This document shows, one piece after another, positions 1 to 64,000 of a stretch of 64,000 bases of DNA. Position 1 is the stretch's first letter. Every line of letters begins with the position of its first letter. This DNA is from Chloroflexota bacterium (lineage in GTDB: Bacteria > Chloroflexota > Dehalococcoidia > Bin125), in contig JAPPNI010000007.1 in the NCBI GenBank assembly GCA_028873865.1, forward strand, positions 1 to 64,000. Direction: 5' to 3'. The notes below the pieces were generated by a model. The model saw only the letters and a program-made list of their open reading frames with translations, was not told the origin of the DNA and did no database searches. The translations under genes and the position numbers were made by a program.

Positions 1-2
1 AT

Positions 3-521
3 GAGGAGATGGACGGCCTGGCCCATGAGCAGCGGCGCAAGCTGGAGACGGTCGAACACGAGCTGGGTGAAGTCAACCGGGCGCTCGACCGCATCTGGCG
101 GCTGGTCGAGACCACCGATCTGGAGATGGCCGACGCCGCCGACCGCATCCGCGAGCACAAGCAGCGCAAGCAGCAGCTGGAGCGAGCCGCGGATGAATCG
201 AGGCGGATGCTGGCCGAACGGCGCGAGCTGCTCGACTCGGCCGAGCTGGTCGCCGCCTTCGCCGAGGAGATGGGCGAGTTCCTCGCGACCAGCGAGCTGA
301 CCGAGACCCGCGCCTTCTTGCGCACGTTCATCCAGGGCATCGACGTGAGACCAGGCCGGGCCCTGATCCGCTACACGATCCCGATGCCCGAGGACAGCCC
401 GATCGGGCGCTCAGACCGGGCAGAAGTGGGGTTGGAGAGCGGAGTTCGCAAATCGGTACGTGTTGGTGGGCCGGGCTGGATTCGAACCAGCGACCGAGCG
501 GTTATGAGCCGCCTGCTCTGA
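3..521 (+). CDS. large serine recombinase, C-terminal fragment (5' end outside window)
   Basis: The frame is open from the left edge, so the catalytic domain lies outside the window. What is visible is the C-terminal part of a large serine recombinase (resolvase/invertase superfamily). A long charged helical, coiled-coil-like stretch covers roughly residues 1-95 and includes VEHELGEVNRALDRIWRLVE. A short beta-rich tail follows, with FIQGIDVRPGRALIRY and YTIPMPEDSPIG. This layout is typical of the C-terminal DNA-binding/coiled-coil region that controls integration versus excision. The final 18 or so codons (GGPGWIRTSDRAVMSRLL) run antisense to the tRNA-Ile gene, so the stop codon is supplied by tRNA sequence. 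The gene therefore sits at the boundary of a probable integrated element lying to the left. Product class is fairly sure; the activity of the whole enzyme cannot be judged here. Confidence 0.8.
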   Translation, partial: EEMDGLAHEQRRKLETVEHELGEVNRALDRIWRLVETTDLEMADAADRIREHKQRKQQLERAADESRRMLAERRELLDSAELVAAFAEEMGEFLATSELTETRAFLRTFIQGIDVRPGRALIRYTIPMPEDSPIGRSDRAEVGLESGVRKSVRVGGPGWIRTSDRAVMSRLL

Positions 522-539
522 CCCCTGAGCTACCGGCCC
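464..539 (-). tRNA. tRNA-Ile (anticodon CAU, lysidine type), CCA encoded
   Basis: On the minus strand the sequence folds into a full cloverleaf. The acceptor stem GGGCCGG/CCGGCCC is perfect. The D arm is GCTC...GAGC, the anticodon loop CTCATAA sits on a 5-bp stem ending in a G-U pair, the T arm is GCTGG TTCGAAT CCAGC, the discriminator is A, and CCA is encoded (464-466). The CAU anticodon could mean Met or Ile2. The anticodon arm, variable loop and C4-G69/C5-G68 acceptor pairs resemble bacterial tRNA-Ile2, whose wobble C is converted to lysidine by TilS to read AUA, more than elongator tRNA-Met. The 3' half overlaps the end of the recombinase gene on the opposite strand. Confidence 0.9.
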
Positions 540-597
540 TCGGTGCACCGAGGTGCCCTGCGGCCAGTCTATCCAGCAGCTCATCTACGATCCGGGC

Positions 598-1164
598 ATG
601 AACTGGCGTCTGAGCTTCGCGGCGCTCATCGGGCTAGCGGCGTTGGCTGTCCTGGCCTGTGGACCATCGGGCGATCCTGCGACCCGCGGAGGCGTGATCG
701 CTCCGGCCGTCGAGCGGCCGGAGGATCTGGCTGGCCTGTTGGATTTGCCTTCCTTGGTGGGCGAAGTCGTGTTTCCCTGGTCGGAGGTGACCATCCGACG
801 ACCGTCGGCAGTGATCACGGTCGGCGTATTGGTCGCCAATACGTCGGACCGCCGCAGCCGCGGCATGATGTACTGGAGTGGATTGCCGCCCAACAGCGGG
901 ATGATCTTCATCTGGGAAGAGACACGGGCGCGGAGCGGAGGATTCTGGAATCAGAACGTGCCGATCGACCTCAGTGTCGCCTGGTTGGATCAGGATGGGA
1001 CCATCCTCGAATTCTCGACACTGCTGGCGGACGATGAGACGAGCAAGCGCCCCCGGCAGCCGTACTTCTTCGTCCTGGAGATGCCTCATGGCCGTTTCGA
1101 AACGATGGGAATCGACATCGGTGACCGAGTGATCATCCCTGAAACACTCTTGCCGAATCAGTAA
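598..1164 (+). CDS. DUF192 family lipoprotein
   Basis: Predicted 188-residue exported protein. I chose the ATG at 598 rather than an upstream start because it gives a classical lipoprotein signal: MNWR, a hydrophobic run, then the lipobox LAVLAC with the lipidated Cys near residue 20. The mature part matches the DUF192 fold, a small beta-rich extracytoplasmic domain of unknown function. Family-like features are GVLVANTSDRRSRGMMY near the middle, the GLPPNSGMIFIW segment, FWNQNVPIDLSVAWLDQDG and the C-terminal GIDIGDRVII. It is likely anchored on the outer face of the cytoplasmic membrane. It stands alone between the tRNA and glpK on the same strand. Role unknown; family assignment good. Confidence 0.75.
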   Translation: MNWRLSFAALIGLAALAVLACGPSGDPATRGGVIAPAVERPEDLAGLLDLPSLVGEVVFPWSEVTIRRPSAVITVGVLVANTSDRRSRGMMYWSGLPPNSGMIFIWEETRARSGGFWNQNVPIDLSVAWLDQDGTILEFSTLLADDETSKRPRQPYFFVLEMPHGRFETMGIDIGDRVIIPETLLPNQ

Positions 1165-1251
1165 CACGAGGCTCGAGGCTGCGACATCCGGAGCAGAGTG
1201 ATCGTGATATCGTGCCCAGAAATACAGGCCGCCTGACGCTGCGGTCGCAAG

Positions 1252-2814
1252 TTGATCGGAACACACAATGAAGCGAGTTCTTGGTGTTGGGGCGTTGCTG
1301 GCCGTCTTGGCGGCAGTCGCGCGGGTCGTCATGGGTCGTCGGCGCGACGCGGAGGACGAGGCGTAGCACCCCGCCTGATCCTCGCACTCGATCAGGGAAC
1401 TTCTTCCAGCCGAGCGCTGGCATTCGATGAGCATGGGCGCGTCATTGCGAGCGCCCGACGCGGCATCGATTCCGTTTTTCCTCAACCGGGCTGGGTTGAG
1501 CAGTCCCCCGCCACGCTCTGGAGCAGTCAGCTGGAGGCTGGCCGTGATGTCGCCGAACAGGTCGGCGTCGACAGCATCCGCGCGGTCGCGATCGCAAACC
1601 AGCGCGAGACCTCACTGATCTGGCATCGTGAGACGCTGAAACCCCTGGGTGCGGCAATCGTCTGGCAGTGCCGGCGAACGGCCGATGTCTGCGAAGAACT
1701 CGACCGCTCACACGGCACGGAAATCCGCGCTCGGTCGGGTCTCAAGCCTGACGCCTACTTCTCCGGCCCAAAGTTCTCCTGGCTCCTGGACCACGTAGAC
1801 AAGGCCCGCGACCGGGCGGCTTCTGGAGCGCTTGCCTGCGGAACGGTCGACTCGTGGCTACTGGCGAACCTGACCGACAGCGCAGTTCACGCCACCGACG
1901 TGACCAACGCGTCGCGGACGATGCTCTGGAATCTGAGCGAGCGGCGCTGGGATGATCAGCTCTGCGCCTGGCAACGGGTGCCGACGCCGGCCCTGCCTGA
2001 GGTGCGCGCCAGCAGCGACGAGTACGGCCTGACCGCTCCGTCGTTGTTCGGCAAGCAGCTGCCGATTCTGGCGGTTGCCGGAGACCAGCAGGCTGCGCTC
2101 TATGGTCACAGCATCACTCGCCCGGGGGCGGCGAAGTGCACCTATGGCACCGGCGCATTCCTGTTGTCTCATGCCGGTCAGGTCGCACAGCCCGCACTGA
2201 CTCCCGATGGGTTGCTGCTCACTGCGGCGGCGGACGACGGGTTTGCCTATGAGGGCGGGATGTTCACCGCCGGATCAACGATTCAGTGGTTGAGAGACGA
2301 ACTGCGACTCGCTCCTTCCTCTCCCGAGATCTCCGAGCTTGCCGCCTCCACCGATAGCTCGGAAGGCGTCATGATGATCCCGGCGCTGGCCGGGTTGGGA
2401 TCGCCGCATTGGGACCCCGATGCGCGCGGGGCGCTCCTCGGTATCACTCGCGGAACGACACGAGGCCATATCGCACGGGCAGCGATGGAGTCGGTGGCAT
2501 TTCGGGTACGCGAAATCGTCGAGGCGATGGAGTCGAGCGGCCATCCTATTGGCGAGTTGCGCGTCGATGGCGGGATGACGGCGAGCGATGTCTTGATGCA
2601 GATCCAGGCCAACGCGCTCCAGCGTTCGATTGTCCGTCCGACCATGCAGGAGACAACCGCGCTGGGGGCGGCGAAGCTCGCAATGGAGGTGTCCGGGCTG
2701 AACCTGGAGATCGACGCTGAGGAGCAGCGATTCGAGCCGAACGCCGAACTGGAGCATGAGTTTGAGCGTTGGAGTGCGGCGCGGAGAGCAGTGCAGTCGA
2801 TTCCTGGCGGGTGA
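1252..2814 (+). CDS. glpK: glycerol kinase
   Basis: FGGY-family kinase that phosphorylates glycerol to sn-glycerol 3-phosphate with ATP in the cytoplasm. Clear family segments are LALDQGTSSSRAL (phosphate 1 motif), GAAIVWQCRRT, THATDVTNASRT-like TDVTNASRTML, GDQQAALYGHS, KCTYGTGAFLL, GGMFTAGSTIQWLRD, ALAGLGSPHWDPDARGALLG and the C-terminal RVDGGMTASDVLMQIQAN. The next gene, 16 bases downstream, is glpD, so the pair forms a glycerol-use operon. The start is uncertain. TTG at 1252 is the only ATG/GTG/TTG in frame before the core, but it adds about 40 residues without kinase character. A start near 1363-1375 preceded by the GGAGG at 1351 would fit the family length but has no standard start codon. 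Confidence 0.93.
   Translation: MIGTHNEASSWCWGVAGRLGGSRAGRHGSSARRGGRGVAPRLILALDQGTSSSRALAFDEHGRVIASARRGIDSVFPQPGWVEQSPATLWSSQLEAGRDVAEQVGVDSIRAVAIANQRETSLIWHRETLKPLGAAIVWQCRRTADVCEELDRSHGTEIRARSGLKPDAYFSGPKFSWLLDHVDKARDRAASGALACGTVDSWLLANLTDSAVHATDVTNASRTMLWNLSERRWDDQLCAWQRVPTPALPEVRASSDEYGLTAPSLFGKQLPILAVAGDQQAALYGHSITRPGAAKCTYGTGAFLLSHAGQVAQPALTPDGLLLTAAADDGFAYEGGMFTAGSTIQWLRDELRLAPSSPEISELAASTDSSEGVMMIPALAGLGSPHWDPDARGALLGITRGTTRGHIARAAMESVAFRVREIVEAMESSGHPIGELRVDGGMTASDVLMQIQANALQRSIVRPTMQETTALGAAKLAMEVSGLNLEIDAEEQRFEPNAELEHEFERWSAARRAVQSIPGG
1268..1366 (+). CDS. possible small single-pass membrane protein upstream of glpK
   Basis: A 32-codon reading frame begins MKRVLGVGALLAVLAAVAR and ends in a charged tail RRRDAEDEA. 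It has one hydrophobic segment (about residues 4-21) with flanking basic residues, the shape of small actinobacterial/chloroflexotal membrane microproteins. Its stop (TAG at 1364-1366) lies just before the first residues of GlpK that look homologous. A GGAGGACGAGG purine run at 1351-1361, inside this ORF, could be the glpK Shine-Dalgarno. It is too short for a reliable homology call. It would explain why the region in front of the GlpK core does not look like kinase sequence. Confidence 0.35.
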   Translation: MKRVLGVGALLAVLAAVARVVMGRRRDAEDEA

Positions 2815-2830
2815 ATAGACTGGACTTGCC

Positions 2831-4468
2831 ATGGCGACGGCGACCTACGATGTCATCATCATCGGTGGAGGAATCAACGGTGCGGCGACCGCCGCATCGG
2901 TGGCGGCGCGGGGATACCGAACGCTCGTACTCGAGCAGGACGATTTCGCATCCGGAACCACCTCAGCCTCGACGAAGCTGATTCACGGCGGTCTGAGATA
3001 TCTCGAGACCGGCGACGCGCGATTGGTCCATGAGTCGCTCCAGTCTCGCGAGCGCTTGCTCCGCGAGCGTCCGCATCTGGTGCGGCCGATGGGCTTCATT
3101 CTCCCGGTCTACGAGGGTGATCCGCGGCCGCCCTGGTACATCAGATCAGGGTTGGCGCTCTATGACCTGCTCTCGCCGCGGAAGGTCTCGCCCTGGCACT
3201 CGTCCTTCTCCGAGCGCGAGCTCCAGCGGTTCGAGCCGTCGATTTCGACCGATCACTTGAAGGCGGCGTTCCTGTATCACGACGCCCAGGTCTGGTCCCC
3301 CGAACGCCTGACCCTTGAATATCTGGCGCAGGCGCGTGCTTCGGGGGCGGATCTTCGCAATCACTCCGCAGTCGATTTCATCATCGTTGACGGCCGGCGC
3401 GCTCGTGGCGTCGATTTCCATGATGTGTTGACAGGTCGCCGTTCCACCGCATCCGGACGCCTCGTGATCAATGCCGCGGGCCCGTGGGTCGATGCGGTTC
3501 TCGACGCGACCGGCAGAACGCTCAGGCGGCGAATCGGCGGAACTCGTGGTTCCCACCTCGTCGTCGATCTGAACGGACGAGGACCCAAACACGCGGTCCT
3601 GGCGAGCGCGAAGTCGGATGCCCGGCCGATGTTCGTGACGCCCTGGCTCGATCATCACATCATCGGCACGACTGACTTCCGCGATGACGAAGATCCGTCG
3701 GACGTTCGCGCGGCGGGCTGGGAGATCGACTACCTGATTGCCGAGGCGGCGCGAGTCTTGCCCGGGCTCGGAATCGAACACCGCAACGTGGTCTACGCAT
3801 ACTCTGGAGTACGGCCGTTGGCTCAAGCCGGCGATGGAGTGTTCGAGGGCGCCATCTCACGACGGTCAGTCATTGTGGACCATTCTGCTGAGGGCGTCGA
3901 GCGGCTGGTCTCGGTTGTCGGTGGGAAACTGACGACGGCGGCGGAGCTGGGACGCAAGGTTGCGGCCGCGGTTTCGCAACAGATCGGTCGGCCGCGCGCT
4001 CGTGGCATCGCCGCGTTGCCGGAGACTCCTACGAGTCGGGCGGTGTTCCTGCCTCCCGAAACTCAGGAGCATCTGCGCACGGTCTACGGACCCAGAGCTC
4101 CCGAGGTGGCGGCTTACGCGGCGAACGACTCGTCACTGGCCGAGACCATTTCGCCTCAGCATCCCGATATCGGCGCTCAGGTGGCGTATGCGGTCCAGCA
4201 TGAGGGTGCGCGCACCGTGGCTGATGTACTGCTTCGGCGGACCGTGGTGGGATTGACGAAGGACATGGGGCGAGCCGCTGCCGCACCGACCGCCGCGATC
4301 ATGGCGGGACTTCTCGGTTGGACGGTTGAGGCCCGAGATCAGGCGGTTCGCGATTACTTCGCCGAACTGCATCGCAAGTTCGTGATCATCGACCCGGAGA
4401 TCGGGATCCCGGTGTCTGAGCGGCTGCCGGACGAGGATTTGCGCTCAGCCGAGGGCGCCGGCGGCTAG
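2831..4468 (+). CDS. glpD: FAD-dependent glycerol-3-phosphate dehydrogenase
   Basis: Oxidises sn-glycerol 3-phosphate to dihydroxyacetone phosphate and passes electrons to the quinone pool; peripheral membrane flavoprotein of 545 residues. The N-terminal Rossmann dinucleotide site IIIGGGINGAATA (residues 9-21) binds FAD, followed by the family signature SASTKLIHGGLRYLE and FGVRP-like YAYSGVRPLAQ. The DAO catalytic domain is followed by the C-terminal alpha domain typical of GlpD (ADVLLRRTVVGL, then the MAGLLGW region). It follows glpK closely and ends four bases from the convergent copper ATPase gene, leaving no room for a separate terminator. Confidence 0.94.
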   Translation: MATATYDVIIIGGGINGAATAASVAARGYRTLVLEQDDFASGTTSASTKLIHGGLRYLETGDARLVHESLQSRERLLRERPHLVRPMGFILPVYEGDPRPPWYIRSGLALYDLLSPRKVSPWHSSFSERELQRFEPSISTDHLKAAFLYHDAQVWSPERLTLEYLAQARASGADLRNHSAVDFIIVDGRRARGVDFHDVLTGRRSTASGRLVINAAGPWVDAVLDATGRTLRRRIGGTRGSHLVVDLNGRGPKHAVLASAKSDARPMFVTPWLDHHIIGTTDFRDDEDPSDVRAAGWEIDYLIAEAARVLPGLGIEHRNVVYAYSGVRPLAQAGDGVFEGAISRRSVIVDHSAEGVERLVSVVGGKLTTAAELGRKVAAAVSQQIGRPRARGIAALPETPTSRAVFLPPETQEHLRTVYGPRAPEVAAYAANDSSLAETISPQHPDIGAQVAYAVQHEGARTVADVLLRRTVVGLTKDMGRAAAAPTAAIMAGLLGWTVEARDQAVRDYFAELHRKFVIIDPEIGIPVSERLPDEDLRSAEGAGG

Positions 4469-4472
4469 GCGA

Positions 4473-6713
4473 TCATGCCCTCCAGCGGCTGAGCCGGAGC
4501 GCGTTGGTCAGCACCGAGAGCGAACTGGCGACCATGGCCAGCGCCGCGGCGATTGGCTCGAACTGACCCAGCTCCCCGAAGAGCCAGGTCAGGCCGCCCG
4601 GGACGCCTCCGGCGGCGGCGAAGATCGGCACGGCCAGACCGGCGGCGAGCGGGATCAGCAGGATGTTGTAGGCGAAGGCGAAGCCCAGGTTCTGGCGGAT
4701 CACGTTGCGGGTCGAGCGGGCCAGCAGGACGGCTTCCGAGGCTCGCAGGGGATTGGATTGCATCAGGCCGACCTGTGCGGTTTCGAGGGCGATGTCGGAA
4801 CCGGTGCGCATGGCCAGGCCGAGGTCCGCCTGGGCCAGCCCCGGGGCGTCGTTGACGCCATCGCCGACCATGGCGACTCGACGGCCGGCGGACTGAATCT
4901 CGGCTACCGCGGATGCCTTCTCAGAGGGCAACGTCCGGGCGCGGACCTGTCCGATCCCTACCTGATCGGCGACCGCCCGGGCGGTCTGGTCGGTGTCGCC
5001 GCTGATCAGCATGGATTCGATGTCGTGTCGATCGAGGAGCTCGATCGCATCGGCCGCGCCGGGCTTGATCTGGTCGCTGAGCCGGACAACGCCGATCAGG
5101 TCATCGTTTCGCGTTATGTAAACCGACGTTTCCGCGCCCGTTGCCTCGGGTGCATCGACGCCAAGCTCGGACATCCAGGAAGCGCTGCCAACGGCGACGC
5201 GCTGGCCTGCGACGGTTGCCGCCGCGCCTCTGCCGGGCTGGTTGCGGAAGTCGCTGACGTCGGCGAAGGCGATCTCCCGATCTTCCGCGTAGGAGACGAT
5301 CGCGGCGCCCAGGGGGTGTTCCGAGTGTTGTTCGACCGAGGCCGCGCAGCGGATCAATTCCTCTTCGGCTACTCCGTATGGTTCGACCGCACTGACCTGG
5401 TGGCGTCCGGTGGTCAAGGTTCCGGTCTTGTCCCAGACGACGGTGTCGATCTTGCCAGCCGCCTCCAGCGCTTCGGCGTCGCGGAAGAGGATTCCCAGCC
5501 GCGCGGCGCGTCCCGAGCCGGCAGCGATGGCTGCGGGCGTGGCCAGTCCGAGCGCACAGGGGCAGGCGACGACCAATACTGCGACCGCGCTGACGACGGC
5601 CGAGGTCCAACTCGCGCCGCCCCCGAAGATGGCCCAGGCGATGAAGGTGATCAGAGCAATGCAGACGACGATGGGGACGAAGATGCCGGCGATTCTGTCA
5701 GCGAGCCTCTGCACCGGAGCCTTTGAGGATTGCGCGCGCTCGACGGCAGAGGTGATGCGAGCCAACGCCGTGGCGGCTCCCACCTGGGTCGCCTGATAGG
5801 TGAAGGCACCGTCGATGTTCATCGTTCCTGCGAAGACGAGATCGGCCGGCTGCTTCGAGACCGGGACGCTTTCACCGGTCAGGAGAGATTCGTCGATCGA
5901 GGTCGTTCCACTGAGGATCGAGCCGTCGACGGGCACCTGTTCGCCCGGCCGGACTCTGAGCGTGTCCCCGACATTGACGTCTGCAGCCGGAATGTCGCGC
6001 TCCAGACCGTTCTCAACGAGGCGAGCGGTCTGAGGCGCGAGTTCGAGTAGCCGCGTCAATGCGGCGGCCGCCCGGAGCCGGACCCGCGCCTCGAGGGCGC
6101 GTCCCAGGCTGACGAACCCGACAATGATCAGGGCAGTGTCGAAAAACACGTCGCGGGAGGCATCCGCGCCCTCGAAGGCGCCGGGGAACAGCGCCGCTAC
6201 GGTGCTGTAGCCCCAGGCGGCGGTGACGCCGAGGACGATCAACGTGTCCATGTCGGTGGTGCGTCGTGAGGCGGCGCGGGCGGCGCGGAGCAGCATGGGC
6301 CAGAGAGTCCAGGCGAGCGTCGGGGTAGCGACCGCGAAGAGGATGGGAAAAAACAGGTCTAGATTCCAGCCGAAGTCGCCCCAGCGATTGGCCTGCATGG
6401 AAAAAAAGATGCCCCAGCCGAGCAGCAACGCCGGCAGGGAGCGAAGCACCAGCGGGCCAAGCGCTCCGGCCGCTTCCGTCTCGTCCTGTGATTCGAGCAG
6501 TTCGTATCCGGCTCCGCCGATCGCCGCGCTGAGGGCCGGCTGTTCGATGGGCCGTTCGATTTCGATGATCGCGCGTCCGGCGATGAAGTCGGCGGAGGCG
6601 TCGGAAACCCCGTCGATCTTGACCAGCGCGCGCTCGACCCGACGCACGCAGGCAGCGCAGTGCATGCCTTCGATTCGCAGGGTCTGGGTCTGGTGCTCGG
6701 TCGCCGTCGTCAT
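4473..6713 (-). CDS. copA: copper-translocating P1B-type ATPase
   Basis: Integral membrane pump that uses ATP to export Cu(I). One N-terminal heavy-metal-associated domain carries MHCAAC (about residues 17-22 from the chosen ATG). Then come paired membrane helices, the actuator loop motif TGES (LLTGESVPVSK), the metal-transporting helix motif CPC (VVACPCALGLATP), the phosphorylation motif DKTGT, the P1B-specific HP dipeptide (EQHSEHPLGAAI) and the hinge GDGVNDAPGLAQADLG. Length, about 746 residues, is normal. An upstream GTG at 6737 would add eight residues; neither start has a strong ribosome site. CPC points to a monovalent metal, copper rather than zinc. No CopZ chaperone or copper regulator is adjacent. 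Confidence 0.92.
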   Translation of the reverse strand: MTTATEHQTQTLRIEGMHCAACVRRVERALVKIDGVSDASADFIAGRAIIEIERPIEQPALSAAIGGAGYELLESQDETEAAGALGPLVLRSLPALLLGWGIFFSMQANRWGDFGWNLDLFFPILFAVATPTLAWTLWPMLLRAARAASRRTTDMDTLIVLGVTAAWGYSTVAALFPGAFEGADASRDVFFDTALIIVGFVSLGRALEARVRLRAAAALTRLLELAPQTARLVENGLERDIPAADVNVGDTLRVRPGEQVPVDGSILSGTTSIDESLLTGESVPVSKQPADLVFAGTMNIDGAFTYQATQVGAATALARITSAVERAQSSKAPVQRLADRIAGIFVPIVVCIALITFIAWAIFGGGASWTSAVVSAVAVLVVACPCALGLATPAAIAAGSGRAARLGILFRDAEALEAAGKIDTVVWDKTGTLTTGRHQVSAVEPYGVAEEELIRCAASVEQHSEHPLGAAIVSYAEDREIAFADVSDFRNQPGRGAAATVAGQRVAVGSASWMSELGVDAPEATGAETSVYITRNDDLIGVVRLSDQIKPGAADAIELLDRHDIESMLISGDTDQTARAVADQVGIGQVRARTLPSEKASAVAEIQSAGRRVAMVGDGVNDAPGLAQADLGLAMRTGSDIALETAQVGLMQSNPLRASEAVLLARSTRNVIRQNLGFAFAYNILLIPLAAGLAVPIFAAAGGVPGGLTWLFGELGQFEPIAAALAMVASSLSVLTNALRLSRWRA

Positions 6714-6862
6714 TGCGCTCAGCATATGTCGCCGCACGAGCGGCCAGCGCCCGCTCCGACCGCGGACCGTAGCTCGGCAGAGTCGGCTCCGGGTGTTCGG
6801 GGGCGGCGAAGATCCTGGAAGTTCAGGTTTTCAGCGAAAACTTTTTCCTGGGGCCGTCGAAA

Positions 6863-6893
6863 CACGATCTCCAGTGCATAGCTGAAGATCGTG
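6863..6893. repeat. dispersed stem-loop, copy 1
   Basis: Inverted repeat CACGATC (6863-6869) and GATCGTG (6887-6893) around a 17-base loop that begins TCCAGTG. A second copy with the same arms and loop length lies at 53807-53837. The upstream GGCCGT and downstream GATCGTGCG, GGGA, TCAGTTTT words are also shared, so the element is probably about 80 bases long. Confidence 0.7.
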
Positions 6894-6935
6894 CGCACGG
6901 GACTTTCAGTTTTTTCAGCTTTTTTCAGGTGCAGG

Positions 6936-6962
6936 TGTTCGGCCCTGTTCGGTTCTGTTCGA
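6936..6962. repeat. decamer array A (YGTTCGG every 10 bases)
   Basis: TGTTCGG begins at 6936 and 6946, and TGTTCGA at 6956. The spacing is exactly 10 bases, one helical turn. Members of the same family occur at 21195, 21250, 22208, 53669 and 53993. Confidence 0.75.
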
Positions 6963-7155
6963 ATTCGCTCGGACACGGACGGAACACGGCGGCGATGAAC
7001 ATGAGTCGTTTGGAGAGGCACTTGCGCCGAGCGGCGCCTGGCGCGGGTCATGATCGCCTCCCCTCAGGGCGCTGCGTCATATGTTCTGACGATACAGCAA
7101 GTCGGTCGCGCCGGGATGGCGGCGGGTGTGTCACGACAGGCTCTAGCCTGAGGTC

Positions 7156-8379
7156 ATGCCTCGCGTGATGCTGCTGATACCGACGGCTTCCTACCGTGCG
7201 CCCGACTTCATGTCGGCGGCGGACAAGCTGGGGCTGGATGTCGTCGTGGCTTCGGACGTCGACCAGCCGCTGGCGGATATGTATCCCGGGCGCTGGCTGA
7301 CGCTGCCGTATCACGATGTCGAGCGCGGCGCGCAGGCGGTGGCGAGATACTCGGACCGGTTCCCGCTCGACGCGGTCGTGGCGGTTGATGACCCCGGCAC
7401 GATCCTCGCCGCGCACGCGACGGCGGAACTACAGCTGACCGGCAATACGCCGGAATCGGTGATCGGCACGCGCGACAAGTCCGAGCTGCGAAGGGTGCTG
7501 GACGCGCACGGCGTACGTTCGCCATGGTGGCGGGTCTATCGATTTGACGAAGGTTCGCCGGCGCAGGCCCTGGAGTATCCCGTGGTGGTCAAGCCGCTCG
7601 GCCTGAACGGCTCCCGCGGCGTGATGCGCGCCAACGACCCGGCCTCGTTCGAGCGCGCGGTCGGCAGGTTGCAGCGATTACTCAGGACGAAGTCGGCAGC
7701 GGAGGAGTGCGGCGATCTCGTCGACCGCTACCTCGTCGAGGCGTACATTCCCGGCGTCGAGGTGGCGCTGGAGGGTCTGTTGCGCGACGGAGAGTTGCAC
7801 ACGCTGGCCGTGTTCGACAAGCCCGACCCCCTGGAAGGGCCCTTCTTCGAAGAGACGATTTACGTGACGCCGTCGCGGTTGCCGGAGGAGCAGGTTGAGG
7901 CGGTGGTCGAGACGGCGCGGAGGTCGGCCGAGGCGCTGGGGTTGCGCGATGGGCCGTTGCACGCAGAGTTGCGGCTGAATGAAGAGGGCGCCTGGCCGGT
8001 GGACGTTGCGGCGCGGACGATCGGCGGGTTGTGCGCGCGCACGCTGCGTTTCGGAGCGGGCATGTCGCTCGAGGAGATCGTGCTGCGCCATGCGATCAGC
8101 GCGCCCCTGGACACGTTGAACCGGGAGGCGTCGGCAGCCGGGGTGATGATGATGCCGATCGTCGGGCGGGGCCGGATCCAGGCGATTCGCGGTCTGGACG
8201 AGGCGGCCGCGGTGCCGCTGATCGAGGCCATCGAGATGGAGGCGCGGGTCGGCGACATGCTCGTCCCGCTGCCCGAGGGGGCCGACTACCCGGGATTCAT
8301 CTTCGCGAGGGGCGATAATCCGGCAGCGGTGGAGTCGGCGCTGCGGGAGGCGTGGTCGAAGATCGAGTTTGTGCTGTAG
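7156..8379 (+). CDS. ATP-grasp domain ligase, substrate unknown
   Basis: 407-residue soluble protein of the ATP-grasp superfamily, which joins a carboxylate to an amine or similar nucleophile through an acyl-phosphate. The N-terminal pre-ATP-grasp Rossmann part carries LLIPTASYRAPDF and VAVDDPGTILAA. The ATP-grasp core has VVVKPLGLNGSRGV (phosphate-binding glycine loop), LVEAYIPGVEVALEG and the acidic metal-binding stretch LHAELRLNEEGAWPVDVAARTIGG. Such arrangements are seen in carbamoyl-phosphate-synthase-like, PurK-like and peptide ligase proteins, and I cannot name the substrate. It stands alone, preceded by TGAGGT as a weak ribosome site, and ends 15 bases from a convergent MFS gene. Confidence 0.8.
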   Translation: MPRVMLLIPTASYRAPDFMSAADKLGLDVVVASDVDQPLADMYPGRWLTLPYHDVERGAQAVARYSDRFPLDAVVAVDDPGTILAAHATAELQLTGNTPESVIGTRDKSELRRVLDAHGVRSPWWRVYRFDEGSPAQALEYPVVVKPLGLNGSRGVMRANDPASFERAVGRLQRLLRTKSAAEECGDLVDRYLVEAYIPGVEVALEGLLRDGELHTLAVFDKPDPLEGPFFEETIYVTPSRLPEEQVEAVVETARRSAEALGLRDGPLHAELRLNEEGAWPVDVAARTIGGLCARTLRFGAGMSLEEIVLRHAISAPLDTLNREASAAGVMMMPIVGRGRIQAIRGLDEAAAVPLIEAIEMEARVGDMLVPLPEGADYPGFIFARGDNPAAVESALREAWSKIEFVL

Positions 8380-8394
8380 CGGGGCGCCATCTGG

Positions 8395-9807
8395 CTATCG
8401 ACCGGTTCGTTGCGGCGCGGGTCTTGTGAGCAGTGGGCTGATGGCTCTGCCGAGCACCACTTTGGGTGGTTTGGCGAAGTAGATCGGGATGAGGGCCGCG
8501 TAGGTCAGGATGGCGACGACCGTGAGCGGCACCTCGTAGGAGCCCGTGAGGTCTTCCAGCCAGCCGATCATCCATGGTCCGAAGCCGCTGGAGATCTGGG
8601 TGGCCATCGCAATCAGTCCGTAGACGGCGCCGAAGCTGACGTAGCCGAAGACATCCGAGGTGAGCAGCGACTGCAGCATGTAGACGTTGCCGATCGTGAA
8701 GCCGAAGATCAGGATCGCGACGTAGGTGACGGCGATGTGGTCGACCTGGATCACGACGAGGGCGGCCGTGCCCTGGACGAGGAACATGATCACGGTGAGG
8801 ATGCGCAGGTCGACCCGATCGGCGAAGAAGCGTCCCACGATGAGGCGGGCAACGATGCTGCCGAAGGCGATGATCGAGAGGCTTGAGGTCGCTGCGGTGA
8901 GCGAGCCGACGCGTTCCTGCAGAAACGCCGTTTGATGCAGGATGAAGCCGGTCTGGGCCAGCAGGACGATGACGAAGCTGATCATGATGGCCCAGAAGGG
9001 GACCGTGCTCGTGGCGCCTCTGATGGTCCAGCGCCGGGTCTGGTTGGCGACCGAGCGGGCCAGGCTCGTGCGTTGCGGCGCGACCGGTTGGAGACCGTCC
9101 TGAGGCAGTCCCATCTGGCGCGGGTCCCAGACCAGGACAAACAGCACGATCGGCAGCCCGAACAGCAAGATCAGGCCAGCCATTGCCGGAGTCGCGATGC
9201 CGAGGCCGAACTGCTCGATGAGGATTCCGTTGACCGGAGAGAGAACCACACCGCCCAGGGAAACGCCGGTCGAGGAGATGGCCATTGCCCAGGCACGGCG
9301 ATGGAGGAACCAGCGCGCCAGGGTGGCATTGACGGCGACGCCAGCGCTCATGCCGGATCCGAGCGCCATGACGATGTAGGCCAGGTAGAGCTGCCAGAGT
9401 TCTCGGACGTGTCCGATTCCGGCCGCTGCGACGATCAGCAAGAGCAGGCCGGGCGTCATCCATCTTCTGGCGCCCTGGCGGTCGATCAGCGGTCCGATCA
9501 GGGCTGAAGTGATCCCGGAGAAGACGAAATACATGCCGGTTGCGAGGGAGACGTCGCTGTTTGACCAGCCGTGCAGCTCTCGCAGGGGGCCGAGGTAGAC
9601 GGCGATGCCGTAGTAGCCGACTCCAACGGAAACGAACATCAAGGCAGCGCAGGCGAAGACGATCGCCCAGCCGTAGTAGACGTTGCGGGGCAGCAGACGC
9701 GCGGCCAGGGGCCGATGCGGCTGCAGTTCGAACGGCTCGCGAGAATTCGGCGGGCTGGACAAAGCCGATTCAGCATACGGCCGGCCGTGGTCAGTCCGGG
9801 ATTGCAC
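8395..9807 (-). CDS. MFS transporter, monocarboxylate/oxalate-formate antiporter type
   Basis: 470-residue integral membrane protein with twelve hydrophobic segments expected of the major facilitator superfamily. The first helix begins YYGWAIVFACAAL, a form common in the oxalate/formate antiporter and monocarboxylate porter branch. The A-like loop reads GPLIDRQGARRWM between helices 2 and 3, and helix 5 contains GVSLGGVVLSPVNG. The about 40-residue hydrophilic N-terminus before the first helix suggests the true start may be further in. Substrate cannot be read from sequence. It is convergent with the ATP-grasp gene and divergent from the deacetylase-like gene 45 bases away. Confidence 0.82.
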   Translation of the reverse strand: MQSRTDHGRPYAESALSSPPNSREPFELQPHRPLAARLLPRNVYYGWAIVFACAALMFVSVGVGYYGIAVYLGPLRELHGWSNSDVSLATGMYFVFSGITSALIGPLIDRQGARRWMTPGLLLLIVAAAGIGHVRELWQLYLAYIVMALGSGMSAGVAVNATLARWFLHRRAWAMAISSTGVSLGGVVLSPVNGILIEQFGLGIATPAMAGLILLFGLPIVLFVLVWDPRQMGLPQDGLQPVAPQRTSLARSVANQTRRWTIRGATSTVPFWAIMISFVIVLLAQTGFILHQTAFLQERVGSLTAATSSLSIIAFGSIVARLIVGRFFADRVDLRILTVIMFLVQGTAALVVIQVDHIAVTYVAILIFGFTIGNVYMLQSLLTSDVFGYVSFGAVYGLIAMATQISSGFGPWMIGWLEDLTGSYEVPLTVVAILTYAALIPIYFAKPPKVVLGRAISPLLTRPAPQRTGR

Positions 9808-9852
9808 GGCTGACTAGACTGCCTGCGAGTTGGAACAGAAAAGGGGACGAAG

Positions 9853-10980
9853 ATGGCTGAGCGACGGACGGGCTGGGTGTACCACGAGTCCTATATGTGG
9901 CACGACACGGGTCGGACGCGGGCGTTCGATCCCGAGCTGCGCCGCTGGATGCAGTCCTGGGAACACTGGGAGAACCCGGACACCAAGCGCCGGTTCAACA
10001 ACCTGCTGGAAGTGTCCGAGTTCTCGGAAGAACTGGTGCCGCTGAAGCCACGCTCGGCGAACCTGGAGGAGGTCCTGCGTTTTCACACGCCGGAGTACGT
10101 CGACCGGGTGCGGGAACTATCGGCGATCGACGGCGGCGATGCGGGCGAGGGCGCGCCGTTCTCGCACGGCGGCTATGAGATCGCGCTGCTGGCTGCGGGC
10201 GGGACGATCACCGCGGTCGACGCGGTGCTCGACGGAGACGTCGACAACGCCTACGCGCTCGTGCGTCCGCCCGGGCACCATGCGGAGCGGGACCGGGGCC
10301 GCGGCTTCTGCATCTTCGGCAACGTCGCCATCGCCGGCATGCATGCGCTGGCGGAGCGAGGGATCGACAAAGTCGCGACCCTGGACTGGGACGTTCACCA
10401 CGGGAATGGCACCCAGCAGGCGTTCTTCGACCGCAAGGACGTACTGACGATGTCGATCCACCAGGATCAGTGGTATCCGCGCGAGAGCGGCCGGATGGAC
10501 GAACAGGGCGAGGGCGACGGGGACGGGTACAACATCAACGTCCCGCTCCCGCCAGGCAGCGGGCACGGCGCGTACGTCGAAACGATCCGGCAGGTCGTGG
10601 TCCCAGCGCTGCAGGCGTTCCAACCCGACCTGATCCTGGTGCCCTCGGGATTCGACGGCGGTATGTATGACCCGCTGGGCCGGATGATGGCCTACTCGGA
10701 GACTTTCCGCGAGATGACCCGGCTGCTGATGGAAGCGGCGGATGAGCTCTGCTCGGGACGGCTGGTACTCAGTCACGAAGGCGGCTACAGCCCGACCTAT
10801 GTCCCGTTCTGCGGCCTGGCCGTGATGGAGGAGCTGAGCGGGAGGCGGTCGATCGCCGGTGATCCGTTCGAGGACAACTCAGCGACGGCCGGTGGCCAGG
10901 ACCTGCAACTCCACCAGCAGGCGGTACTGGACGACGCGAAGTTGCTGGTCGATCGGTTGCGGAGCCTCGAGGGCGTCTAG
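9853..10980 (+). CDS. histone deacetylase-like zinc amidohydrolase (class II type)
   Basis: 375-residue cytoplasmic enzyme of the arginase/deacetylase fold. In bacteria these remove acetyl groups from polyamines, lysines or other acylated amines. Active-site signatures are VRPPGHHAERDRGRGFC (tandem histidines), TLDWDVHHGNGTQQAFF (Asp and His zinc ligands), LVPSGFDGGMYDPLG (third metal Asp) and LSHEGGYSPTYVPFC. The region around the third Asp reads GFDGGMYDPLG where many relatives have an Ala-His after the Asp, which may shift substrate choice. Its last three bases overlap the end of the extended radical SAM selenoprotein frame on the other strand. Confidence 0.85.
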   Translation: MAERRTGWVYHESYMWHDTGRTRAFDPELRRWMQSWEHWENPDTKRRFNNLLEVSEFSEELVPLKPRSANLEEVLRFHTPEYVDRVRELSAIDGGDAGEGAPFSHGGYEIALLAAGGTITAVDAVLDGDVDNAYALVRPPGHHAERDRGRGFCIFGNVAIAGMHALAERGIDKVATLDWDVHHGNGTQQAFFDRKDVLTMSIHQDQWYPRESGRMDEQGEGDGDGYNINVPLPPGSGHGAYVETIRQVVVPALQAFQPDLILVPSGFDGGMYDPLGRMMAYSETFREMTRLLMEAADELCSGRLVLSHEGGYSPTYVPFCGLAVMEELSGRRSIAGDPFEDNSATAGGQDLQLHQQAVLDDAKLLVDRLRSLEGV

Positions 10981-12356
10981 AGCTCGATCAAACTGATCGT
11001 CTCTGTGTTGTCCGGGCTGCCGAGGGGGGCCAACTGGTCCCCGGTTGGCTCGGCTCAACAGAACCAGTCCTCGGTCAGGCCGGGACGATGGACGTGAGGA
11101 GCAGGTAGGTCGGGCCATGGCTCGACATCGAGCGCCTGGCAGGCCGCAGATTTGATCTGCGTGAACGACGCCTGACGTTCCGCCAGCGCGGCGATCTGAG
11201 CCTGCAAGGCGTCCATGCGCGGGTCGGCGTGGCGCCAGTTCCAGGTCAGACCATCGGTGTCGTAGGAGACCAGGGAGTCCATCTCCCGCATCGGCTCGAC
11301 CAGTGGTGAATCCGAGGGGACCAGGAGACGCAGGCCGAGTTGGACCGGCGGCGTCAGGTCGACGAGTCGCCGCGTCTCGATGAAGTTCAGCAGAGCGAGG
11401 TAGTCCGTTGCCGATGTCCAGGGCGTGAACGGCAACCAGGTCGGTCGCAGGGCAATCTCCGCCTGCGTGGTCAGTTCAAGCGCAAGATCAAGGTCCGCCG
11501 CCGTATGCCCCTTGTCGAGGACTTCCAGAAGCCGGTCATCCACCGACTCAAAGGCCGAAGTGATGAACGTGACACCGAGCGATGTCATTTCCGGCAAGAG
11601 GTTCTGGTGTTCAATCAGGTGCTCGACCTTGATGGTGGCGTCGAACGTGACACCAGGGTGCGCCTCGGAAGCGCCGCACAGCAGATCCATCGCCAACTCT
11701 GGTGCGTTGAGAAAGTCGGGGTCCCCGAACGTGATGTGCTCAGCGCCTGCCGCGACTTGCTGGTCGATATCGGCGAGCACGGTTTCGGCGCCGTTGAGGC
11801 GCAACCGACCTGCATAGATCGGCGTGAGCGGACAGTGGGTGCATCGATGGGCGCAGCCGCGAGTCGCTTCGACGTAGCCGGCGATGTGCGATCCGCCGTC
11901 CGCATCGCGGTATTGGGCGTAGCGGTCGAGTGGCGGCAGGATTGAACGTTCCGGGACGGTTCGCGGGTCGCGGTCGAAGACTGGCGCATCAGCCGCAGAG
12001 TCGCCACCAGCGAGCCGAACGAGTTGCAGATCGGTATCGCCGCTGATCGCTCGGCCAAGGCCCAGGTTTCGTAGCGAGTTGGCGGCGAGCCCGTAGAACA
12101 CGATCCGGTCGGAGAACCCCTCCAGTTGACGGGCGACGCGGATGCCGAGTCTCGCGGCGGTGTGCATCGGCGTGGAGATACCGATCAGGTCAGCCTCGGA
12201 CGCGGCGGCATTGAGGCGCTCAGAGCTGACGGATTCGACGGCGAGATCGAGCGCGGCGACCTCGTGTCCGGCGGCGATCAACGCAGCGGCGGGCGCGGCG
12301 ATACCGAGCGGCTGGTGTCCCTGTTCGTAGGTGGAGATCAGAAGGACGCGCGCCAT
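10977..12356 (-). CDS. radical SAM selenoprotein with CUAEP tail (Sec encoded by TGA at 11055-11057)
   Basis: B12-binding-like N-terminal Rossmann region (residues about 1-120, starting MARVLLISTYEQGHQPLG) followed by a radical SAM core with the 4Fe-4S motif TRGCAHRCTHC (Cys168, Cys172, Cys175). A conventional reading stops after ...TEDWFC at TGA 11057-11055 (433 residues). The frame continues TGA-GCC-GAG-CCA, that is Cys-Sec-Ala-Glu-Pro, then about 22 more residues to TAG at 10979-10977, giving 459 residues. Cys-Sec/Cys-Ala-Glu-Pro is the named hallmark of the CUAEP/CCAEP-tail radical SAM (seleno)protein family. A strong stem-loop sits immediately 3' of the TGA (11019-11054). The gene lies 28 bases downstream of the nfuA-like gene on the same strand. 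Function of the family is unknown to me. Selenocysteine machinery is not in this window. Confidence 0.85.
11019..11054 (-). promoter_or_regulatory. bacterial SECIS-like stem-loop directly after the in-frame TGA
   Basis: Starting at the base after TGA, GCCGAG pairs with CTCGGC 36 bases later. Inside, GGGG-A-CC pairs with GG-CCCC around the tetraloop AGTT, leaving CCAACC as a 5' bulge. The apical loop lies 19 bases from the TGA and has G as its second base. This meets the published bacterial SECIS pattern of a loop 16-37 bases from UGA with a G in the first two loop positions. An alternative inner pairing, CCAAC/GTTGG, is also possible. Pairing was done by eye, with no energy calculation. Confidence 0.7.
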
Positions 12357-12384
12357 CGGACGCCTGTCCGGTTAAGTGGCGCGA

Positions 12385-12993
12385 CTACTTCTTCGACGGC
12401 TGGTAGTAGGGGTTCTCGCCCGACTGGTGGTCGGTGACGTCGATCAGCTCGTCGATCTCGGGCAGTTGCTCCTTGACCGCGACTTCAACGCCCTGCTTGA
12501 GCGTGACGTTGGCCATACCGCAGCCCTGGCAGCCGCCGCCCATTTCGATGTAGGCCTTGCTGCCCTTCACCTCGAGCAACTGCACGTAGCCGCCGTGGGC
12601 CGCGATCTGCGGGTTGACTTGCTCGTCGAAGATCTGCTGGATGGCCTGGGCCAGCGGGTCGCGCCAGACGGGGTTGGGATTGTTGAACTCGAGACCGGAC
12701 ACGTTGGGGCCCTTGAACTCGTAGTGGATCGCGGTGCCGCGCAAGTCGTCAACCCGTTCGCCCTCGACGTAGAGCGTGAAGTCCGGGTAGTCGGCCGTGA
12801 CATCGCCTTCCGGCTCATATCCCTGCTCGACGATCGTCAGCACGTGCTCAAATCCATCAGAGGTCCGTCCGGCAATCTTCAGGCGAAGTCCGGCGACTTC
12901 CTCCGGATAACCGGTCAAGACTTCGAGCAGCTTCGACCGGGCAACCTCCGAAAAAGTGATGCCCAGTTCGTTGGCGTCCACGTTGGTGGTCAT
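12385..12993 (-). CDS. NfuA-like Fe-S scaffold/carrier (degenerate A-type domain plus Nfu domain)
   Basis: 202 residues from MTTNVDANELG (two codons inside a longer ORF that starts at 13005). The N-terminal half (about 10-100) resembles the A-type carrier fold of E. coli NfuA without its cysteines. The C-terminal half is a NifU C-terminal (Nfu) domain with MGGGCQGCGM, giving the CxxC pair Cys155/Cys158 that holds a 4Fe-4S cluster at a dimer interface. The order A-type then Nfu and the total length match NfuA. It lies directly upstream of the radical SAM selenoprotein gene, so it may supply or repair that enzyme's cluster. The start is close to the divergent CocE-like gene (71 bases). Confidence 0.82.
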   Translation of the reverse strand: MTTNVDANELGITFSEVARSKLLEVLTGYPEEVAGLRLKIAGRTSDGFEHVLTIVEQGYEPEGDVTADYPDFTLYVEGERVDDLRGTAIHYEFKGPNVSGLEFNNPNPVWRDPLAQAIQQIFDEQVNPQIAAHGGYVQLLEVKGSKAYIEMGGGCQGCGMANVTLKQGVEVAVKEQLPEIDELIDVTDHQSGENPYYQPSKK

Positions 12994-13064
12994 CTCACGC
13001 CCCAATCCGAGTGTCGTTTTCTAGCATAGCGTTCGGCATAGTCACACACGTATCGGAGGACGCC

Positions 13065-14798
13065 GTGGGAGTCGAGCAGGTATTGGTGCAGAAGAACCTT
13101 GAGATCCCGATGCGCGACGGAGTCATCCTGCGCGCGGACCTCTACCGCCCGGTCGACGCCGACCAGCCGGACAAAGCAGTGCCCGGGATCGTCACCAGGA
13201 CGCCGTACGACAAGGAACAGTCGGGCGCGGGACTGGTGGCGGTGATGCCCAGCGCGCTCAAGCTGGCCGAGCGCGGCTACGCGGTGGTGGTTTGCGACTG
13301 CCGCGGCCGCTACGCGTCGGAGGGCGATTTCAAGCCGTTCCACCAGGAGGGTCCCGACGGGTACGACACGCTGGAGTGGGTCGCCGCGCAGGACTGGTGC
13401 GACGGCAATACTGCGATCTATGGGCCGTCATATGTCGGGGCGACGACGATGCTGGCCACGCGCGAACAGCCGCCGTCGCTGCGTTGCGCGATTCCGATCA
13501 TCACGGCCGACGACTACTACGACGGCTGGACGTACCAGGGCGGCGCGTTCCAGCTGGGCTTCATCGGACTGTGGGGCAGCGGGTTGGCGGCGACCGGGTA
13601 TCTGCAGCAGGACCACTCGCGACCGATGGAAGCGGCCGGAGAGATGACCGAGGCGGTGATGGGCAATGGCTTCCGTCTTCTGGGAAGTCGGCCATTGAAC
13701 ACGATGCCCGGGATCTCGCAGGAAGGCGTGGCGGCCTACTGGCACGAGTGGCTCGAACACGAGACTCGGGACGAGTACTGGGAGTCGGTTCGTCACTCCG
13801 CCGATTACTCGCGATTCCAGGTGCCGATGCTGCACATCGGCGGATGGTTCGACATCTTCGGGATCGGCACGGTGCGCAACTTCCGCGGCATCCGCGAGGA
13901 CGGCAACCCGGAACAGCACCTGATCATGGGGCCCTGGGCGCACACCAACTACGACCGCTGGCTGGGCGAGATGGAGTTCGGGCCGACCGGCGCAGCAGCG
14001 GCGGCGAACGTGATCGCCGACATCAACGTGTTCCTCGACCGTCACCTCAAGGGAGTCGACCGGGAACTGCCGGGCGTCCGCTGGTTCCTGATGGGCGCGA
14101 ACGAATGGCGGACGGATGAGTCGTGGCCTCCGCCAAACGCCGAGGCGCGGACGCTGTATCTCGCGTCGAACGGCGGCGCCACGATGCACTACGGGGACGG
14201 TCGGCTGGTGGACGACCAGCCTGAAGAAGATCGGCGCTGGGACGAGTTCATGTACACCGGCTACAAGCCGGTCATGACAGAGGGAGGCTCGACCCTACAG
14301 CAGGCGATCGGCCTGCCTGGGCCTCGCGATCAAACCCGGACAGAGAGCCGCGACGACGTGCTCTGTTACACGACCGAGCCGCTGACCGAGGCGGTCGACG
14401 TTGCCGGACCGGTCGAAGTCGAGATCTGGTTCTCCAGCAACCAGCCGGACACGGACATCACGGCCAAACTGGTCGATGTCCATCCCGACGGCAAGCCGGT
14501 CTCGCTGGTCGACGGGATCATGCGGGCTCGCTTCCGCGAGGGCTTCGACCGGGAGGTCATGCTGACTCCGGGCGACACCGCCAGGGTGACGGTCGACCTG
14601 GCCTCGCTGGGCCACCGGTTCGACGTTGGCCATCGGATCCGGCTGGAAGTCTCAAGCAGCAACTACCCTCGCTTCATGGCGAATTCGAATGACGGCGGCT
14701 CGGTCAACTCGGCGACCGAGATGCAGCCGGCGATCAACACGATTCGCCGAGGCGGGGACTACCCGTCGGCGTTGCGATTCCACCAGCTGAAGGACTGA
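13065..14798 (+). CDS. CocE/NonD family serine hydrolase
   Basis: Alpha/beta hydrolase of the X-Pro dipeptidyl-peptidase/cocaine esterase (S15) family, cleaving esters or amides. I take GTG at 13065, giving 577 residues, because GGAGG sits five bases upstream; the longer frame from 13011 lacks a ribosome site. The N-terminal catalytic domain has MRDGVILRADLYRP, the nucleophile elbow IYGPSYVGATT (Ser122), then MLHIGGWFDIFG (likely catalytic Asp in WFD) and MGPWAHTNYDRW (likely catalytic His). The C-terminal beta jelly-roll (DVAGPVEVEIWFSS, HRIRLEVSSSNYPRF) is the usual non-catalytic domain. No signal peptide is visible, so it is probably cytoplasmic. A NIPSNAP gene follows 12 bases later. Confidence 0.88.
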   Translation: MGVEQVLVQKNLEIPMRDGVILRADLYRPVDADQPDKAVPGIVTRTPYDKEQSGAGLVAVMPSALKLAERGYAVVVCDCRGRYASEGDFKPFHQEGPDGYDTLEWVAAQDWCDGNTAIYGPSYVGATTMLATREQPPSLRCAIPIITADDYYDGWTYQGGAFQLGFIGLWGSGLAATGYLQQDHSRPMEAAGEMTEAVMGNGFRLLGSRPLNTMPGISQEGVAAYWHEWLEHETRDEYWESVRHSADYSRFQVPMLHIGGWFDIFGIGTVRNFRGIREDGNPEQHLIMGPWAHTNYDRWLGEMEFGPTGAAAAANVIADINVFLDRHLKGVDRELPGVRWFLMGANEWRTDESWPPPNAEARTLYLASNGGATMHYGDGRLVDDQPEEDRRWDEFMYTGYKPVMTEGGSTLQQAIGLPGPRDQTRTESRDDVLCYTTEPLTEAVDVAGPVEVEIWFSSNQPDTDITAKLVDVHPDGKPVSLVDGIMRARFREGFDREVMLTPGDTARVTVDLASLGHRFDVGHRIRLEVSSSNYPRFMANSNDGGSVNSATEMQPAINTIRRGGDYPSALRFHQLKD

Positions 14799-14810
14799 GA
14801 GGAACGATTC

Positions 14811-15137
14811 ATGATCTACGAGCTACGCATCTACACGGCGCATCCGGGCAAGATGGGCGCCCTGATGAAGCGCTTCCGCGACCACACGATGGAGCTGTTC
14901 GAGCGCCACGGGATCCACAACGTGGGCTACTGGACCAACTCGGTCGGCGGCCGCTCCGACGAGCTCTGGTACATCATCAGTTTCGAGAGCGCCGGCCAGC
15001 GGGATGAGGCCTGGAAGAACTTCGCCTCCGACCCCGAGTGGCAGGCCGCTCGCGCCGCGTCGGAAGAAGACGGGCCGCTGGTCCACCACATCGAGAACCG
15101 GATCCTGCAGCCGACCGAATGGTCGCCGATGCCCTAG
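14811..15137 (+). CDS. NIPSNAP family protein
   Basis: 108-residue small protein that begins MIYELRIYTAHPGKMGALM, the standard NIPSNAP opening, and ends HHIENRILQPTEWSPM. The family adopts a dimeric alpha+beta barrel (ferredoxin-like) fold; its biochemical role in bacteria is unclear and members often sit beside catabolic hydrolases. It follows the CocE-like gene by 12 bases with AGAGGAACG upstream of the ATG, so the two are probably co-transcribed. It is convergent with the methyltransferase gene 13 bases away. Confidence 0.85.
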   Translation: MIYELRIYTAHPGKMGALMKRFRDHTMELFERHGIHNVGYWTNSVGGRSDELWYIISFESAGQRDEAWKNFASDPEWQAARAASEEDGPLVHHIENRILQPTEWSPMP

Positions 15138-15150
15138 CCGCGCCCATCCC

Positions 15151-15966
15151 CTAGCCGCGATGGCGCAGCCTGGCGAGCAATACCGGCGGGATGTCGGGGA
15201 CGTCATCCCATGTGAGGCGGTTCTCTGAATCAGGATCACGCCGATCGCGGAACGACGGTTCGCGAATCCCGTCGAGGACCCAGCCTCTATCGAATGCCGT
15301 GGTGAGCAGCTCCGTCAGCGAGCGGTGGAAGTACGGCTGTTGCGAAGGCTGTCCCACTGAGGCGATGCCGTGCTGTACGCCGGTGTCGAGGTAGCCAGTG
15401 ATGCGCACGCCCGACTCGGTGACCAGCCGGCCGTCCGGGGTCTCGAAGCGCTCGACGAACAGGCGAACGTCCGGACCGAGGTTGAACGCCGGATGCAGCA
15501 CCGAGAACACGAACGGCGCATTCTCGGCGAGGCTGAGGGGGAGCATGTCGAAGAGCGGTGTGATCTCGGCGATGTCCATGATCGCCATGTTGCACACCGC
15601 TGCGCCGAAGGGTGCGCCGCGCGCACCTGCCATGGCGGCGAGAGCGGTGCGATCGGTCGCGTCGAGGCGCATCCAATCGAGTTTGCGTGCGGCCGATCGC
15701 TGTCCGGCAATGTCCAACAAGCGTTGCGAGCCGTCTGTGGCGGTGACCGCAACACCCAGAGACGCTACCTGCCGGGCGAAGTTGCCGTTGCCGCAGGCGA
15801 TCTCCAGCAACGTCGTGGGAAGCGGCTGCAGCAGGTCTAGCGTCTCGGGGAAGACCAGCGTTCGCTGCCAGTAGTTGCCTTCGTCGCCCTGCACCTCATC
15901 CCAGAACTCGGCGTTGGCCTCCCAGGCGCCGATTGACTCGTCGTTGTAGTCCGGATAGTCCACCAT
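15151..15966 (-). CDS. class I SAM-dependent methyltransferase
   Basis: About 271 residues from the ATG giving MVDYPDYNDESIGAW; a longer frame reaches 16017 but adds unlike sequence. SAM-binding motif I is TLLEIACGNGNFARQVA, with the acidic residue ending the next strand at VTATDGSQRLLDIA and the post-motif MRLDATD. The C-terminal half (YLDTGVQHGIASVGQPSQQ, YFHRSLTELL) resembles methyltransferases acting on small molecules, but the substrate is not readable. It is divergent from the DapB-like gene. Confidence 0.83.
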   Translation of the reverse strand: MVDYPDYNDESIGAWEANAEFWDEVQGDEGNYWQRTLVFPETLDLLQPLPTTLLEIACGNGNFARQVASLGVAVTATDGSQRLLDIAGQRSAARKLDWMRLDATDRTALAAMAGARGAPFGAAVCNMAIMDIAEITPLFDMLPLSLAENAPFVFSVLHPAFNLGPDVRLFVERFETPDGRLVTESGVRITGYLDTGVQHGIASVGQPSQQPYFHRSLTELLTTAFDRGWVLDGIREPSFRDRRDPDSENRLTWDDVPDIPPVLLARLRHRG

Positions 15967-16047
15967 GGCGGCTGCAGATTCGTTGGTACCGTAAGCGCAG
16001 ACTGTCGAGACTATCACCGTATCCCGAATCCACGCTGGGAGATCGTC

Positions 16048-17007
16048 ATGAGCGCGCCACTACCGGTCATCATCCAGGGACTTGGCCCAATCGGACTGCG
16101 AATCACCGAAGCGGCGCTGAACGACAGTTTCCTCGAGGTGGTGGGGGCAGTGGAGATCAATCCGGACATGATCGGACGGCCGCTATCGGACTTCGTCGAG
16201 GGTGCGCCGGACGTCACGATCCGTCAGTCGATCGCCGCCGCACGGGTCGACTCCCGTTCCGACGGCGGCATCCTGATTCATTGCACCGGCTCCTACCTTG
16301 AGCAGGTTTCGGCCCAGATCGAGGAGGCGCTGCGCCAGGACCTGCATGTCGTCTCGACCTGCGAAGAGTTGGCGTTCGCCCAGGCCCGCCACCCGGAGAT
16401 CGCCGCCGGCCTCGACGTCCTGGCCCGACGCGCAGAACGGACGGTGGTCGGCACCGGCGTCAATCCCGGATTCCTGATGGACGCGCTGCCGGCGTCGCTG
16501 TCCTCGATCTCACACAGCATCAAGTCGGTCTCGGTCAAGCGAGTGCAGGATCCGTCGCGTCGGCGCATTCCCTTCCAGGAGAAGGTGGGAATGGGGATCT
16601 CGAAGGCGCAATGGCAAGCGAAGCTCGACGCCGGCGGCTTCGGGCATGTGGGGCTGATGGAATCGGCGAGATTGCTCGCCTACCCGCTCGGCTGGAAGAT
16701 CGTTGACTGGCGCCACGACATGGCTCCCTGTGAAGTTCCGGGGCAGGAATTGGTCGCGGGGACACTGGAGACTCTGGAGGGCTCGACCTTTGACGGCCAC
16801 ACCATCCGGCTGCACTTCGAGGCGAATGCGTCGGTCGACGAGGAATACGACGAGATCGTGGTCGACGGCACGCCGCCGCTCAAGCTGCGCTTCGAGGGCG
16901 GCGTCTTTGGCGATGAGGCGACGGCGGCGTCGGTGCTGCGCGCCGCCCGGGTGATCCCCCATACCCGGCGTGGTCTGATGACGGTGCTCGATCTGCCGCT
17001 GCGTTAA
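16048..17007 (+). CDS. DapB-like NAD(P)-dependent dehydrogenase
   Basis: 319-residue Rossmann enzyme of the dihydrodipicolinate reductase-like family. The nucleotide site is VIIQGLGPIGLRITEAAL near the N-terminus. HCTGSYLEQV and VVSTCEELAFAQ resemble 2,4-diaminopentanoate dehydrogenase-type proteins rather than true DapB, and GTGVNPGFLMDALP matches that branch. The C-terminal half is longer than in biosynthetic DapB. True lysine-pathway context (dapL, dapF) lies 17 kb away, so I do not call this dapB. Likely role is in amino-acid or amine breakdown. A flavin reductase gene follows by 39 bases. Confidence 0.8.
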   Translation: MSAPLPVIIQGLGPIGLRITEAALNDSFLEVVGAVEINPDMIGRPLSDFVEGAPDVTIRQSIAAARVDSRSDGGILIHCTGSYLEQVSAQIEEALRQDLHVVSTCEELAFAQARHPEIAAGLDVLARRAERTVVGTGVNPGFLMDALPASLSSISHSIKSVSVKRVQDPSRRRIPFQEKVGMGISKAQWQAKLDAGGFGHVGLMESARLLAYPLGWKIVDWRHDMAPCEVPGQELVAGTLETLEGSTFDGHTIRLHFEANASVDEEYDEIVVDGTPPLKLRFEGGVFGDEATAASVLRAARVIPHTRRGLMTVLDLPLR

Positions 17008-17046
17008 ACTGGGCATTCGCCCGATAGACGCCGAAAGGGGATCGCC

Positions 17047-17556
17047 ATGAACTTCGACGACCGAGAGTTCCGAAACGCCCTGGGTATGTTCCCGAGCGGC
17101 GTCACCGTGATCACGACCGGGACCGATCCGAACTTCGTCGGTATGACGGCCCAGTCCTTCTCCTCGCTCTCCCTCGATCCGCCGCTGGTGTTGGTCTGCG
17201 TCGACAAGGGCGCGAGCGTACTCCCGCTGCTCAAGGAAACCGGCGCGTACACGGTCAACATCTTGCCCGACACGGCCATGGATACCTCGAACTTCTTCGC
17301 CAGCAGCAAGCGTCCGCCGCCGCCCCACCAGTTTGACGAGCAGGAACACGTCGTGGGCGAGACCGGTCAGCCGCGCCTGGCCAGCGCGACGATGGTCTTC
17401 GACTGCACGATTCACTCAGTCTTCGAGGGCGGCGACCACGAGATCATCGTGGGCGAAGTCAAAGCGTTCGAGAAGCAGTCGGACGAAGAACCGATCCTCT
17501 TCTACGGCGGCAACTACCGGAAGATGGGTCCGCCCGACCCGTCGATGAGCTGGTAG
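17047..17556 (+). CDS. flavin reductase family protein (FMN-binding split barrel)
   Basis: 169 residues, the full length of the flavin reductase-like split-barrel family that reduces FMN or FAD with NAD(P)H, often for a partner monooxygenase. Family landmarks are the opening FRNALGMFPSGVTVITT, the flavin-contact segment GMTAQSFSSLSLDPPLVLVCV, YTVNILPD and the closing ILFYGGNYRKMG. The ATG has AAAGGGGATCGCC upstream as ribosome site. No monooxygenase is adjacent, so any partner is encoded elsewhere. Confidence 0.88.
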   Translation: MNFDDREFRNALGMFPSGVTVITTGTDPNFVGMTAQSFSSLSLDPPLVLVCVDKGASVLPLLKETGAYTVNILPDTAMDTSNFFASSKRPPPPHQFDEQEHVVGETGQPRLASATMVFDCTIHSVFEGGDHEIIVGEVKAFEKQSDEEPILFYGGNYRKMGPPDPSMSW

Positions 17557-17577
17557 CTCCTCGAATCAAGGTCTGTC

Positions 17578-18135
17578 ATGTGCGTGCAGGGGATGGATGA
17601 CCGGCCACTGCTGGCGACCGATCCGCCGCTGCCCGCCGACGACTTCGTGCCCGCGCTCTGGGTACCGCTGACCCGCGCGTTGCGGGCTCGGCGTCGGTTA
17701 ATCCAGATGGTCGAAGTTCTGCCGGCCGAGCAGTGGCTGAGGGAGTCGGCTGCGCCGCAGTGGTCTCGTCGCGACGTGCTGGCGCACCTGGCAGCGTCGG
17801 ATCGCCGCTATCACGACGTGTTGAACGCGGTCCTCAACGGATCGCCGTTGGAGGAGTGGAAGCCGGATCCGTCGCTGCCGGGTCAGGAACTGGACATGGC
17901 CAACGCCCTGGGCGCCGAACGATTCCTCGGCCAGCCCGCCCACGCCCTGGCCGAGCAACTGGAGGACGGATCGAAGAAGTCGACCATGCTCCTCGCCGCT
18001 CTGACGGAGGACCAGGTGCTCATGCGGATGGGTTTCGCCGGGAACGCCCTGTCCCTGCTGGAGGCATGGGCCGCACACGACAACGATCATGCCGACGACA
18101 TCATCAACGGCCCGAAGATGATGCGGACGCTGTAG
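17578..18135 (+). CDS. DinB-like four-helix protein
   Basis: 185-residue protein resembling the DinB/maleylpyruvate isomerase N-terminal superfamily, a metal-binding four-helix bundle. Candidate metal ligands are the His of DVLAHLAASDRRYH in the second helix and HDNDHADDI near the C-terminus, the usual H...HxxxH pattern. W-rich early segments (EQWLRESAAPQWSRRD) also fit. Some family members use mycothiol or bacillithiol, and the role here is unknown. The start could be ATG 17578 or ATG 17593. It follows the flavin reductase by 21 bases. Confidence 0.72.
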   Translation: MCVQGMDDRPLLATDPPLPADDFVPALWVPLTRALRARRRLIQMVEVLPAEQWLRESAAPQWSRRDVLAHLAASDRRYHDVLNAVLNGSPLEEWKPDPSLPGQELDMANALGAERFLGQPAHALAEQLEDGSKKSTMLLAALTEDQVLMRMGFAGNALSLLEAWAAHDNDHADDIINGPKMMRTL

Positions 18136-18157
18136 CCCTCGGCGCCGCCGAACGGAT

Positions 18158-19012
18158 CTACTTGCCGACGCGAAGCCGAGCTTCGAGCAACCGCTCCACC
18201 CTGGAGACCTCGAGGCGGTCGACAAATGCATCAACCAGCGCGTTGGCCATGGAGTCGGCGCCCTGGGTCATCAACATTTGCAGGAGACCTCGCTTGGGCC
18301 GGACCAGCGTGGTTCGCTTCTCGATGCCGGCGGCGGCGGCGGCCCATTCGACGGCGTCGCTCAGGTCTCCGAGTTGGTCAACCAGGCCGAGTTCGTGCGC
18401 CTCGGCTCCGGTGTGAATCTCACCGGATGCAAGAGCGGCGACCTGATCACGGCTGAGCTCCGGTCGGCCTTCGGCGACGATGTCGACGAATCGCTCGTAC
18501 ACCGACTGAATCAGCGCGTCGAGCTTTTCATCTTCCTCCGGTGTTGTCTCGCGGAAGAGCGAGCCCATGTCCTTGTATTCGCCGGCGGCGCGGGTGCGCA
18601 TCTTGACGCCGACGCGGTCGAGCGCTTCCGAGATCATCGGCGCGGTCCAGATCACGCCGATCGAGCCGACGACGGAAGTCGGCAGGGCGAAGATCGGGTT
18701 CGCGGCGCAGGCGATCATATAGCCGCCTGAGGCTCCGACTCCACGGATCGCGGCCGCGACCGGCTTCTTGTCCGAGAGCCGCCTGGCCGCGAGATACAGC
18801 GCCTCAGACGCAGCTGCGCCGCCTCCGGGAGAGTCGATGTCGAGGACCACGGCGGGGTAGCGAGGATTCTCGGCAATGCTGCTGAAGGTGCGTGCCAGTT
18901 CGCGCGGGTTGAGGCGCGCGCCGATCTGTCCGGCCACTTCGACGACCGCGACGCGCGGCGGGAAGAGGTACTGCTCGAAGTCCATGGTCGATGATCCAAT
19001 CTTCGTCGGCAT
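18158..19012 (-). CDS. S49 family peptidase (SppA-like)
   Basis: 284 residues, the short form of signal peptide peptidase A. The Ser/Lys catalytic pair is visible as Ser95 in GVGASGGYMIACAA and Lys147 in AAGEYKDMGS, with the preceding LDIDSPGGGAAASEAL and SVVGSIGVIW strands of the crotonase-like fold. No clear signal peptide or membrane helix is seen at the N-terminus, so it may act at the inner membrane face or in the cytoplasm. An in-frame ATG at 18985 is an alternative start. It is divergent from the Rieske gene and convergent with the DinB-like gene. Confidence 0.87.
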   Translation of the reverse strand: MPTKIGSSTMDFEQYLFPPRVAVVEVAGQIGARLNPRELARTFSSIAENPRYPAVVLDIDSPGGGAAASEALYLAARRLSDKKPVAAAIRGVGASGGYMIACAANPIFALPTSVVGSIGVIWTAPMISEALDRVGVKMRTRAAGEYKDMGSLFRETTPEEDEKLDALIQSVYERFVDIVAEGRPELSRDQVAALASGEIHTGAEAHELGLVDQLGDLSDAVEWAAAAAGIEKRTTLVRPKRGLLQMLMTQGADSMANALVDAFVDRLEVSRVERLLEARLRVGK

Positions 19013-19110
19013 TGACTCAGTGTATGAGCGCCGCCTGCTTGCGTTGACTGTGTAACGGCGCCAAGCGATGATCTGTCACATGGGCCGCAAATGCCTAGAG
19101 GGAGGCCGCC

Positions 19111-19488
19111 GTGACCGAGACCGCCGTCTGTCCGCTGTCGGAGCTGCCGCCGGGTGAGGTCACCGCCGCTGATCTCGACGGTACCCGGGTGTGCGTCGCG
19201 AATGTGCACGGAGAAATTTTCGCTGTGCAGGACAAGTGCCCGCACCTCTTCGCTCCGCTCTCCGTGGGAGAGCTGAAGAATGCGCATATCGTCTGTCCCT
19301 GGCACGATTCCGAGTTCGACATGCGCACCGGGCAGACCAAGTCCTGGCTGCCCAACGGCATCTGGAACATGATCCACAAACTGATGCCGCCACCGCCGCC
19401 ATTCATCAAGAACAAGATCGAGCCCGAGTACATCCAGACATTCCAGACCCGCGTGGACGACGGGACGATCTACGTCTCCGACGAGTAG
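19111..19488 (+). CDS. Rieske 2Fe-2S ferredoxin-like protein
   Basis: 125-residue single-domain Rieske protein. The two cluster-binding boxes are Cys43-Pro-His45 (DKCPHLFAPL) and Cys62-Pro-Trp-His65 (VCPWHDSEFD), each with the CxH/CxxH ligands. Such small proteins carry electrons to oxygenases, like the NirD/BphF type. A run of five prolines (KLMPPPPPFIKNK) between the cluster domain and the last strand is unusual for this size class. No oxygenase alpha subunit is near. An inverted repeat just after the stop separates it from the convergent SDR gene. Confidence 0.88.
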   Translation: MTETAVCPLSELPPGEVTAADLDGTRVCVANVHGEIFAVQDKCPHLFAPLSVGELKNAHIVCPWHDSEFDMRTGQTKSWLPNGIWNMIHKLMPPPPPFIKNKIEPEYIQTFQTRVDDGTIYVSDE

Positions 19489-19493
19489 GGCGG

Positions 19494-19520
19494 TCGTCCG
19501 CCGCGAGCTCGTGCGGACGA
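19494..19520. terminator. stem-loop between convergent genes
   Basis: TCGTCCGC (19494-19501) pairs perfectly with GCGGACGA (19513-19520) around an 11-base loop. It fills the gap between the Rieske and SDR stop codons. No T-run is present, so it would act as a bidirectional barrier or stabiliser rather than a classic intrinsic terminator. Confidence 0.5.
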
Positions 19521-20339
19521 TCAGACGTCGCGCAGTTGCCGAATCCAATGGTTGACCGAAGTCATGCCGCCATCGGCGACGATGGCCTGCCCGGTGATGA
19601 ACGACGAGTCGTCGCTGGCGAGGAACAGGGCCAGGTTGGCGATGTCCTCCGGCTCGCCGGCACGAGCCATTGGTGACATGAGCGCCCCGCGCGCGCGGAT
19701 CGCCTCACGGTCAGCCTCGGTCTGCGGCGCATCGCTTGGGAGTCCGAAGCGTGAGGTGACTTGCCCCGGCACGATGACATTGACGCGGATGTTCTTGTGC
19801 GATAACTCGGCGGCGGCATTGCGGGTGAGCGCGTGTACACCTGCCTTGGCGGCACTGTAGCCGGCTGCCGAAGTGACGCCGCTGATCGCGCCGATGGAGG
19901 AGGTCGAAATGATCGAACCGCCGCCGGCCGATTCAAGCAATGGAATGGCGAACTTCATGCCAAGAAACACCGCTCGCAAGTTGACTGCGATGTAGTCGTC
20001 GAATTGCTCAGCGGTCATGTCCTGGATGAGGGCCTCGCCCGCATTGCCCGGTCCGGCGTTGTTGAAGACGACGTTGAGCTGGCCCCAGCGCTCCATCGCG
20101 ATGTCGAACGCGGCCTCGAGCTGGTCGGCGAAACGCACGTCCGCGACAACCGGCAGCGCTTGCTCGCCGATCTCGTCGGCCGCTGCTCGCAACCGATCCC
20201 GGTTGCGCCCAACGAGAACGACGTTGGCTCCGTGCTCCGCAAACAGCCGGGCGGATGCAAGCCCAATCCCGGCGCTGGCTCCGACAATCAGTGCCGTCTT
20301 GCCGCTGAGCTTGGGATCGGCCGACTGAATCAGTGGCAC
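19521..20339 (-). CDS. short-chain dehydrogenase/reductase
   Basis: 272-residue classical SDR. The cofactor site is ALIVGASAGIGLASA, NNAG occurs in VVFNNAGPGNAG, and the catalytic residues are Ser in STSSIGAIS and Tyr-x-x-x-Lys in YSAAKAG. The C-terminal FITGQAIVADGGMTS is the usual family closing. Arg rather than Asp follows the second strand (LVGRNRDRL), which favours NADP(H). It lies 27 bases after the crotonase gene on the same strand, suggesting a shared acyl-CoA or hydroxy-acid catabolic role. Substrate not identifiable. Confidence 0.88.
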   Translation of the reverse strand: MPLIQSADPKLSGKTALIVGASAGIGLASARLFAEHGANVVLVGRNRDRLRAAADEIGEQALPVVADVRFADQLEAAFDIAMERWGQLNVVFNNAGPGNAGEALIQDMTAEQFDDYIAVNLRAVFLGMKFAIPLLESAGGGSIISTSSIGAISGVTSAAGYSAAKAGVHALTRNAAAELSHKNIRVNVIVPGQVTSRFGLPSDAPQTEADREAIRARGALMSPMARAGEPEDIANLALFLASDDSSFITGQAIVADGGMTSVNHWIRQLRDV

Positions 20340-20366
20340 CAGGAGCGTTCCCTTGCTGAATGGGGC

Positions 20367-21173
20367 TCAGAACCCCCGGAAGTTCGGTTCGCGCTTCTCG
20401 GCGAAGGCCTTGGGGCCTTCGACCGCGTCCTCGGTCGAGCGGGCGATGACCATTGCGTGGTCGGCCATTTCCAGTGATTCGTGCAGTCCAGTCTCGGCGG
20501 AGCGGTAGGCAAGGCGCTTGATCATCTGCACCGAGACCGCGGGCATCCGGGAGATCTGGCCGGCCAGCTCGAAGGTCGCAGGCATCAGCTCGTCGTGTTC
20601 GACGACCTGGCTGACGTAGCCCATCTCGAGCGCTTCCTCAGCGGTGAAGATCTTGCCCGTCCACATCAGTTCGAGCGCCTTGGACATGCCGACGATGCGC
20701 GGCAGGTAGTAGGCGCCGCCGTCACCGGGGATCAGCGCCATGCGCACGTAGGCCATGCCGAACTTGGCCCGGTCGGAGGCGATCCGCAGGTCGGCCATTG
20801 AAGCCATGTCCATACCCGCGCCGACGGCCGCGCCGTTGACGGCGGCGATGTACGGCTTCTCGCAGTTGAACAGCGCGCGCGGAACGCGCTGGACCGAGTT
20901 GCGCAGCGAGTTGCGGTTGGCGGCCGGTGCGTTGGGATCGCCGCCGAGCACGTCGGCGCCGGCCCGCTCGCGGCCGACGTCGGCGCCGGAGCAGAAGCCG
21001 CGGCCCTCGCCGGTGACGACGATCACGCGCACGTCCTGGTCGACCGAAGCCCGAATGATCGACTCCTGCCAGGCGTCGAGCATCTCGTTGGAGAAGGCGT
21101 TCAGCTTCTCGGGACGGTTGAGCGTGATCACGGCGATGTGATCCTGCACGTCGTAGAGCAGTTCTTCGGTCAT
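20367..21173 (-). CDS. enoyl-CoA hydratase/isomerase family protein
   Basis: 268-residue crotonase. The oxyanion-hole segments are GRGFCSGADVG and NGAAVGAGMDMASMADLRIAS, with the N-terminal TLNRPEKLNAFS typical of the family. In the second segment GAAVGAG precedes the helix. The position of the general-base glutamates of true enoyl-CoA hydratase reads GDGGAYYLPRIVG, so one acid residue (Asp) is retained, closer to isomerase/hydrolase members. It lies upstream of the SDR gene in one transcription unit. Decamer array B lies just upstream of its start. Confidence 0.88.
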   Translation of the reverse strand: MTEELLYDVQDHIAVITLNRPEKLNAFSNEMLDAWQESIIRASVDQDVRVIVVTGEGRGFCSGADVGRERAGADVLGGDPNAPAANRNSLRNSVQRVPRALFNCEKPYIAAVNGAAVGAGMDMASMADLRIASDRAKFGMAYVRMALIPGDGGAYYLPRIVGMSKALELMWTGKIFTAEEALEMGYVSQVVEHDELMPATFELAGQISRMPAVSVQMIKRLAYRSAETGLHESLEMADHAMVIARSTEDAVEGPKAFAEKREPNFRGF

Positions 21174-21194
21174 GGCGGGGAATCCTGCGCTTTC

Positions 21195-21231
21195 CGTTCG
21201 TGTGTGTTCGGACCTGTTCGGTTCTGTTCGC
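21195..21231. repeat. decamer array B1
   Basis: CGTTCG, TGTTCGG, TGTTCGG and TGTTCGC begin at 21195, 21205, 21215 and 21225, exactly 10 bases apart. The array lies immediately upstream of the crotonase start codon (21173) and 64 bases past the stop of the SDR gene to the right. Confidence 0.7.
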
Positions 21232-21249
21232 CTGAAATCGGCTCGGCGG

Positions 21250-21289
21250 CGTCCTGAATTGTCCAGATTTGTTCGGATTCGTCCGGATT
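21250..21289. repeat. decamer array B2 (diverged)
   Basis: Four further 10-base units, CGTCCTGAAT, TGTCCAGATT, TGTTCGGATT and CGTCCGGATT, start at 21250, 21260, 21270 and 21280. They run in the same direction as B1 but shifted by half a period. This looks like an older or differently selected copy of the same repeat. Confidence 0.6.
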
Positions 21290-21294
21290 CTGGC

Positions 21295-22086
21295 CTAATT
21301 CATCCGCATGCCGCCATCAACGTTCAGTGATTGTCCAGTGATGTTCTGGGCGTCATCGGAGGCGAAGAAGACGGCCGCTTTGCCGATGTCGCTGGGCGTC
21401 TGCTCGCGCTGGAGCGGCATATTGGACGCAATCACCGCCTCGAAGCGCTCGCGGCGATCGACGACCTCCTCGGTGTGGTCGCCGGCGAACATGCCCTCGA
21501 TCTGCCGCCAGAGGTCGGTCCAGAGCAGACCGGGGCAGATCGCGTTGACGTTGATGTTGAATCGCCCGAGCTCAGCGGCCTGGGATTGGGTAATGCTGAT
21601 CGCCCCCGCCTTGGAAGCCGAGTACGAGGCCATCCCGCCTCCAATCCGACCGGCAATCGAGGCGATGTTGACGATCTTGCCGCCGCCCTGTTCCTTGAAG
21701 TGGGGCGCGACAACCGAGGTGACCTTCCAGATGCCCTTGAGATTGACCTCGTAGCAGCGATCCCAGTCCTCTTCGGTCTCGTCGGCGCCGAAGTTGTCGG
21801 GCGGGACACCGGCGTTGTTGACGAGGATGTCGATCTGGCCCATCTGGCTGACCGCCTCGGCGACCTGCGACTCAATCGAGTCCTCGCTGGTGACATCCAT
21901 CTCCAACGCGAGTGCGGTGACCCCGTGCTCATCCTGCAACTCGCCGGCGGTACGAACGGCATCGTCGATCAGGAGGTCGCAGATCACAATGCTGGCGCCC
22001 TCCCTGGCCAGTTCCGTCGCGATGCCTTTGCCGATCCCACGCGCTGCCCCGGTGACCAGCGCAACTTTCCCATTCAGTCGTCCCAT
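21295..22086 (-). CDS. short-chain dehydrogenase/reductase, tandem paralogue 1
   Basis: 263-residue classical SDR. It has VALVTGAARGIGKGIAT at the nucleotide site, Asp after the second strand (VICDLLIDD) suggesting NAD, ILVNNAGVPPDNF, catalytic Ser in NIASIAGRIGGG and YSASKAG, and the ending GQSLNVDGGMRMN. It is a clear duplicate of the next gene (22268-23059), differing mainly in the strand-2 to helix region and the active-site loop. CYEVNLKGIWKV and GLLWTDLWRQIEGM are shared almost word for word. The substrate loop GLLWTDLWRQIEGMFAG is unusual and may bind a bulky substrate. Confidence 0.88.
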   Translation of the reverse strand: MGRLNGKVALVTGAARGIGKGIATELAREGASIVICDLLIDDAVRTAGELQDEHGVTALALEMDVTSEDSIESQVAEAVSQMGQIDILVNNAGVPPDNFGADETEEDWDRCYEVNLKGIWKVTSVVAPHFKEQGGGKIVNIASIAGRIGGGMASYSASKAGAISITQSQAAELGRFNINVNAICPGLLWTDLWRQIEGMFAGDHTEEVVDRRERFEAVIASNMPLQREQTPSDIGKAAVFFASDDAQNITGQSLNVDGGMRMN

Positions 22087-22207
22087 GTTTGGGCTCCAGT
22101 TCTAGTACCGCTCAGCCTAACGGCCACCTGGATTTTCGGGTCCCGAGAGCGAACAAGAGCAGCACGTGCGCGTTCAACGCGGAGAAGCCGCGCGGCCCTT
22201 GGGCAGG

Positions 22208-22244
22208 CGTTCGGCAGTGTTCGGATGCGTTCGGATGTGTTCGG
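22208..22244. repeat. decamer array C
   Basis: CGTTCGG, TGTTCGG, CGTTCGG and TGTTCGG start at 22208, 22218, 22228 and 22238, exactly 10 bases apart, in the gap between the two duplicated SDR genes. The rest of this 181-base gap shows nothing I can identify. Confidence 0.7.
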
Positions 22245-22267
22245 TTCGGTCCTGGTCGAGCTTCGGC

Positions 22268-23059
22268 TCAGTTCATCCGCATCCCGCCGTCGACGTTCAA
22301 CGCCTGACCGGTGATGTTGCCGGCGTCCTCGGAGGCGAGGAACGCGACGGCCTTGCCGATGTCCTCGGGCGTCTGTTCGCGCCCCAGCGGCATGTTGTTG
22401 GCGACCGCTGTCTCGAACGCGGCGCGGCGGTCGACGACCTCATCCGCGTCGTCGCCGATGAGCATGCCTTCGAGCTTGCGCCACATGTCGGTCCAGAGCA
22501 GGCCAGGGCAGACGGCGTTGACGTTGATGTTGTGCGGTCCCAGTTCGACGGACTGCGACTGGGTCAGGCTGACCGCGCCGGCCTTGGAGGCTGAATACGC
22601 GGCAATCGTGCCGCCCCGCCGAGCGGCGATCGAAGCGATGTTGACGATCTTGCCGCCGCCGTTCTCGATGAAGTGTGGCTTCAGCGCGCTGCTGACCTTC
22701 CAGATCGCCTTGAGATTGACCTCGTAGCATCGGTCCCAGTCCGACTCGACCTCGTCCTCGCTGAGGTGATCGGGTGCGACGCCGGCATTGTTGACGAGGA
22801 TGTCGATCCGGCCCATCTCGGCGATCGCCTGCTCAACGTTGGTCGAGATAGAGTCGTCGCTGGTCACGTCCATTTCGAGCGCCAGCGTGGTCACGCCGTG
22901 CCGATTCTGCAGCTCGCCCGCCGTCTGGTAGGCCAGATCAATCAGCAGGTCGGCGACGATCACATCGGCGCCTTCCCTGGCCAACACCGTGGCGATGCCC
23001 TTGCCGATGCCTCGCGCCGAGCCCGTGACCAGCGCAACCTTGCCGTCCAGTCGTCCCAT
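22268..23059 (-). CDS. short-chain dehydrogenase/reductase, tandem paralogue 2
   Basis: Same family, length and ending (GQALNVDGGMRMN) as the gene at 21295-22086. It has VALVTGSARGIGKGIAT, VADLLIDL, ILVNNAGVAPDHL, NIASIAARRGGT and YSASKAG. I start at the ATG giving MGRLDGK to match its paralogue; an ATG at 23068 would add three residues. The pair arose by duplication and lies on the same strand. The intergenic spacer between them carries decamer array C. An MFS gene lies upstream (24 bases) on the same strand. Confidence 0.88.
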   Translation of the reverse strand: MGRLDGKVALVTGSARGIGKGIATVLAREGADVIVADLLIDLAYQTAGELQNRHGVTTLALEMDVTSDDSISTNVEQAIAEMGRIDILVNNAGVAPDHLSEDEVESDWDRCYEVNLKAIWKVSSALKPHFIENGGGKIVNIASIAARRGGTIAAYSASKAGAVSLTQSQSVELGPHNINVNAVCPGLLWTDMWRKLEGMLIGDDADEVVDRRAAFETAVANNMPLGREQTPEDIGKAVAFLASEDAGNITGQALNVDGGMRMN

Positions 23060-23092
23060 GTTCTGCATCCTGTTCTGATCGATTCGACGCGC

Positions 23093-24403
23093 CTAGCCGG
23101 GGTCGAATTCACGTTTCTGGGGGGCGTTTCGGCTGGCGATCAGGTTAGCTGCCAGCCGGGCGATGGGCTTGCGATGAATCCTCGCCATCAGGATCAACAA
23201 GGCCAACGTCAGCGCGTTGACCGCGGCAATCGCGACCAGCACCGGCCGATAGCTGTCGTCAACCAGTCCGAGCAGCACACCGGCGGCGAACGGGCCAATC
23301 GCCAGGGCCACGTTGCCCATCGCCGTCTGCAGCGCCATCAGCGTGCCCAACCGGCGCAGACCGAACACGTCCGATGCGATTAACCCCTGCAGCGGCATCG
23401 TCTGACCCCAGACCAACCCGGCGATGATCGCCGACAGGTAAATCCAGTAAATCGGTCCGGCCGCGAGCAGCGCCAGCGTGCCCAGCAGCATCACGCCGTA
23501 CCCGACGCCGAGCGCCGGACGCAGACCGAGCAAGGACGCCATCGGACCGATCAGCGCGCGTCCGGGGATCGAGAGGAAGCCCCTCAGGCCGGTCAGCGCG
23601 CCCGCTGCGGTAATCGACATTCCGGCCGCAGTCGAGGCCGGAACGAAGTGATTGAGCAGCGCGCCCAATCCGAACGAGCTGGCGATCACCATCGCCAGCA
23701 TCACCTGCACTTCGCGCGAGCGCAGCGCCTCGCGCACGCCGCCGAAGCCGTGCTGGTTGGTCTGCAGACCAACGGCCGGCGTCGCTGACGGATCCGGGAG
23801 TGGAATCGGCGGCAGACGGCGAACCGAGAGCACGGCGGGCAACGAGATGACGGCAGCCACCACCAGCAGGATCCTGACCGCCCAGCGCCAGCCGAACTCG
23901 TCCGTAAACAGGCCGGTCAGGGGCATGAAGATGACCGACGAGAAGCCGCCGGTGGTGACCAGCACCGTCATCGCAGCGGTCTGGCGCTTCGGAAAGAGAC
24001 GCGCCGCGATCGGCATGGTCACGTTGTAGAACAGGCCGGCGATCGTGACCGCGCCGCCGACCGTCCAGAGGACGATGAACAGCCAGATGTTCTCGGAGTA
24101 GGAGGCGGCCATCAGGAAGAGCGTGCCCACGATCAGACCGGTCCAGAGCACCGGCCGGGGACCGAAAGCGTCGAGGATCCTTCCCGAGACCAGCGAGGTC
24201 GCGGCGCCCAGCAGGTACGAGCCCATGAAGGCCGCGTTGACGGCCGCAGAGGACCAGCCCTCGTCCTCCTGGATCGGTCCGGCGATGATGCCGAATCCGT
24301 AGAGCACGAGGCCATACGAGCCACAGGTGAGGACGCCGAGGAAGATGATTTGCCGCCAGGCCAGGAGCCAATCGCCAACGTCGCGGGCCGGTGGCAGCTT
24401 CAT
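23093..24403 (-). CDS. MFS transporter
   Basis: 436-residue membrane protein with about twelve hydrophobic segments. The first is WRQIIFLGVLTCGSYGLVLYG, and the loop between helices 2 and 3 reads SGRILDAFGPRPV, the major facilitator signature. It resembles monocarboxylate-type members, like the one at 8395-9807, but is only distantly similar to it. It is probably co-transcribed with the two SDR genes, so it may import their substrate. Its start codon is 17 bases from the first of three tandem palindromes shared with the divergent PTPS-like gene. Confidence 0.84.
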   Translation of the reverse strand: MKLPPARDVGDWLLAWRQIIFLGVLTCGSYGLVLYGFGIIAGPIQEDEGWSSAAVNAAFMGSYLLGAATSLVSGRILDAFGPRPVLWTGLIVGTLFLMAASYSENIWLFIVLWTVGGAVTIAGLFYNVTMPIAARLFPKRQTAAMTVLVTTGGFSSVIFMPLTGLFTDEFGWRWAVRILLVVAAVISLPAVLSVRRLPPIPLPDPSATPAVGLQTNQHGFGGVREALRSREVQVMLAMVIASSFGLGALLNHFVPASTAAGMSITAAGALTGLRGFLSIPGRALIGPMASLLGLRPALGVGYGVMLLGTLALLAAGPIYWIYLSAIIAGLVWGQTMPLQGLIASDVFGLRRLGTLMALQTAMGNVALAIGPFAAGVLLGLVDDSYRPVLVAIAAVNALTLALLILMARIHRKPIARLAANLIASRNAPQKREFDPG

Positions 24404-24420
24404 GGGCGCAGGCTAGGCGG

Positions 24421-24488
24421 TGCGTCCTGGGACGCAGGCTAGGTGGTGCGTCCTTGGACGCAGGCTAGGTGGTGCGTCCTTGGACGCA
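24421..24488. promoter_or_regulatory. three tandem palindromes, probable operator array
   Basis: TGCGTCC-TG-GGACGCA at 24421-24436, then TGCGTCC-TT-GGACGCA at 24447-24462 and 24473-24488. The arms are perfect and the period is exactly 26 bases, including the linker GGCTAGG(T/C)GG. They occupy nearly the whole space between the divergent MFS gene and the PTPS-like operon. Three identical dyads at fixed spacing suggest cooperative binding of a dimeric regulator to both promoters. They could also be transcribed hairpins. Confidence 0.6.
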
Positions 24489-24503
24489 CGGTACGCTGCG
24501 CCT

Positions 24504-25001
24504 ATGCCAGATCCGTCTTCGAGCCATTCCGTAACGGTCGAGCGCCAGCGCCTGCGCTTCGCCGCCGGACACTTCGCCACGTTCGCCGACGAACTGGAGC
24601 CGATCCACGGTCACAACTACGACGTGTTTGTGGAGGTGATCGGCCCATTGACGGACGAATCGTGGGTGATCGACTTCTCCCTGCTCAAGCGTCTGACGCG
24701 CGAGGTCTGCGAGACGCTCGATCACAAGTTCCTCCTGCAGATGGACTCGCGCGCGCTGACGATCACGGACGACGACACGCACTATCTGATCCAGTACCGG
24801 GACGAGCTGCCGTATCGGTTGCCCAAACACGACGTGGCGGCCCTGCCGATCGACAACAGCACGGCGGAACGGCTGTCGCAGTACATCGCCGGACAACTGA
24901 TCGAGTCGCTTCAGCTCTCCGGGCCGCAGGGTCTGGCGCGATTGCGAGTCGGCGTGGAGGAAATGCCGGGCCAGGCCGCCTGGTTCGAGACGGATCTCTG
25001 A
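24504..25001 (+). CDS. 6-pyruvoyl-tetrahydropterin synthase/QueD family protein
   Basis: 165 residues from the ATG giving MPDPSSSHSVTVERQRLRF. The three zinc histidines are visible: His23 (FAAGH), His35 and His37 (IHGHNY). DFSLLKRLTREVCETLDHKFLL carries the DF...LDH signature, and the C-terminal VGVEEMPGQAAWF has the family Glu. The catalytic Cys, normally four residues before HGH, is Leu31 here, flanked by Glu30 and Glu32. It may therefore be a PTPS-III-like or otherwise altered enzyme rather than a queuosine-pathway QueD. First gene of a coupled run: its stop TGA overlaps the next ATG (TGATG). Confidence 0.82.
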   Translation: MPDPSSSHSVTVERQRLRFAAGHFATFADELEPIHGHNYDVFVEVIGPLTDESWVIDFSLLKRLTREVCETLDHKFLLQMDSRALTITDDDTHYLIQYRDELPYRLPKHDVAALPIDNSTAERLSQYIAGQLIESLQLSGPQGLARLRVGVEEMPGQAAWFETDL

Positions 25002-25528
25002 TGACGGACGAAGCCGGGAACGTGGTAGTGCTGGTGCTCTACGACTCACAGGGACTCGTGGCCGAACTGGCGAAGTCAATCGTCGAAGGAGCAGCCGCGG
25101 TGGATGGCGTCGAGGTGTGGGATCGGCCCCTAGACGTCGCCGACAAGGACGAGTTGGTCAGGTGCGACGCCTTGATCCTGGGCAGCCCCAACTGGACCGG
25201 GATCACCGGACGGCTCAAACACTGGTGGGACTACACCGGCGACCTCTGGGAGACGGGAGAGCTGGCCGACAAGCCCGCCGCCGCATTCAGCGCCGGCTGG
25301 AGTCCATCGGGCGGACTCGAAGCGACGTTGCTGCAACTGGTCCATTTGCTGATCGGTCACGGAATGCTGATTGTCGGGCTGCCATGGACCTCGACGATGA
25401 ATCACTCGGGCAGCTACTACGGCGCAACGGCGGTGCGCAAGGTGACCGATCTGGATCGGGAGCAAGCGAGGAAGCTGGGAGCGAGGGTGTCGGAGTACGC
25501 GCTGCGATTGCATAAGGCTGCGATCTGA
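25001..25528 (+). CDS. flavodoxin-like/NAD(P)H:quinone oxidoreductase-like protein
   Basis: 175-residue flavodoxin-fold protein of the WrbA-like type, expected to bind FMN. The phosphate-loop strand is VVVLVLYDSQGLVAELAKSI. The middle ALILGSPNWTGITGRLKHWWD contacts the isoalloxazine in WrbA-like proteins, and AAAFSAGWSPSGGLEATLLQL, GMLIVGLP and SGSYYGATAV are characteristic. It starts inside the stop of the PTPS-like gene and ends inside the start of the J-domain gene (TGATG at both ends), so translation is probably coupled. Electron donor and acceptor are unknown. Confidence 0.84.
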   Translation: MTDEAGNVVVLVLYDSQGLVAELAKSIVEGAAAVDGVEVWDRPLDVADKDELVRCDALILGSPNWTGITGRLKHWWDYTGDLWETGELADKPAAAFSAGWSPSGGLEATLLQLVHLLIGHGMLIVGLPWTSTMNHSGSYYGATAVRKVTDLDREQARKLGARVSEYALRLHKAAI

Positions 25529-25977
25529 TGCTCGACGCCTACGACCCAAACGAGCTCCTTGGCATTGCCTCTGGCGCGTCGGAGGACGAGATCCGCAAGG
25601 CGTTCCGCCGCAAGGCCAAGGTGGTGCATCCGGACGTGTCCGACGCACCGGATGCGGCAGAGCAATTCACCAGGTTGAAGGCCGCTCATGACCTGCTCAT
25701 CGAGCGGCTGAGCAATCCGCTCGCCCCGACGCCCGAAGACCTCTACCGTCCGGCCCGCGAGGTCAGCGAGGAAGAACAGGAGCTGATCCTGCAGTCGCAC
25801 AGGCGGCGGCGTGAGGCGGAGCAGCGGCGGCGCAGCCGTCGGCGTGCGGCGGTCAAGGGCAACGCCCGCCGAGCGCAGCGGGAAAACGAACGAATCCGAG
25901 CCGAGATGGCCCGCCGTCGAGCGGCATATGAAGCGCAGCAACGCGAGCAGGACACGAGCGGTGAGTGGGACTCATGA
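25528..25977 (+). CDS. short J-domain (DnaJ-like) protein
   Basis: 149 residues. An N-terminal J domain spans about residues 1-60 with the essential HPD tripeptide in VVHPDVSDAPDAA and the helix KAFRRKAK, so it should be able to stimulate an Hsp70. There is no Gly/Phe, zinc-finger or C-terminal peptide-binding domain. The rest is a very basic, Arg-rich helical tail (residues about 88-130, many RRR clusters) ending in an acidic stub. This is a specialised co-chaperone or possibly a nucleic-acid-associated J protein, not canonical DnaJ. It overlaps both neighbours by stop/start sequence. Confidence 0.8.
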   Translation: MLDAYDPNELLGIASGASEDEIRKAFRRKAKVVHPDVSDAPDAAEQFTRLKAAHDLLIERLSNPLAPTPEDLYRPAREVSEEEQELILQSHRRRREAEQRRRSRRRAAVKGNARRAQRENERIRAEMARRRAAYEAQQREQDTSGEWDS

Positions 25978-26573
25978 CCGACTACCAGAACATCCTCGTC
26001 GACATCGACGGGCCGGTGGCCACGATCACGCTCAATCGTCCCGAGAAACTGAATGCGCTGTCGGAGGGGCTGCGCGACGACCTGGCGTCGGCGCTGCGCG
26101 AGTTGAATCCCGGCGATGCGGTCCGGGTGATTCGGATCAACGCGGCCGGACGCGCGCTCGGCCAACCGCCGACCCTGGGCATGTGGCCCGTCAAGATCGG
26201 GATGCTCAAGACGAAGGAACTGCTGTTCAGCGGCGACACGATCGACGCCGTCGAGGCGGAACGGATCGGGATGATCAATCGGGTCTATCCCGAGGAACAG
26301 TTGGACGAGGAAACGATGGCCTGGTGCCAACGAATCGCCAACGTCCCCCTCGACGGCCTGACCGTCCACAAGCATTCGACCAACCGCTGGGCCGAGTTGA
26401 TGGGCCTCAGGATGTCGGTCTACGAAGGCGCCGAGTTCAATGCGATTTTCGCCGAGACCGCGGCAATCGAGGAGTTCGGCAAGATCTCCATGAGCAGGGG
26501 CTTCAAGGCCGCCCTGGAGTGGCGAGACGACCCATTCGGCGACGGTCGGGGTGCTGTGCGGCGTCAGGCATAG
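25974..26573 (+). CDS. enoyl-CoA hydratase-like protein with 95-residue internal deletion
   Basis: 199 residues. Residues 1-61 and 62-199 align end to end with residues 1-61 and 157-294 of the neighbouring crotonase (26617-27501). The 95 residues between them are missing: both oxyanion-hole segments (FCAGYDL and GWCLAGGGEM) and the active-site helix. The junction reads AAGRALGQPPTLG. In the intact copy AGRA occurs at both ends of the lost segment, so deletion between short direct repeats is likely, and the reading frame was kept. It cannot be a working crotonase in the usual sense. It may be a decaying duplicate, or a retained binding or regulatory subunit. Start ATG overlaps the J-domain stop (ATGA). 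Confidence 0.85.
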   Translation: MTDYQNILVDIDGPVATITLNRPEKLNALSEGLRDDLASALRELNPGDAVRVIRINAAGRALGQPPTLGMWPVKIGMLKTKELLFSGDTIDAVEAERIGMINRVYPEEQLDEETMAWCQRIANVPLDGLTVHKHSTNRWAELMGLRMSVYEGAEFNAIFAETAAIEEFGKISMSRGFKAALEWRDDPFGDGRGAVRRQA

Positions 26574-26616
26574 CCGGCGGGTACCATTCGATCGATTCAT
26601 GGCGGAGGAATGATCC

Positions 26617-27501
26617 ATGACTGACTACGAAAACGTTCTTGTCGAAATCGACGGCCCGGTGGCGACGATCACCCTCAACCGGCCGGAGAAACTCAACGCG
26701 ATCTCGGGCGGGCTGCGCGACGACCTCGAAGCGGCGCTGCGCGAGCTGAATCCCGGCGACGACGTCCGCGTCATCCGGCTCAAGGGCGCCGGCCGCGCCT
26801 TCTGTGCCGGCTACGACCTGACGCCTGGCGGCGGCGCGATGAACTGGCGGCCCAACCAGCGCACCGGCGACCAGGCCTGGGAGCTGGGCGAGTCGCGGAT
26901 TGCGCTCGACCGTGAGAACCTGCGCGTCTCCGTCGACCGCTGGCTCTGGATGTGGGGCTATCGCAAACCGATCGTCGCCCAGGTCCACGGCTGGTGCCTG
27001 GCCGGCGGCGGCGAGATGATCGGCGCCTGCGACATCGTCTTCGCCTCCGAGACGGCGCGCTTCGGCCACCCGGCCGGCCGCGCCATCGGCATTCCGCCGA
27101 CGCTGGGCATGTGGCCGGCCAAGATCGGCATGCTCAAGACCAAGGAACTGCTGTTCAGCGGCGACACGGTCGACGGCGTCGAGGCCGAACGGATCGGCAT
27201 GATCAACCGCGCCTACCCCGAGGAACGGCTCGACGAAGAGACCATGGCCTACTGCCAGCGGATCGCCAACGTCCCGCTGGACGGACTCACCGTTCACAAG
27301 CACTCGACCAACCGCTGGTTCGAGCTGATGGGCCTGCGCGTCGCCGCTTCCGAAGGCGCAGACTTCGACGCGATCTGGCACGAAGCGCCGAGCATCGACG
27401 AGTTCGTCAACATCGGCCGGGAGAAGGGCCTCAAGGTTGCGCTGGAGTGGCGCGACGATCCGTTCGGCGATGGTCGTGGCGCGCTCAAGCGTCGAACGTA
27501 A
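26617..27501 (+). CDS. enoyl-CoA hydratase/isomerase family protein (crotonase)
   Basis: 294-residue crotonase, slightly long for the family. The first oxyanion segment is GAGRAFCAGYDL (about 57-68), the second is HGWCLAGGGEMIGACDIVFAS (about 124-144), and the Arg/Gly-rich RFGHPAGRAIGIPP follows. The C-terminal trimerisation helices are the region shared with the truncated paralogue upstream. The insert between about 69 and 105 (GGGAMNWRPNQRTGDQAWEL) suggests a special acyl-CoA substrate. A strong ribosome site (GGCGGAGGAA) precedes the ATG. It is followed six bases later by an alpha/beta hydrolase in the same operon. Confidence 0.9.
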   Translation: MTDYENVLVEIDGPVATITLNRPEKLNAISGGLRDDLEAALRELNPGDDVRVIRLKGAGRAFCAGYDLTPGGGAMNWRPNQRTGDQAWELGESRIALDRENLRVSVDRWLWMWGYRKPIVAQVHGWCLAGGGEMIGACDIVFASETARFGHPAGRAIGIPPTLGMWPAKIGMLKTKELLFSGDTVDGVEAERIGMINRAYPEERLDEETMAYCQRIANVPLDGLTVHKHSTNRWFELMGLRVAASEGADFDAIWHEAPSIDEFVNIGREKGLKVALEWRDDPFGDGRGALKRRT

Positions 27502-27507
27502 CCGTCC

Positions 27508-28389
27508 ATGCGACCACTACCGACGGCGTCAACAGCGCAGGTCCGCGGCTATGCGCTGAGAATCTGGGAATGGCCGTCGAGCGGCGATCCCGTTCAGACG
27601 GCGGTGTTGATCCACGCGACGGGCTTCCACGCTCGCACCTGGGACGAAGTCGTCCGGCTCCTGCCCGAGGATTGGCGCGTGTTTGCGCTCGATATGCGCG
27701 GCCACGGAGCCTCGCAAGCTCCGCGTGACAAGGCGGGAGCCGACTGGTGCGAGATGGCGGCCGATCTGAATGAATGGCTGGCGCAGCGAGATCTCACCGA
27801 TGTGGTCGCGGCCGGACACTCAATGGGCGGTTGTATCTGCGTGATCGCAGCCGCGACGGGAGAGCGCATCGAATCGCTGGCGCTGATCGATCCGGTGCTG
27901 GTCAATCCTCGCGGACCGATGCCGCCAACGCCTCCGGATAGCCTCTCGATCGCGGCACGCAAGCGGCGTCGGATCTGGGGCAGTCCGCAAGAAATGTCGG
28001 AATCGCTGACCGGTCGCGGCGCGTTCACGCATTGGCCCAGGCAAGCCGTCGACAGTTATGTCCGCTACGGGTTGAACCCGACCGGCACGCTCGGCGAGTG
28101 GGAGCTCGCCTGCGACCCCGAGGTCGAGGCCTGGTGCTTCGAGTACGCGCCGACGGTCGATCCCTGGCCGGACATGGCCCAAGCACATCAACCGACATTG
28201 ATCCTGCGCGCCGGCGAGTCATTCGGTCACGGCTCACCGACCGGCCAGAACGCAGTCGAAGTGTTCCCCAACGCCTACGAATCAGTCGTCGAAGACTCCG
28301 ACCACTTCATCCCCATGCGCCGTCCGGACGCAGTCGCCGAGACGATGATCACCGTGGCGAGGGACTGCTCAGAAGATTCCTCGGACTGA
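27508..28389 (+). CDS. alpha/beta hydrolase
   Basis: 293-residue alpha/beta hydrolase fold protein. The oxyanion strand is VLIHATGFHARTWD, the conserved DMRGHGAS follows, the nucleophile elbow AAGHSMGG places Ser105, and the late EDSDHFIPM supplies the catalytic His. The acid residue is probably in the strand before (LILRAGES region). Related enzymes hydrolyse esters, lactones or C-C bonds; the substrate is not apparent. It closes the operon that starts with the PTPS-like gene. Its last 41 bases overlap the end of the radical SAM gene on the other strand, an unusually deep convergent overlap. Confidence 0.86.
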   Translation: MRPLPTASTAQVRGYALRIWEWPSSGDPVQTAVLIHATGFHARTWDEVVRLLPEDWRVFALDMRGHGASQAPRDKAGADWCEMAADLNEWLAQRDLTDVVAAGHSMGGCICVIAAATGERIESLALIDPVLVNPRGPMPPTPPDSLSIAARKRRRIWGSPQEMSESLTGRGAFTHWPRQAVDSYVRYGLNPTGTLGEWELACDPEVEAWCFEYAPTVDPWPDMAQAHQPTLILRAGESFGHGSPTGQNAVEVFPNAYESVVEDSDHFIPMRRPDAVAETMITVARDCSEDSSD

Positions 28390-29170
28390 ATCCGTCCCGC
28401 CCCTCGCGGATGTTGGGCGCGAGCTCGTGCCTCAGGGCCTGCCTCGTCCGTTCGTACGCCGCGCAGTCCCAGCCCAGCCGCCGGGCCAGCGCCTGAGCGG
28501 GTTCACCGGTTCCGCCGCGAAAGCGACCTCCGGTCGGGCTGAACGACTCCACGACGAAGCGCGAAGCGCCCGTCCGGGCGACACGACTCGCCAGGTCCGA
28601 CGGGTCTTCAACCGGCAGCAGCGGCGTCATCGTAATCGCCACGGGAATCCCGGCATCCGCAACCTCACGCGCCGCCTGTAACCGACTCTGAATCGGCGGA
28701 TTGCGCGGCTCGAAGGCTCGGCGGACTTCTTCCGAGTCCGTCGTGATGCTGAAGTTGACGCAGACCTCCTCGAATCGTTGCAGCAGATCGACGTCCCGCG
28801 TCACCAGCGGGCTGCGAGTCTGAACGACCAGGTGAGCGCCCTTGTCAGCCAGGATCGGCAGCAGCGAACGCGTCAACTCGAGCCGTCGCTCGATCGGCTG
28901 GTACGGGTCGGTGGCGCTGCTCAGGTAGATCGTCTTACCCATAAGCGAGCGTCGAACCCGCGAGAGCTTGAACGCGGCGTTCTGTTTGACTCGGACCCAG
29001 TCGCCCCACGACGCCTGCTGGTCGGGCGCAGCGAAGAATGCGGCGTAACAATACGAACAACCGAAGCTGCATCCGACGTACGGATTGAGCGAGTAGTCGT
29101 ACTCGCTCAGGTAGCCGGCGCCGGGAGTCAGGATCTGATGAGCGTCGTAGGCTTCGACGTTGATTGGCAC
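28349..29170 (-). CDS. radical SAM protein, SplB-like
   Basis: 273-residue radical SAM protein of the spore photoproduct lyase-like/Rv2578c-type family. The cluster motif is CSFGCSYCY (Cys34, Cys38, Cys41), preceded by DYSLNPYVGC, the hallmark of this group. YLSSATDPYQPIE and the later VVQTRSPLVTRDVDLL are further family strands. There is no helix-turn-helix or DNA-lesion domain, so DNA repair is not implied and the function is unknown. It is followed six bases later by a CoA-transferase gene from upstream on the same strand. Confidence 0.86.
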   Translation of the reverse strand: MPINVEAYDAHQILTPGAGYLSEYDYSLNPYVGCSFGCSYCYAAFFAAPDQQASWGDWVRVKQNAAFKLSRVRRSLMGKTIYLSSATDPYQPIERRLELTRSLLPILADKGAHLVVQTRSPLVTRDVDLLQRFEEVCVNFSITTDSEEVRRAFEPRNPPIQSRLQAAREVADAGIPVAITMTPLLPVEDPSDLASRVARTGASRFVVESFSPTGGRFRGGTGEPAQALARRLGWDCAAYERTRQALRHELAPNIREGRDGFSPRNLLSSPSPR

Positions 29171-29176
29171 AACTGG

Positions 29177-30373
29177 CTAGTCAAACGCCCCTGACACCAG
29201 GTGCTCGACGTACTCCTCATCGGACATGCCGACGATGCCCTTGTAGACGTACTCGTTGTCCTCACCCAGCAGAGGCGCAGCCTTGGTCAGCTCAGCTGGA
29301 GTATCCGAGAGGCGGAACGAGGGGCCGTCGTAGGCTCTGTGCCCCATGGTCGGGTGATCGAGCATCCAGAAGTGCCCTCGGTGAGCAAGCTGCGGATCAT
29401 TGCGCAGATCCTCGGGCGTCTGCACGACACCGGCCGCGACTCCGGCGTTCTGTAAGCGCTCCATCAACTCCTCTGCCTGTTGGGGTCGGGCCCAGGAAGC
29501 GATCTCGGAATCGAGCGCATCCGCTTCCAGCGAGGTCCATGAGGACTGTCCGGCCACGTCGGCCAGCGATGCCAGTTCGGTTTCGTTTGTGACGGTGATC
29601 GCGATCCAGCGGTCGTCGTCCTCGCCTCGCGCCGCGCACTGATACGTGCCGTACGGACGGTAGTCGGGATGTCCTGCGCCGAGCGCCTCTTGCTCCCGTC
29701 CGTTGACGGTGTAATCGAGCACCATCGTCTCGGTCGCGTGGATCGCGGCCTCCATCTGGCCGAAGTCGATGTTCTGTCCTTCGCCGGTGCGCTGGCGATG
29801 GTCGAGCGCAGCCAGCAGCGCTGAAGCGGCAAAGTGCGGCACGAGGAAGTCGGTGTAGGCGACGCCGGTGCCGATCGGCTCCTCACCCGGGTACGCCGTC
29901 AGGTGCGAGATGCCGGCGGCCGCCTGCAGCACGTGACCGTATCCCTGCCACATCGACCAGGGACCGGTCAGGCCGTACATCGGCATCGAGATCATGATCA
30001 GGTCGGGCCGGACCTCGCAGAGGTCCTCATAGGTCATGCCCCAGGCGCGCATCGCCTTGGGCGTGAACGACTCGGTCACGATGTCGCAGTGCTCGACGAT
30101 CCGCTTGGCGATCTTGACGCCGTCGGGATGCTGCAGATTCAACGAAGCGCACTGCTTCGACGAGTTGAAGTCGGCGTAGTAGCCGCTGTTGTCGAGACCG
30201 GGCTCGTCGTTGACGAACGGAGGCGCACGGCGCAGCGGTTCGGGTCGCACCGATGACTCAATCCGGATCACTTCGGCGCCGTGGTCGGCGAGGTACTTGG
30301 AAACCAGCGGTCCGACGCCAACCCAGGCGAAGTCGGCGACGCGGATTCCTTCAAACACCTTGTCAATGGCCAT
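29177..30373 (-). CDS. family III CoA-transferase (CaiB/BaiF)
   Basis: 398 residues, full length for this family of formyl-CoA/succinyl-CoA-type transferases that move CoA between carboxylic acids. It opens FEGIRVADFAWVGVGPLVSKYLADHGAEVIRIES. The catalytic Asp region is TGVAYTDFLVPHFAASALLAALDHRQRTGEGQ. RPDLIMISMPMYGLTGP contains the family GxxGP segment. The next gene upstream, nine bases away, is another family III member of different subfamily, so the two may form a heteromer or act in one pathway. Substrates unknown. Confidence 0.9.
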   Translation of the reverse strand: MAIDKVFEGIRVADFAWVGVGPLVSKYLADHGAEVIRIESSVRPEPLRRAPPFVNDEPGLDNSGYYADFNSSKQCASLNLQHPDGVKIAKRIVEHCDIVTESFTPKAMRAWGMTYEDLCEVRPDLIMISMPMYGLTGPWSMWQGYGHVLQAAAGISHLTAYPGEEPIGTGVAYTDFLVPHFAASALLAALDHRQRTGEGQNIDFGQMEAAIHATETMVLDYTVNGREQEALGAGHPDYRPYGTYQCAARGEDDDRWIAITVTNETELASLADVAGQSSWTSLEADALDSEIASWARPQQAEELMERLQNAGVAAGVVQTPEDLRNDPQLAHRGHFWMLDHPTMGHRAYDGPSFRLSDTPAELTKAAPLLGEDNEYVYKGIVGMSDEEYVEHLVSGAFD

Positions 30374-30382
30374 GTGACGCTC

Positions 30383-31645
30383 CTAGATCACGCCATCGCC
30401 GGAGAGCTCCATGATCTCGTCGTCCGAGAGACCGAGCAGGTTGCCGTAGATGTAGAAGTTGTGCTCGCCAATGCGCGGCGCTCGATGGCGGATCGAGATC
30501 GGGGTCTTGCTCAACTTGGCCCACGGTCCCGGATAGGTGACATGGCCTTCCTCGTGTTCGATCTCGGTCCAGTAGTCACGGTCGGCGAGGTGTTCGTTCT
30601 CGAGCAGATCCTTCGGCGTGTGGACAATCCCCCAGCCGTTGCGGATCTGTTGGGCTTCGGCAACGAGCTGGGCGCGCGTGAATCGCTTGCAGAAGGCAAC
30701 CAGCACCTCGTTGAGGTAATCGCCGTCTTCCCCGGTGGGAGGGATCAGAATCCCCTGCGTCGCGTCGAGCTTGGCCAGCCACTCGTCCGAGGTCAGATCG
30801 CCGGCCATGCCGTGATGATCGAGCCATTCAATCGTCTGCCGCGCCGTCAGGCCGAACAGGCCGCCGTAGGAGAGCGCGGCGACGTAGCCGTCGGCCGCCT
30901 CGTAGACGTACTGGCCCGACTTGTAGCCGCCGATCTCACGGCCGTTGCCAGGGCGTCCGTTATTGATCCCGCGAATGTCCCAGGTCGGCGAAGCGTTGTC
31001 ATGGGTGAACGTCACGGCCTCCTGCATCGACTGATCAACGTGCTGCCCGGAGCCGGTCTTCGTGCGCTGATAATGAGCGACCAGCGTGCCGACCACGGCC
31101 TGGGCCGAGGCTTGGGTGAACCCCTGCGATGCCGTCGGCCGAATCGGTGGCCGCCCGGGAGCCCCGCACAATGAAGACAGTCCGCCCATCGCCGTACCGA
31201 CCAGGTCGGTCGCCTTCCAGTTGGCGTAGGGACCGTCGCGGCCGAATGGCGTGATCGACGTATGCACCAGTCGCGGATGCGATGAGCGCAGCGTCTCAAC
31301 GCCCAGGCCCAGCGCCGCAGCGGCATCCGGTGGACAGGTCTCGATCAGGAAATCGGCGCTGTCCAACAACCGGGTGAAGAGTTCCTGGCCGGCGTTAGTC
31401 GTCAGGTCGAGCGTCGCGCCCAGCTTGTTGGCGTTGAACGTCCACCAGTGCAGCGAATACTCCGGATCGACCACATCGCCGCGAAACGGACCAATGAATC
31501 GCGACTCGTCGCCGCCGGGCTGCTCGACCTTGATCACTTCCGCCCCGAGGTCACCCAGCATCCGACCGGCAAGTTGGCCGAGTTCATTGGTCAGGTCGAT
31601 GACGCGGAACGGAGCAAGCGGTCCAGCGGCGGTTTGGGTGGTCAT
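30383..31645 (-). CDS. family III CoA-transferase (CaiB/BaiF)
   Basis: 420 residues from the ATG giving MTTQTAAGPLAPFRV; an upstream start at 31675 adds ten residues of no family character. APFRVIDLTNELGQLAGRMLGDLGAEVIKVEQPGGDESR is the standard N-terminal swap region. It lacks the usual Asp in a GxxxxD box where the partner has YTDF: the corresponding stretch reads RPTASQGFTQASAQAVVGTLVAHYQR. This resembles the non-catalytic-looking subunits of heteromeric members. With the gene at 29177-30373 it probably forms an operon and perhaps one enzyme. Confidence 0.86.
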   Translation of the reverse strand: MTTQTAAGPLAPFRVIDLTNELGQLAGRMLGDLGAEVIKVEQPGGDESRFIGPFRGDVVDPEYSLHWWTFNANKLGATLDLTTNAGQELFTRLLDSADFLIETCPPDAAAALGLGVETLRSSHPRLVHTSITPFGRDGPYANWKATDLVGTAMGGLSSLCGAPGRPPIRPTASQGFTQASAQAVVGTLVAHYQRTKTGSGQHVDQSMQEAVTFTHDNASPTWDIRGINNGRPGNGREIGGYKSGQYVYEAADGYVAALSYGGLFGLTARQTIEWLDHHGMAGDLTSDEWLAKLDATQGILIPPTGEDGDYLNEVLVAFCKRFTRAQLVAEAQQIRNGWGIVHTPKDLLENEHLADRDYWTEIEHEEGHVTYPGPWAKLSKTPISIRHRAPRIGEHNFYIYGNLLGLSDDEIMELSGDGVI

Positions 31646-31690
31646 GGCGTGAATGATAGTTGGCAAAGGCGACATGAAGGGCTCACCTCG

Positions 31691-31727
31691 GGGGGAGCTG
31701 TCGCGAAGCGACTGAGGGGGCTCCCCC
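31691..31727. repeat. REP-like palindrome, copy 1
   Basis: GGGGGAG (31691-31697) pairs with CTCCCCC (31721-31727). An inner hairpin GTCGC-GAA-GCGAC (31700-31712) sits between, followed by TGAGGGGG. The framework GGGGGAGCTGTC...GACTGAGGGGG is shared with the larger palindrome at 45371-45452. It lies in the 94-base gap between hflX and the CoA-transferase gene. Confidence 0.6.
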
Positions 31728-31739
31728 AGAGAAGGAGGC

Positions 31740-32969
31740 CTAGCTCGCCGCCGCCGCGTGGTCCGGGCGCCGATGGATGATCTGCACTCCCTGCAGACTC
31801 GGAATCACGTTCGCGATCGCTTCACGGAGTTCGTCCAGGTTGAGTTTCTCCTGCGCCGAGACCGCGATTGGCCGACTCCCGACCTCTTCGGCAATCGCCT
31901 CCAGCAACTCGTCCAGCGGCTCCTCGAGCGTGTCGATCTTGTTGACCACGGTCAAGGTGGGCCGCTGATCGACGCCCAGCTCGCGCAACGTCCGCTCGAC
32001 GCTCGCGACCTGTTCGAGTACGTCCGGTGAGGTGCCGTCGACAACGTGCAGAAGCAGGTCCGCCTCCTCCAGCTCCTCCAGAGTCGCGCGGAACGCCGCG
32101 ACCAGCTGGGTCGGGAGCTTCTGGATGAAACCCACCGTGTCTGATAGGAGGACAGTGTGCTCATCCGACAGCCGGCAACGCCGCGTCGTCGGATCGAGCG
32201 TCTCGAAGAGCCGATCTCGCGCGCGGACCTTGGCGTCGGTGAGCGTGTTCATCAACGTCGATTTGCCGGCATTGGTGTAGCCGACCAGCGCAACCAGCGG
32301 AATCCCGGCGCGGTCGCGCTTGTTGCGGTGCTGCTGACGGTGCGTGCGGACCCGCTCCAGATCTTTCTTCAGCCGTTTGATCTGATTGCGGATCAGCCGC
32401 CGGTCGGTCTCAAGCTGCGTCTCCCCGGGACCGCGCGATCCGATCGCGCCTTCCATCCGCTCCAAATGCTCCCACTGCCCCGTCAGACGCGGCAGCAGGT
32501 ACTCGTGCTGGGCCAGCGCGACCTGCACGACGCCCTCGCGAGTGTGAGCGCGCTGACTGAAGATGTCCAGGATCAGCGCCGTGCGATCAATGATCTTGAT
32601 CTCCAGCCGTTTCTCCAGGTTACGCTGCTGAGCCGGCGTGAGTTCGTCGTCGAAGATCGCGACGCTCGCCCGGAGTTCATCGCGCAGGCCGGCGATCTCT
32701 TCCAGCTTCCCCTTGCCTACGTAGGAGCGCGGATCGGGGTGACGCAGCCGCTGCTTCGCCCGAGCCAGCGGCATCGCGCCGGCGGTGAAGGCCAGTTGGG
32801 CGAGCTCTTCCAGGGATGAGTCGATATCCCAGTGGCCGGCATGACGGTAGTCGACACCGACCAGGATCGCGCGCTCGAACGGTGGATGAGTGGGATGGTG
32901 TTTGCGGCGTCCGCCTGAGGGTCGCCGGTTGCGTTGACGTGGGATAACGAACTCCGTCGCTACGCCCAA
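31740..32969 (-). CDS. hflX: ribosome-associated GTPase HflX
   Basis: 409 residues. The N-terminal HflX domain contains RAILVGVDYRH, DPRSYVGKGKLEEI and IFDDELTPAQQRNLEKRLEIKIIDRTALILDIFSQRA-type strands. A helical linker with GSRGPGETQLETDRR follows, then the G domain: GYTNAGKST (G1), DTVGFIQKLP (G3), NKID (G4) and SAQ (G5). HflX splits or rescues stalled 70S ribosomes, mainly under stress. The only usable start is TTG at 32969; no ATG or GTG lies before the conserved core. The C-terminal domain is short, as usual. It stands between the lysine/central-metabolism genes and the CoA-transferases on the same strand. Confidence 0.93.
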   Translation of the reverse strand: MGVATEFVIPRQRNRRPSGGRRKHHPTHPPFERAILVGVDYRHAGHWDIDSSLEELAQLAFTAGAMPLARAKQRLRHPDPRSYVGKGKLEEIAGLRDELRASVAIFDDELTPAQQRNLEKRLEIKIIDRTALILDIFSQRAHTREGVVQVALAQHEYLLPRLTGQWEHLERMEGAIGSRGPGETQLETDRRLIRNQIKRLKKDLERVRTHRQQHRNKRDRAGIPLVALVGYTNAGKSTLMNTLTDAKVRARDRLFETLDPTTRRCRLSDEHTVLLSDTVGFIQKLPTQLVAAFRATLEELEEADLLLHVVDGTSPDVLEQVASVERTLRELGVDQRPTLTVVNKIDTLEEPLDELLEAIAEEVGSRPIAVSAQEKLNLDELREAIANVIPSLQGVQIIHRRPDHAAAAS

Positions 32970-33069
32970 TGGCTGCCGCCATCAGACGAGATGCAGTCTA
33001 CTGAGAGCAAAAGACGGAGCTAGTCGATCATGTCAGCGCGGACCTTCTCTTGAGGTGTTCGGTTCCAGC

Positions 33070-34239
33070 TTACTGTGAAGTAAACGCCGCGATCCGTTCG
33101 ACGCCTTCGTCGACCTCGTCGTCGGGCAGAGTCAAACTCAACCGGACGTAGCCCTCGCCCGCCGGTCCATACCCGTTCCCGGGAGTCACCACGACACCCT
33201 GCTCCTCGATCAGGCGAGCGGCGAAGTCGGCGCTGGTGTCGCCTTCGGGAATCTTGGCCCAGATGTAGAGGCTGGCCTTGGGGTTGGTGACTTCCAGGCC
33301 AATCGAACGGAGCGCGTTGACGACCTTGTCGCGGCGCTTCTGAATGATCGCGTTGTTCGCCTCAATCACCGACTGGTCGCCGTCCAGCGCGGCGATCGCC
33401 ATCTGTTGGATCGCCTGGGGAATGCCAGAGTCGATGTTCGACTTGACCCGCAGCAGCGGATCAACGAGTTCAGCATTGCCGCAGGCCCAGCCCAGTCGCC
33501 AACCGGTCATGTTGAAGGTCTTGGAAAGCGAGAAGTACTCCATCCCGGCGGCCTTGCCCGACGTCGCCTGCAAGTACGCGGGCGCTTCGTAGCCGTCGAA
33601 GGTGACGTCGCAGTATGCGTTGTCGTGCAGCACGGCGATCTCGTTCTCGAGCCCGAATCGCGCGGCGCGCTCAAAGAAGTCGATGTCGGCCAGCGCTCCG
33701 GTCGGATTGTTGGGATAGTTGATCCACAGCACCCGGGCCCGATCCCTGACATCGGCCGGGACTGCGTCCAGGTCGGGCAGGAAGCCGTTCTCCTCGCTCA
33801 GCGGCATGTGGTGAGAGGTGCCGCCGGCGAACATCGTGCCGATCGCGTAGACCGGATATGCCGGGTCCGGGACGAGCGCCACGTCGCCGGGATCGATGAA
33901 GCAGAGCGCCGAGTTGGCGATCCCTTCCTTGGCCCCGATCAACGGAACGATCTCCGTCGCCGGATCGAGTGCAACCTCGAAGCGCTGCGCCATCCACCGG
34001 GCGATGCACTCGCGCAGTTCCGGCAGGCCTTCGGTCTCCGGATATCGATGGTTGGCGGGCACGTCGGTGTGCTCGTGCAGCGCCTCGAGGATGTGCGGAT
34101 GCGTCGGCAGGTCGGGATCGCCGATGCCGAAGGAGATCACCCGCACCCCCTTCTCGCGCTGCTCGGCGATCTTGCGGGAAATCTCAACGAACAGATATGG
34201 CGGAAGCTCCCGGACTCGTCGCGCGGTCCTCATGGCCAT
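33070..34239 (-). CDS. dapL: LL-diaminopimelate aminotransferase
   Basis: 389-residue PLP enzyme of aminotransferase class I/II. It converts tetrahydrodipicolinate directly to LL-diaminopimelate, the one-step route to lysine and peptidoglycan precursors. Evidence: FGIGDPDLPTHPHI, NHRYPETEGLPELREC, PDPAYPVYAIGT, WINYPNNPTGA and the PLP lysine in YFSLSKTFNMTGWRLGW. The DapL reading rather than a generic aspartate aminotransferase is supported by dapF two genes upstream in the same direction and by absence of a DapD/DapE set here. Its ATG overlaps the stop of the GNAT gene (TAATG), so translation is coupled. Confidence 0.85.
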   Translation of the reverse strand: MAMRTARRVRELPPYLFVEISRKIAEQREKGVRVISFGIGDPDLPTHPHILEALHEHTDVPANHRYPETEGLPELRECIARWMAQRFEVALDPATEIVPLIGAKEGIANSALCFIDPGDVALVPDPAYPVYAIGTMFAGGTSHHMPLSEENGFLPDLDAVPADVRDRARVLWINYPNNPTGALADIDFFERAARFGLENEIAVLHDNAYCDVTFDGYEAPAYLQATSGKAAGMEYFSLSKTFNMTGWRLGWACGNAELVDPLLRVKSNIDSGIPQAIQQMAIAALDGDQSVIEANNAIIQKRRDKVVNALRSIGLEVTNPKASLYIWAKIPEGDTSADFAARLIEEQGVVVTPGNGYGPAGEGYVRLSLTLPDDEVDEGVERIAAFTSQ

Positions 34240-35171
34240 TAGAAGCGTCCCCAGATCTTGCCGACCTTGACGAACGTCGTCACCTTGTCGTCGTAGCGGC
34301 GCTGGACCTCGGCCGGGTCGGCCGGACGCTGATAGCTGAGCTCATTGGTGACGTGACGGAAGTTGAACTCGCGCAGCAGCGGATCTCCCACACTCTCGCC
34401 CGACACGCGCAACGTCATCGCCCGGCGGTTGGCTTCCGATCCGCGCTGCATCGCCGTGGCCAGCAGCGCTTTGGAGATCTCGGTGAAGTCATGGTCGGGA
34501 TGGACCAGTAACTCCTCCGCCGCAATCCCGCGCTTCTCGGCAGGAACCGTGCGGATGTACCCGGCCGGCGAGCCGTCGTCCTCAGCGATCCCGACCCACT
34601 CGGAATCACCGAAAAACTGCGCCGCCAGCGGCGGTGCGTGCGCGCCCTCTCCGGCGGCCCGTTGCTCGATCTCCACTACGGCATCCGCGTCTTCATCGCT
34701 CGCGTCTCGCACGCTGATCCCGGGCGCGATCTCAGGCAGCGTCTGGTCGCGGACGTCACGGCAGCGCATCACCGACACCTCGGAAGGCGAAGTGAAGCCG
34801 GCCCCGATCATCATCGGCTCGACGTAGTGCCGATGGGGAAAGTCCGTGTAGTCGATCACCATCAGCTCGCAGTCTGAGTGCTCGGTCGCAAGCTCGCCCA
34901 TCTCGTTCAGCAGGTTGGTCAGATGCAGGCGAATGTGATTGATCGTGTCGAACTCGTAGAAGATGCGCAGGTGGCGACCGTACGGAATGCCGACCACGAA
35001 GCCGTCGTCGCACTGCGTCGAGAGCATGCGCGGCAGGCGAACGAGCTCATCGAAGTCCACATCCGGCTGGTTTCGATAGGCGAGGTTCTTGGTCGCCAGC
35101 GTCTCGTGCAGCTCTCGCACAAAGCCGGGCGCCACATCCTGCGCGTGCCGCGTGTAGTCAGGTATGACCAT
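34239..35171 (-). CDS. GNAT-like N-acetyltransferase domain protein
   Basis: 310 residues with a probable GNAT fold in the second half (about 150-285): ISVRDASDEDADAVVEIEQ opens the domain, GYIRTVPAEKRGIAAEELLVHPDH resembles strands 4-5, and RRAMTLRVSGES the later strand. The N-terminal 140 residues (VRLPRMLSTQCDDGFVVGIPYG, YVEPMMIGAGFTSPSEVSVM) look like a degenerate second GNAT copy. It is sandwiched between dapF and dapL and overlaps dapL by one base. It may therefore modify a product of the diaminopimelate pathway or a wall precursor; this is inference only. Confidence 0.65.
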   Translation of the reverse strand: MVIPDYTRHAQDVAPGFVRELHETLATKNLAYRNQPDVDFDELVRLPRMLSTQCDDGFVVGIPYGRHLRIFYEFDTINHIRLHLTNLLNEMGELATEHSDCELMVIDYTDFPHRHYVEPMMIGAGFTSPSEVSVMRCRDVRDQTLPEIAPGISVRDASDEDADAVVEIEQRAAGEGAHAPPLAAQFFGDSEWVGIAEDDGSPAGYIRTVPAEKRGIAAEELLVHPDHDFTEISKALLATAMQRGSEANRRAMTLRVSGESVGDPLLREFNFRHVTNELSYQRPADPAEVQRRYDDKVTTFVKVGKIWGRF

Positions 35172-35217
35172 CAGTTGTCCATTCGCTGGTGAGTCCGGGT
35201 CGGAACGATGTGCATGA

Positions 35218-36117
35218 CTAGCGGACGCTCAACAGGTTCGCGTCCAGTTGTCCTTCAAATGAAAACGAGGCGGGACCGGTCATGGAGACCGAGGCCGACG
35301 GATCGTCGAGCCCGTCCCAGGCGATCTCCAGATCGCCGCCGGGCAGCGAAACAGTGGCTGCGGGAGCGGCGAGACCGCGCAGGCGTGCCGCGACCAGCAC
35401 CGCGCAGGCGCCCGAGCCGCAGGCCAGCGTGATCCCCACGCCGCGCTCCCAGACCCGCATCTTCAGCTGGTCCGGGGCCAGCACGTTGACGATCTCGAAG
35501 TTGGTCCGCTTGGGAAAATCGGGATGCGTCTCGATCAGCGGCCCGATCTCGGTCAGGGGAAAGTCGTCCACAGCCTCATCGGTGAACCAGACCGCGTGAG
35601 GGTTCCCCATCGATACGCAGGTCAACTCGAAGCTGCGCCCGGCAACCTCGACTTCATGACGCAGGATCGGCGCGGGACCTTCGTGCGCCACGGGAATCTC
35701 GTCGGCCTGCAGCCAGGCGCGTCCCATATCGACGCGCACGCGATCCACGCTCGAAGAACTCATCTCGGAGAGGTCCGCGTACAACACGCCGGCGCCCGTC
35801 TCGATCGCGAGCCCGCCGTCGGTCGGCGTCATCCCTGCCCGCTCGACCAGGTACTTGGTGAAACAGCGGAAGCCGTTGCCGCACATCTCGCCGTCCGAGC
35901 CATCCGAGTTGACGATCACCATCCGCGCCGCCGCCGCGCCCGTGTCCTGGGCGATCAGGATGCCGTCGGCGCCCACGCCGAAGTGCCGGTCGCAGATCCG
36001 CGGCGCCAGCGCCGGCCAGTCCACCTCGGTCAGGTGCGCGTTCTCGCCCAGTGCGTCGATCAGCAGGAAATCGTTACCTGCGCCCTGCACCTTGAGGAAT
36101 GGGATGGACATGCTCAT
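35218..36117 (-). CDS. dapF: diaminopimelate epimerase
   Basis: 299 residues. It interconverts LL- and meso-diaminopimelate by a two-cysteine racemisation. Both catalytic cysteines are present: Cys79 in DGEMCGNGFRCF and the second in ITLACGSGACA. Other landmarks are FLKVQGAGNDFLLID at the N-terminus, RHFGVGADGIL, and TCVSMGNPHAVWF in the middle. It makes the meso form used in peptidoglycan and by lysine decarboxylation. It lies 46 bases before the GNAT gene and dapL, so the pathway genes are grouped. Confidence 0.94.
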   Translation of the reverse strand: MSMSIPFLKVQGAGNDFLLIDALGENAHLTEVDWPALAPRICDRHFGVGADGILIAQDTGAAAARMVIVNSDGSDGEMCGNGFRCFTKYLVERAGMTPTDGGLAIETGAGVLYADLSEMSSSSVDRVRVDMGRAWLQADEIPVAHEGPAPILRHEVEVAGRSFELTCVSMGNPHAVWFTDEAVDDFPLTEIGPLIETHPDFPKRTNFEIVNVLAPDQLKMRVWERGVGITLACGSGACAVLVAARLRGLAAPAATVSLPGGDLEIAWDGLDDPSASVSMTGPASFSFEGQLDANLLSVR

Positions 36118-36138
36118 GCTCCGACGATTGAGTGCATC

Positions 36139-37065
36139 TTACTCAAGCATCGCCAGCGGAACATCAGCCGCCCAACAAATCGACGGATCATCACGACGGA
36201 ACCAGGCCCGTTGACGCCGCGCGAACCGCCGTGTCGCCTGCGCGACGCCGTCAACGGCCTCCTCAAGCGAGAGCTCACCCCGCAGATGCGCGAGCACCTC
36301 CCGATAGCCGATCGAATCGAATCCCGCGGCATCCTCAGGAACCCCCTCCGCCAACAACCGCCGGACTTCTTCCACGAAGCCTGCTTCGAACATCGCCACG
36401 GTTCTGGCCTCGATCCGCGAATCGAGATCATTCAGCGAAACGTCCGGCGCGAACGCCCGGTACTCGACCGGCTCCCGCAACCGCTGCCACTCTGAAATTG
36501 GCCTGCCGGTGACGTGATGGACTTCCAGCGCTCGGATCATCCGCCGCGCGTTGGTCGCACCGATCTGTACGGCTGCCTGCGGATCGACATCCATGAGCCG
36601 CCGGTGCAGCTCCTCGACGGGCTGCTGCGATGCTGCGTCCCGGAAGTCCGCATCCTCCGCAACAGGCGGAACCTGCCAGCCTTCCAGTAGGGCTCGCATG
36701 TGCTGACCGCTGCCGCCAACCACGACAGGTCGCTTGCCTCGGGCGCGAACCTCCGCAATCGCCGCGCGCGCCGACTTGAGGTATGCGCCGAGCGAATAGC
36801 GCTCGGTCGGCTCGACAATATCGACGCACCAGTGCCGGATCTCGTCCCGCATCTCCGCCGTCGGCTTGGCCGTGCCGATGTCGAGCCGGCGGTAGATCTG
36901 CCGCGAGTCGATCGAGACGATCTCCCCATCAACACGCCGGGCGATCTCCATCGCCCTGTCGGACTTGCCCGAAGCGGTCAGTCCAACAACCGCGATCAGC
37001 GGCCCAGTTTCAGGCCCAGTCTCAGGCGCTGTCGGCAATGGCCTGGGTGATCGCGAGGAAAGCAT
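36139..37065 (-). CDS. miaA: tRNA dimethylallyltransferase
   Basis: Transfers a dimethylallyl group to A37 of tRNAs that read codons starting with U. About 308 residues from ATG 37065, which overlaps the end of tpiA by 44 bases. TTG 37038 (17-base overlap) is an alternative, and a longer frame to 37131 is unlikely. Motifs: P-loop VVGLTASGKSDRAMEIA, SIDSRQIYRRLDIGTAKPT, WCVDIVEPTERYS, VVVGGSGQHMRALLEGW, ATNARRMIRALEV, GYREVLAHLRG and the C-terminal RRFARRQRAWFRRD. A few non-family residues precede the P-loop. It lies in the tpiA-pgk run. Confidence 0.92.
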   Translation of the reverse strand: MLSSRSPRPLPTAPETGPETGPLIAVVGLTASGKSDRAMEIARRVDGEIVSIDSRQIYRRLDIGTAKPTAEMRDEIRHWCVDIVEPTERYSLGAYLKSARAAIAEVRARGKRPVVVGGSGQHMRALLEGWQVPPVAEDADFRDAASQQPVEELHRRLMDVDPQAAVQIGATNARRMIRALEVHHVTGRPISEWQRLREPVEYRAFAPDVSLNDLDSRIEARTVAMFEAGFVEEVRRLLAEGVPEDAAGFDSIGYREVLAHLRGELSLEEAVDGVAQATRRFARRQRAWFRRDDPSICWAADVPLAMLE

Positions 37066-37777
37066 CGGCCTGCAGGGACGCCCCGCCCACGAGCGCGCCA
37101 TCGACATCCGGCTGCGCCATGAAATCGGCAACGTTCGACGGGTTCACCGACCCGCCGTAGAGGATCCGAACACCCTCGGCGACTTCGTCGCCGATCTTCT
37201 CCGCGACGACCGAGCGGATATGTGCACAGGCCGACTGCGCTTCGTCCGGAGTCGCGGCCTTGCCGGTGCCGATCGCCCAGACCGGCTCATAGGCAATCAC
37301 CAGACCTGCCGGAGCTGGGTCGTCGCCCAGCGCAATCGACACCTGTCGGGTCAGCACCGCCTTGGTTCGCTGATTCTCCTGCTCCGCTTCCGACTCGCCC
37401 ACGCAGAGAATCGGCGTCAGTTCGTGCGCCTCGGCCGCGCGCAGCTTCAGCGCCAGCGCCTGGTCGTCCTCGCAGAAGAACTGGCGGCGCTCCGAGTGTC
37501 CAAGGATCACCCAGTCGGCAACTTCCGCCAGTTGCACCGGCGAGACCTCCCCGGTGTACGCCCCCGACGGCTGGGTGTGCATGTTCTGTCCGGCGATGTG
37601 TACCTCGGTGCCGCACCAGAAATCCCAGACCAGCGGCAGCTGCGTGAAGCTGGGCGAGAGCACCACATCGACACCCTCGATGGCGTCAATCCCGGCCAAC
37701 CCCCGACACAGCGCTCGCGCTTCTGCGTTGGTTCCGTTCATCTTCCAGTTTCCGGCCGCGATCGGGATTCTGGCCAT
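37022..37777 (-). CDS. tpiA: triosephosphate isomerase
   Basis: 251 residues, normal length. It interconverts dihydroxyacetone phosphate and glyceraldehyde 3-phosphate. Active-site elements are GNWKMNG (Asn10, Lys12), WVILGHSERRQFF with the electrophilic His, YEPVWAIGTGKAAT with the catalytic Glu, and the phosphate loops LYGGSVNPSNV and GALVGGASL. It starts at the last base of pgk (TGATGGCC), so the two are translationally coupled. It also links the glycerol branch (glpD product) to glycolysis, though the genes are 33 kb apart. Confidence 0.96.
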   Translation of the reverse strand: MARIPIAAGNWKMNGTNAEARALCRGLAGIDAIEGVDVVLSPSFTQLPLVWDFWCGTEVHIAGQNMHTQPSGAYTGEVSPVQLAEVADWVILGHSERRQFFCEDDQALALKLRAAEAHELTPILCVGESEAEQENQRTKAVLTRQVSIALGDDPAPAGLVIAYEPVWAIGTGKAATPDEAQSACAHIRSVVAEKIGDEVAEGVRILYGGSVNPSNVADFMAQPDVDGALVGGASLQADAFLAITQAIADSA

Positions 37778-39003
37778 CAGTCGTCCTCCTCTTCATCGCC
37801 AACGCCGTCTGAGTCGCCGTCGGGCAGGACCGCGATCCCCGGCAGATCCAGTCCCTGCAGATACTCCAGCGCCGCGCCGCCGCCGGTCGAGACGTGCGAC
37901 ATCTTGCTCGTCAAACGGAACTGGGCGACGGCCGCAGCCGTCTCGCCGCCGCAGATCACCGTGGTCGCATCTTCCAGCTTGGCCAGAGCCTCGGCCATCG
38001 CGCGGGTGCCGCCGGAAAAGGCCTCCCGTTCGAACAGTCCCAGGGGACCGTTCCAGACGACGGTGTCGCACTCCTTCACCGCCTCCGAGAACGCTTCCAC
38101 CGTCGCCGGCCCGACGTCGAGAATCTGCCAGTCCTCGGGCAGATCCTCCTCGCCGAGGACCAGCGGTTTGGCCCGCGGCGGTTCGTCCGCGCCATGCGCG
38201 ATCACGCAGTCGCTCGGGATCAGCAGGTTGCAGTTCTCGTCGTTGGCGATCGACGTGATCTCGTTGGCCGCCTCGACCATGTTCTGCTCAAGCAGCGACG
38301 CGCCCGTCGGCAGACCTCTGGCCAGCAGGAACGTGTTGGCCATCGCCCCACCGATCGCGATCACATCGGAAATCTCCGACAGCCGCTCAAGCAATCCCAG
38401 TTTGTCCGACACCTTCGCTCCGCCGCAGACAAAGCCGAGCCTCCCGACCTCGCCGTTGCGGATCGGATCGAGCGCCTCGATCTCCCGGTCCAGCAAGAGT
38501 CCGCCCGCCGACGGCAACATCCTCGCCACCGCGTGCGTGGAGGCGTGGGCCCGATGCGCAGCGCCGAAGGCGTCGTTCACGTAGACATCGGCCAGATCGG
38601 CGAGCTGCGCCGCGAAGTCGTCGTCGTTCTCCTCCTCTTCCTCGTGGAAGCGGAGGTTCTGCAGGACCATCACCTCGCCCGGCTTGAGTTCCGCTGACAT
38701 CTGCGTCGCGACCTCGCCAATGCAGTCCGGCGCCATCCGCACATTCATCCTCAGCGTGCGCGCCAGCCGCACCGCCACCGGCGTCAGATCAAACTCCGGA
38801 TTGCGCTCACCCTTCGGCCGCCCCAGGTGCGAACAGATCACCACCGAAGCCCCTTGCTCGAGAGCGTGTTTGATCGTCGGCACGGCAGCCCGAATCCGCG
38901 TGTCGTCCAGCACCCGCGCGCCGTCCATGGGCACGTTCAGGTCGAGACGCAGGAGGACTCGCTTCCCGGCCAGATCCAGGTTGCGAATCGAAACGTTACT
39001 CAT
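37777..39003 (-). CDS. pgk: phosphoglycerate kinase
   Basis: 408 residues from ATG 39003 (MSNVSIRNLDL); an ATG at 39024 adds seven residues. It moves phosphate between 1,3-bisphosphoglycerate and ADP. Landmarks are KRVLLRLDLNVPMD, ICSHLGRPKGE, VYVNDAFGAAHRAHAST, VCGGAKVSDKLGLLE, NGPLGLFE and the C-terminal TVICGGETAAAV and STGGGAALEYLQG. Two acidic additions are unusual: a six-residue EEEEEN patch in LRFHEEEEENDDDF and a C-terminal tail GDSDGVGDEEEDD. Both are surface features that do not touch the active site. Confidence 0.95.
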   Translation of the reverse strand: MSNVSIRNLDLAGKRVLLRLDLNVPMDGARVLDDTRIRAAVPTIKHALEQGASVVICSHLGRPKGERNPEFDLTPVAVRLARTLRMNVRMAPDCIGEVATQMSAELKPGEVMVLQNLRFHEEEEENDDDFAAQLADLADVYVNDAFGAAHRAHASTHAVARMLPSAGGLLLDREIEALDPIRNGEVGRLGFVCGGAKVSDKLGLLERLSEISDVIAIGGAMANTFLLARGLPTGASLLEQNMVEAANEITSIANDENCNLLIPSDCVIAHGADEPPRAKPLVLGEEDLPEDWQILDVGPATVEAFSEAVKECDTVVWNGPLGLFEREAFSGGTRAMAEALAKLEDATTVICGGETAAAVAQFRLTSKMSHVSTGGGAALEYLQGLDLPGIAVLPDGDSDGVGDEEEDD

Positions 39004-39056
39004 CGTGAAGCAATCCAGGGTCATCGCGAGCCGGATCCGGCGGCGCGAATATCGGG

Positions 39057-39584
39057 TCAGGCCATTGGAGAGAGTTCGGCCTCCGCCTGTCGTTCGTTGC
39101 CTTCGTCCAGCGCGCGGCCGGGCAGCTCGCTGTGCCCCTCGCTGTGTCGGGCTTCGACCGCCGCCAGTTTGGCCAGCCGGCGCACGTGCCGGCCGCCCTC
39201 GAACTCGGCTTCAACGAATGCGTCAACGATGTCAGCAGCCAGCGCGTGGCCGGTCACATATGAGCCCAGCGCCAGAATGTTGCAATCGGTGTGCTCGCGA
39301 GCCCGGCGCGCCGACCAGGTGTCGGTGCACAGCGCCGCACGGGCGCCCCGGACCTTGTTGGCCGCGATACTCACGCCGACGCCGTTCGAACAGATCACAA
39401 TGCCGATCTGGTGCTGGCCATCGACGACGGCTTCGGCGAGTGGAGCGGCGATGTCGGCGTAATCGGTCGGCTCCTTCGACACCGGGCCGAAATCTCGGAT
39501 CTGATGACCCCGCGTTGCCAGTTGTTCGCGAAGACGTTCCTTCAACTCAAAGCCCGCATGGTCGCTGCCGATCGCGATACGCAC
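39057..39584 (-). CDS. rpiB: ribose-5-phosphate isomerase B
   Basis: 175 residues. The RpiB/LacAB fold starts MRIAIGSDHAGFELKERL. The active-site cysteine is in IVICSNGVGVSIAANKV, phosphate-binding residues are in the RAREHTDCNILALGS loop, and the conserved FEGGRHVRRLAKL closes the domain. About 25 residues beyond this (EGHSELPGRALDEGNERQ) form a non-conserved acidic tail. It interconverts ribose 5-phosphate and ribulose 5-phosphate in the pentose phosphate pathway. It is placed between tsaC and pgk in the minus-strand run. Confidence 0.92.
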   Translation of the reverse strand: MRIAIGSDHAGFELKERLREQLATRGHQIRDFGPVSKEPTDYADIAAPLAEAVVDGQHQIGIVICSNGVGVSIAANKVRGARAALCTDTWSARRAREHTDCNILALGSYVTGHALAADIVDAFVEAEFEGGRHVRRLAKLAAVEARHSEGHSELPGRALDEGNERQAEAELSPMA

Positions 39585-39621
39585 GTGCCGCTGCCCCTAT
39601 CCAGACCCGCAGGCCGTGATT

Positions 39622-40317
39622 TCAGGAAACCGACTCCAAATCGGAGAGGCCCCAGTGCCGCATGAGCAACTCTCCGACAGATGCGCTGAGCTGTGGTCCA
39701 CGACGCAGAACGCGCGGTATCCGGCCCGTGCAATCCAAGATAGTGGAGGCAGTACCCGCAGGCATTACCCCGTTCTCCGCCAGTATGTGAAGTGATTCAC
39801 TAAAGCGCTCGTTCCCCCGATTGCTGTCGAACTGACCTCGCACATCATCAGCCGTCAACGAGGCCGGTTCGCCGTGAATGTTGGCCGATGTGCCGGTCAA
39901 CGGCGCGTCGAGGCCGTCCAACACCGCAGTCGCGACCGGGTGGTCGGGGATCCGCAGGGCGATCGTGCCGCCATCGACCGCTCTCGTCCGCCAGTCCGGC
40001 CGCTTGTTCACGATCAATGTCACCGCGCCCGGCCAGGCCGCCTCCGCCAGCGCCATCACCCGATCCTCCAGGGGATCCGCCATCTCGGCAAGATGCTCAC
40101 GCCAGCGCGCCGGCGGCAGGAACACCGGCAGGTGTTCGCCGCCGGGTCGTTGCTTGAGTCGGAAGACCGCCGAAACCGCCTGATCGTCCGTTGCCACCGC
40201 GCTGAGCGCATACTGCGTGTCGGTCGGGAGAGCGACGACACCGCTGCGTCGCAAATGATCAACGGCCTGATCAAGTTGATCGAATGACACAGCAACAGCA
40301 TACTCCGCGCGTATCAT
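39622..40317 (-). CDS. tsaC: L-threonylcarbamoyladenylate synthase (TsaC/YwlC type)
   Basis: 231 residues from ATG 40317; GTG 40290 (MSFDQLDQAVDHLRRSG) is an alternative. It makes threonylcarbamoyl-AMP for the t6A37 modification of tRNAs reading ANN codons. Features are GVVALPTDTQYALSAVATDDQAV, FRLKQRPGGEHLPVFL (KxR and HLPV boxes), WPGAVTLIVNKRP, TIALRIPDHPVA, LTGTSANIHGEPA and the C-terminal GTASTILDCTG. The same frame stays open to 41403 on the antisense of guaA, but that extension is not real coding sequence. Its start is six bases from the divergent guaA start. Confidence 0.9.
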   Translation of the reverse strand: MIRAEYAVAVSFDQLDQAVDHLRRSGVVALPTDTQYALSAVATDDQAVSAVFRLKQRPGGEHLPVFLPPARWREHLAEMADPLEDRVMALAEAAWPGAVTLIVNKRPDWRTRAVDGGTIALRIPDHPVATAVLDGLDAPLTGTSANIHGEPASLTADDVRGQFDSNRGNERFSESLHILAENGVMPAGTASTILDCTGRIPRVLRRGPQLSASVGELLMRHWGLSDLESVS

Positions 40318-40323
40318 TATGAC

Positions 40324-41904
40324 GTGAACCGCGAGGCATCTCCAGGCGCCTTTGAGCACGAATCGATCGTCATCGTCGACCTCGGCTCGCAGACGGCCAT
40401 GCTGATCGCCCGTCGCGTACGGGAACTCAACGTCTACTGCGAGCTGGTTCCGCCGACGGCCGCCTGGGAACGCGTGCGAGAGTTGAATCCGCGCGGTGTC
40501 ATCCTCAGCGGTGGACCCGCGAGCGTCCACGACGGCGGCGCGCCGACCGCGCCCGATTGGGCCCTCGACGGCCGCATGCCGGTCCTCGGCATCTGCTACG
40601 GCATGCAGACAATGGCCAACCAGCTCGGCGGACGCGTCGAGAGCGGCCGCGAGCGCGAGTTCGGCGCCGCCCACATCTACCCCCGCGACGAGTCGCCCCT
40701 GCTGGACGATCTGCCCCGTCCGATGCCAGTCTGGATGTCCCACGGTGACCGCGTCGACCAAATGCCCGGCGGCTTCCGCACCCTCGCCGGCACCGACAGC
40801 ATCCCCATCGCCGCTATGGGCGACGACCAACACCGCTACGGCATCCAGTTCCACCCCGAAGTCGTCCACACCCCGCACGGACTCCACTTGCTCAGCAACT
40901 TCGTCTACGAAATCTGCCGTTGCTCCGGCGACTGGGACGCCGCCCACTTCATCACCGAAACAGTGGCCGAGATCCGCGAGCAGGTCGGCGACAACCACGT
41001 CATCTGCGGACTCTCCGGCGGAGTTGATTCCTCGGTCGCAGCCGCCCTCGTCCACCGAGCCGTCGGCGACCAGCTCACCTGCATCTACGTCGACAACGGC
41101 CTCATGCGCCTGGGCGAGACCGGGCAGGTCGTCGAAACCTTCGAGCGCAACATGCACATGAACCTGCGCGTCGCGCAAGCCGGCGATCAGTTCCTCGAAG
41201 AGTTGGCTCGCGTCGACGACCCCGAAACCAAGCGCAAACGAATCGGCGAAACCTTCATCTCCGTCTTCGAGCAGACCGCCGTCGAGATCGCCAGGGATGA
41301 CCACGGCGTCGACTTCCTCGTCCAGGGAACCACCTATCCCGACGTCGTCGAGAGCGCCGGCTCCGGCCACGGCTCGGCCACCGCGATGATCAAGTCGCAC
41401 CACAACGTCGGCGGACTACCGGATGACCTGCGCTTCGAGCTGATCGAGCCCTTGCGCCACCTGTTCAAGGACGAAGTCCGCGAAGTCGGGCGCGAACTGG
41501 GCCTGCCCGAAGAGATCGTCGGCCGCCAGCCCTACCCCGGCCCCGGACTCGCCATCCGCATCATCGGCCCGGTCACCCACGAGAAGGTCCGCGTCCTCCA
41601 ACTCGCCGACGCCGTCGTCATGGACGAAATCCGCGACGCCGGACTCTACGACGACCTCTGGCAATCCTTCGCCATCCTCACCGACACCCGCACCGTCGGC
41701 GTCCAGGGCGACGCCCGCACCTACGGCTGGGTCTGCGCCATCCGCGCCGTCACCGCCGACGACGCCATGACCGCCGACTGGGCCCGTATCCCCTACGACG
41801 TCCTCGGCGCAATCGCCAACCGCATCGTCAACGAAATCCCCGAAATCAACCGAGTCGTCTACGACATCACCTCCAAACCCCCCGGCACGATCGAGTGGGA
41901 GTAA
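40324..41904 (+). CDS. guaA: GMP synthase (glutamine-hydrolysing)
   Basis: 526 residues. It aminates XMP to GMP, the last step of guanine nucleotide synthesis. The class I glutaminase domain has LGICYGMQTMAN with the catalytic Cys, GDRVDQMPGGF, and the catalytic HPE in IQFHPEVVHT. The ATP pyrophosphatase domain has the P-loop CGLSGGVDSSVAAAL. The GMP-binding dimerisation domain carries QPYPGPGLAIRIIG and ends KPPGTIEWE, the universal GuaA terminus. The start is GTG 40324, the only candidate close to the conserved SIVIVDLGSQ. It begins the plus-strand purine gene run. Confidence 0.96.
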   Translation: MNREASPGAFEHESIVIVDLGSQTAMLIARRVRELNVYCELVPPTAAWERVRELNPRGVILSGGPASVHDGGAPTAPDWALDGRMPVLGICYGMQTMANQLGGRVESGREREFGAAHIYPRDESPLLDDLPRPMPVWMSHGDRVDQMPGGFRTLAGTDSIPIAAMGDDQHRYGIQFHPEVVHTPHGLHLLSNFVYEICRCSGDWDAAHFITETVAEIREQVGDNHVICGLSGGVDSSVAAALVHRAVGDQLTCIYVDNGLMRLGETGQVVETFERNMHMNLRVAQAGDQFLEELARVDDPETKRKRIGETFISVFEQTAVEIARDDHGVDFLVQGTTYPDVVESAGSGHGSATAMIKSHHNVGGLPDDLRFELIEPLRHLFKDEVREVGRELGLPEEIVGRQPYPGPGLAIRIIGPVTHEKVRVLQLADAVVMDEIRDAGLYDDLWQSFAILTDTRTVGVQGDARTYGWVCAIRAVTADDAMTADWARIPYDVLGAIANRIVNEIPEINRVVYDITSKPPGTIEWE

Positions 41905-41909
41905 AGCCC

Positions 41910-42338
41910 GTGATCATCACCATCTGCATGAGCATGTCCCTCCGACACCGTCTCCCCGACATCTGCCGAGTCCTCGAGCAAGCCGGACACGAAGTCCTCA
42001 CCCCCGTCGACACACGGGAGTTCAACTACGAGAGCGCCGACGATCACGAACGCGCCGAGCTCAAGCGCGACAAGGACCTGATCCGCACCCACTACGAGAA
42101 GATCAAGGTCTCCGACGCCATCCTCGTCCTCAACGAGGACCTGCCCGGCAAGCCCCGCTACATCGGAGGCAACAGCTTCCTCGAAATGGGCTTCGCCCAC
42201 ATCCTCGACATCCCCATCTACCTCATGCAAGACCTCCCCGAATCCCCCTACCGTTCCGAAATGCTCGCCATGGACCCCATCGTCATCGAAGGCGAGCTCA
42301 GCCGGATCCCAGCCGAGATCCAGACAGCCGTGGGATAG
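41910..42338 (+). CDS. nucleoside 2-deoxyribosyltransferase-superfamily-like protein
   Basis: 142 residues from GTG 41910, preceded by GGGAG at a good distance; a GTG at 41895 is the other candidate. The sequence runs VIITICMSMSL, then AILVLNEDLPGKPRYIGGNSFLEMGFAHILDIPIYLM. This is a nucleotide-binding layout like small nucleoside 2-deoxyribosyltransferase-fold proteins: a hydrophobic strand, an acidic switch, then GGNSFLEMGFA. The conserved Glu in FLEMGFA would be the catalytic candidate. Function is not known. Its position between guaA and purD (5 and 9 bases) suggests a role with purine nucleotides. Confidence 0.65.
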   Translation: MIITICMSMSLRHRLPDICRVLEQAGHEVLTPVDTREFNYESADDHERAELKRDKDLIRTHYEKIKVSDAILVLNEDLPGKPRYIGGNSFLEMGFAHILDIPIYLMQDLPESPYRSEMLAMDPIVIEGELSRIPAEIQTAVG

Positions 42339-42347
42339 CCTCGCGCA

Positions 42348-43613
42348 ATGAGAGTCCTGATCGTCGGCGGCGGCGGACGCGAGCACGCGCTGGCCTGGAA
42401 GCTGGCCCAATCCCCCTCCTGCCAAGCGATCTTCGCCGCGCCCGGCAACGCCGGAACCGCCGACCTCGGCGAGAACCTCAACATCCACGACTCCGACATC
42501 CACGGCATCTGCAACGCCGCAAACGAACGCCGCATCGACCTCGTCGTCGTCGGACCCGAAGCCCCACTCGCCGCCGGCCTCGTCGACGTGCTCAACGAGC
42601 GCGAGATTCCCGCCTTCGGCCCAACTCAGGACGCAGCCCGGATCGAATCCTCCAAGTGGTTCGCCAAATCAATCATGCAAGCCGCCGGCGTCCCCCACGC
42701 CCGAGGCGAGCTCTTCGACACCGCCCAGGCCGCCCATAAGTGGCTGGAAATCCTCGGCCCCGACGATCTGCCCGTGCTCAAAGCCGACGGCCTCGCCGCT
42801 GGCAAGGGAGTGATCGTCCCAGACCACATCGACGACGCCCACGAAGCCATCGACCAGATGTTTACCGGAGCCTTCGGCTCAGCCGGCGAGCGGGTCGTAA
42901 TCGAAGACCGCCTCTCCGGCATGGAAGCCTCGGCCATGGCGATCGTCTCCGGAACCGACATCCTCCCGCTCCCCCTCAGCTGCGACTACAAGCGGATCAT
43001 GGACAACGATCACGGACCCAACACCGGAGGCATGGGCGTCTACGCCCCGCCCGGCTTCGTCGGCGATCCGGACGATGTCTTCTCCTCCATCCACCAACCG
43101 GTCGTCGATCAGATGGCCGCCGACGGCTGCAAGTTTCGCGGCCTCCTTTACGCCGGACTGATGCTCGACGACGGGGAGATGAACGTCCTCGAGTTCAACG
43201 CCCGCTTCGGCGACCCCGAGACCCAGGCCGTCCTGCCCCTGCTCGACGGCGACCTGCTCCCCGTCCTCGCCGCGTCGGCCAAGGGCGAAGCCCTATCGCG
43301 CGACGCCATCGCCCACAGTGGCAAGGCGTCGGTCAGCATCGCCATCGTCAGCGGCGGATATCCCGGCCCCTACGACACCGGCAAGCCGATCCACGGCCTC
43401 GACGCCGTCGACGACACCGTCGACATCTTCCACGCCGGCACCGCCATCGACGATGATGGACGCACCACGACCGCCGGCGGACGTGTGCTCGCCGTCACCG
43501 CCGTCGCCGATACGCTGGCAGAGGCGAGAGGCATCGCCTATGACAACGTCCAACGCATCACATTCGACGGCTCCTTCCACCGCACCGATATCGCCCTCAG
43601 AGAACTGACATGA
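42348..43613 (+). CDS. purD: phosphoribosylamine-glycine ligase
   Basis: 421-residue ATP-grasp enzyme making glycinamide ribonucleotide, the second step of purine synthesis. It shows MRVLIVGGGGREHALAWKLA, LVVVGPEAPLAAGLVDVL, AFGPTQDAARIESSKWFAK, VLKADGLAAGKGVIV, the PurD signature NDHGPNTGGMGVYAPP, FNARFGDPETQAVLPLL and the C-terminal GRVLAVTAVADTLAEAR. The length is standard and no fusion to purM or purN is seen. It lies in the coupled run guaA, unknown, purD, cupin, purB. Confidence 0.96.
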   Translation: MRVLIVGGGGREHALAWKLAQSPSCQAIFAAPGNAGTADLGENLNIHDSDIHGICNAANERRIDLVVVGPEAPLAAGLVDVLNEREIPAFGPTQDAARIESSKWFAKSIMQAAGVPHARGELFDTAQAAHKWLEILGPDDLPVLKADGLAAGKGVIVPDHIDDAHEAIDQMFTGAFGSAGERVVIEDRLSGMEASAMAIVSGTDILPLPLSCDYKRIMDNDHGPNTGGMGVYAPPGFVGDPDDVFSSIHQPVVDQMAADGCKFRGLLYAGLMLDDGEMNVLEFNARFGDPETQAVLPLLDGDLLPVLAASAKGEALSRDAIAHSGKASVSIAIVSGGYPGPYDTGKPIHGLDAVDDTVDIFHAGTAIDDDGRTTTAGGRVLAVTAVADTLAEARGIAYDNVQRITFDGSFHRTDIALRELT

Positions 43614-43626
43614 GAGAGGCGCAGAC

Positions 43627-43974
43627 ATGACCACCCGCACGATCAAGCCCAACCTGCAGACCCACGACGACGTACCGCCAATCGAGATGTTCGAAGGCGT
43701 CTCCCGACGCACCCTCAACGCCGGCGAGCGCACCTCGATCCACGAGATCCAGATCGCAGAAGGCTGCGTCGTCCCAATGCACACCCATCCCCACGAGCAG
43801 ATCGGCTACCTCGTCTCCGGCCGGGTCAAGTTTGAGCTCGGCGACGAGACGAAGGAACTCTCTGCTGGCGACTCCTGGATCATCCCCTCCGAGGTCCCGC
43901 ACGAGGTCACCGCGCTCGAGGACGCGGTCGCGCTCGACATCTTCTCCCCCGCTCGCGAGGAGTACATCCCGTAA
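43627..43974 (+). CDS. small cupin-domain protein
   Basis: 115-residue single cupin barrel. Cupin motif 1 is visible as VVPMHTHPHEQIGYLVSGRVKFELG (two His and a Glu/Gln metal-ligand pattern) and motif 2 as IIPSEVPHEVTALEDA with the third His. It probably binds a divalent metal. Bacterial proteins of this size are isomerases, small-molecule sensors or of unknown role. It overlaps purB by one base-sharing stop/start (TAATGA) and follows purD by 13 bases, so it is expressed with purine enzymes. No direct purine role is known to me. Confidence 0.85.
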   Translation: MTTRTIKPNLQTHDDVPPIEMFEGVSRRTLNAGERTSIHEIQIAEGCVVPMHTHPHEQIGYLVSGRVKFELGDETKELSAGDSWIIPSEVPHEVTALEDAVALDIFSPAREEYIP

Positions 43975-45266
43975 TGATCCCCCGCTACCAACGCGCAGCA
44001 ATGGCCGCGCTCTGGACCGATGACGCCAAGTGGCGGCGCTGGCTCGATGTCGAGATCGCCGTCGTCAACGCCTGGGCCGACGAAGGCGTCGTGCCCCGCG
44101 AGGACGCCGAACTGGTCGCCGCCAACGCCGGATACAACGTCGCCGACATCGACGCGTATCAGGCCGAGGTCCACCACGACACGCTCGCCTTCCTCCGCTC
44201 CGTCGCCGACACGCTCGGCCCCGAATCCCGCTGGGTCCACCACGGCCTGACCACCTCCGACGTCTGGGACACCGCCTCGGCCTTGCAGATTCGCGACGCC
44301 GCACGAATCATCGAGGACGATCTTGAACGGCTTGAGGCCTCGATCACCAAGCGCGCCGTCGAGCACAGGCACACGCTCTGCATCGGCCGCACCCACGGCA
44401 TCCACGGCGAGCCAACCACATTCGGCCTCAAGCTCGCCAGCTGGGTCGACGAGACCCGCCGCAACCGCCGACGCCTCGCCGACGCCATCGAGTCGGTCGC
44501 CGTCGGCAAGATCTCCGGCGCCGTCGGCACCCACGCCACCGTCCCGCCGCACATCGAGGAGCGCGTCTGCCGCGAGCTCGGCCTCGGCGTCGAGGCCATC
44601 TCCACCCAGGTCGTCCAGCGCGACCGCCACGCCTTCTTCCTCTCCACCCTGGCCGTGATCGCCGCCTCGCTCGAGCGCTTCGCCACCGAAATCCGCCACC
44701 TCCAGCGCACCGAGGTCCGCGAAGTCCGCGAGCCCTTCGCCGAGGGCCAGGCCGGTTCCTCCGCCATGCCCCACAAGCGCAACCCGGAGAAAGCCGAGCG
44801 CGTCTGCGGCCTCGCCCGCACGATCCGCGCCAACGCCCTCACCGCGCTCGAGAACGTCGCCCTCTGGCACGAGCGCGACATCTCCCACACCTCCGCCGAG
44901 CGCATCGCCATCCCCGACGCTTGCTTCGCCCTCGACTACATCACCGACATGCTCGCCTGGATCATCGACGGCCTCGTCATCGACGCCGACCGTATGCAGG
45001 CCAACCTCGAGTCCTCCTACGGCCTGATCTACAGCCAGCGGGTCATGCTCGCCCTGACTGAAGCGGGCGTCGGCCGCGACGACGCTTACAAGCGGGTCCA
45101 GTCCTACGCCATGAAGGCCTGGGACGAAGGCATCCAGTTCCGAGACCTGATTGAGCAGGACGAAGTGATCACAGCCGCCCTCAACACAGAGGCAATGAAC
45201 GCCGTCTTCGACCCGGGCTACTTCACCCAGCACATCGACCAGTCCTTCGCCCGACTCGGCCTCTAA
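43974..45266 (+). CDS. purB: adenylosuccinate lyase
   Basis: 430 residues, fumarase/aspartase superfamily tetramer. It releases fumarate from SAICAR and from adenylosuccinate in two purine steps. Landmarks are the N-terminal MIPRYQRAAMAALWTDDAKW, VHHGLTTSDVWDTA, IGRTHGIHGEPTTFGLKLA with the catalytic His, VGTHATVPPHIEE, and the signature loop AGSSAMPHKRNPEKAE with the catalytic Ser. It starts at the stop of the cupin gene. A GGCCCCGC/GCGGGGCC hairpin lies 41 bases after its stop and probably ends this transcript. Confidence 0.95.
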   Translation: MIPRYQRAAMAALWTDDAKWRRWLDVEIAVVNAWADEGVVPREDAELVAANAGYNVADIDAYQAEVHHDTLAFLRSVADTLGPESRWVHHGLTTSDVWDTASALQIRDAARIIEDDLERLEASITKRAVEHRHTLCIGRTHGIHGEPTTFGLKLASWVDETRRNRRRLADAIESVAVGKISGAVGTHATVPPHIEERVCRELGLGVEAISTQVVQRDRHAFFLSTLAVIAASLERFATEIRHLQRTEVREVREPFAEGQAGSSAMPHKRNPEKAERVCGLARTIRANALTALENVALWHERDISHTSAERIAIPDACFALDYITDMLAWIIDGLVIDADRMQANLESSYGLIYSQRVMLALTEAGVGRDDAYKRVQSYAMKAWDEGIQFRDLIEQDEVITAALNTEAMNAVFDPGYFTQHIDQSFARLGL

Positions 45267-45306
45267 CCGACCCAACGCCCCACTTCTCCCTCCCAACACC
45301 AAGGTC

Positions 45307-45326
45307 GGCCCCGCGAAGGCGGGGCC
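45307..45326 (+). terminator. stem-loop after purB
   Basis: GGCCCCGC (45307-45314), loop GAAG, GCGGGGCC (45319-45326): a perfect 8-bp GC stem with a stable GNRA-like tetraloop, 40 bases after the purB stop. TCGTATTG follows, so the T-tract is weak. Confidence 0.5.
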
Positions 45327-45370
45327 TCGTATTGCCCACCACGCCGCCCTCCCCCTTCCGATCCCTCTCC

Positions 45371-45452
45371 CAGCTTCCCCCCTCTGGGGGGGAAGCTGTC
45401 CCGTAGAGCCTGCCCCCGGCCTGAACGGGGGGACTGAAGGGGGGTCCCCCCA
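45371..45452. repeat. REP-like palindrome, copy 2
   Basis: CAGCTTCCCCCC (45371-45382) and GGGGGGAAGCTG pair around TCT. Downstream, CGGGGGGACTGAAGGGGGG runs into TCCCCCC. It shares the GGGGGAAGCTGTC...GACTGAAGGGGG skeleton with 31691-31727 but carries a longer middle. The surrounding gap 45267-45559 (293 bases) otherwise shows only the purB terminator and a GAGGAGGT ribosome site at its right end. Confidence 0.6.
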
Positions 45453-45559
45453 ACCCGCCAACTCTCCTCCACCTCCGCCAACCAGAACACAACAACCGAA
45501 CCGCCGTTCACATACCATCAACCACGACGAAGACGTGCGGACGACGAGGAGGTACAACA

Positions 45560-45871
45560 ATGTCGTTTCCCGTGACCTATCAGAACACCATGACCGAAGT
45601 CGCCACCCTGGCGATGGACCGCCAAGAACCCGGCTACGTCCGGGTCCGCGCCCTGGTCGCCCTCGTGCGCGAACTCTCGCCGCTCAACCAGCGCTGCGCC
45701 GAGGTCAAACGCGAACTCGGCATCGGAGAAGCCGAGGTCTACGTTGACGCTGGAGTCGAATCGCGCGCCTACATGCAGGGCGTCCGCGACGGCATCGCCT
45801 CCGTCCAGTGCGACTGCGCCCGCCAGGACGACGAAGGCGAACTCGGCGACGAGGACGACGACCCCTTGTAA
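45560..45871 (+). CDS. hypothetical protein, 103 residues
   Basis: Unrecognised small protein. It has its own strong ribosome site (GAGGAGGTACAACA before ATG) and neighbour-like codon use. Predicted to be mostly helical (MTEVATLAMDRQEPGYVRVRALVALVREL, then VDAGVESRAYMQGVRDGIASVQ), with two cysteines close together in VQCDCARQ and a strongly acidic end GELGDEDDDPL. No signal peptide or membrane segment. Cys-Asp-Cys could bind metal, but no known motif fits. A run of eight T follows shortly after the stop (45893-45900). It lies between purB and purC on the same strand. Confidence 0.6.
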   Translation: MSFPVTYQNTMTEVATLAMDRQEPGYVRVRALVALVRELSPLNQRCAEVKRELGIGEAEVYVDAGVESRAYMQGVRDGIASVQCDCARQDDEGELGDEDDDPL

Positions 45872-46044
45872 TCCCCCCGCCCCGTCCCGCGTTTTTTTTC
45901 CTGAGCCCGACCGCCCGCGCCAGACGCGGAGTGCGCGGAGTCCGGCGCCCCCTGCCCGCCTCGGACGGGGACAGTGTGCTCTCCCTTCCACATCAGCCGA
46001 TCATTCCGTCAACTTGACCTAAGATCGGCGCAGAGGAGTTTGCG

Positions 46045-46956
46045 ATGAGCGTGATGATGGAATCCAACCTCGAACTGCCCAAACACTCGGGCAAGGTTCG
46101 CGACATCTATGACCTCGGCGACCGGCTGCTGCTGGTCACCACCGACCGCATGTCTGCGTTCGACGTCGTGCTGCCCACCGGCATCCCCGACAAGGGCTGC
46201 GTGCTGACGCAGATGTCAGCCTTCTGGTTCGACGCGACCGAATCGGTCGTGCCCAACCACATGATCCGTGTGATCGACTCGACCGACAATCCCGACATCC
46301 CGGTCGCGCTCGGACCCGAGTACATCGGGCGCTCGATGCTGGTCAAGAAGTGCGAGCCGGTCAAGCTGGAGGCAATCGTGCGCGGCTACCTGGCCGGCTC
46401 CGGCTGGGCCGAGTACCAGCGCGACGGCACCGTCTGCGGCATCCCGCTGCCCGCCGGGCTGACCGAGTCGGAGCCGCTGCCCAATCCGATCTTCACCCCC
46501 TCGACCAAGGGCGAGGTCGGCGAGCACGACGAGAACATCACCTACGAGCAAGCCGTCGGCATCGTCGGCGAGGACGTCGCAAACACCGTCAAGGTCCGCT
46601 CGATGGCGCTCTACACCTACGGCCTCTCGCGCGCCCAGGAAGCGGGATTCTTCCTCGCCGACACCAAGTTCGAGTTCGGCGCGACCAGGAATGACCAGGG
46701 CGAGGACGAAATCATCCTGATCGACGAGGCGCTCACGCCCGACTCTTCCCGCTTCTGGGACGCCGAAATCTACAGGCCGGGACAATCCCAGCCCTCCTAC
46801 GACAAGCAGCCCTTGCGCGACTGGCTGTCGGGTACCGGCTGGGACAAGGAACCGCCCGGACCGCCGCTGCCCGACGAGGTCGTCGAGGACATCCGCGGCC
46901 GCTACCGAACCGCCTTCGAGCGCGTCACCGGCCGCGAACTGATCACAGCTGGCTGA
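46045..46956 (+). CDS. purC: phosphoribosylaminoimidazole-succinocarboxamide synthase
   Basis: 303 residues, the longer SAICAR synthase type. It joins aspartate to CAIR with ATP. Evidence: KHSGKVRDIYDLGDRLLLVTTDRMSAFDVVLP, PDKGCVLTQMSAFWF, MLVKKCEPVKLEAIVRGYLAGSGW, FTPSTKGEVGEHDENI (SAICAR synthetase signature 1), LADTKFEFG and IDEALTPDSSRFW (signature 2), and YDKQPLRDWL. The ribosome site is AGAGGAG before ATG. It sits between the small unknown gene and purS. Confidence 0.96.
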   Translation: MSVMMESNLELPKHSGKVRDIYDLGDRLLLVTTDRMSAFDVVLPTGIPDKGCVLTQMSAFWFDATESVVPNHMIRVIDSTDNPDIPVALGPEYIGRSMLVKKCEPVKLEAIVRGYLAGSGWAEYQRDGTVCGIPLPAGLTESEPLPNPIFTPSTKGEVGEHDENITYEQAVGIVGEDVANTVKVRSMALYTYGLSRAQEAGFFLADTKFEFGATRNDQGEDEIILIDEALTPDSSRFWDAEIYRPGQSQPSYDKQPLRDWLSGTGWDKEPPGPPLPDEVVEDIRGRYRTAFERVTGRELITAG

Positions 46957-46969
46957 ACCGGCGCCGGTG

Positions 46970-47230
46970 ATGCAGTACAAGGCCGAGATTCACGTCACGC
47001 TCAAGCGGACCGTCAACGATCCACAGGGATTGGCCATCCGCGGCGGCCTGCACTCGCTCGGCTACGAGACCGTGGAAACCGTTCGGGCCGGCAAGTTCAT
47101 CGAGGTCTGGCTGGAGGCGGAGTCATCGGAGGAGGCCCAACGCCTGGCCGACGAGATGTCGGACCAATTGCTGGCCAATCCGGTGATTGAGGATTACACC
47201 ATTGCGGTCGCTGACGCCGCTACGAGCTGA
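46970..47230 (+). CDS. purS: phosphoribosylformylglycinamidine synthase subunit PurS
   Basis: 86 residues from ATG 46970 (a GTG three bases earlier is possible). The small PurS subunit holds PurL and PurQ together in the multi-subunit FGAM synthase and channels ammonia. Family sequence: YKAEIHVTLKRTVNDPQGLAIRGGLHSLGYETVETVRAGKFIEVWLEA-type strands, then LLANPVIEDYTI. Normally purQ and purL follow, but here the next gene is hisB on the other strand, so they must be elsewhere. Its last 11 bases overlap the end of hisB. Confidence 0.92.
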   Translation: MQYKAEIHVTLKRTVNDPQGLAIRGGLHSLGYETVETVRAGKFIEVWLEAESSEEAQRLADEMSDQLLANPVIEDYTIAVADAATS

Positions 47231-47807
47231 GTGTCCCCTTGGTGCTCGGCGCGCCCGCTGCCTCAACGACGCGCACGGCATCGCGCAGACAGCGGGCCAG
47301 AGCCTTGAACGTCGCCTCGATGATGTGGTGCTCGTTCTCGCCTGCCAGCTGCCGCACATGTAGCGCCAGCCGGCCCTCATGGGCGATCGTCTCGAGGATG
47401 TGCTTGGCCATCGAGGACGGCAGCTCGCCGATCATCGGCGCCGGAAAGTCGAGCTCGATCGCCGCGTAGGGACGCCCGCTCAGGTCGAGCGCGACCTGGA
47501 TCAGGGCTTCGTCGAGCGGCACGGTGCGGTCCGCGAATCGACCAATCCCGGCCCGGTCGCCGAGCGCCTCGTCCAGCGCTCGCCCAACGGCGATGGCAAC
47601 GTCCTCCGACGTATGGTGCGCATCGACGTGCAGGTCACCGCTCGCCTGCACGGTCAGGTCGAAGCCGCCGTGTCGGGCAAGTTGGTGCAGCATGTGGTCG
47701 AGCATGCCGACGCCGGTCTCGACCGACGCCTGGCCGGAGCCGTCGAGACTAAGCTCGACCCGAATCGAGGTTTCACCGGTCTCGCGAGTGACGGTTGCGC
47801 GGCGCAT
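47220..47807 (-). CDS. hisB: imidazoleglycerol-phosphate dehydratase
   Basis: 195 residues from ATG 47807 (MRRATVTRETGET); ATG 47825 adds six. Monofunctional HisB, sixth step of histidine synthesis. The metal-binding repeats are visible twice: VDAHHTSEDVAIAVG and ENEHHIIEATFKALA. Other landmarks are GVGMLDHMLHQLARHGGFDLTV, DLSGRPY and the GIGRFADRTVPLDEAL segment. No phosphatase domain is fused. The other his genes in the window (hisC, hisD) are 7 kb away in the same direction, so the pathway genes are scattered. Confidence 0.95.
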   Translation of the reverse strand: MRRATVTRETGETSIRVELSLDGSGQASVETGVGMLDHMLHQLARHGGFDLTVQASGDLHVDAHHTSEDVAIAVGRALDEALGDRAGIGRFADRTVPLDEALIQVALDLSGRPYAAIELDFPAPMIGELPSSMAKHILETIAHEGRLALHVRQLAGENEHHIIEATFKALARCLRDAVRVVEAAGAPSTKGTLSS

Positions 47808-47910
47808 GAGCCCACTGTGTCGCACATGGCGGGAGTTGTCCAGTGCGCCCCTACACTGAAATCAAGCGCAGTCCGTGCAGAGCGGGGTAGAGAGCGCAGG
47901 CAGGCAACAG

Positions 47911-48336
47911 GTGGAACGCGCAGAACTGATCGATCGGCTCAACGTGGACCTCGCGGCCGAACTCGGCGCGATCGTCGCCTACATCACCTACGCCGCCCGC
48001 GTCGACGGTCCGCACCGCCCGCAGCTGTCGCAGTTCCTCACCGCCGAAGTCAACGGCGAGCAAGTCCACGCGACCTATCTGTCCAACAAGATCGTCTCCC
48101 TGGGCGGCGAACCGACCACGGTTCCATCGTCGGTCCCGCTGCCGGAAGGCAACCGCGCGATGCTCGAAGCGGTGCTGAGCATGGAGCGCGAAGCGGTCGG
48201 TCGCTACACCCAGCGCATCCAGGATGCGGAAGCCTTCGGCGACATCGCACTCAAGGTCACGCTCGAAGACTTCATTCGGGACGAGACCAGCCACGTCGAG
48301 GAAACCGAAGCGATCCTCCGCCACTGGGATCTGTAA
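47911..48336 (+). CDS. ferritin-like diiron protein
   Basis: 141 residues from GTG 47911, chosen for the upstream AGGCAGG. A four-helix ferritin-like protein related to bacterioferritin: helix 1 LIDRLNVDLAAELGAIVAYITYA with a ligand Glu, helix 2 FLTAEVNGEQVHATYLSNKI with the E...ExxH ligands, helix 3 LSMEREAVGRYTQRIQDAEAFG, helix 4 DFIRDETSHVEETEAILRHW with a second ExxH-like pattern. These fit an Fe-binding oxidase or storage role. No heme-ligand Met can be assigned. It is divergent from hisB and convergent with the PEP mutase-like gene. Confidence 0.83.
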   Translation: MERAELIDRLNVDLAAELGAIVAYITYAARVDGPHRPQLSQFLTAEVNGEQVHATYLSNKIVSLGGEPTTVPSSVPLPEGNRAMLEAVLSMEREAVGRYTQRIQDAEAFGDIALKVTLEDFIRDETSHVEETEAILRHWDL

Positions 48337-48345
48337 GACCCGCCC

Positions 48346-49203
48346 TCAGCCCGGACGCTCGGTCGTACGCTCCTCGATCGCGTAAAGCTCGTCCATCCCC
48401 GCCATCTGCTGGACCTCACGGTAGAGCGACATGATCTCGTCGACCTCACGGCCCGATGATCCACTCTCGGCCATGCTGCGGTAGGCATCACGCATCGCGC
48501 CGTAGGCGGCCACCTGGCCGGTGAATGGATCGATCAGCACGTTGAAGCCGTGCTCGGCCAACATCGCCCGGTCGAGCCGGTCGGCCTGGCCCATCAGCGA
48601 GAGCGGTCCGCCGAGCACCCGCCCCGCCTCCGCGATCTGATCAGCGCCGCTGGTGAAGAGCATCAGCACGTCCGCCCCCGCCTCGCGGTAGGCGGCGCAA
48701 CGCTCCAGCGCGCGCTCGAACGACTCGTTCCGCACTGCGCCGGTGCGGGCGATGATGATGAAGTCGTCGTCCAGCCGAGCATCCACCGCCTCACGCACCT
48801 TGTCGACCATCATCTCCATCGGCGCCAGGTGCTCGACGCCCTTGTGATGATGAGCCCGCTTGGGCGCGACCTGGTCCTCGATCTCAATCGCCGCCGCCCC
48901 CGCCGCCTCGATCTCCCGCACCGCCCGCGTCGTGTGAAGCGCATCGCCGAAACCAACGCCGCCGTCAACGATCAGAGGAACATCGGAACGAGCCGTGATC
49001 TGCCGGGTCAACCCGGCGACCTCAGTGATCGTCAGCAACGCCTCAGAGACCGAAAGCTGAAAGCCGAACCCCCCACCAGACAGATAAGCGGCCTCAAACC
49101 CAAGCGACTCAACCAATCGAGCCGAAAGCGGGTCAAGAGCAACAGGCGCCAGAATCGGCTGCCCGGATCGAACAAGCTCGGCGAAGTGTCTTCGGTTAGT
49201 CAT
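48346..49203 (-). CDS. isocitrate lyase/PEP mutase superfamily protein
   Basis: 285 residues from ATG 49203 (MTNRRHFAELV). A TIM-barrel enzyme that makes or breaks C-C, C-P or C-O bonds next to a carboxylate. It has PVALDPLSARLVESLGFEAAYLSGGG, PLIVDGGVGFGDALH (metal-binding Asp), IEIEDQVAPKR and IIARTGAV. In isocitrate and methylisocitrate lyases the loop after PKR carries the catalytic Cys (KRCGH). Here it reads PKRAHHHKG, so lyase activity of that kind is unlikely, and an oxaloacetate decarboxylase, hydrolase or mutase role is more plausible. Not part of an obvious operon. Confidence 0.84.
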   Translation of the reverse strand: MTNRRHFAELVRSGQPILAPVALDPLSARLVESLGFEAAYLSGGGFGFQLSVSEALLTITEVAGLTRQITARSDVPLIVDGGVGFGDALHTTRAVREIEAAGAAAIEIEDQVAPKRAHHHKGVEHLAPMEMMVDKVREAVDARLDDDFIIIARTGAVRNESFERALERCAAYREAGADVLMLFTSGADQIAEAGRVLGGPLSLMGQADRLDRAMLAEHGFNVLIDPFTGQVAAYGAMRDAYRSMAESGSSGREVDEIMSLYREVQQMAGMDELYAIEERTTERPG

Positions 49204-49229
49204 GGCAGGATGATAGGCGCGGCGATCAC

Positions 49230-51794
49230 TCAATCACACGGGCTTGGGGGGAATGTCCAGGTGAAGCGATTCTCGCTGTCGGGCCGGACGGTGAAGTAGG
49301 TGGTCGCTGCTGCCCGGTGAGCTTGTTGGCAGAGCCCACTGGCGCCCCACGCGGATCGAGTCGTCACGTAGTAGCGCCAGGAATTGTCCGCCAGATACTG
49401 AAAGCGACCACTCTCATCAGTCTGGAACGTCGTACAGAGTCCGCCCCCATCCGGGCAGACAATCAGATCGGTCCAGGCCAGCGGCTCGCCGTCCGGTGTC
49501 TGCGCTCGTCCGGATACGACGAGGTCACAGGCGTGCGGACCGATCTGCCAATGCAGTTCAGAGTCCCCTTCGGCGGAGACGGCTACATAGTCCTCGTCGG
49601 TCTGCGGCGGATCGCTCACTCGACGCAGCCATTGATGCTCCTGCTCGCTCGTCACTGAACAGGAGAGCAGTCCCTGGTCGGTTGGTCGCGAGACGGAAAC
49701 GGAGAGAATGTGGTTGCCGGGCAACGAGAGACGCGCTTCGAACCTGCCTTCGCCGTCAAGGATGGCGTTGGCGCTAGCGCCGCCGTTCCGGGGGGACAGA
49801 CGAACTCTCCGGCCCTCGTACCACCCGGCCGGCTTCCCGGTCAACTGGCCACGCAAAGTGTGGCTGCAGAGCTGGATGCCTGCGGGAAGCTCGACGACGG
49901 TCTCGACCGGCAGGTCCGTTGCCTCGATGAGAAGCGCATCGGCAAGGTTCGGGGTGACCCCAGCCTCCGCGAGGTAGGCGGAGCAGGATTGGGCAGAACC
50001 TCGGATCTTGAAGACGTACTTCCCCGGCAGAGGCACCCGACTCCGGTGGCTCGGAGCATCATCAACGAGGCTGCTTCGCCAATACGAACAGGTTTGGCCA
50101 TCGGCCGTGCAACGCAGGAGTTCCAGGTCCGGTATCTCTTCGACTCCAGGCCCCGCCACCCGCAGATGAATCGCTCGATGGCAGAACTCGGCGGGGACGA
50201 TGATATTCGGACCCTGGTCCCGCCGTCCGACAGCTTCAAGGATCTCTGGATTTCGATGAGCTGACAGTCGCCCATCGCTGCCGACGTGCGCGGAGCAACC
50301 AGCAACAGGTAAATTGACTTGCATTCGATAGCGGTGGTCCCGGGGCAGTTCGATGCGATAGGAGCCGTCGCCAAGCACTGTTCCATGCAGGGGGCCGCGA
50401 GAGTAGTCATCGAGGTACCAGCCCCTGATCCGCAGTACCGACGGCTCGGCCTCGCCCTCCCAGATCAGTTTGCCGGTCACGGTGGTGAACGCGCTGCGTC
50501 GTTCCCTGTTCGTCTGTCGAACAAACTCATCGGCGTCGACGCCAAAGGCGAGACGGAAGGAGTTCTTCCACGCGTCTTGCGATGGACTGGTTCGGTCCAT
50601 CAGGCTCCAGAAGCGGAAGTAAGAATCTCGGGTCGATTCAGAGACCAACTTCGAAACGTAGACCCGGCCGAGAGTGTCGTCCTCGGGTGTGGATGCTGGC
50701 GTCGTCGGTAATGTGATTCGGTTCGTGCCGAACTCATCGTTCGGTGAGTACCGGGGTCGCCTGCCGGCGAGTTCGCTGATCTGCGCTGTTGTTCCCAGAA
50801 TCAGCCACCGGGGGACAGCATCGATAGCGTCACCCGCATACTCGTGTTGCAGGATTCTGAAGTAGTACTTCAGCAACTGCTGATACCCATAGCTGGGATC
50901 CGATGCGTCCCGTGATCGGCCCTGGCCGGTCCAGGCGGTGAGTGGGATCGAGAACCGATAACGGGCATCTCCCTGAGCGTCGATGGACCGTTCCGGCCAG
51001 CCTGTCTCCGGCGCACAGCAGGGAATGTACGGATCCCAGTGTCGGCTGCCCTGAATGAAGAAGGACACCCGAGTCTGGTCGATCGGCGCGTGGAACCGAG
51101 TGGCGAAGATCGACTCCACAGCACGAATGTCACGCTGAATGATCTGCAGGTTGCTGTCCGGGAGGTCGACAGGCGCCACGATCTCCGGGAGCAGGCCCGA
51201 CGGTTGCAGCCAGTCGATTGAGCGAGACAGTCGGACCAGGACGCCGTCGCCGTAGCCGACGCGCGCTTCCCAGTCGGGCAAGCCCGGGATGGGCGCCCAC
51301 AGTGAGAAGCTCTGACTCGACGCGTCCCACTTCCAGGCCGAAGACAGATGATCTTCGATGCCAGAAAGGGCTTCGGCGATTTCGATGCCGTCTCGACCGG
51401 TCCATGCGATCAGGCGGTCCCCGACCGGGGCTGCGACCTTGCGGGAGACGGGTTGTGCCGGACGCGTCCACTCGACGGGGCCCTGAGATTCGACTCTGAA
51501 CCAATAGCCGCGGCCAGGTGTCAGGGCCTCGAACTGGTCGAAGGCGAGATCACTGAACCGAGAGACCGAATGGCCATCGTCGCGGTGGATGACCACGACC
51601 TGCGGAATCTGGTCAAACAGCCGATCGAGATGAGTTTCCTGTTCGACCCAGCCGATGAGATTCCAGCCGGGAAACAGGGTCGTGGTGACAGTCCCGCCTG
51701 ATTCGGCCGCGAGCTCGTCTGCACGAACGGTGAGTAGGAGCACAACCAGCGCCAGTGCCGTGGACGTCGCGGCAACAGGGAAGTAGGTCTTCAC
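49230..51794 (-). CDS. large secreted multidomain protein with GWNL domains and a degenerate metallopeptidase-like region
   Basis: 854 residues. The signal peptide VAATSTALALVVLLLTVRADELAA is clear. Two tandem copies of the chloroflexotal GWNL-type module follow: LFPGWNLIGW...GRGYWFRVESQGPVEWTRP (about 40-112), and GDRLIAWTGRDGIE...LVRLSRSIDWLQP (about 125-197). Residues about 210-440 resemble a peptidase MA-like domain, but the zinc site reads LQHEYAGD rather than HExxH, and PRWLILGTTAQ stands where active relatives have a Glu. The C-terminal half has four or more carboxypeptidase-regulatory-like beta domains with paired cysteines. It is likely an exported, catalytically dead surface or scaffold protein. 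Base usage appears slightly less GC-biased than its neighbours. Confidence 0.7.
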   Translation of the reverse strand: MKTYFPVAATSTALALVVLLLTVRADELAAESGGTVTTTLFPGWNLIGWVEQETHLDRLFDQIPQVVVIHRDDGHSVSRFSDLAFDQFEALTPGRGYWFRVESQGPVEWTRPAQPVSRKVAAPVGDRLIAWTGRDGIEIAEALSGIEDHLSSAWKWDASSQSFSLWAPIPGLPDWEARVGYGDGVLVRLSRSIDWLQPSGLLPEIVAPVDLPDSNLQIIQRDIRAVESIFATRFHAPIDQTRVSFFIQGSRHWDPYIPCCAPETGWPERSIDAQGDARYRFSIPLTAWTGQGRSRDASDPSYGYQQLLKYYFRILQHEYAGDAIDAVPRWLILGTTAQISELAGRRPRYSPNDEFGTNRITLPTTPASTPEDDTLGRVYVSKLVSESTRDSYFRFWSLMDRTSPSQDAWKNSFRLAFGVDADEFVRQTNRERRSAFTTVTGKLIWEGEAEPSVLRIRGWYLDDYSRGPLHGTVLGDGSYRIELPRDHRYRMQVNLPVAGCSAHVGSDGRLSAHRNPEILEAVGRRDQGPNIIVPAEFCHRAIHLRVAGPGVEEIPDLELLRCTADGQTCSYWRSSLVDDAPSHRSRVPLPGKYVFKIRGSAQSCSAYLAEAGVTPNLADALLIEATDLPVETVVELPAGIQLCSHTLRGQLTGKPAGWYEGRRVRLSPRNGGASANAILDGEGRFEARLSLPGNHILSVSVSRPTDQGLLSCSVTSEQEHQWLRRVSDPPQTDEDYVAVSAEGDSELHWQIGPHACDLVVSGRAQTPDGEPLAWTDLIVCPDGGGLCTTFQTDESGRFQYLADNSWRYYVTTRSAWGASGLCQQAHRAAATTYFTVRPDSENRFTWTFPPSPCD

Positions 51795-51824
51795 TCGGCG
51801 GCCAACAGTCCACGCCCGGGTCGG

Positions 51825-53039
51825 CTATTCATCAATCGACGCGATACCACCCTTGACCAACTGATCGATCTCTTCGGGTGAACGACCGATGAGTTGGAGG
51901 GCTTCGCGGGTGTGCTCGCCGATGGCGGCGGCTCCTCGCTTGAGGTGGATGGGAGTTCGGGAGAGGTGGACGGGGGAGCCGGAGACCTTGATCGTCTTCT
52001 GGCCCTTTTGCTGACTTGTGGCTACTGGGAGTTCGGCGATCATGCCTCGGGCCTGGATATGCGGGTCGTTGATGATTTCGGGGAGGGTGTTCATCGGGGC
52101 GGCGATGCAGACGCCTTCGAGCTCGGCCTCCCACTCGGCCGTGGTGCGCTTCTTGAAGGCTTCGTTGAGGATTGGTTCGAGGTCGGCGTGGTGATCGGTC
52201 CGGTCGGGATTGGTCTGGAAACGTTCGTCGTGGAGCAAGTCGTCGCGTTCGATCTTTGCGCAGAAGAGCTGCCAGTCCTTGACTCCGGCGATGACCATCC
52301 AGCCGTCGAGGGTCGGGAAGGCCTGGAACGGCGTGACCAGCGGGTGTCGGGTACCGATCGGGCCGGGGACTTCGTCGGTGTTGGCTGCGCGGACGACAGC
52401 GTTCTCGAGCAGGGCGACCTGGGCGTCGAGCATGGCGACATCGACGTGCTGGCCCAGACCTGACGACACGCGCTCGTGCATGGCGGCGAGCACGCCGATG
52501 GCCGTGTACATCCCGCCGGCCATGTCGCCGATGCTGTAGCCGGGACGCGCGGGCGGGCCACCCGGGTGGCCGGTGATGCTCATCACGCCACCCATGCCCT
52601 GGACGATCACGTCAACGGCGGGGCGATGTTGGTAGGGCCCGGTGTGGCCGAAGCCGGAGGTGGAGGCGTAGATCAGGCGCGGATTGACTGCGGCGAGGTC
52701 TTGGTAGCCGAGGCCCAATCGCGCCATCGCGCCGGGGCGGAAGTTCTCGGTGAGGACGTCGATGCCACCGACTGCGGGATCGATCAGGTCCTTGATGATC
52801 TTCACGGCTTCCGGATGCTTGAGGTCGAGGGTGACCGACTTCTTGCCCCGGTTGACGCTGAAGAAGTAAGTGGAGACGCCGTGGACGTACGGCCCGGCGC
52901 CGCGGTGGCGTTCGTTGGTCTCGACATGTTCGACCTTGTACACGTCGGCGCCGAGGTCCGTGAGGATCATCGAGCCGTAAGGTCCGGCCAGCGCCCAGGT
53001 GAAGTCGAGGATACGGAGGCCTTCTAGCGGTCCGGGCAT
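51825..53039 (-). CDS. family III CoA-transferase (CaiB/BaiF)
   Basis: 404 residues. It starts MPGPLEGLRILDFTWALAGPYGSMILTDLGADVYKVE. The catalytic Asp is in GYSIGDMAGGMYTAIGVLAAM, with the family HPGGPPARPG before it. STSGFGHTGPYQHRPAVDVIVQGMGG and GLGQHVDVAMLDAQVALL are standard landmarks. It is closest in layout to the succinyl-CoA/formyl-CoA transferase branch. It follows the CMD-like gene by eight bases on the same strand, so the two are co-transcribed. It is the third family III member in this window, and not a close copy of the other two. Confidence 0.9.
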   Translation of the reverse strand: MPGPLEGLRILDFTWALAGPYGSMILTDLGADVYKVEHVETNERHRGAGPYVHGVSTYFFSVNRGKKSVTLDLKHPEAVKIIKDLIDPAVGGIDVLTENFRPGAMARLGLGYQDLAAVNPRLIYASTSGFGHTGPYQHRPAVDVIVQGMGGVMSITGHPGGPPARPGYSIGDMAGGMYTAIGVLAAMHERVSSGLGQHVDVAMLDAQVALLENAVVRAANTDEVPGPIGTRHPLVTPFQAFPTLDGWMVIAGVKDWQLFCAKIERDDLLHDERFQTNPDRTDHHADLEPILNEAFKKRTTAEWEAELEGVCIAAPMNTLPEIINDPHIQARGMIAELPVATSQQKGQKTIKVSGSPVHLSRTPIHLKRGAAAIGEHTREALQLIGRSPEEIDQLVKGGIASIDE

Positions 53040-53047
53040 ATGTCTGC

Positions 53048-53608
53048 CTACTCGAGTTCGAGGCCCGGCGTACCGGGTTCGAGTTGGACGCCGAGCGTGT
53101 TCAGCGCCATCGAGACGAGGTTGTACTGGCCGGCGGCGAAGACGACGTCCATCATCTGTTTCGTGTCGTACCGCTGGGCGAGCGCGTTCCAGGTCTCTTC
53201 GCTGAGGAAGGCGTCGGCGTGGAGTTCGTCGGCGGCTCTGAGCAACGCGGCTTCGTGAGCGGTCCAGCCCTCGTGGTCGTGACCGTCCTTGACCCGCTCG
53301 ACCTCCTCCAGGGAGAGGCCGGCCTGTTGACCGATGCGGCGGTGCTGGCCGAACTCGTAACCCGACCGGCAGTTCCAGCCCATGCGCAGGATGATCAGTT
53401 CTCGCTCGCGCTCGGGCAGGGATGAACCGGCGAGGACGTGTCGGGCGAAACGCCCCCAGGCAGATGAGAGTTCCGGGTAGTGGGCGAGAGTTCGGGTGAT
53501 GTTGAGCACCGGCCCGCCGCGCGCCTCAGCGCGCTCGAGTTGAGCCTTCGATTCACCTTCGGCGGTGTCAACGGTGAGCGGTTGCAGGCGTGGTTGGGAA
53601 AGGCGCAT
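53048..53608 (-). CDS. carboxymuconolactone decarboxylase/AhpD-like family protein
   Basis: 186-residue protein of the CMD/AhpD superfamily. The family helix is LPERERELIILRMGWNCRSGYEFGQHRRIGQQAGLS. In thiol-peroxidase members the helix has CxxC before the His. Here it is Cys-Arg-Ser-Gly, so the redox pair is absent and the protein fits the WNC...GQH subgroup, whose activity is unknown. It lies upstream of a CoA-transferase in one unit. The 637-base repeat-rich gap lies just upstream of its start. Confidence 0.82.
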   Translation of the reverse strand: MRLSQPRLQPLTVDTAEGESKAQLERAEARGGPVLNITRTLAHYPELSSAWGRFARHVLAGSSLPERERELIILRMGWNCRSGYEFGQHRRIGQQAGLSLEEVERVKDGHDHEGWTAHEAALLRAADELHADAFLSEETWNALAQRYDTKQMMDVVFAAGQYNLVSMALNTLGVQLEPGTPGLELE

Positions 53609-53668
53609 CTGGACTCCTTCGCTGGTGGGTCAGGATAGGACGGCCAGAGCACTCCAGCGGATGCACGG

Positions 53669-53705
53669 CGTTCGGGCCTGTTCGGGCTTGTTCGGTCTTG
53701 TTCGG
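53669..53705. repeat. decamer array D
   Basis: CGTTCGG at 53669 then TGTTCGG at 53679, 53689 and 53699, exactly 10 bases apart, 60 bases upstream of the CMD-like start codon. Confidence 0.75.
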
Positions 53706-53806
53706 GGCCACTCAGCTCGGTCCACCTCCGATCGAACAGGGAACGGCCGTAAACGCGGCGGCGGCAGCCAACTCTCTGACAATTTTTCTCAGACCGGCCG
53801 TGGCGC

Positions 53807-53837
53807 CACGATCTCCGGTGTTTTGCAGGCGATCGTG
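53807..53837. repeat. dispersed stem-loop, copy 2
   Basis: CACGATC (53807-53813) and GATCGTG (53831-53837) around a 17-base loop beginning TCCGGTG. Arms, loop length and loop start match copy 1 at 6863-6893; the flanks share GGCCGT before and GTGCG, GGGA, TCAGTTTT after. The loop sequences otherwise differ, as expected if pairing rather than sequence is kept. Confidence 0.7.
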
Positions 53838-53992
53838 CGTCTGGGAGTGGTCAGTTTTGGTTAATTTCGGGGTGGTTTTGTCGGCTTGAGACGAGAATCG
53901 ATGGGTGTCGGGAGGCGCGAGCGCGGTTGCCGGCGCCGGCGTGTCGGGGGCTCGGTGAGATTCCTCGTGCCGGCTTCTGGCAGCCTCGCGCC

Positions 53993-54039
53993 TGTTCGGA
54001 CCTGTTCGGTTCTGTTCGGTTCTGTTCGGTTCTGTTCGA
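53993..54039. repeat. decamer array E
   Basis: TGTTCGG at 53993, 54003, 54013 and 54023, and TGTTCGA at 54033, the longest and most uniform array. Three adjacent units are the identical 10-mer TGTTCGGTTC. Confidence 0.8.
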
Positions 54040-54245
54040 AGAGGGCGGGTGACGTGTTTGAGTGTTGCATCGCTGCTGGGTGGTTGGGCCGCTAGGGCGC
54101 TGGGCCGCTGCGCTGTTGCGCGAACCGGTCGCAGAAGGAGAACCGGGCTGAGCCATCCTATCCGTACAGTTGTGCGATTGCAAGACGGAGATCGTGTAGA
54201 GGAGTACAGCCGCAGTGCGTCAGATCGGACCGAGGTGCGGGACGG

Positions 54246-55361
54246 CTAGAGGACGGATCCGATCCGCTCCAGAAGCGTGTCGAGTTGATCGTCGCGGGGG
54301 ACTGAGATGCGGAGGTGGTTCGTCAGGAGTGGATCGCTGTAGGTGCGGGCGAACACGCCGACTGCCGCCAGTCGGTCGTGAACCTGCAGACCGGCGCCGA
54401 TGCCCGGATCCACCCCGACCAGGATGTAGTTGGAATGCGAGGGCAACGGCGAGAGGCCTTCGATATCGAGCAAGGCGCGGTAGAGCTGGTCTCGCGTGCT
54501 ACGGATGGATTCAATCTGCGTCGCAATCTCGTCGGCGCACTCGACCGCCGCGATGCCGGCGACTTCGGCTGTCTGATTGACGTTGTACGGCTGCTTGATC
54601 TTGATCAAGTTCGCGACGAAATCCGGGTGAGCCAACGCATAGCCAAGTCGCAGTCCGGCGATTCCGGCCCATTTGCTGAAGGTCCGCATGATGACGAGAC
54701 GAGGGAACTCCCCCAGCAGGTCCTGCGCCGAGGCTTCCATCCCTGCGAACTCGATGTAGGCCTCGTCCAACATCACCGTCGCGCCACGACCCAGCATCTC
54801 GCAGAGCAATTCCCTCGGGACAAGATCGCCGCTGGGATTATTGGGCGAGGTGAGTACGACGATGGCCGCGGGGCCAGACTCCTCGACGGCTGCCATGAGT
54901 GCGTCGCCGTTCAACGCGAATCGATCGTCTCTGGGCACTTCGATCAGGTTGAGTTCATTGACGTCGGCGAGGAACGGATACATGCCGAACGACGGCGGAC
55001 AGGTGATGATCGAGTCACCGGGCTGCAGCAGAGCCCGGAGCGTGAGGTCGAGCAGTTCGTCGGCGCCAGCGCCGGCGACGATCATTGATGGATCGAGGCC
55101 GGTGTATCGCGACAGTGCCGCTCGCAGCTCAGTCTGATTCGGGTCGGGGTAGATCGAGCCGAAGTGCGGATCGGCCAGCGCCTCGGACAGCGTCTTCCGG
55201 ACCTTCGGGTGCATCCCATAGGGATTCTCGTTGGCGTCGAGCTTGAGACAGTCTTCGGGGTCGAGACCTGACTGTGCGGCGCGTTCGGCCAGCGGCACGA
55301 CGGGTGCGTAACCGGGGAGTCGGGCGAGATGTGAGCGGATCCGCGGCGGCTCCGAGGTCAT
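54246..55361 (-). CDS. hisC: histidinol-phosphate aminotransferase
   Basis: 371-residue PLP enzyme for the seventh histidine step. It has LKLDANENPYGMHPKV, GSIYPDPNQTELRAAL, VAGAGADELLDLTLRAL, LTSPNNPSGD, VMLDEAYIEFAG, the PLP lysine in MRTFSKWAGIAGLRLGYA, and SNYILV near the end. The start ATG overlaps the stop of hisD (ATGA), so the two are translationally coupled. Some relatives also act on aromatic amino acids, but the hisD linkage supports HisC. Confidence 0.93.
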   Translation of the reverse strand: MTSEPPRIRSHLARLPGYAPVVPLAERAAQSGLDPEDCLKLDANENPYGMHPKVRKTLSEALADPHFGSIYPDPNQTELRAALSRYTGLDPSMIVAGAGADELLDLTLRALLQPGDSIITCPPSFGMYPFLADVNELNLIEVPRDDRFALNGDALMAAVEESGPAAIVVLTSPNNPSGDLVPRELLCEMLGRGATVMLDEAYIEFAGMEASAQDLLGEFPRLVIMRTFSKWAGIAGLRLGYALAHPDFVANLIKIKQPYNVNQTAEVAGIAAVECADEIATQIESIRSTRDQLYRALLDIEGLSPLPSHSNYILVGVDPGIGAGLQVHDRLAAVGVFARTYSDPLLTNHLRISVPRDDQLDTLLERIGSVL

Positions 55362-56719
55362 CGGTCTCGCCGTCGGCGCTCGAGTGAGCGGGCGTGGGCG
55401 TCGAGCTGTTCGGCGCGGGCGATCAACTCGGCGTCGGCGGAGACTTCGTCGAGCAGCTCGTCGGCGACCTGAACGACGGTCGTGATCTTCATGAACTCGC
55501 CTACGTTGAGCGCCGAGGCGAAGCGGGCCGAGCCTCCGGTCGGCATCACGTGCGATGGTCCGGCGACATAGTCGCCCAGCGCTTCGGGCGAAGCCTCCCC
55601 GACAAACAACCCGCCGGCGTTGCGCACGTCGCCGATACGCTGATCCGCGTTCTTAACGACCAGAGCCAGGTGCTCGGGTGCGTATTCGTTGGCAATGGCC
55701 AGCGCGTCGTCGAGCTTAGGTACGTAGGCAAGACCACCACGATTTCGCAAGGCGTTGAGCGCGATATCTCGTCGCGGCAAGTCAGCGGTCTGTTCCAGCA
55801 ACTGTGAGACGACCGAATTGGCAAGCTTCTCACTGGTAGAAATCAGAATCGGCGCAGCGAAGTCATCGTGTTCGGCCTGGGCGAGGAGATCGGCGGCCAC
55901 GAGCTCAGGGTTGGCAGTGTCGTCGGCAACGATGAGGGTCTCGGTGGGACCGTAGATCGCATCGATCCCGACCGCTCCATAGAGACGTCGCTTGGCGGCG
56001 GTGACGAACCGGTTGCCGGGACCGAAGATCTTGTCAACCGCGACGATCGATTCCGTACCGTACGCGAGGGCGGCGATCGCCTGCGCGCCCCCGACCTTGT
56101 AGACCGTGTTGACGCCGGCGATTTCGGCCGCGACCAGTTTCAGCGCGTTGACTTTGGCGGTTCCGTCCTCAGCCGGGACGGCAGGCGAGGCGATGACGAC
56201 CTCAGGCACACCGGCGACCTGTGCCGGGATCGCGGTGTGGAGGACTGTCGACGGATAGACGGCGGCCGTGCCCGGCACGTACAGCCCGACTCGGGCCAGC
56301 GGACGAACGAGTTGGCCAAGTCCACCTGAGGAGAAGGACCTGGCTGCGTGCGTGAGTTGCAACTCGTGGTAGCGGCGAACGCGATCGGCGGCATGTTGCA
56401 GCGCAGCGACGAGCTCGGCGGAGACCTCGCGGCGCGCCTCAGCGAATTCCTCCTCCGTCACAACCAGGGAGTCGGGCGCTGCGCCATCGAGCGCGACGGC
56501 AATCCGTCGGATGGCAGAGTCTCCACCGGTGTGGACCCGTTCGATGATCCGACGGACTGCTTCCTCGAATTCGGGTTCGTCGTCGAAGAGGCGCCGGAGG
56601 ATCCGGCGCTCCACCTCGCTCAGTTCGTCGTCATCGGGGCGACGACGCGAGAACAGCTGGTCCCTTGCTGCCTCGGCGCCGCGCCAGATCGGGATGTCGA
56701 TGTCGGTCCCGCTGACCAT
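55358..56719 (-). CDS. hisD: histidinol dehydrogenase
   Basis: 453 residues. Carries out the last two histidine steps, oxidising histidinol to histidine with two NAD and a zinc ion. Landmarks are VGLYVPGTAAVYPSTVLHTAIPAQVAGV, VGGAQAIAALAYGTESI, DKIFGPGNRFVTAAKR, GPTETLIVADDTA, LAQAEHDDFAAPILIS (zinc-binding region), EYAPEHLAL (catalytic His) and GPSHVMPTGGSARFASAL. The ORF starts in the stop codon of the phospholipase-like gene (TGATG) and overlaps hisC at its end. This gives an unusual three-gene coupled unit. Confidence 0.95.
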   Translation of the reverse strand: MVSGTDIDIPIWRGAEAARDQLFSRRRPDDDELSEVERRILRRLFDDEPEFEEAVRRIIERVHTGGDSAIRRIAVALDGAAPDSLVVTEEEFAEARREVSAELVAALQHAADRVRRYHELQLTHAARSFSSGGLGQLVRPLARVGLYVPGTAAVYPSTVLHTAIPAQVAGVPEVVIASPAVPAEDGTAKVNALKLVAAEIAGVNTVYKVGGAQAIAALAYGTESIVAVDKIFGPGNRFVTAAKRRLYGAVGIDAIYGPTETLIVADDTANPELVAADLLAQAEHDDFAAPILISTSEKLANSVVSQLLEQTADLPRRDIALNALRNRGGLAYVPKLDDALAIANEYAPEHLALVVKNADQRIGDVRNAGGLFVGEASPEALGDYVAGPSHVMPTGGSARFASALNVGEFMKITTVVQVADELLDEVSADAELIARAEQLDAHARSLERRRRDR

Positions 56720-57483
56720 CAGGCGGCGCCTAGCCAGTCTCGGAGGACGGTCGCTGTGCGCGCCGCGGTTGACTCGAAGAAGCCGTCCAGCGCGCTTTGC
56801 TCGACGTGGCTGAGTGTCTCGTCAAGCAGTTCGGGGATGTTCTCCATGAACTCGCGCAGTCCCGACTCGCTCTCGATGCCGGCGCTCTTGAGATGCCGCG
56901 AGGCGATGAAGGAGAAACGCTCCCAATCAGGCGGATGCTCGGTCATGGCGGCGGTCGTGTCGCGCCACTGTTCGAGGAGGGGTCGATCGACGAATCCCGC
57001 GTCGATCTCGATGGCGGAGCCGAACAGCGCGTGCCGAATCTGCCGCATCTGCTCACCCGACTCACGTTCTCGCCGATCGAGCTCGTACTGGAGAACCCTG
57101 TCCAGGAGGTTGGCGTGCGAGTTGCCGCCGAGCACGGAGCGCGAGCCGAAGAAGGGACGGTAAATCTGCAGAACGTACTCCTGGTCCATGATGACGTGGG
57201 TCAGGTAGCCGGCAACCCATGCGATCGTCTCGGCGGTCAGGTTGGACGGGTCACGGAACATCCGGTGAGAACTGAAGAAGTTCTCGACGCAGTCCTGATG
57301 GCCGTCGTTGTAGATGTCGAAAAAATGGGTGCGCTCCCGATCCCAACGTGTGAGGACGCGGATATCGGGCGTCGTCGCGCCGAGCAGATAGTCACCGTTG
57401 AGTTCGTCGAACGACACGCTGTCGCCGCCGATCTGTCCGCCGGCGCGAACAGCGGCAATCATGTGGGTGACCAGGGGAGGCAT
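56719..57483 (-). CDS. zinc-dependent phospholipase C-like protein
   Basis: 254 residues resembling the zinc-dependent phospholipase C domain, an all-helical metal-binding fold. The start MPPLVTHM uses the N-terminal His, LNGDYLLGATTPDIR and THFFDI supply Asp/His ligands, and AWVAGYLTHVIMDQEYV carries the HxxxD pair. No signal peptide is present, unlike secreted phospholipases, so it probably acts in the cytoplasm. Substrate unknown. It is translationally coupled to hisD (TGATG) and begins 35 bases from the divergent NfeD gene. Confidence 0.8.
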   Translation of the reverse strand: MPPLVTHMIAAVRAGGQIGGDSVSFDELNGDYLLGATTPDIRVLTRWDRERTHFFDIYNDGHQDCVENFFSSHRMFRDPSNLTAETIAWVAGYLTHVIMDQEYVLQIYRPFFGSRSVLGGNSHANLLDRVLQYELDRRERESGEQMRQIRHALFGSAIEIDAGFVDRPLLEQWRDTTAAMTEHPPDWERFSFIASRHLKSAGIESESGLREFMENIPELLDETLSHVEQSALDGFFESTAARTATVLRDWLGAA

Positions 57484-57518
57484 GATCGGAGTGTATCTCT
57501 CCTGCGTATTCTTGAAGT

Positions 57519-58889
57519 ATGAGGTGGTTGTTCGAGCGACCGTTGCGTGTGCTGGCAGTCGTGCTGATCGTCCTAGGAATTGGGTCGGGACTGCTGAGCG
57601 GATGCGGCTCCGACAATCCGCCTGGAGCGTTGCACGTGTCGGAGATGGCGCAGGAGATTGGACCGGTTTCGGCCAACTTCGTCAGTCGTGCGCTGGATCG
57701 GGCGGAACGACAGGACGCGGCGGCCTGGATCCTGATCATGGACACGCCCGGCGGACTGATCTCGTCGACCGACGACATCGTTCAGCGAATCCTGGCGGCG
57801 AACATCCCGGTGATTGTCTACGTCGGTCCGGCCGGGGCGAGGGCAGCCTCTGCCGGGACGTTCATCACCATGGCCGGCCACATTGCGGCGATGGCGCCCA
57901 ACACGCAGATCGGCGCTGCGCACCCGATCTCGGGCAGTGGCGACGACATCGACGGCGACCTGCGGGAGAAGGTCACCAACGACGCGGCGGCCGACATCCG
58001 CGGGATCGCCAAGCATCGGGGGCGGAATGAGGAGTGGGCCGAGGACGCCGTCCGAAAGTCCGTCTCAATCACCGGCGACGAGGCGGTCGAGCTCAACGTG
58101 GTCGATCTGGTCGCCGCCAATCTCAACGATCTGATTGCGCAAGTCCACGGCCGCAGCGTGCTGCTCGGACCGGACGGCGACAGCGTCACGCTCGATATTG
58201 CTGACGCACCGATTGTCGAGACCAACTACAACTTCGCCGAGTCGATCCTCGACGTGATCGCCGACCCGAACATCGCGTTCCTGTTCACCTCGATCGGCAG
58301 TCTGCTGTTGCTGATCGAGGCGTTCTCACCCGGGCTGGTCGGCCCGGGCGTGTTCGGCGTGATCATGCTGATCTTCGGATTCTTCGCCCTCGGTCCGCTG
58401 GACACCAACCCGGCGGGGATCGCGCTATTGGTGTTGGCGATCATCCTGCTGGTCGCTGAGGTGTTTGTCGCCGGATTTGGTTTCCTTGGTATCGGCGGGA
58501 TCATTGCGTTGATTCTGGGTGGGCTGCTGTTGATCGGCGATGCCTCGGTCGATGCCGAGAAGGTGTCTATCTGGGCGCTAGTGGTTGGCGCAGGACTGGT
58601 CGGCCTAGTGGTGTTTGGATTGGGCACCCTGGTCGCGGTGGATCGACGTCGTCCGAAATGGAGTCCGCGACTGACCTCGACTGATTCGAGCGGGATCGTC
58701 GGCAGGACTGGTATCGCACACAATGCTCTCTCGCCCGGCGGCACAGTGGTCGTGGACGCCGAGCTGTGGTCCGCGCGCTCGGCAGCCGGTATCGAGATTG
58801 CTGAGGGAAGCTCAGTCAAGGTGGTTGGGATGGAAGGTCTGACGGCGATCGTCGAGTCGATCGAAGAGCCGCAGGACTCAGATGGCTGA
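57519..58889 (+). CDS. NfeD-type membrane-bound ClpP-class serine protease
   Basis: 456 residues. The N-terminal signal ends with LLSGCGSD, a lipobox-like site. The ClpP/crotonase-fold protease domain has AWILIMDTPGGLISSTDDIV, the nucleophile Ser111 in GARAASAGTFI and a probable catalytic Lys151 (REKVTND), the Ser-Lys spacing known for NfeD proteases. Four or so transmembrane segments follow (about 245-370: IAFLFTSIGSLLLLIEAF, GVIMLIFGFFALG and others), then a soluble OB-fold-like C-terminal NfeD domain (SGIVGRTGIAHNALSPGGTV). Members usually pair with a stomatin/SPFH protein, which is not adjacent here. It overlaps the DUF1801 gene by eight bases. Confidence 0.88.
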   Translation: MRWLFERPLRVLAVVLIVLGIGSGLLSGCGSDNPPGALHVSEMAQEIGPVSANFVSRALDRAERQDAAAWILIMDTPGGLISSTDDIVQRILAANIPVIVYVGPAGARAASAGTFITMAGHIAAMAPNTQIGAAHPISGSGDDIDGDLREKVTNDAAADIRGIAKHRGRNEEWAEDAVRKSVSITGDEAVELNVVDLVAANLNDLIAQVHGRSVLLGPDGDSVTLDIADAPIVETNYNFAESILDVIADPNIAFLFTSIGSLLLLIEAFSPGLVGPGVFGVIMLIFGFFALGPLDTNPAGIALLVLAIILLVAEVFVAGFGFLGIGGIIALILGGLLLIGDASVDAEKVSIWALVVGAGLVGLVVFGLGTLVAVDRRRPKWSPRLTSTDSSGIVGRTGIAHNALSPGGTVVVDAELWSARSAAGIEIAEGSSVKVVGMEGLTAIVESIEEPQDSDG

Positions 58890-59253
58890 GTCCAGGTTCG
58901 AGCGCTACTTCGCCGAGCTTGAGGAGGCGGAACGGGGTGTTGCGCTGAAGATCCGCGACGCGGTGCGAGACGCTGTCGGAGACAACCCCAGGATCTCAGA
59001 AACGACGAAGTGGAACTATCCGGCCTGGGTGCACGAGGGGAAGAACGGCAACATGTGCAGCATCATGGGCGCAAACGGCTACGTCCGACTGCAGTTTTTC
59101 CGAGGAGCCGAATTGCCCGAGGCGGAAACGCGCCTCGAGGGCACAGGCAAGGGGATGCGGCACCTGAAGGTGTGGTGTGATCGCGAGTTTCCGACCGGGA
59201 AGATTCGCGAATTGGTGTCGGATGCGGTGGTGTTACACGGATCCGGGGAGTAA
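58882..59253 (+). CDS. DUF1801 family protein
   Basis: 123-residue soluble protein of the DUF1801/YdhG type, which has a frataxin-like fold. Characteristic stretches are VALKIRDAVRDAV, ETTKWNYPAWVHEGKNGNMCSI and VRLQFFRGAELP, followed by GTGKGMRHLKVW. Function unknown; family members have been discussed as iron- or nucleotide-related but without firm proof. The ATG lies inside the end of the NfeD-type gene, so it is co-translated. Confidence 0.82.
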   Translation: MAESRFERYFAELEEAERGVALKIRDAVRDAVGDNPRISETTKWNYPAWVHEGKNGNMCSIMGANGYVRLQFFRGAELPEAETRLEGTGKGMRHLKVWCDREFPTGKIRELVSDAVVLHGSGE

Positions 59254-59279
59254 CGGCGAGAACGCCATACCCACAGCAA

Positions 59280-59293
59280 GCCTCGGTCGAGGC
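59280..59293. terminator. short stem-loop between convergent genes
   Basis: GCCTC-GGTC-GAGGC (59280-59293), a perfect 5-bp stem with a tetraloop in the 66-base gap between the convergent DUF1801 and rplS genes. No T-run; the terminator role is inferred from position. Confidence 0.35.
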
Positions 59294-59319
59294 GTCTGAA
59301 CTCGGACGGGCAATGGTCC

Positions 59320-59688
59320 CTAGTACGAGTGGATGGCGCGCTTGGCGTTTCGGGGGCGCTGAGGGATTCGCGCGGCTCGTCCGGTCCGGTCTCGGAGGTA
59401 GTAGAGGCGCGAGCGTCGGACCCGGCCTCGGCGGGTCACCTCGACCCGTTCGATCCTCGGCGAGTGGTAGAGGAAAGTGCGCTCGACGCCGATGCCCTTG
59501 GTCACACGGCGGACCGTGAAGTTGGACGACGAACCCTGCTTCTTGCGCCGGATCACGACGCCTTCAAAGACCTGGGTACGCTCTCGATCGCCCTCAACGA
59601 TCACCGCGTGGACCCGGACGGTATCTCCGGGTTGGAACTCCTCGATATCCGGGTTGCGTTCATAGGTCAGGAGATCGCTGCGGTCCAT
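59320..59688 (-). CDS. rplS: 50S ribosomal protein L19
   Basis: 122 residues, standard length. L19 sits at the 30S-50S interface. Family sequence: [88 protein letters not shown]. trmD lies directly upstream (105-base gap), the widespread bacterial pairing. That gap (59689-59793) is the likely place for any rplS-specific promoter or leader; I see no clear structure. Confidence 0.97.
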
Positions 59689-59793
59689 GATCAGCTCCGG
59701 ATGGAAAGGTTGAGAGTCGGGCTGGAGATCGTGGTTTCATCTTACGACCCAACCTGGCTTGCGTTCTAGCCGATCGCCGTTGCGATCTGGCGC

Positions 59794-60504
59794 CTAACTC
59801 GTTGTCTCCGACACATCATCTCCCGTCAATAGCAGGTCAGGGCGACGAGTGCGGGTGCGTTCGATCTGCTGTTCACGACGCCAGCGTTCGACTGCTCCGT
59901 GATCGCCGCTGAGCAAGATCTCCGGAACTCGCCACCCGCGGAACTCCGGCGGTCTGGTGTACTGCGGATACTCAAGTAGGCCATCGCTGAATGATTCCTC
60001 GACCACGGAATGCGACGAGCCAAGCGCCCCCGGCTGGAGGCGGACCACCGCGTCAACCAGCACCGCGGCGGCCGGTTCGCCTCCGGAGAGGATGTAGTCG
60101 CCAATCGAGACCTCATCGTCCACGAGATGTTCCCGGATCCGCTCATCGACGCCTTCGTAGCGCCCGCAAAGGATGATCAGGCGCTCTTCGGCAGCCATCT
60201 CCTGGACCAAGCGCTGTTCGAGCCGCCGTCCCTGCGGCGTCAGCAGAACCACATGACCGGGATTGCCCTGCGGCCGAAGAGACTCGACCGCTCGAAACCA
60301 GGGTTCAGGCTTCATCACCATCCCGGCGCCGCCTCCGTAGGGGGAGTCGTCCACGGTTCGGTGACGATCGTCCGTGTATTCGCGGAGGTCGTGAATCTGG
60401 ATGTCGACGATTCCGCCGTCGCGGGCGCGCTTGATGATGCTGTGTTCAAACGCACCCGCGAGCAGTGGCGGAAAGATGGTGATGACGTCGATCCGCATCA
60501 CCAC
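59794..60504 (-). CDS. trmD: tRNA (guanine37-N1)-methyltransferase
   Basis: 236 residues. Methylates G37 of tRNAs reading CNN codons and prevents frameshifting. SPOUT trefoil-knot family: [42 protein letters not shown], the SAM-binding knot around [14 protein letters not shown] and [28 protein letters not shown], and the C-terminal [24 protein letters not shown] 60498 is an equally possible start. It follows ftsZ by 20 bases and precedes rplS, so division and translation genes appear to form one run. Confidence 0.96.
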
Positions 60505-60524
60505 AATCGGCTCTCAGCGACGTC

Positions 60525-61715
60525 TCAGTCGCGGCCGAGCGCGGCGTTGAGATCCCAGCGGCGTCTACCGTTCTGAGCCTGATCCCCATTCGCGCTCGCG
60601 ACCGACTGCCGATTGTGGAGGAAGGCCGGCGTTGCCAATTCCTCCGGGCTGCGCGGTTCGACCGGATTGAACGTCAGGCTTTCGAGGATCTCCTGATGTG
60701 ACGGCTGCGTCGGCTCGGTGAACGCAGGTGCGGACGGCGCTCTGGTTTCCCCGCTGGCCTCGACAAATCCGGTGGCGATCAATGTCATCTGAATGTCGCC
60801 GTCGAGCTCTTCGTCGATCACCGTGCCCATGATGATCTCGGCATTGGGGTGCACCTTCTCGCGCACGAAGTCTGCGATCTGCGAGAGTTCGAGCATGCCC
60901 AGGTCTCCCGCCGAGGTGACGTTGTAGAGCACGCGGGTCGCGCCGTGGATGCTGTCCTCCAGCAGCGGTGAATGAATCGCTTCCTCAGCCGCGTCGATCG
61001 CGCGATTGTCGCCCGCCCCGTGGCCGAGCGCCATAAGCGCATGTCCACCGCCGCCCATCACTTTCTTCACATCGTTGAAGTCGAGATTGATTTCGCCCGG
61101 GACGGTGAGCACGTCGGAGATCCCGCGCACGGCCTGGCGCAAGACGTCGTCGGCGCGGTGGAAGGCCTGGGTGACCGTGAGGCTGCGGTCATTCTTGTCG
61201 ACCAGCCGCTGATTCGGAATCACAATCACGGTGTCGGCGACATCGTTGAGCCGGTCGATGCCTTCCTGGGCGGCAGCCGAGCGGGGGACGCCCTCGAACT
61301 CGAACGGTCGAGTCACCACCGCGATGGTCAGCGCCCCGGCCTGGCGGGCCATCTCGGCGACGATCGGAGCGGCGCCCGTTCCCGTACCGCCGCCCATGCC
61401 CGCGGTGATGAAGGCCATGTCGATGTCGGTGAAGAGATTGCGAATCTCATCCCGACTGTTCTCCGCCGCCCGCGCGCCGCGCTCCGGATCTCCGCCAACG
61501 CCAAGACCGTCCGACTCGGCATCGGCGATGCGGACGACGGTTTCGGCCTTGGAACTGGACAGTTGTTGGTTGTCGGTGTTCACCGCGACGAACTCAACGC
61601 CTCGTATCTTGTCCGCGATCATCCGGTTGACGGCGTTGCAGCCGCCGCCGCCCACCCCAACGACGGTGATCGGCGGGATGCCTTCGCTGCGGCTGTTGTG
61701 GTGTCGTCTGTTCAT
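60525..61715 (-). CDS. ftsZ: cell division protein FtsZ
   Basis: 396 residues from ATG 61715 (MNRRHHNSRSEG); a frame to 61796 adds unlike sequence. Tubulin-like GTPase that forms the division ring. The N-terminal ITVVGVGGGGCNAVNRMI, VAVNTDNQQL, the tubulin signature AGMGGGTGTGAAPIVAEMA, and the T7 loop INLDFNDVKKVM are intact. The C-terminal linker (SGETRAPSAPAFTEPTQPS) leads to a short end RRRWDLNAALGRD in place of the common C-terminal peptide. In TDNQQLSSSKAE an unusual serine run follows the NTD motif. Confidence 0.96.
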   Translation of the reverse strand: MNRRHHNSRSEGIPPITVVGVGGGGCNAVNRMIADKIRGVEFVAVNTDNQQLSSSKAETVVRIADAESDGLGVGGDPERGARAAENSRDEIRNLFTDIDMAFITAGMGGGTGTGAAPIVAEMARQAGALTIAVVTRPFEFEGVPRSAAAQEGIDRLNDVADTVIVIPNQRLVDKNDRSLTVTQAFHRADDVLRQAVRGISDVLTVPGEINLDFNDVKKVMGGGGHALMALGHGAGDNRAIDAAEEAIHSPLLEDSIHGATRVLYNVTSAGDLGMLELSQIADFVREKVHPNAEIIMGTVIDEELDGDIQMTLIATGFVEASGETRAPSAPAFTEPTQPSHQEILESLTFNPVEPRSPEELATPAFLHNRQSVASANGDQAQNGRRRWDLNAALGRD

Positions 61716-61821
61716 CTGCGCGATCCTCTCGGTTGTCCAGCGTTCCTGTGCGTGACCGTGTCCGTGAGTTCTGTCTCCGACGGCCTCCGTCCGCACGTTG
61801 GACGGCCGGCCTGCTTGTGGG

Positions 61822-63093
61822 TTATGAGTTCGGGCTGAAGACGCGAGCGAGGCTAGAGACGCCCGATGTCAGCGATGCCAACATCGAACCGCTCCGCTCC
61901 GCTCGGCGGTGCGAGGCGCCGGTGCGTTCGGTTTGCACGACATCGCCCGAGTCGAGCATCCAATCGAGCATGCCGACCGCTCCGAGCGCATCGGGCCGGC
62001 TCAACTTGTCGGTGAGACCGAACAGGTCGCCGGCATCGGCAGCGCGGGTGGGCGACTCCATCGCCTTGCTGAAGAGCAGATCGAGGCCGCCCAGCATCGC
62101 TCCGGAGCCGGTCAGGACAATGCCTCCGGCGACTGCCTGCTGGAGCTGATGCTCAGTGATCCGGTGCGTGATCATCGAGATGATCTCGCAGACGCGAGCG
62201 TTGATGATCTCGGCGACAAACTTCGGCGTAACGGCTTGGCCCTCGCCGGCTCCGGGCGAGAATCGGCGCAGCTCGATCTCTTCGGCGTCGTTGGCGACGA
62301 GCTGTGGGATCGCCTGTCCGTGCAGGTGCATGATGCGGCGCGCCTCCTCGTTGCTGCAGTGCAGACCGATGGAGAGGTCGCGAGCGATGTGCGAGGTACC
62401 AACCTGGATCGCCGAGGTATGCGCGATCGCCCCGTCTTCGAAAGCGGTCAGCGTGGTCGTGCCGGCGTCGAGACCAATGACCAACACGCCGAATTCCTTC
62501 TCGTCGCCGCGGACCGCGCGCTCGGCTGCAACGACAGGCTTCGCAGCGATCAACTCGACATCGACGCCGGCATTTTGCACACAATGCGCGGCGTTCTGGA
62601 TCGCGCTCTGCGAAGCGGTTACAAGATGCATGGACACGTCGAGCCGCTGGCCATGCTGGCCACGCGGATCAAACGAGCGTCGTTCCGAATCGACCACGTA
62701 GTAGCGAGGGATCGCGTGAAGCAGAGTGCTGGAGGCGTTGATCGTGACGGCGCGGCCGGAGTCGATCGCGCGGATCAGGTCGGAATCCCGGATCGGTTCG
62801 CCGATCGACGGCAAGGCCACGGCGCCGCGATTGTTCATGCTTTGCAGGTGCGCGCCGGACACCGCAACGCCGACCGAGAGAATCTGGCGAGCCGACGATG
62901 CTTCGGCCTGCTCGAGAGACTGACGGATCGCGCTCGCCGCGCGAGAGACGTGAGAAATCTGACCAGCTTCGATCCCGGCAGAAGGCGACTGGCCGACGCC
63001 GAGAATGTGCAGCTGCCCATGGTCATTGCGTCCGCCGACGACCGTGGTGATGACCGACGACCCGAGATCAATGGCGACACTGGCGGTTGACAT
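61822..63093 (-). CDS. ftsA: cell division protein FtsA
   Basis: About 423 residues from ATG 63093 (MSTASVAIDLGSS). Actin-like ATPase that tethers FtsZ filaments to the membrane. Phosphate-1 SVAIDLGSSVITTVVGG, the 1C domain region after it, phosphate-2 VLVIGLDAGTTTLTAF, and the adenosine site GGIVLTGSGAMLGGLD are present. The C-terminus GSMLASLTSGVSSLARVFSPN forms an amphipathic helix, the expected membrane-targeting sequence. It lies between ftsQ and ftsZ, the classic order; a 106-base gap precedes ftsZ and may carry a promoter. Confidence 0.93.
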   Translation of the reverse strand: MSTASVAIDLGSSVITTVVGGRNDHGQLHILGVGQSPSAGIEAGQISHVSRAASAIRQSLEQAEASSARQILSVGVAVSGAHLQSMNNRGAVALPSIGEPIRDSDLIRAIDSGRAVTINASSTLLHAIPRYYVVDSERRSFDPRGQHGQRLDVSMHLVTASQSAIQNAAHCVQNAGVDVELIAAKPVVAAERAVRGDEKEFGVLVIGLDAGTTTLTAFEDGAIAHTSAIQVGTSHIARDLSIGLHCSNEEARRIMHLHGQAIPQLVANDAEEIELRRFSPGAGEGQAVTPKFVAEIINARVCEIISMITHRITEHQLQQAVAGGIVLTGSGAMLGGLDLLFSKAMESPTRAADAGDLFGLTDKLSRPDALGAVGMLDWMLDSGDVVQTERTGASHRRAERSGSMLASLTSGVSSLARVFSPNS

Positions 63094-63143
63094 TGGCGGC
63101 ATGTTTGCTCCAGGTGTACTTGTCTGCTGATCTCGCTCGTTGA

Positions 63144-63947
63144 CTATTCGGAAACGCTGGCCGCGGTGTAGTCGTGGATGCGGACACCACGACCGACGTT
63201 CAAGCCGATTTCAACCCTGGGTCGGAGGCCGAAGCGGAGGTCGGCAAGCAACAATGGCTCACCGCGACGCTGCGCTTCGTGCTCGAGGAGGTCCCAGACC
63301 GCGTACTTGTAGTCGAAGCCGTTGGCGTCGCCGAAGATGATGCGGCCATGTTCGGTCACGACGACGAGGCCGTCGCCGAGCGACCATTCGTAGGCGAGGA
63401 TGCCAGGAAGTGGCAGCGGAGCACCGCGCCGGTGCAGCTCGGCGGCCATGTCGACCGCCTTCGTATCGACCACCACGCCTGCCTGAATCGCCGGCAGCGC
63501 AGAGACCTGCGTCACGATCGGTCCATCGGACGAAGGCGCCAGGCCCTCGAGGATCACTCCCTCGGAGTCAATTGCCCACACGGTGTTGTTGGCCCGCCAC
63601 CGGCCCCACGGCGTGCGTTCCACTATGACAACTTTTATGCCATTCGGCCAGTCCCTGACAACGGTGACTTCTTTGACCACTGGCAGGGTCGCCACGCGCT
63701 GACGGGCGGCCTCCAGATCGGCCAACATCACGTGTTGATCCTTTAGTCCGACGAGCTGCTTGACCGTTGCCGCCGACACGACATCGGCGCCCTCGACTTT
63801 GACCGTCTTGATGTCCAGCAGCGGCGAGTTGAGCAGCGCAATCATCACAGCCAATGCCGCGATCGGCAATGCGACGGCAATGAACATCAAGCCGGACCAG
63901 GGAACTGAGAAGCGAGCCTGCGCCAGTCGCGCTCGAGGACGCGCCAC
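63144..63947 (-). CDS. ftsQ: cell division protein FtsQ/DivIB (possibly longer 5' than shown)
   Basis: 267 residues from GTG 63947. A basic cytoplasmic N-terminus (MARPRARLAQARF) is followed by a single transmembrane helix (about 20-40, LMFIAVALPIAALAVMIALL), then the POTRA domain: LLDIKTVKVEGADVVSAATVKQLVGLK, PVVKEVTVVRDWPNGIKVVIVERTPWG. The beta domain contains YEWSLGDGLVVVTEHGRIIFGD. It bridges the early and late divisome. The frame stays open from 63947 to the right edge of the window, so a start further upstream cannot be excluded. Confidence 0.88.
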   Translation of the reverse strand: MARPRARLAQARFSVPWSGLMFIAVALPIAALAVMIALLNSPLLDIKTVKVEGADVVSAATVKQLVGLKDQHVMLADLEAARQRVATLPVVKEVTVVRDWPNGIKVVIVERTPWGRWRANNTVWAIDSEGVILEGLAPSSDGPIVTQVSALPAIQAGVVVDTKAVDMAAELHRRGAPLPLPGILAYEWSLGDGLVVVTEHGRIIFGDANGFDYKYAVWDLLEHEAQRRGEPLLLADLRFGLRPRVEIGLNVGRGVRIHDYTAASVSE

Positions 63948-64000
63948 GGCGCGCAGGATCCGCTGATGCCGGGACAGTGGAACCGACAGAACGACGGGTT

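What the first reader, a model, noticed from the sequence alone, without database searches (positions are those of the whole stretch)
10977..12356. Radical SAM enzyme encodes selenocysteine in a CUAEP tail; the conventional stop is wrong
The minus-strand frame from 12356 meets TGA at 11057-11055 straight after TGT (Cys) and continues GCC-GAG-CCA, giving Cys-Sec-Ala-Glu-Pro, then about 22 codons to TAG at 10977. This is the defining tail of the CUAEP/CCAEP radical SAM (seleno)protein family, whose biochemistry is unknown to me. Standard gene calling would truncate it and hide the only selenoprotein visible here. Seen: the sequence and frame. Known: the family motif. Inferred: UGA recoding in this organism.
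Basis: partly seen in the sequence, partly recalled or inferred. Interest (0 to 1): 0.9.

Follow-up and report, generated by a model that had tools for sequence, protein, structure and literature searches.

The report
Selenocysteine-tailed radical SAM enzyme gene
This gene's apparent stop codon almost certainly encodes selenocysteine in a relative of the enzyme that builds the arsenic antibiotic arsinothricin, and a peptide-bond-forming gene that travels with it suggests what kind of small molecule it makes.

Summary
The minus-strand frame 12356-10977 reads through TGA (11057-11055) as Cys-Sec-Ala-Glu-Pro and ends at TAG. Recoding is strongly supported. Among 47 non-redundant homologues the codon is TGA (33) or Cys (14), never anything else, and the tail stays conserved past it. 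A covarying hairpin follows the UGA in Sec forms and is degraded in Cys forms. The genome has SelA, SelB, tRNA-Sec and a SelD that itself contains an in-frame TGA. RefSeq's Thermomicrobium roseum homologue is truncated at exactly this codon. The family is already named (NCBIfam NF040546), although this protein scores just under its cut-off (482.9 vs 500 bits) and I found no paper on it.

What I add concerns function. The family is the sister clade of ArsL, the arsinothricin radical SAM enzyme; both end in an invariant vicinal Cys-Cys/Cys-Sec pair. It co-occurs with one ATP-grasp amino-acid ligase (51 of 55 genomes, 23 of 23 genera) and often follows an NfuA-type gene; ArsL plasmid clusters also carry an ATP-grasp. 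Best hypothesis: 3-amino-3-carboxypropyl transfer from SAM to a soft acceptor (possibly As(III)) held by Cys-Sec, giving an amino acid that the ligase couples. Arsenic is unproven: this genus lacks ArsM and ArsN1.

The parts
10977..12356 (-). CUAEP-tail radical SAM selenoprotein gene, 459 aa (B12-binding-like Rossmann domain about 1-120, radical SAM barrel with CxxxCxxC at C168/C172/C175, C-terminal CUAEP tail)
11055..11057 (-). in-frame TGA read as selenocysteine 434, straight after Cys433
   Evidence: TGA or Cys codon in every one of 47 homologues
11025..11042 (-). bSECIS-like hairpin, +13 to +30 after the UGA: GGGG-A-CC / loop AGUU / GG-C-CCCC; it also codes for part of the tail
11832..11855 (-). 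C168-A-H-R-C172-T-H-C175, ligands of the radical SAM [4Fe-4S] cluster
12385..13005 (-). NfuA-like Fe-S carrier (A-type-like N-terminus plus NifU domain), 28 nt upstream on the same strand: probable operon partner
   Evidence: homologue near CUAEP in 31 of the loci examined, nearly always directly upstream
7156..8379 (+). ATP-grasp ligase with L-amino-acid-ligase C-terminal domain (LAL_C2): partner by co-occurrence
8395..9807 (-). MFS transporter, candidate exporter (conserved position in this genus only)
9853..10980 (+). histone-deacetylase-fold amidohydrolase, convergent, overlapping the true end of the Sec gene by 4 nt (conserved position in this genus only; role in the system doubtful)

Best explanation
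A Sec-decoding Chloroflexota genome encodes a radical SAM enzyme whose UGA434 is translated as selenocysteine with the help of a hairpin lying directly downstream. (Shown by comparative sequence evidence; my confidence in this step is about 0.96.) The enzyme is a homologue and sister lineage of ArsL. (Shown.) The C-terminal Cys433-Sec434 pair, which corresponds to the vicinal cysteines of ArsL's RCCLKC tail, folds over the active site and holds a soft acceptor atom such as As(III). The [4Fe-4S] cluster cleaves SAM and transfers its 3-amino-3-carboxypropyl group to that acceptor, giving a non-proteinogenic amino acid. (Inferred from ArsL; about 0.4 for ACP chemistry, about 0.3 for arsenic specifically.) The co-inherited ATP-grasp ligase joins this amino acid to a second one, an MFS transporter may export the product, and the adjacent NfuA-like protein supplies or repairs the Fe-S cluster. 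(A dedicated ligase partner is well supported by co-occurrence, about 0.75; the reaction order is inferred.)
For: Sec: TGA/Cys alternation with an invariant [FY]C(U/C)AEP. Hairpin 94% paired with compensatory changes at two positions; covariation score 0.408 vs 0.156 in shuffles, 0/500 as high. Synonymous-codon-shuffle z about -3.9 (distant Sec forms), -2.4 (own genus), -0.7 (Cys forms); 30 of 33 Sec forms have loop AGUUN, which costs a rare TTG codon or a change to Phe, against 1 of 14 Cys forms. sel genes present. 3-5 Sec/Cys switches on the tree. ArsL kinship: second NCBIfam hit is ArsL at 240.9 bits, reciprocal 364 bits, sister clades at 100 support, 43 residues invariant in both families, with C433/C434 aligned to the CC of RCCLKC. 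Ligase: the ATP-grasp orthologue is in 51 of 55 CUAEP genomes and only 4 others out of 393 (Fisher p 2e-54 ignoring phylogeny), in 23 of 23 CUAEP genera, including genomes where the two genes lie on different contigs. ArsL-family clusters in Priestia, Alicyclobacillus, Klebsiella and Pantoea also carry an ATP-grasp gene, often with MFS and ArsM. NfuA-like gene beside CUAEP in 31 loci. ArsL transfers ACP to As(III) (proposed in PMC8552651).
Against: No arsenic gene was found next to CUAEP in the neighbourhoods examined. The own genus has no ArsM at E<=1e-30, and its best ArsN1a-like protein scores 76.7 bits against a cut-off of 170. ArsM is no commoner in CUAEP genomes (18 of 31) than in comparison genomes (19 of 29). 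The two ATP-grasps are only about 25% identical. The MFS genes are not orthologous, apart from one Cys-form locus with an MFS 29% identical to the ArsL-cluster one. The tail's alignment to RCCLKC is flanked by gaps, and the tail after residue 438 is predicted with low confidence. The single-sequence hairpin energy in the window is unremarkable by dinucleotide shuffle (z -0.69).
Confidence: 0.5

Rival explanations
1. UGA434 is a genuine stop; the tail is a relic or occasional read-through.
For: Standard gene callers end there, and RefSeq ends the T. roseum homologue there.
Against: Invariant tail beyond it, Cys codons in 14 homologues, covarying hairpin only in Sec forms, complete sel genes, a second UGA-containing gene (SelD) in the genome.
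Confidence: 0.03
2. Sec434 is a redox or hydrogen-donating residue, or handles sulfur or selenium, in a radical SAM reaction on a carbon substrate (5'-deoxyadenosyl radical chemistry, as in the structural neighbours AprD4, MgmA, OxsB); no metalloid is involved. The ATP-grasp partner activates a carboxylate of the product.
For: Top solved-structure matches are ordinary 5'-dA-type or methylating enzymes with the same two-domain architecture. No ars genes nearby and no ArsM or ArsN1 enrichment. An adjacent Cys-Sec pair could form a selenenylsulfide.
Against: The closest sequence kin by far is ArsL, with a vicinal Cys pair at the same end and ATP-grasp neighbours.
Confidence: 0.35
3. The enzyme consumes an Fe-S cluster for sulfur (or selenium) insertion like lipoyl synthase, with the neighbouring NfuA refilling it.
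For: The NfuA-like gene is directly upstream in most loci. E. coli NfuA restores lipoyl synthase's auxiliary cluster (own knowledge).
Against: Only three invariant Fe-S cysteines plus the C433/U434 pair, so no auxiliary-cluster motif like that of lipoyl synthase. ArsL-family loci inspected have no NfuA neighbour.
Confidence: 0.08
4. It makes arsinothricin itself, as ArsL does.
For: ArsL homology and ATP-grasp and MFS genes in both settings.
Against: ArsL's own cut-off is missed (240.9 vs 450), the tail differs, and ArsM and ArsN1 are missing from the own genus.
Confidence: 0.04

Closest known systems
NCBIfam NF040546, CUAEP/CCAEP-tail radical SAM (seleno)protein
   Same: Full-length match (profile positions 1-467 of 468), same domains, CUAEP tail; nested inside passing members on the tree
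   Different: 482.9 bits, under the 500-bit cut-off; the whole genus scores 457-483, a divergent branch
ArsL, arsinothricin biosynthesis radical SAM enzyme (NCBIfam NF040542, RCCLKC tail)
   Same: Sister clade, about 30-37% identity, CxxxCxxC, C-terminal vicinal Cys pair, ATP-grasp/MFS neighbours in plasmid clusters
   Different: 240.9 bits vs cut-off 450; tail is CUAEP plus about 20 residues instead of a terminal RCCLKC; a linker of several tens of residues before the tail; no ArsM, ArsR or ArsN neighbours found
Other prokaryotic radical SAM selenoproteins listed in PMC13188914 (TIGR04167 radical SAM domain protein; TrsS, NF045646)
   Same: Radical SAM fold with a Sec residue
   Different: Different families and motifs; NF040546 is not mentioned in that 2026 review
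BacD / dapdiamide synthase-type ATP-grasp ligases (for the partner gene)
   Same: ATP-grasp plus L-amino-acid-ligase C-terminal domain
   Different: Far below the cut-offs of any named ligase; substrate unknown

Membership tests
Selenoprotein (bacterial Sec) | In-frame UGA with Cys in homologues at the same position | tested here: met
Selenoprotein (bacterial Sec) | Stem-loop (bSECIS) just 3' of the UGA, conserved in Sec but not Cys forms | tested here: met
Selenoprotein (bacterial Sec) | SelA, SelB, SelC, SelD in the same genome | tested here: met
Selenoprotein (bacterial Sec) | Selenium in the purified protein | not testable with these tools
   needs mass spectrometry or 75Se labelling
NF040546 CUAEP/CCAEP-tail radical SAM | Radical SAM core with CxxxCxxC and C-terminal C(U/C)AEP | tested here: met
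NF040546 CUAEP/CCAEP-tail radical SAM | Placement within the clade of sequences that pass the cut-off | tested here: met
   groups with L028, the same gene as G110, which scores 577.9 bits
NF040546 CUAEP/CCAEP-tail radical SAM | Curated naming cut-off, 500 bits (an annotation rule, not a biological feature) | tested here: not met
   482.9 bits; same for the whole genus
ArsL (NF040542) | Curated cut-off 450 bits | tested here: not met
   240.9 bits
ArsL (NF040542) | C-terminal RCCLKC | tested here: not met
   tail is FCUAEP...; only the vicinal pair is shared
ArsL / arsinothricin cluster | ArsM (and resistance gene ArsN1) present | tested here: not met
   none over cut-off in G000, G020, G073
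ArsL | ACP transfer to As(III) | not testable with these tools
   needs enzymology
Cobalamin-dependent radical SAM enzymes | B12-binding domain | tested here: inconclusive
   Pfam B12-binding 32.7 bits, just over the cut-off of 32.1; fold matches OxsB, TsrM and AprD4; no DxHxxG motif seen in the alignment

The most novel reading that the evidence does not exclude
A two- to three-gene system (NfuA-like, CUAEP selenoenzyme, ATP-grasp ligase) in Chloroflexota uses a Cys-Sec tail to hold a metalloid for radical SAM carbon-metalloid bond formation, and yields a new peptide-coupled organometalloid amino acid.
Probability: 0.27. Interest if true: 0.85.

Novelty: new member of a known kind. Interest (0 to 1): 0.55.

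Why it matters
The protein is usually truncated in databases and so loses the two residues most likely to matter. Establishing UGA recoding, with a hairpin present in Sec forms and decayed in Cys forms, gives a clean natural Sec/Cys comparison (3-5 switches). Kinship to ArsL and a co-inherited amino-acid ligase turn an unknown family into a directly testable hypothesis for a selenium-dependent route to new amino-acid natural products.

Tried and rejected
Papers on CUAEP/CCAEP: none in the held library. Rfam on the window or the tail: no selenocysteine-element hit. Single-sequence folding of the window tail: not significant; only the comparative test is. Arsenic markers: ArsM and ArsN1 show no enrichment with CUAEP. 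Methyltransferases near a few loci are generic, not ArsM over cut-off. tRNA-Sec co-occurrence is uninformative, because 315 of 393 genomes of the class have it. The histone-deacetylase-like, CocE, P-type ATPase and MFS neighbours are conserved mainly within the genus or family, so they are not counted as core parts. UGA as Trp: rejected, because homologues have Cys. Atomic coordinates of the model were not available in the Python box, so the distance from the Cys-Sec pair to the Fe-S site was not measured.

Full report
Observation. The minus-strand frame from 12356 is open to TGA at 11057-11055 and, with TGA read through, continues to TAG at 10979-10977: 459 residues with WFC-U-AEP at 431-437. 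Table 11 ends it at 433 aa. The best NCBIfam match is NF040546 'CUAEP/CCAEP-tail radical SAM (seleno)protein' at E 9e-145 over the full profile, 482.9 bits against a cut-off of 500; ArsL is next at 240.9 bits. Pfam finds a B12-binding-like domain and a radical SAM domain.

Is UGA recoded? Twenty-four related loci came from named bacterial genomes, and about 55 of 393 genomes of the window's class carry the family. In 47 non-redundant genes the critical codon is TGA in 33 and TGC or TGT in 14, never anything else, and [FY]C(U/C)AEP is invariant with conserved sequence beyond. All 15 same-genus genomes have TGA. Immediately 3' of the UGA lies a hairpin at +13 to +31. In 17 distant Sec-form sequences 94% of pair cells are standard; the pairs at alignment columns 17-33 and 20-30 switch between C-G, A-U and G-C; the covariation score is 0.408 against 0.156 in shuffles (0 of 500 as high); and sliding the register by one column destroys it. 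In the own genus the same place holds GGGG-A-CC/AGUU/GG-C-CCCC. In Cys forms the stem is broken (2 of 14 at the central pair) and the loop U is lost. Against synonymous-codon shuffles that keep the protein, the hairpin z-scores are -3.9 (distant Sec), -2.4 (own genus) and -0.7 (Cys). The loop forces a TTG leucine codon that makes up only 5-10% of leucines in these genes. The genome encodes SelA (526 bits), SelB (622 aa), a tRNA-Sec (70.2 bits; the sequence shows a UCA anticodon) and SelD, itself with one in-frame TGA. The cultured Thermomicrobium roseum carries the TGA form on its large plasmid, and its RefSeq protein stops at ...SWFC although annotated with the family name. The conventional stop is therefore wrong, by comparative evidence short of protein chemistry.

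What the protein is. The only invariant cysteines in the 22-sequence alignment are C168, C172, C175 (the radical SAM cluster) and C433, with Sec/Cys at 434. AlphaFold2 gives mean pLDDT 88; the residues after 438 are unstructured. Foldseek's best solved structures are AprD4, MgmA, OxsB and TsrM, i.e. a Rossmann plus radical SAM barrel architecture. On a maximum-likelihood tree the CUAEP family and ArsL (RCCLKC tail) are sister clades at 100 support, with 3 to 5 Sec/Cys switches within CUAEP. Forty-three positions are identical in all members of both sets, and the aligner puts C433-C434 on the CC of R-C-C-L-K-C, though this short segment is flanked by gaps.

Neighbourhood. An NfuA-like gene is found near CUAEP in 31 of the loci examined, nearly always directly upstream on the same strand, including a deltaproteobacterial locus (L036). 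An ATP-grasp gene of the L-amino-acid-ligase type lies nearby in 27, usually convergent; in an Acidobacteria locus a 32%-identical one is in the same direction. Searching 393 genomes of the class for the ATP-grasp orthologue found it in 55; 51 of these are among the 55 CUAEP genomes (2x2 test, ignoring phylogeny). By genus it is present in 23 of 23 CUAEP genera plus 3 others, and it co-occurs even when on another contig (G187, G314, G319) or about 25 kb away (G025). ArsL-family loci on plasmids of Priestia, Alicyclobacillus, Klebsiella and Pantoea likewise carry an ATP-grasp gene, often with MFS and ArsM; the Pseudomonas amygdali arsQ-arsL-arsM locus does not. The ligases of the two settings share the same best model families but only about 25% identity.

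Mechanism. [quoted passage not shown] By homology the most likely reaction here is ACP transfer to a soft acceptor held by the Cys-Sec pair, yielding an amino acid for the ligase. Shown: recoding (comparatively), kinship to ArsL, and co-inheritance of the ligase. Inferred: acceptor binding by Cys-Sec, ACP chemistry, ligation of the product, export, and NfuA as cluster carrier. Against arsenic: no ArsM and no ArsN1a over cut-off in the own genus, and no ArsM enrichment (18 of 31 CUAEP genomes, 19 of 29 comparison genomes). It is therefore not arsinothricin synthesis as described, and the acceptor may be something else.

Novelty. The family is in NCBIfam but absent from a 2026 review of prokaryotic selenoproteins, and from every paper I could search. 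The protein itself is a divergent, sub-threshold member. In the papers I could search I found neither the comparative hairpin evidence nor the ATP-grasp/NfuA linkage.

Noticed in passing
G000:C15:138134-139075 (own genome, outside the window): SelD homologue with one in-frame TGA: a second selenoprotein gene in the same genome; relatives have Sec or Cys forms.
   Followed up: partly
L093, L094, L096, L097, L098, L099: ArsL-family clusters on plasmids, including a conjugative Klebsiella pneumoniae plasmid, carry an ATP-grasp ligase, usually with MFS, ArsM and a CobW-like GTPase: an arsinothricin-type pathway with a possible ligation step that I found in no paper.
   Followed up: partly
L092:9935-11371 (Thermomicrobium roseum plasmid): RefSeq protein WP_012643191.1 is named CUAEP/CCAEP-tail but ends at the Cys before the UGA.
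   Followed up: yes
L036:8001-9500: Deltaproteobacterial Cys-form homologue (CCAEP tail present) broken by an internal stop and a frameshift: assembly error or pseudogene.
   Followed up: no
G070, G107, G114, G322, G289 and others: Arsenite methyltransferase homologues with one in-frame TGA in related genomes, probably known ArsM-type selenoproteins.
   Followed up: no
window 9853-10980: Histone-deacetylase-fold amidohydrolase whose stop overlaps the Sec gene's true stop by 4 nt; the arrangement is kept in many genomes of the genus.
   Followed up: no
L079:7920-9116 and L079:8547-12021: In a Cys-form genome an MFS gene lies directly upstream on the same strand and is 29% identical to the ArsL-cluster MFS; oligopeptide ABC transporter genes follow.
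   Followed up: partly
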